A stretch of DNA of 7,980 nt from Candidatus Rokuibacteriota bacterium (lineage in GTDB: Bacteria > Methylomirabilota > Methylomirabilia > Rokubacteriales > JACPHL01), in assembly GCA_016188625.1 (NCBI GenBank), contig JACPHL010000119.1:1-7980 (forward strand). The letters run 5' to 3'. Shown here piece after piece: positions 1 to 7,980 of this stretch (positions are counted from its first letter, which is position 1; each line of letters starts with the position of its first letter). The translations under genes and the position numbers were made by a program. Under the pieces are notes generated by a model. The model saw only the letters and a program-made list of their open reading frames with translations, did no database searches and was not told the origin of the DNA.

Positions 1-11
1 TCGGGCTCCTG

Positions 12-20
12 TGCTATGAT
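12..20 (+). promoter_or_regulatory. Extended -10 promoter element upstream of coxB
   Basis: The bases TGCTATGAT read as an extended -10 element: TG, one base, then TATGAT, which differs from TATAAT at one position. Transcription would start near 26-28, leaving an untranslated leader of only about 15 nt before the coxB ATG at 42. No Shine-Dalgarno motif is visible in that leader. The matching -35 hexamer would lie outside the window, so only half of the promoter can be judged. An extended -10 can work with a weak -35. This is the natural site to drive the oxidase operon. Confidence 0.5.
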
Positions 21-41
21 GAAATTCACCGCACCGGACCC

Positions 42-1040
42 ATGCGCATCCGTTCCGTCAGGCCCACTTGGTTGGCTGCTGTCCTCTTGATCCTCCTCGG
101 GGGGTGCGGGCTGGACTCCCCGATGACCACCGTCCTGCCGAAGTCCGACCTCGGGCAGGAGATCCACGACCTCTTCATGAACATCGCCGGCTGGTCGCTC
201 TTCATCTTCGTGGTCGTCGAGGCGCTCCTGCTCTTCGTCATCTGGCGCTATCGGGACCGCCCCGGCCGGGCCGAGCCCAGGCCGATCCACGGCCACCTCG
301 GCCTCGAGCTGATCTGGACCCTCATCCCGGTGGTGATCGTCGTCTCCATCGCGGTCCCCACCATCGCCGTGGTCTTCAGGACCCACGCCCCGCCGCCGGC
401 GGAGGCCCTGAAGGTCGAGGTGGTCGGCCATCAGTGGTGGTGGGAGATCCGCTACCCGGACCTCGGGGTCAGGACGGCCAACGAGCTCCACCTCCCGGCC
501 GGCCGGCCGGTGCGCCTCGCCCTCACCTCGGCCGACGTCATCCACAGCTTCTGGGTCCCCCAGCTCGGCGGCAAGCGGGACCTGATCCCCGGCAAGGTCA
601 ACCACCTGATCTTCACGGTCGCCGCGCCGGGCGAGTACCCGGGTCAGTGCGCCGAGTTCTGCGGGGTCTCCCACGCCAACATGCGCCTCCGGGTGGTGGC
701 CCAGGTGCCCGCGGAGTTCGAGGGGTGGGCCGCGCGCCAGAAGGCCCCGCCGGCCCCGCCGACCGGCGCGGCCGCCGAGGGGCGGGAGGTCTTTCAGGCC
801 TCGGCCTGCGTGGCCTGTCACGCCATCCAGGGCGTCGCCGTCGGCGTGGTCGGGCCCGATCTCACCCACATGGGCAGCCGGAAGACCCTGGCGGGCGGAC
901 TGCTTCCCAACACGCCCGAGCAGATGAGCCGCTGGCTCGCCGACCCGCCGGCGGTCAAGCCCGGGAGCCGGATGCCGAAGCTCCCGCTCACCGACGAGCA
1001 GATCGCCGCCCTGGTCGCCTACCTCGAGAGCCTCCGATGA
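42..1040 (+). CDS. coxB: Cytochrome c oxidase subunit II with fused cytochrome c domain (caa3 type), lipoprotein
   Basis: Subunit II of a haem-copper oxidase. It receives electrons through a haem c and the binuclear CuA centre and passes them to subunit I. The 332-residue product begins with a lipoprotein signal whose lipobox LGGC puts the lipidated Cys at 22. Two membrane helices follow at about 48-68 and 88-112. The aromatic stretch HQWWWE (130-135) precedes the cupredoxin domain, whose CuA ligands are H168, C203, C207, H211 and M214 in the CxxxCxxxHxxM pattern. After a Pro/Ala linker, a class I cytochrome c domain carries CVACH (256-260) and a likely axial Met at M311. The fused haem c marks the caa3 subtype, in which the cytochrome c donor is tethered to the enzyme. 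Its stop overlaps the next gene's start by 4 nt (ATGA). The ATG at 42 is chosen because it gives the signal peptide; no clear ribosome binding site is seen. All expected metal ligands are present. Also called ctaC. Confidence 0.97.
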   Translation: MRIRSVRPTWLAAVLLILLGGCGLDSPMTTVLPKSDLGQEIHDLFMNIAGWSLFIFVVVEALLLFVIWRYRDRPGRAEPRPIHGHLGLELIWTLIPVVIVVSIAVPTIAVVFRTHAPPPAEALKVEVVGHQWWWEIRYPDLGVRTANELHLPAGRPVRLALTSADVIHSFWVPQLGGKRDLIPGKVNHLIFTVAAPGEYPGQCAEFCGVSHANMRLRVVAQVPAEFEGWAARQKAPPAPPTGAAAEGREVFQASACVACHAIQGVAVGVVGPDLTHMGSRKTLAGGLLPNTPEQMSRWLADPPAVKPGSRMPKLPLTDEQIAALVAYLESLR

Positions 1041-3385
1041 CCGGGGCGCGCGGGGTCTGGGGCTGGATCACGACCGTCGATCACAAGCGGATCGGCATCC
1101 TCTACGGGGTCACCGCCTTCGTCTTCTTCCTCGTGGGCGGCATCGAGGCCCTCGTGATCCGGCTCCAGCTCGCGCGGCCCGACAGCGCGGTGGTGAGCGC
1201 CGAGACCTTCAACCAGCTCTTCACCATGCACGGGACCACCATGATCTTCCTCGCGGTGATGCCCCTCGGCGCCGCCTTCTTCAACTACCTGATCCCGCTC
1301 ATGATCGGGGCGCGCGACGTCGCCTTCCCCCGCCTCAACGCGCTCTCGTACTGGGTCTTCCTCTCCGGGGGGCTCTTCCTCAACGCGAGCTTCCTGTTCG
1401 GCGCCGCCCCGAACGCCGGCTGGTTCGGCTACGCGAACCTGACCGCCAGGCAGTTCTCCCCGGGCCCCGCCATCGACTTCTGGCTGCTCGGCCTCCTGGT
1501 CCTCGGGGTCTCCTCCCTCATCGCGGGGTTCAACTTCATCGTGACGATCCTGAACATGCGGGCGCCCGGGATGACCTTCATGCGGCTCCCGGTCTTCGTC
1601 TGGATGACGCTGATCACCCAGTTCCTGATCGTCCTGGCCTTCCCGACCATCACCGTCGGCCTCTTCCTGCTCTTCTTCGACCGCTACCTCGGCACGGGCT
1701 TCTACGACCCCCTGGTCGGCGGGAACCCCCTCCTCTGGCAGCACCTCTTCTGGCTCTTCGGCCACCCGGAGGTCTACATCCTGATCCTCCCGGCCATGGG
1801 GATCGTCTCAGAGGTTCTCCCCACCTTCGCCCGGAAGCCGCTCTTCGGCTACCCCGTGGTCGTCTACTCGGGGATCCTGATCGGGTTCTTCGGGTTCGGG
1901 GTGTGGAGCCACCATATGTTCACGGTGGGTCTCGGGGCCGTCGCCGACGCCGCCTTCTCCCTGGCCACGATGCTGATCGGCATCCCCACCGGGGTGAAGA
2001 TCTTCAACTGGCTCGCCACGCTGTGGGGCGGCGCCATCCGGGCCCGGACGCCGCTGTACTTCGCGGTGGGGTTCATCGCCATGTTCCTCATGGGCGGGCT
2101 CTCGGGGATCATGCACGCCTCGCCGCCCGTGGACATGCAGCAGCAGGACTCCTACTTCGTCGTCGCCCACCTCCACTACGTCCTGGTCGGCGGGAGCCTC
2201 TTCGGCCTCTTCGCGGGGATCTACTACTGGTGGCCCAAGATGACGGGGCGGCTGCTCAGCGACCGGCTCGGCAAGCTGAACTTCTGGCTGCTCCTCGTCG
2301 GCTTCAACGCGACCTTCTTCCCGATGCACTTCCTCGGGCTCATGGGCATGCCCCGCCGCCTCTACACCTATTCGGGCGCCCTCGGCTGGGACTTCTGGAA
2401 TTTCGTGTCCACCGTCGGGGCGTTCCTCATCGCGCTCTCCGTCCTGGTCTTCATCGTTCCTGACCCCTGGGACGGGCGGACCCTGGAGTGGACGCTCCCC
2501 TCGCCGCCGCCGGTCCACAACTTCGAGGAGATCCCGACCGTGGCCCACCGGGACGAGCTCTGGGCGCGGAAGCGGCGCCGGCCGGCCGCGCCGCCCGCGC
2601 CCCGCGAGCCCGCACCTGTCCCCGCCCACGCGCCCCACGGCATCCACCTCCCCCCGCCCTCCATCTACCCGATCATCGTGGCGGGCGGGATCCTGCTCGT
2701 CGCCGTGGGGGCCCTGGCCCACCTGGCCGTCAGCGCCCTCGGCGGACTCCTCGTCGCGTACGGGATCTACCGCTGGGCCTTCGAGTACGGCGGCCCGGGG
2801 CGGGGCCACCCGGTCCCGCTCGAGGAGACCAGCCTCGGGCTCGATCACCGGAAGACCGGCTTCTGGGCCTTCCTGGGCTCCGAGTGCATGTTCTTCGCCT
2901 CCCTGATCGCCACCTACATGGCCTACAAGGGCAAGAGCCTGAGCGGCCCCTACCCCCACGAGATCCTCAACATCCCGCTGACCTCGATCAGCACCTTCGT
3001 CCTGCTGATGTCGAGCCTCCTGATGGTCCTGGCCCTGGCCGCGGTCCAGCGCGGTGACCGGCTCGGGGCGAAGCTCTGGCTCTTCGGGACGGCCTTCTTC
3101 GGGCTGATCTTCCTGGGCTTCCAGGCGTACGAGTTCATCGAGTTCGTCCACGAGGGCCTCACGCTCCAGGTCAACCTCTTCGGGGCCACCTTCTTCGTGC
3201 TCACGGGCTTCCACGGCGCCCACGTGACGGTCGGGGTGATCTGGCTCCTCTCGCTCTGGGTCCTGGCGCTCCGGGAGCGCCTCGGCCCCGCCGACGCCGT
3301 GCTGGTAGAGGTCGCGGGGCTCTACTGGCACTTCGTGGACATCGTCTGGATCGCGATCTTCACGCTGATCTACCTGATCCAGTAG
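1037..3385 (+). CDS. ctaD: Fused cytochrome c oxidase subunit I + III (CoxA-CoxC)
   Basis: Catalytic subunit I fused in frame to subunit III, 782 residues; the symbol covers the ctaD part and the rest is ctaE. Subunit I (about 1-500) holds the low-spin haem a ligands H65 and H380, the haem a3 ligand H378, and CuB ligands H243, H292 and H293, with Y247 as the expected His-Tyr crosslink partner in GHPEVY. D-channel residues D94, N83 and N101 lead to E245. K-channel residues are T318 and K321. E245 in GHPE places it with A1-type oxidases. A Pro/Arg-rich linker (about 488-540) joins a complete subunit III with about seven helices; E616 in LGSECMFF matches the conserved glutamate of that subunit. 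The same frame stays open upstream to 68, but that part is a shadow of coxB. The ATG at 1037 opens with the usual subunit I N-terminus (ITTVDHKRIG). Subunit I/III fusion is known from Thermus caa3 oxidase. No separate subunit III gene is present here. Confidence 0.96.
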   Translation: MTGARGVWGWITTVDHKRIGILYGVTAFVFFLVGGIEALVIRLQLARPDSAVVSAETFNQLFTMHGTTMIFLAVMPLGAAFFNYLIPLMIGARDVAFPRLNALSYWVFLSGGLFLNASFLFGAAPNAGWFGYANLTARQFSPGPAIDFWLLGLLVLGVSSLIAGFNFIVTILNMRAPGMTFMRLPVFVWMTLITQFLIVLAFPTITVGLFLLFFDRYLGTGFYDPLVGGNPLLWQHLFWLFGHPEVYILILPAMGIVSEVLPTFARKPLFGYPVVVYSGILIGFFGFGVWSHHMFTVGLGAVADAAFSLATMLIGIPTGVKIFNWLATLWGGAIRARTPLYFAVGFIAMFLMGGLSGIMHASPPVDMQQQDSYFVVAHLHYVLVGGSLFGLFAGIYYWWPKMTGRLLSDRLGKLNFWLLLVGFNATFFPMHFLGLMGMPRRLYTYSGALGWDFWNFVSTVGAFLIALSVLVFIVPDPWDGRTLEWTLPSPPPVHNFEEIPTVAHRDELWARKRRRPAAPPAPREPAPVPAHAPHGIHLPPPSIYPIIVAGGILLVAVGALAHLAVSALGGLLVAYGIYRWAFEYGGPGRGHPVPLEETSLGLDHRKTGFWAFLGSECMFFASLIATYMAYKGKSLSGPYPHEILNIPLTSISTFVLLMSSLLMVLALAAVQRGDRLGAKLWLFGTAFFGLIFLGFQAYEFIEFVHEGLTLQVNLFGATFFVLTGFHGAHVTVGVIWLLSLWVLALRERLGPADAVLVEVAGLYWHFVDIVWIAIFTLIYLIQ

Positions 3386-3394
3386 GGGACATTC

Positions 3395-3700
3395 ATGACC
3401 GAGCCCGCCCACGAGATCCACCCCCCGATCCGGGCGTACCTCGTGATCGCGGCGGTCCTGGCCGTGATCACGGCGGTCGAGGTGACGGTCTTCTACATCA
3501 CCTGGCTGGCCCGCTTCCTGGTCCCCATCCTGCTCGTCCTCTCCACGGCCAAGTTCGCCCTCGTCGTCATGTTCTTCATGCACCTCCGCTCCGACAGCCG
3601 GGTCTTCAGCGGGCTCTTCGCGGGCCCGCTCGCCATCGCCATCGCCATCGTCATGGTCCTGATGGCGCTCTTCGGGGCCTTCGTCGTCGGCCGGCCGTGA
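3395..3700 (+). CDS. ctaF: Cytochrome c oxidase subunit IV (prokaryotic small subunit)
   Basis: A 101-residue membrane protein with three predicted helices at about 14-35, 38-62 and 73-97. The segment KFALVVMFFMHLRSDS (53-68) is the hallmark of the bacterial subunit IV family (COX4_pro type), a small subunit that helps assembly or stability of aa3/caa3 oxidases and carries no cofactor. It begins 9 nt after the subunit I/III stop, with the purine run AGGGGA (3384-3389) placed as a ribosome binding site for the ATG at 3395. Position between the catalytic fusion and ctaG matches the Bacillus-like order ctaC-ctaD-ctaE-ctaF-ctaG. Also called coxD. Confidence 0.92.
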   Translation: MTEPAHEIHPPIRAYLVIAAVLAVITAVEVTVFYITWLARFLVPILLVLSTAKFALVVMFFMHLRSDSRVFSGLFAGPLAIAIAIVMVLMALFGAFVVGRP

Positions 3701-3713
3701 GAGGGTAGCGGAG

Positions 3714-4535
3714 ATGGAGTGGGGCCGCTGGGAGGTGCACCCCGAGGTCGGGCTGGGCCTTTCGCTCCTGGCCGCCGCCTACCTCCTCGGGGTGGGGCCC
3801 TTGCGCCGCCGCGGGGGGGCCGGGCGGCTGACCCCGGGCCACCCGATCGCCTTCCTCGGAGGGCTTGCCGTCACGTTCCTGGCGCTGACCGGACCCCTCC
3901 ACGACCTCGCCGACCGCTACCTCTTCAGCGCCCACATGGTGCAGCACCTCCTGCTCACCCTGGTGATCCCGCCCCTGCTCCTGGCGGGCACGCCCGGCTG
4001 GCTCCTCCGCCCGCTCCTCGCGGGCCGCATGCGGCTCGCCCGGCCGCTGGCCCGCGCCCCGGTGGCGTTCGCGGTCTACACCGTCGTCCTCGTGGCCTGG
4101 CACCTGCCGCTCCTCTACGAGGCGGCGATGCGGGATCATGGCCTCCACGTCGTCCAGCACCTCACCCTCATGGCGGCCGGGCTCTGGCTCTTCTGGCCCA
4201 TCCTGAGCCCGCTCCCCGAGCTGCCCCGCCTCCCGCCCCCGGCCCAGATGCTCTACCTCTTCCTCGCCGGGGTCCCGATGGTGCTGATCGCCGCGCCCAT
4301 CACGCTGGCGGATGAGGTCCTCTACCCCTTCTACGCCGGGGCGCCGCGCCTCTTCGGCCTCACGCCGCTCGGCGATCAGCGCGCCGGGGGCGTTATCATG
4401 TGGGTGCCGGGGACGCTGGTCTTCCTGATCGCCATCACCTTCGTCTTCTTCCGATGGGTCCGCGCGGAGGCCGAGCCCGAGGAGCCCTCGGCCCGGCTCG
4501 GCGCGCCCCGGGAGGACGGCCATGGAGCTCATTGA
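3714..4535 (+). CDS. ctaG: CtaG-type cytochrome c oxidase assembly factor (caa3_CtaG family)
   Basis: A 273-residue polytopic membrane protein with about six or seven hydrophobic segments. It resembles the caa3_CtaG family needed to make active caa3 oxidase in Bacillus subtilis. It is unrelated to the Cox11-type proteins that also carry the name CtaG. Family-like features are GPLHDLAD with H63, the SAHMVQHLLL motif (H74, H78), WHLPLLYEA (H130), HVVQHLTLMAAG (H145, H149) and the late motif DQRAGGVIMW from D221. The conserved histidines could hold copper or another metal, but that is inference. The start at 3714 follows a GAGGG ribosome binding site at 3701-3705, 13 nt after the subunit IV stop. 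The C-terminal tail is charged and ends GHGAH. Its last 14 nt overlap the start of the next gene, so downstream translation is probably coupled to this one. Confidence 0.92.
   Translation: MEWGRWEVHPEVGLGLSLLAAAYLLGVGPLRRRGGAGRLTPGHPIAFLGGLAVTFLALTGPLHDLADRYLFSAHMVQHLLLTLVIPPLLLAGTPGWLLRPLLAGRMRLARPLARAPVAFAVYTVVLVAWHLPLLYEAAMRDHGLHVVQHLTLMAAGLWLFWPILSPLPELPRLPPPAQMLYLFLAGVPMVLIAAPITLADEVLYPFYAGAPRLFGLTPLGDQRAGGVIMWVPGTLVFLIAITFVFFRWVRAEAEPEEPSARLGAPREDGHGAH
4511..4516 (+). promoter_or_regulatory. Ribosome binding site for the triplicated membrane protein
   Basis: GGAGGA lies inside the 3' end of ctaG, five bases before the ATG at 4522. This near-perfect Shine-Dalgarno sequence fixes that start and shows the 14-nt gene overlap is real rather than an artefact of start choice. 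Ribosomes ending ctaG at 4535 would be well placed to reinitiate here. Confidence 0.75.
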
Positions 4536-5964
4536 CCGCCGCCTGATCCGCGAAGGGATCGTGGCCGGGGTGATCGGGGCCGCGCTCGTGGCCCTCTGGT
4601 TCCTCCTGGTGGACGCCCTCCAGGGCCAGCCCTTCCGCACCCCGGCCCTGCTCGGGGCCGCGGTGTTCCAGGGGCTGCGCGAGCCCACCGAGGCCGTGGC
4701 CATCACGGCGGGCGCGGTGGCGGGGTACAGCGTGCTCCACGGCCTCGCCTTCATCGCCTTCGGGATCCTCTGCGCGACCCTGATCGTCAGCGCCGAGCGC
4801 GAGCCCGCCATGCTCCTGGCCTTCATCGCCCTCTTCGCCTGCTTCTCGGTCTTCTTCCTCGGGCTCCTCTGGGTCCTGGCGGCGTGGCTCCTGGGCGCCC
4901 TCCCGTGGTGGGAGATCCTCGTCGCCAACCTCCTGGCCGCCGGGGGGATGCTCGCCTACTTCTTCCTCGGCCACCGGGCCCTGGGCCGGGCCCTGCTGGG
5001 GTCCCTGGCGGGCGTCCTCCCGGAAGGGGTCGTGGCCGGGCTGCTCGGGGCGGCCATCGTCGCGGCCTGGTTCCTGATCGTCGATACCCTTCAGGGCCGG
5101 CCGTTCTTCACCCCCGCGCTCCTCGGGGCCGCCGTGTTCGAGGGGCTCCAGGATCCCGCGCTCCTCCAGATGAGCCTCGGCGTGATCCTCGGCTACACCG
5201 TCCTGCACGGGGCCGCCTTCGTCGCCTTCGGGATCCTCTGCGCGATCCTGATCGTCGCCGCGGAGCGCGAGCCGGGGCTCGCCTGGGCCTTCCTGGCGCT
5301 GCTGGTCTCCTTCGAGGTCTTCTTCCTGGCCCTGGACCGGCTCTTCGCCGAGTCTGTCCTCGGCGCCCTGGTCTGGTGGGCGATCCTCGTCGGGAACCTC
5401 CTGGCCGCGGGCGGGATGCTGGCCTACTTCTTCCTCCGGCATCGGGCGCTGGGCCGGGCCCTGCTGGGGGATTGGGCGGGGGTGATCCGCGAGGGGATCG
5501 TGGCCGGGCTGCTCGGGGCGTCCATCGTGGCGGTCTGGTTCCTCGCCTACGACGCCTTCAAGGGGCAGCCCCTCCGGACCCCCGCGCTCCTCGGGGCCGC
5601 CGTCTTCCAGGGGCTTACCGACCCCGCGGCCGTCGAGATCAGCCTCGGGGTGATCCTGGGCTACACCGTCCTGCATGGCCTGGCCTTCGCGGTCTTCGGG
5701 ATGGTGGTGGCCGTGCTGCTGGTGGCCGCGGAGCGCCAGCCGGTCCTGCTCCTGGGCCTCTTCATGCTCTTGGCGGCCTTCGAGGTCTTCTTCTTCGGCG
5801 TCGTCATGATCTTCGGCCAATCGCTCGTGGGCGCCCTGCTCTGGTGGGAGATCTTCGTGGCCAACCTGCTGGCCCTGGCGGGGATGCTGCTGTACTTCTT
5901 CCTCGGCCACCGGGCCCTGGGGCGGCGGCTCATGGAGACCTGGCCCCCCCGCGAGGAGGCGTGA
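4522..5964 (+). CDS. Unrecognised 12-helix membrane protein made of three tandem 4-helix repeats
   Basis: I do not recognise this family. The 480-residue product consists of three successive copies of one unit (residues about 8-164, 165-320 and 321-474), with a period of 156-157 residues. Each copy has four predicted helices, giving about twelve in all and no signal peptide. Landmarks recur in each unit: EG(I/V)VAG (E11/E168/E324), an Asp at the end of helix 1 (D31/D188/D344), TPALLGAAVF (from T40/T197/T353), GYxVLHG in helix 2 (H73/H229/H385), AERxP (E92/E248/E404), WWxI with a following Asn (W129/W285/W441; N136/N292/N448) and HRALGR after helix 4 (H151/H307/H463). The repeated polar residues inside helices suggest a transport, channel or cofactor-handling role, but none is shown. 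It overlaps ctaG by 14 nt and has a strong ribosome binding site, so it probably belongs to the oxidase operon. A role in oxidase assembly or copper/haem supply is conceivable; an unrelated membrane protein carried by the operon is equally possible. Confidence 0.9.
   Translation: MELIDRRLIREGIVAGVIGAALVALWFLLVDALQGQPFRTPALLGAAVFQGLREPTEAVAITAGAVAGYSVLHGLAFIAFGILCATLIVSAEREPAMLLAFIALFACFSVFFLGLLWVLAAWLLGALPWWEILVANLLAAGGMLAYFFLGHRALGRALLGSLAGVLPEGVVAGLLGAAIVAAWFLIVDTLQGRPFFTPALLGAAVFEGLQDPALLQMSLGVILGYTVLHGAAFVAFGILCAILIVAAEREPGLAWAFLALLVSFEVFFLALDRLFAESVLGALVWWAILVGNLLAAGGMLAYFFLRHRALGRALLGDWAGVIREGIVAGLLGASIVAVWFLAYDAFKGQPLRTPALLGAAVFQGLTDPAAVEISLGVILGYTVLHGLAFAVFGMVVAVLLVAAERQPVLLLGLFMLLAAFEVFFFGVVMIFGQSLVGALLWWEIFVANLLALAGMLLYFFLGHRALGRRLMETWPPREEA
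4543..5013 (+). repeat. Coding repeat unit 1 of 3 (about 157 codons)
   Basis: First copy of the tandem unit. It has one extra residue relative to the others between the helix 1 region and H73, and it is the most divergent in protein sequence (REPTEAVAIT where the others have a DPA-type stretch). It lacks the intramembrane Glu found in helix 3 of the other two copies, having S109 instead. Stretches of DNA identity to unit 2 remain, for example a 21-nt match between 4981-5001 and 5449-5469. Confidence 0.85.
5014..5481 (+). repeat. Coding repeat unit 2 of 3 (156 codons)
   Basis: Second copy, 468 nt. It shares exact in-register DNA matches with unit 3, including 26 nt (5110-5135 against 5578-5603) and 22 nt (5031-5052 against 5499-5520), each offset by exactly 468 nt. 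Helix 3 carries E265 in FEVFF. Confidence 0.85.
5482..5943 (+). repeat. Coding repeat unit 3 of 3 (about 154 codons)
   Basis: Third copy, ending at the HRALGRRLMETW segment. Helix 3 carries E421 in FEVFF, matching unit 2. AERQP (403-407) replaces the AEREP of the other two copies. A short charged tail (PPREEA) follows the repeat. Confidence 0.85.
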
Positions 5965-6021
5965 GCCGCCCGGTGGCGTTCCCTCATCCGGTCACGCTGT
6001 TGGGCTGACCCCGAGTCCGCC

Positions 6022-6384
6022 GTGATCCCGCAGTGGGCGTGGGGGCTGCTTCAGCCGTACGTCCGGAAGCGGCTCGAGGCCCGCCGAGCGGCCCCGACGC
6101 CGGCGGCCATCCTGGACGAGCTGGGGGCGATCTGGCCCGGGCTCTCCGTCGTCCTCATGGTGCAGGAGCCGTGGATGTCCACCATCCGCTTCAAGCGCCT
6201 CGCGCGCCTTCAGGCGGGGGAGATGCGGCCGTTCCTCGAGGCGCCCGAGGGGTACCTCGCCGAGCGCTTCGGCGGGGGGAAGTTCAAGGTCAACTTCCAC
6301 CACGGGATGCACTTCGTGGCCACCAAGAACTTCAAGCCCGCCGGGCCGCCCCGCTGGCAGGACTTCCCCGAGCTGGAGGAGTGA
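6022..6384 (+). CDS. Small hypothetical protein, GTG start
   Basis: A 120-residue protein I do not recognise. It has no signal peptide and no clear transmembrane helix. The N-terminus is basic and aromatic (WAWGLLQPYVRKRLEARR), followed by a probable helix (28-40) and a hydrophobic strand (LSVVLMVQEPW). The C-terminal third, GGGKFKVNFHHGMHFVATKN (85-104), looks like a beta-hairpin. It loosely recalls the GGGxYxVxxxxxG segments of small phage-associated proteins, but this is only an impression. GTG at 6022 is the only usable start, because the frame has no ATG, GTG or TTG between the preceding stop at 5962-5964 and this codon. No convincing ribosome binding site is seen. Codon use matches the neighbours and the frame is uninterrupted, which favours a real gene. 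It begins 57 nt after the triplicated membrane protein and could be read from the same transcript. Confidence 0.65.
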   Translation: MIPQWAWGLLQPYVRKRLEARRAAPTPAAILDELGAIWPGLSVVLMVQEPWMSTIRFKRLARLQAGEMRPFLEAPEGYLAERFGGGKFKVNFHHGMHFVATKNFKPAGPPRWQDFPELEE

Positions 6385-6569
6385 CGGGTTGACCATCTGC
6401 TCCGGGGTGACCACGACCTGGATTCCGGCGCAATTCATGACGGAATAACCTGAGGGGGCCGTGCCCGCGGTTCAGCGAGGGCGGGGCGGACGCCGGAGGC
6501 AGGTCTCCGGCGAGGCGCCGGAGGCGCTCGCGTCCGGCTGAGCGCAATCCCGCGGGAGGGCCGGGCCGC
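6385..6569. other. Convergent intergenic region with nested GC-rich inverted repeats
   Basis: This stretch separates two genes that point toward each other. CTCCGGCG (6505-6512) can pair with CGCCGGAG at 6491-6498 (6-nt loop) or with CGCCGGAG at 6516-6523 (3-nt loop), because CGCCGGAGGC occurs twice (6491-6500 and 6516-6525). An outer pair, CGGACGC (6487-6493) with GCGTCCG (6530-6536), could enclose the 3-nt-loop hairpin. There is no T-run on either strand, so this is not a standard intrinsic terminator. Folding could still aid transcription end for both genes. The rest of the interval shows no gene that I can support. Confidence 0.45.
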
Positions 6570-7382
6570 TCACCGTCGTGCCGTCTGCCCGCGGGCGGCT
6601 CCCCCGAGGAGACCGGCGTACCCGGCCTCGTCGAGGAACTGCCGGATGCTGGCCAGGGGGATCACATAGGTCTCCCCGGGGACGGGCACAGAGATGTACC
6701 GGGGCGAGGTCGCGTCGCCCAGCGTCACCCTGGCCGTCCCGTACCCCTCCACGAGCCCGATCAGGCTTCCGGTGCGCATCTCGTAGACACCGCCCCCGCT
6801 GGCGCCGTAGCTCACGGAGGCGTCCACCATGAGCTTCGGGGGTAGCCCCTTGTCTCCGGGCCCGTCCGGGTTGATCTGGCTCACGATACCGCTGACCAGC
6901 GTCATGTTGCGGCCCCAGGGGAACGCAATGACCCAGATCGCCTCGCCCAGCGCCGTCGGCCGCAACCCCGGCCGGGCCGCGACGCACCGGGCGGTCTGGG
7001 CGCGGAGGAGGGCGAGGTCCAGCCTGTCGGTCTCGCGCTCGGCGAGGACGGTGGCGGGCACCTTGGTTCCGGCGCCCCGGTGCCGGTCGAACAGGACGTA
7101 GATCTCCTCCAGACCGGACAGGCGGTTGACCGTGTGACCGCTCGTGAGGACGAAGCACTCGCTCCCCTGGGCGGACGGCCGCGCGGCGATCACGACGCCG
7201 GACGCGCTCCGGAAGCGTGTGCCGTCCCGTTCGAGGACGACCTGGACGGAGGAGGGCAGGATCGCCTCGAGGATCTGCTCGCGCGTAGGCTCCGCGAACC
7301 GGCGGGTCGTGCACCCGGTCACGACCGCGAGGAGCAGCGCGCCCGCGGCCAGGCGTGGCACCAGGTGACGTCCCTTACGCAT
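6570..7382 (-). CDS. Predicted lipoprotein serine protease (trypsin-like fold, no PDZ domain)
   Basis: A 270-residue trypsin-fold peptidase. The signal peptide MRKGRHLVPRLAAGALLLAV is followed by the lipobox VTGC, giving lipid-anchored C24. The catalytic triad is visible: H83 in VLTSGHTV, D122 in RLDLALL, and S195 in YGASGGGVY. The strand SASGVVIA before the His matches the GxGVI segment common in HtrA-like enzymes. No PDZ domain follows; the protein ends soon after the protease core. Two Cys remain after the lipobox (C76 and C133). A longer frame opens at 7592, but the ATG at 7382 gives the signal peptide, and the 70 extra residues resemble no domain. Its ribosome binding site is weak. It probably acts in the periplasm or at the outer membrane on misfolded or specific substrates; the target is unknown. 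It is divergent from the glycine-zipper lipoprotein gene, which is also envelope-directed. Confidence 0.85.
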   Translation of the reverse strand: MRKGRHLVPRLAAGALLLAVVTGCTTRRFAEPTREQILEAILPSSVQVVLERDGTRFRSASGVVIAARPSAQGSECFVLTSGHTVNRLSGLEEIYVLFDRHRGAGTKVPATVLAERETDRLDLALLRAQTARCVAARPGLRPTALGEAIWVIAFPWGRNMTLVSGIVSQINPDGPGDKGLPPKLMVDASVSYGASGGGVYEMRTGSLIGLVEGYGTARVTLGDATSPRYISVPVPGETYVIPLASIRQFLDEAGYAGLLGGAARGQTARR

Positions 7383-7573
7383 CGGCCTGATGGTAATGCG
7401 GGCGAAGCGGATGCGCAAGGAGTTTTCTGCCCCGGGCAGGAGGGGCCCCCTGGAACCCGTGCAACTTTTCCCGGCTTCCGGGTAGTCGTTACACCCCCCG
7501 CGTCCAGCCGGGGACGCTTTGCCTGCGGCTCCCACACCTCGGCGATCCGAGTCAAGCCAAGGAAATCGACAAA

Positions 7574-7586
7574 GATCAAAACGTTT
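7574..7586 (+). promoter_or_regulatory. Possible IHF-binding core
   Basis: ATCAA followed by four bases and TT (7575-7585) matches the central part of the IHF consensus WATCAANNNNTTR, but both flanking positions (7574 and 7586) are mismatches. It lies in an A-rich patch unusual for this window, about 60-70 nt upstream of the expected sigma-54 transcription start. That is where IHF often bends DNA between an activator site and the promoter. Short motifs of this kind also occur by chance. Confidence 0.3.
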
Positions 7587-7616
7587 CCGCATGGGCGCGA
7601 TACCGATGGGCAGCCG

Positions 7617-7633
7617 TTGGCAAGGCGATTGCA
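7617..7633 (+). promoter_or_regulatory. Sigma-54 (-24/-12) promoter for the glycine-zipper lipoprotein gene
   Basis: TTGGCAAGGCGATTGCA matches the sigma-54 consensus YTGGCACGrNNNTTGCW at every defined position except one (A at 7623 where C is usual). The invariant GG (7619-7620) and GC (7631-7632) are separated by exactly 10 nt. Transcription would begin near 7644, giving a leader of about 62 nt before the ATG at 7706. Sigma-54 promoters need an enhancer-binding activator, so the downstream gene would be switched on by a specific signal. The activator gene is not in this window. Confidence 0.6.
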
Positions 7634-7691
7634 GGCCAAGCCTCAGGGGGGGATCGCCGGGGGGGACGAAAAGGAAGAGAGCGATCCCCCG

Positions 7692-7697
7692 AGGAGG
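7692..7697 (+). promoter_or_regulatory. Ribosome binding site for the glycine-zipper lipoprotein gene
   Basis: AGGAGG, a perfect Shine-Dalgarno core, lies eight bases before the ATG at 7706. It supports that start and the reality of this short gene. Confidence 0.8.
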
Positions 7698-7705
7698 TCT
7701 CGACG

Positions 7706-7936
7706 ATGAAGGCTGTGTTGAGGAAGGGGCTCCTCGTCCCGGTCATCGGGCTCTCCCTGGTCGCGCTGACGCCCGGCTGCGCGACCCTCGGCGGGGCGGC
7801 GATCGGCGCCGGTAGCGGCGCCGCGATCGGAGCGGGGCTGGACGACGAGGACCGCGCGCGGGGGGCGAAGAAGGGAGCCCTGATCGGCGCCGGCGTCGGG
7901 GCCGCCGCGGGTACGATCTACGGGGCGACCCGGTAG
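7706..7936 (+). CDS. Small glycine-zipper lipoprotein
   Basis: A 76-residue envelope protein. The N-terminus (MKAVLRKGLLVPVIGLSLVA) is a signal sequence leading to TPGC, placing a probable lipidated Cys at 25; the Pro makes this lipobox slightly unusual. The mature part has two Gly/Ala-rich segments (about 29-45 and 57-73) with GxxxG-type spacing, joined by a charged turn (LDDEDRARGAKKG). This is the layout of glycine-zipper two-helix domains in small outer-membrane or periplasmic lipoproteins such as the SlyB/YMGG-like groups. Such domains pack tightly in membranes and are often linked to envelope stress. The perfect ribosome binding site and the sigma-54-like promoter upstream suggest strong, conditional expression. 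Its particular function cannot be told from sequence. The protease gene diverges from the same intergenic region. Confidence 0.8.
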   Translation: MKAVLRKGLLVPVIGLSLVALTPGCATLGGAAIGAGSGAAIGAGLDDEDRARGAKKGALIGAGVGAAAGTIYGATR

Positions 7937-7980
7937 GCCCCCCGCGGGCCGGCCTAGCGGAACGGAGACCGCCCACCAAC

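Follow-up and report, generated by a model that had tools for sequence, protein, structure and literature searches.

Outside model bacteria, little of the assembly of aa3-type oxidases has been mapped. The locus described here encodes a membrane protein whose gene overlaps the last gene of a caa3 oxidase operon, and the question is what role this protein plays. The window, that is, the whole stretch of 7,980 nucleotides that was analysed, carries this operon together with a gene for a 480-aa protein built from three similar units. Judged from its genomic context, the protein would probably be a helper or partner, so far undescribed, of the oxygen-consuming respiratory enzyme.

The three-unit protein and its operon

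The genes upstream of the unit gene, assigned by Pfam or by homology, follow the order coxB, coxA/coxC fusion, coxD and ctaG. The features of the locus are as follows.

42..1040, + strand: coxB, oxidase subunit II with a C-terminal cytochrome c (caa3 type); Pfam COX2, COX2_TM, Cytochrom_C
1037..3385, + strand: coxA-coxC fusion, subunits I and III, 782 aa; reading frame and homologues in syntenic operons
3395..3700, + strand: coxD, subunit IV; Pfam COX4_pro, 2.2e-10
3714..4535, + strand: ctaG, caa3 assembly factor; Pfam Caa3_CtaG, 4e-58
4510..4515, + strand: GGGAGG ribosome binding site within the end of ctaG; sequence, with a comparable G-rich stretch in relatives
4522..4535, + strand: 14-nt overlap of the ctaG stop and the unit-gene start; the same in all six operons
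4522..5964, + strand: three-unit membrane protein, 480 aa; reading frame, repeats, hydropathy, HMM units
4540..4989, + strand: unit 1, residues 7-156; HMM domain, 210.7 bits
5014..5457, + strand: unit 2, residues 165-312; HMM domain, 206.8 bits; predicted fold with pLDDT 88.6
5479..5925, + strand: unit 3, residues 320-468; HMM domain, 209.5 bits

The open reading frame at 4522-5964 (+), with a GC3 of 97%, is a real gene. Its 480-aa product repeats one unit of about 148 residues three times in register, at a spacing of 156 residues, and hydropathy analysis gave four helices per unit and twelve in total. When the protein was compared with itself, 171 of 324 positions (53%) were identical at an offset of 156 and 39% at an offset of 312, while the best of 2000 composition shuffles reached 17% identity. 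The triplicated four-helix architecture proposed in the initial annotation is thus confirmed, and the motifs it had listed for each unit, namely the membrane histidine in GY[ST]VLHG, the TPALLGAAVF stretch and a Trp pair followed by Asn, are present in all three.

The junction with ctaG, which had been read from the same sequence as a 14-nt overlap with a ribosome binding site, also holds beyond the window. The unit-gene ATG lies at 4522 and ctaG ends at 4535, and an identical overlap was found in the five relatives with a readable junction (L032-L035 and L037), so that it is kept in six of six operons; a G-rich, Shine-Dalgarno-like stretch precedes the ATG in all five relatives. In a seventh copy of the three-unit type (L036) the gene is cut by the contig end, with two units visible and with the same downstream genes as in L033 and L035. 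The CtaG proteins linked to three-unit genes form one clade, and so do the CoxA proteins.

Other features of the neighbourhood were recorded. The subunit I and III genes also appear fused in several relatives, and a coxA/coxC fusion is a feature of some known caa3 oxidases. The unit gene is followed by a 120-aa open reading frame with coding-like GC3 (6022-6384), which matched nothing in Pfam and for which a search of the syntenic loci gave no homologue. A trypsin-like serine protease gene (Trypsin_2) lies at 6570-7592 on the opposite strand (-). A DegP-like protease occurs upstream of many one-unit genes in Gemmatimonadota, perhaps by chance.

An unnamed four-helix family with near-invariant polar residues

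The initial annotation could assign the protein to no known family, and the searches bear this out. The 480-aa protein had no credible Pfam, NCBIfam or PDB-sequence match, and scans of Pfam and NCBIfam with 68 units from the window's relatives and 20 mostly Gemmatimonadota units returned scattered weak matches only; those to MCU (0.003, in 3 of 68 units) and DsbD_TM (0.009, in 2 of 20 units) were rejected as noise. The predicted unit likewise had no credible match among PDB folds (Foldseek best E 0.99; VIA-align best Z 5.6, with matches spread over unrelated bundles) or, by Foldseek, in viral libraries. Plasmids gave no match, and no paper describing the unit family was found in the open-access literature. 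The family is therefore unnamed in the libraries searched (Pfam, NCBIfam and PDB).

Three known families come nearest in some respect. Caa3_CtaG (PF09678), the CuB-site assembly factor of caa3 oxidases, is also a membrane protein, and its gene closes the operon and overlaps the unit gene; however, the two genes stand side by side, and ctaG matches this family at 4e-58 while the 480-aa protein does not match it. CtaM/DUF420 (PF04238), a four-helix COX assembly factor, resembles the unit in having four transmembrane helices and a conserved His, but is a separate gene in the same genomes, the window's own included. No kinship with it was found: there was no Pfam match, and the hhalign probability was 0.9%. 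DUF6789 (PF20587), a small membrane family of unknown function, shares a similar size, a glycine-rich first helix and one conserved mid-sequence His; it gave no Pfam match and a non-significant hhalign probability of 1.9%. Because the DUF6789 alignment is shallow, a very distant tie between the two could still exist.

Conservation was counted in 204 non-redundant units. Asp24 is present in all 204, His65 and Gly73 in 203, Thr33, Pro34, Gly5 and Gly9 in 99-100%, Asn128 in 98% and Trp19/Phe20 in 96%, and the three units of the window keep these residues. An AlphaFold model of a single unit, built from a 68-sequence alignment, has a pLDDT of 88.6 and consists of four long helices with a short helix over TPALLG. 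The full-length model (pLDDT 66, pTM 0.54) is too poor for the arrangement of the three units. Fifteen Lys/Arg residues fall in the N-terminal, even-numbered and C-terminal loops versus five in the other loops, which by the positive-inside rule suggests that both ends of each unit are cytoplasmic and that all units have the same, parallel orientation. Such a topology would place the Asp, Thr-Pro, His and Asn residues in the periplasmic half of the membrane or close to it, where they could form a ligand pocket. This set would not make a typical copper site, nor would one invariant His make a bis-His heme site.

Distribution of the family and its linkage to oxidase genes

Searches of relatives yielded proteins of one, two and three units, single-copy homologues among them. 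A search of 99 genomes with the window protein found the family in 59, mostly of the window's own order, in which the named matching records are Candidatus Rokubacteria. It is also present in 97 of 150 sampled Gemmatimonadota genomes, and is rare in Proteobacteria/Myxococcota. One- and two-unit forms are far commoner than the three-unit form, of which all examples seen belong to one small Rokubacteria clade and follow coxB-coxA/C-coxD-ctaG wherever the contig permitted a check. The idea of a pseudo-threefold assembly, raised by the initial annotation, is consequently not supported as a general design, and the odd number of repeats seems to be an elaboration peculiar to one lineage and not a design constraint.

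In a tree of the units, units 1, 2 and 3 of the triple cluster by position across species, with the unit-1 and unit-2 sets together and the unit-3 set apart. This positional grouping fits a single origin of the triple, before the three-unit clade split. The two-unit proteins of Gemmatimonadota appear to stem from a duplication of their own, and their first unit is divergent. The common Rokubacteria two-unit gene occurs in none of the seven genomes with a three-unit gene, and although these genomes are incomplete, the pattern is suggestive of complementarity; one of the three-unit genomes (G039) has another two-unit gene, beside a second cox operon. At two loci (L133; G103:C148) a one-unit gene stands directly beside a two-unit gene, as an unfused three-unit set. 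The units of three metagenome-assembled genomes labelled Gammaproteobacteria (L118, L123 and L127) are almost the same as in Gemmatimonadetes L121 and L124; these labels are therefore probably wrong and the genomes of BD2-11 type Gemmatimonadota.

The linkage to oxidase genes was assessed in Gemmatimonadota with 80 unit loci and their 9-kb flanks, against 20 control stretches from the same genomes. To avoid loci selected by pattern, the 80 were taken from a whole-genome search, of which they are the best-scoring genes and not a random draw. coxA lies within 9 kb of 50 of these 80 unit genes versus none of the 20 controls, and a cox or cta gene near 53 versus none. The remaining 27 loci, several of them close to contig ends, have no cox or cta gene in reach; roughly one in three Gemmatimonadota copies in the sample is unlinked, in unrelated gene neighbourhoods. 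Gene orders and orientations vary, both here and among loci found by a scan of genome contigs, with unit genes convergent with ctaG, after coxD, after ctaB, before coxB (L110) or between two different cox operons (L219 and L225), and the neighbouring oxidases are of two distinct types.

The association extends to other groups. Among Proteobacteria/Myxococcota loci, ctaG is followed on the same strand by a two-unit gene. The two are adjacent at L130, whose phylum has the family in 4 of 198 genomes, and are separated by other sequence at L134, L291 and L292. The interval holds a polytopic membrane protein frame on the opposite strand in L291 (10405-11775) and L292 (4910-6313). A separate Rokubacteria cox operon also has an adjacent unit gene. 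The common Rokubacteria two-unit form and most one-unit forms were not found near oxidase genes and have unrelated neighbours, and 12 of 12 related Rokubacteria cox-ctaG operons had no unit gene within reach. Some copies without coxA nearby have other neighbours: at L188 and L189 the unit gene is beside ctaB, and at L206, L207 and L210 an unlinked two-unit gene is arranged divergently with the gene of a heavy-metal P-type ATPase that has an HMA domain.

On the unit tree, many forks of which are weak, there are at least 14 switches between linkage and its absence, which makes it unlikely that the linkage is one inherited accident. The tie to the oxidase, claimed at first for one operon, is therefore recurrent: homologues lie near heme-copper oxidase genes in Gemmatimonadota and in other phyla, a conserved but not universal linkage. 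The outcome that the initial annotation had named as refuting its view, an absence of homologues from the vicinity of oxidase genes, was thus not what was observed. The oxidase connection of the family is well supported by comparative genomics, and the linkage is not obligatory.

A SURF1 search that works in control genomes gave no match in any of 45 Rokubacteriales genomes; ctaG and cox operons are common in these 45. DUF420/CtaM is present in 35 of the 45, the window's genome included. It is present in G037 and G039 and was not found in G025, G028 and G033. A role of the unit family as a general CtaM replacement was rejected, since DUF420 occurs in the window's own genome and in G037 and G039.

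Possible roles in oxidase maturation

The chances that the three-unit protein, as a member of this family, has an accessory or biogenesis role for oxidases of the aa3/caa3 type appear evenly balanced, and we favour this role over the others considered. It is suggested by the ctaG overlap kept in six of six operons, by coxA near 50 of 80 unit genes versus none of 20 controls, and by an adjacency that survives rearrangement, involves two oxidase types and shows at least 14 label changes. The ctaB gene or metal P-type ATPase adjoining some copies without coxA, the lack of a SURF1 match in 45 of 45 Rokubacteriales genomes, and the conservation of Asp24 (204/204) and His65 (203/204) point the same way. 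Against it stand the unlinked main Rokubacteria two-unit and most one-unit forms, and the 12 of 12 cox-ctaG operons with no unit gene in reach. Several arrangements are convergent and thus not co-transcribed, and proximity is no proof of function. The invariant residues are atypical for copper or bis-His heme, and DUF420/CtaM is already in the window's genome.

Much of the same evidence bears on the other explanations. The protein could instead be no assembly factor but a stoichiometric subunit, accessory to the oxidase or to an oxidase supercomplex, yet this seems unlikely. The unit gene directly follows coxD in many operons and overlaps the last gene of the oxidase operon in the window, and parallel repeated units would suit a peripheral scaffold. 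Core subunits, however, show neither the variation from one to three units per chain nor the many convergent or unlinked copies, and the strict conservation of Asp, His and Asn suggests more than packing. Still less probable is a transporter or channel, a small one, for a metal ion, proton, lipid, heme precursor or other item that the oxidase requires or produces. Twelve helices, invariant acidic and His positions within the membrane and the metal P-type ATPase beside three copies would suit it; the single-unit forms, however, have four helices only, and no credible match to a transporter fold or family was found. We give the same low probability to a general membrane protein, concerned for instance with stress or lipids, that often neighbours cox operons without any functional tie to them. 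The unlinked third of sampled Gemmatimonadota copies and nearly all one- and two-unit copies of Rokubacteria agree with such a protein, but a linkage of 50 of 80 versus 0 of 20, with two oxidase types and in several phyla, persists through rearrangement and is joined by a conserved ctaG overlap.

For an accessory or biogenesis factor, we infer from the gene arrangement and charge distribution that the unit protein would be made together with CtaG through translational coupling, and that each unit would have its two ends in the cytoplasm and its near-invariant Asp, Thr-Pro, His and Asn in or close to the periplasmic half of the membrane. The units would stand parallel, with one, two or three of them fused per chain. 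More speculatively, these residues may line a polar pocket for handling a cofactor or for contact with the oxidase core while it matures. Only tentatively do we propose that such modular factors, of one to three units each with its near-invariant periplasmic Asp/Thr-Pro/His/Asn set, mature aa3/caa3 oxidases in Gemmatimonadota and in Rokubacteria, the latter without detectable SURF1.

Gemmatimonadota and Rokubacteria are abundant soil and groundwater phyla, and they may lack some textbook assembly factors, as the 45 Rokubacteriales genomes in which SURF1 was not found illustrate. The unit family, widespread and unnamed, with near-invariant polar residues and a repeated linkage to oxidases, offers a concrete gene for a genetic test.
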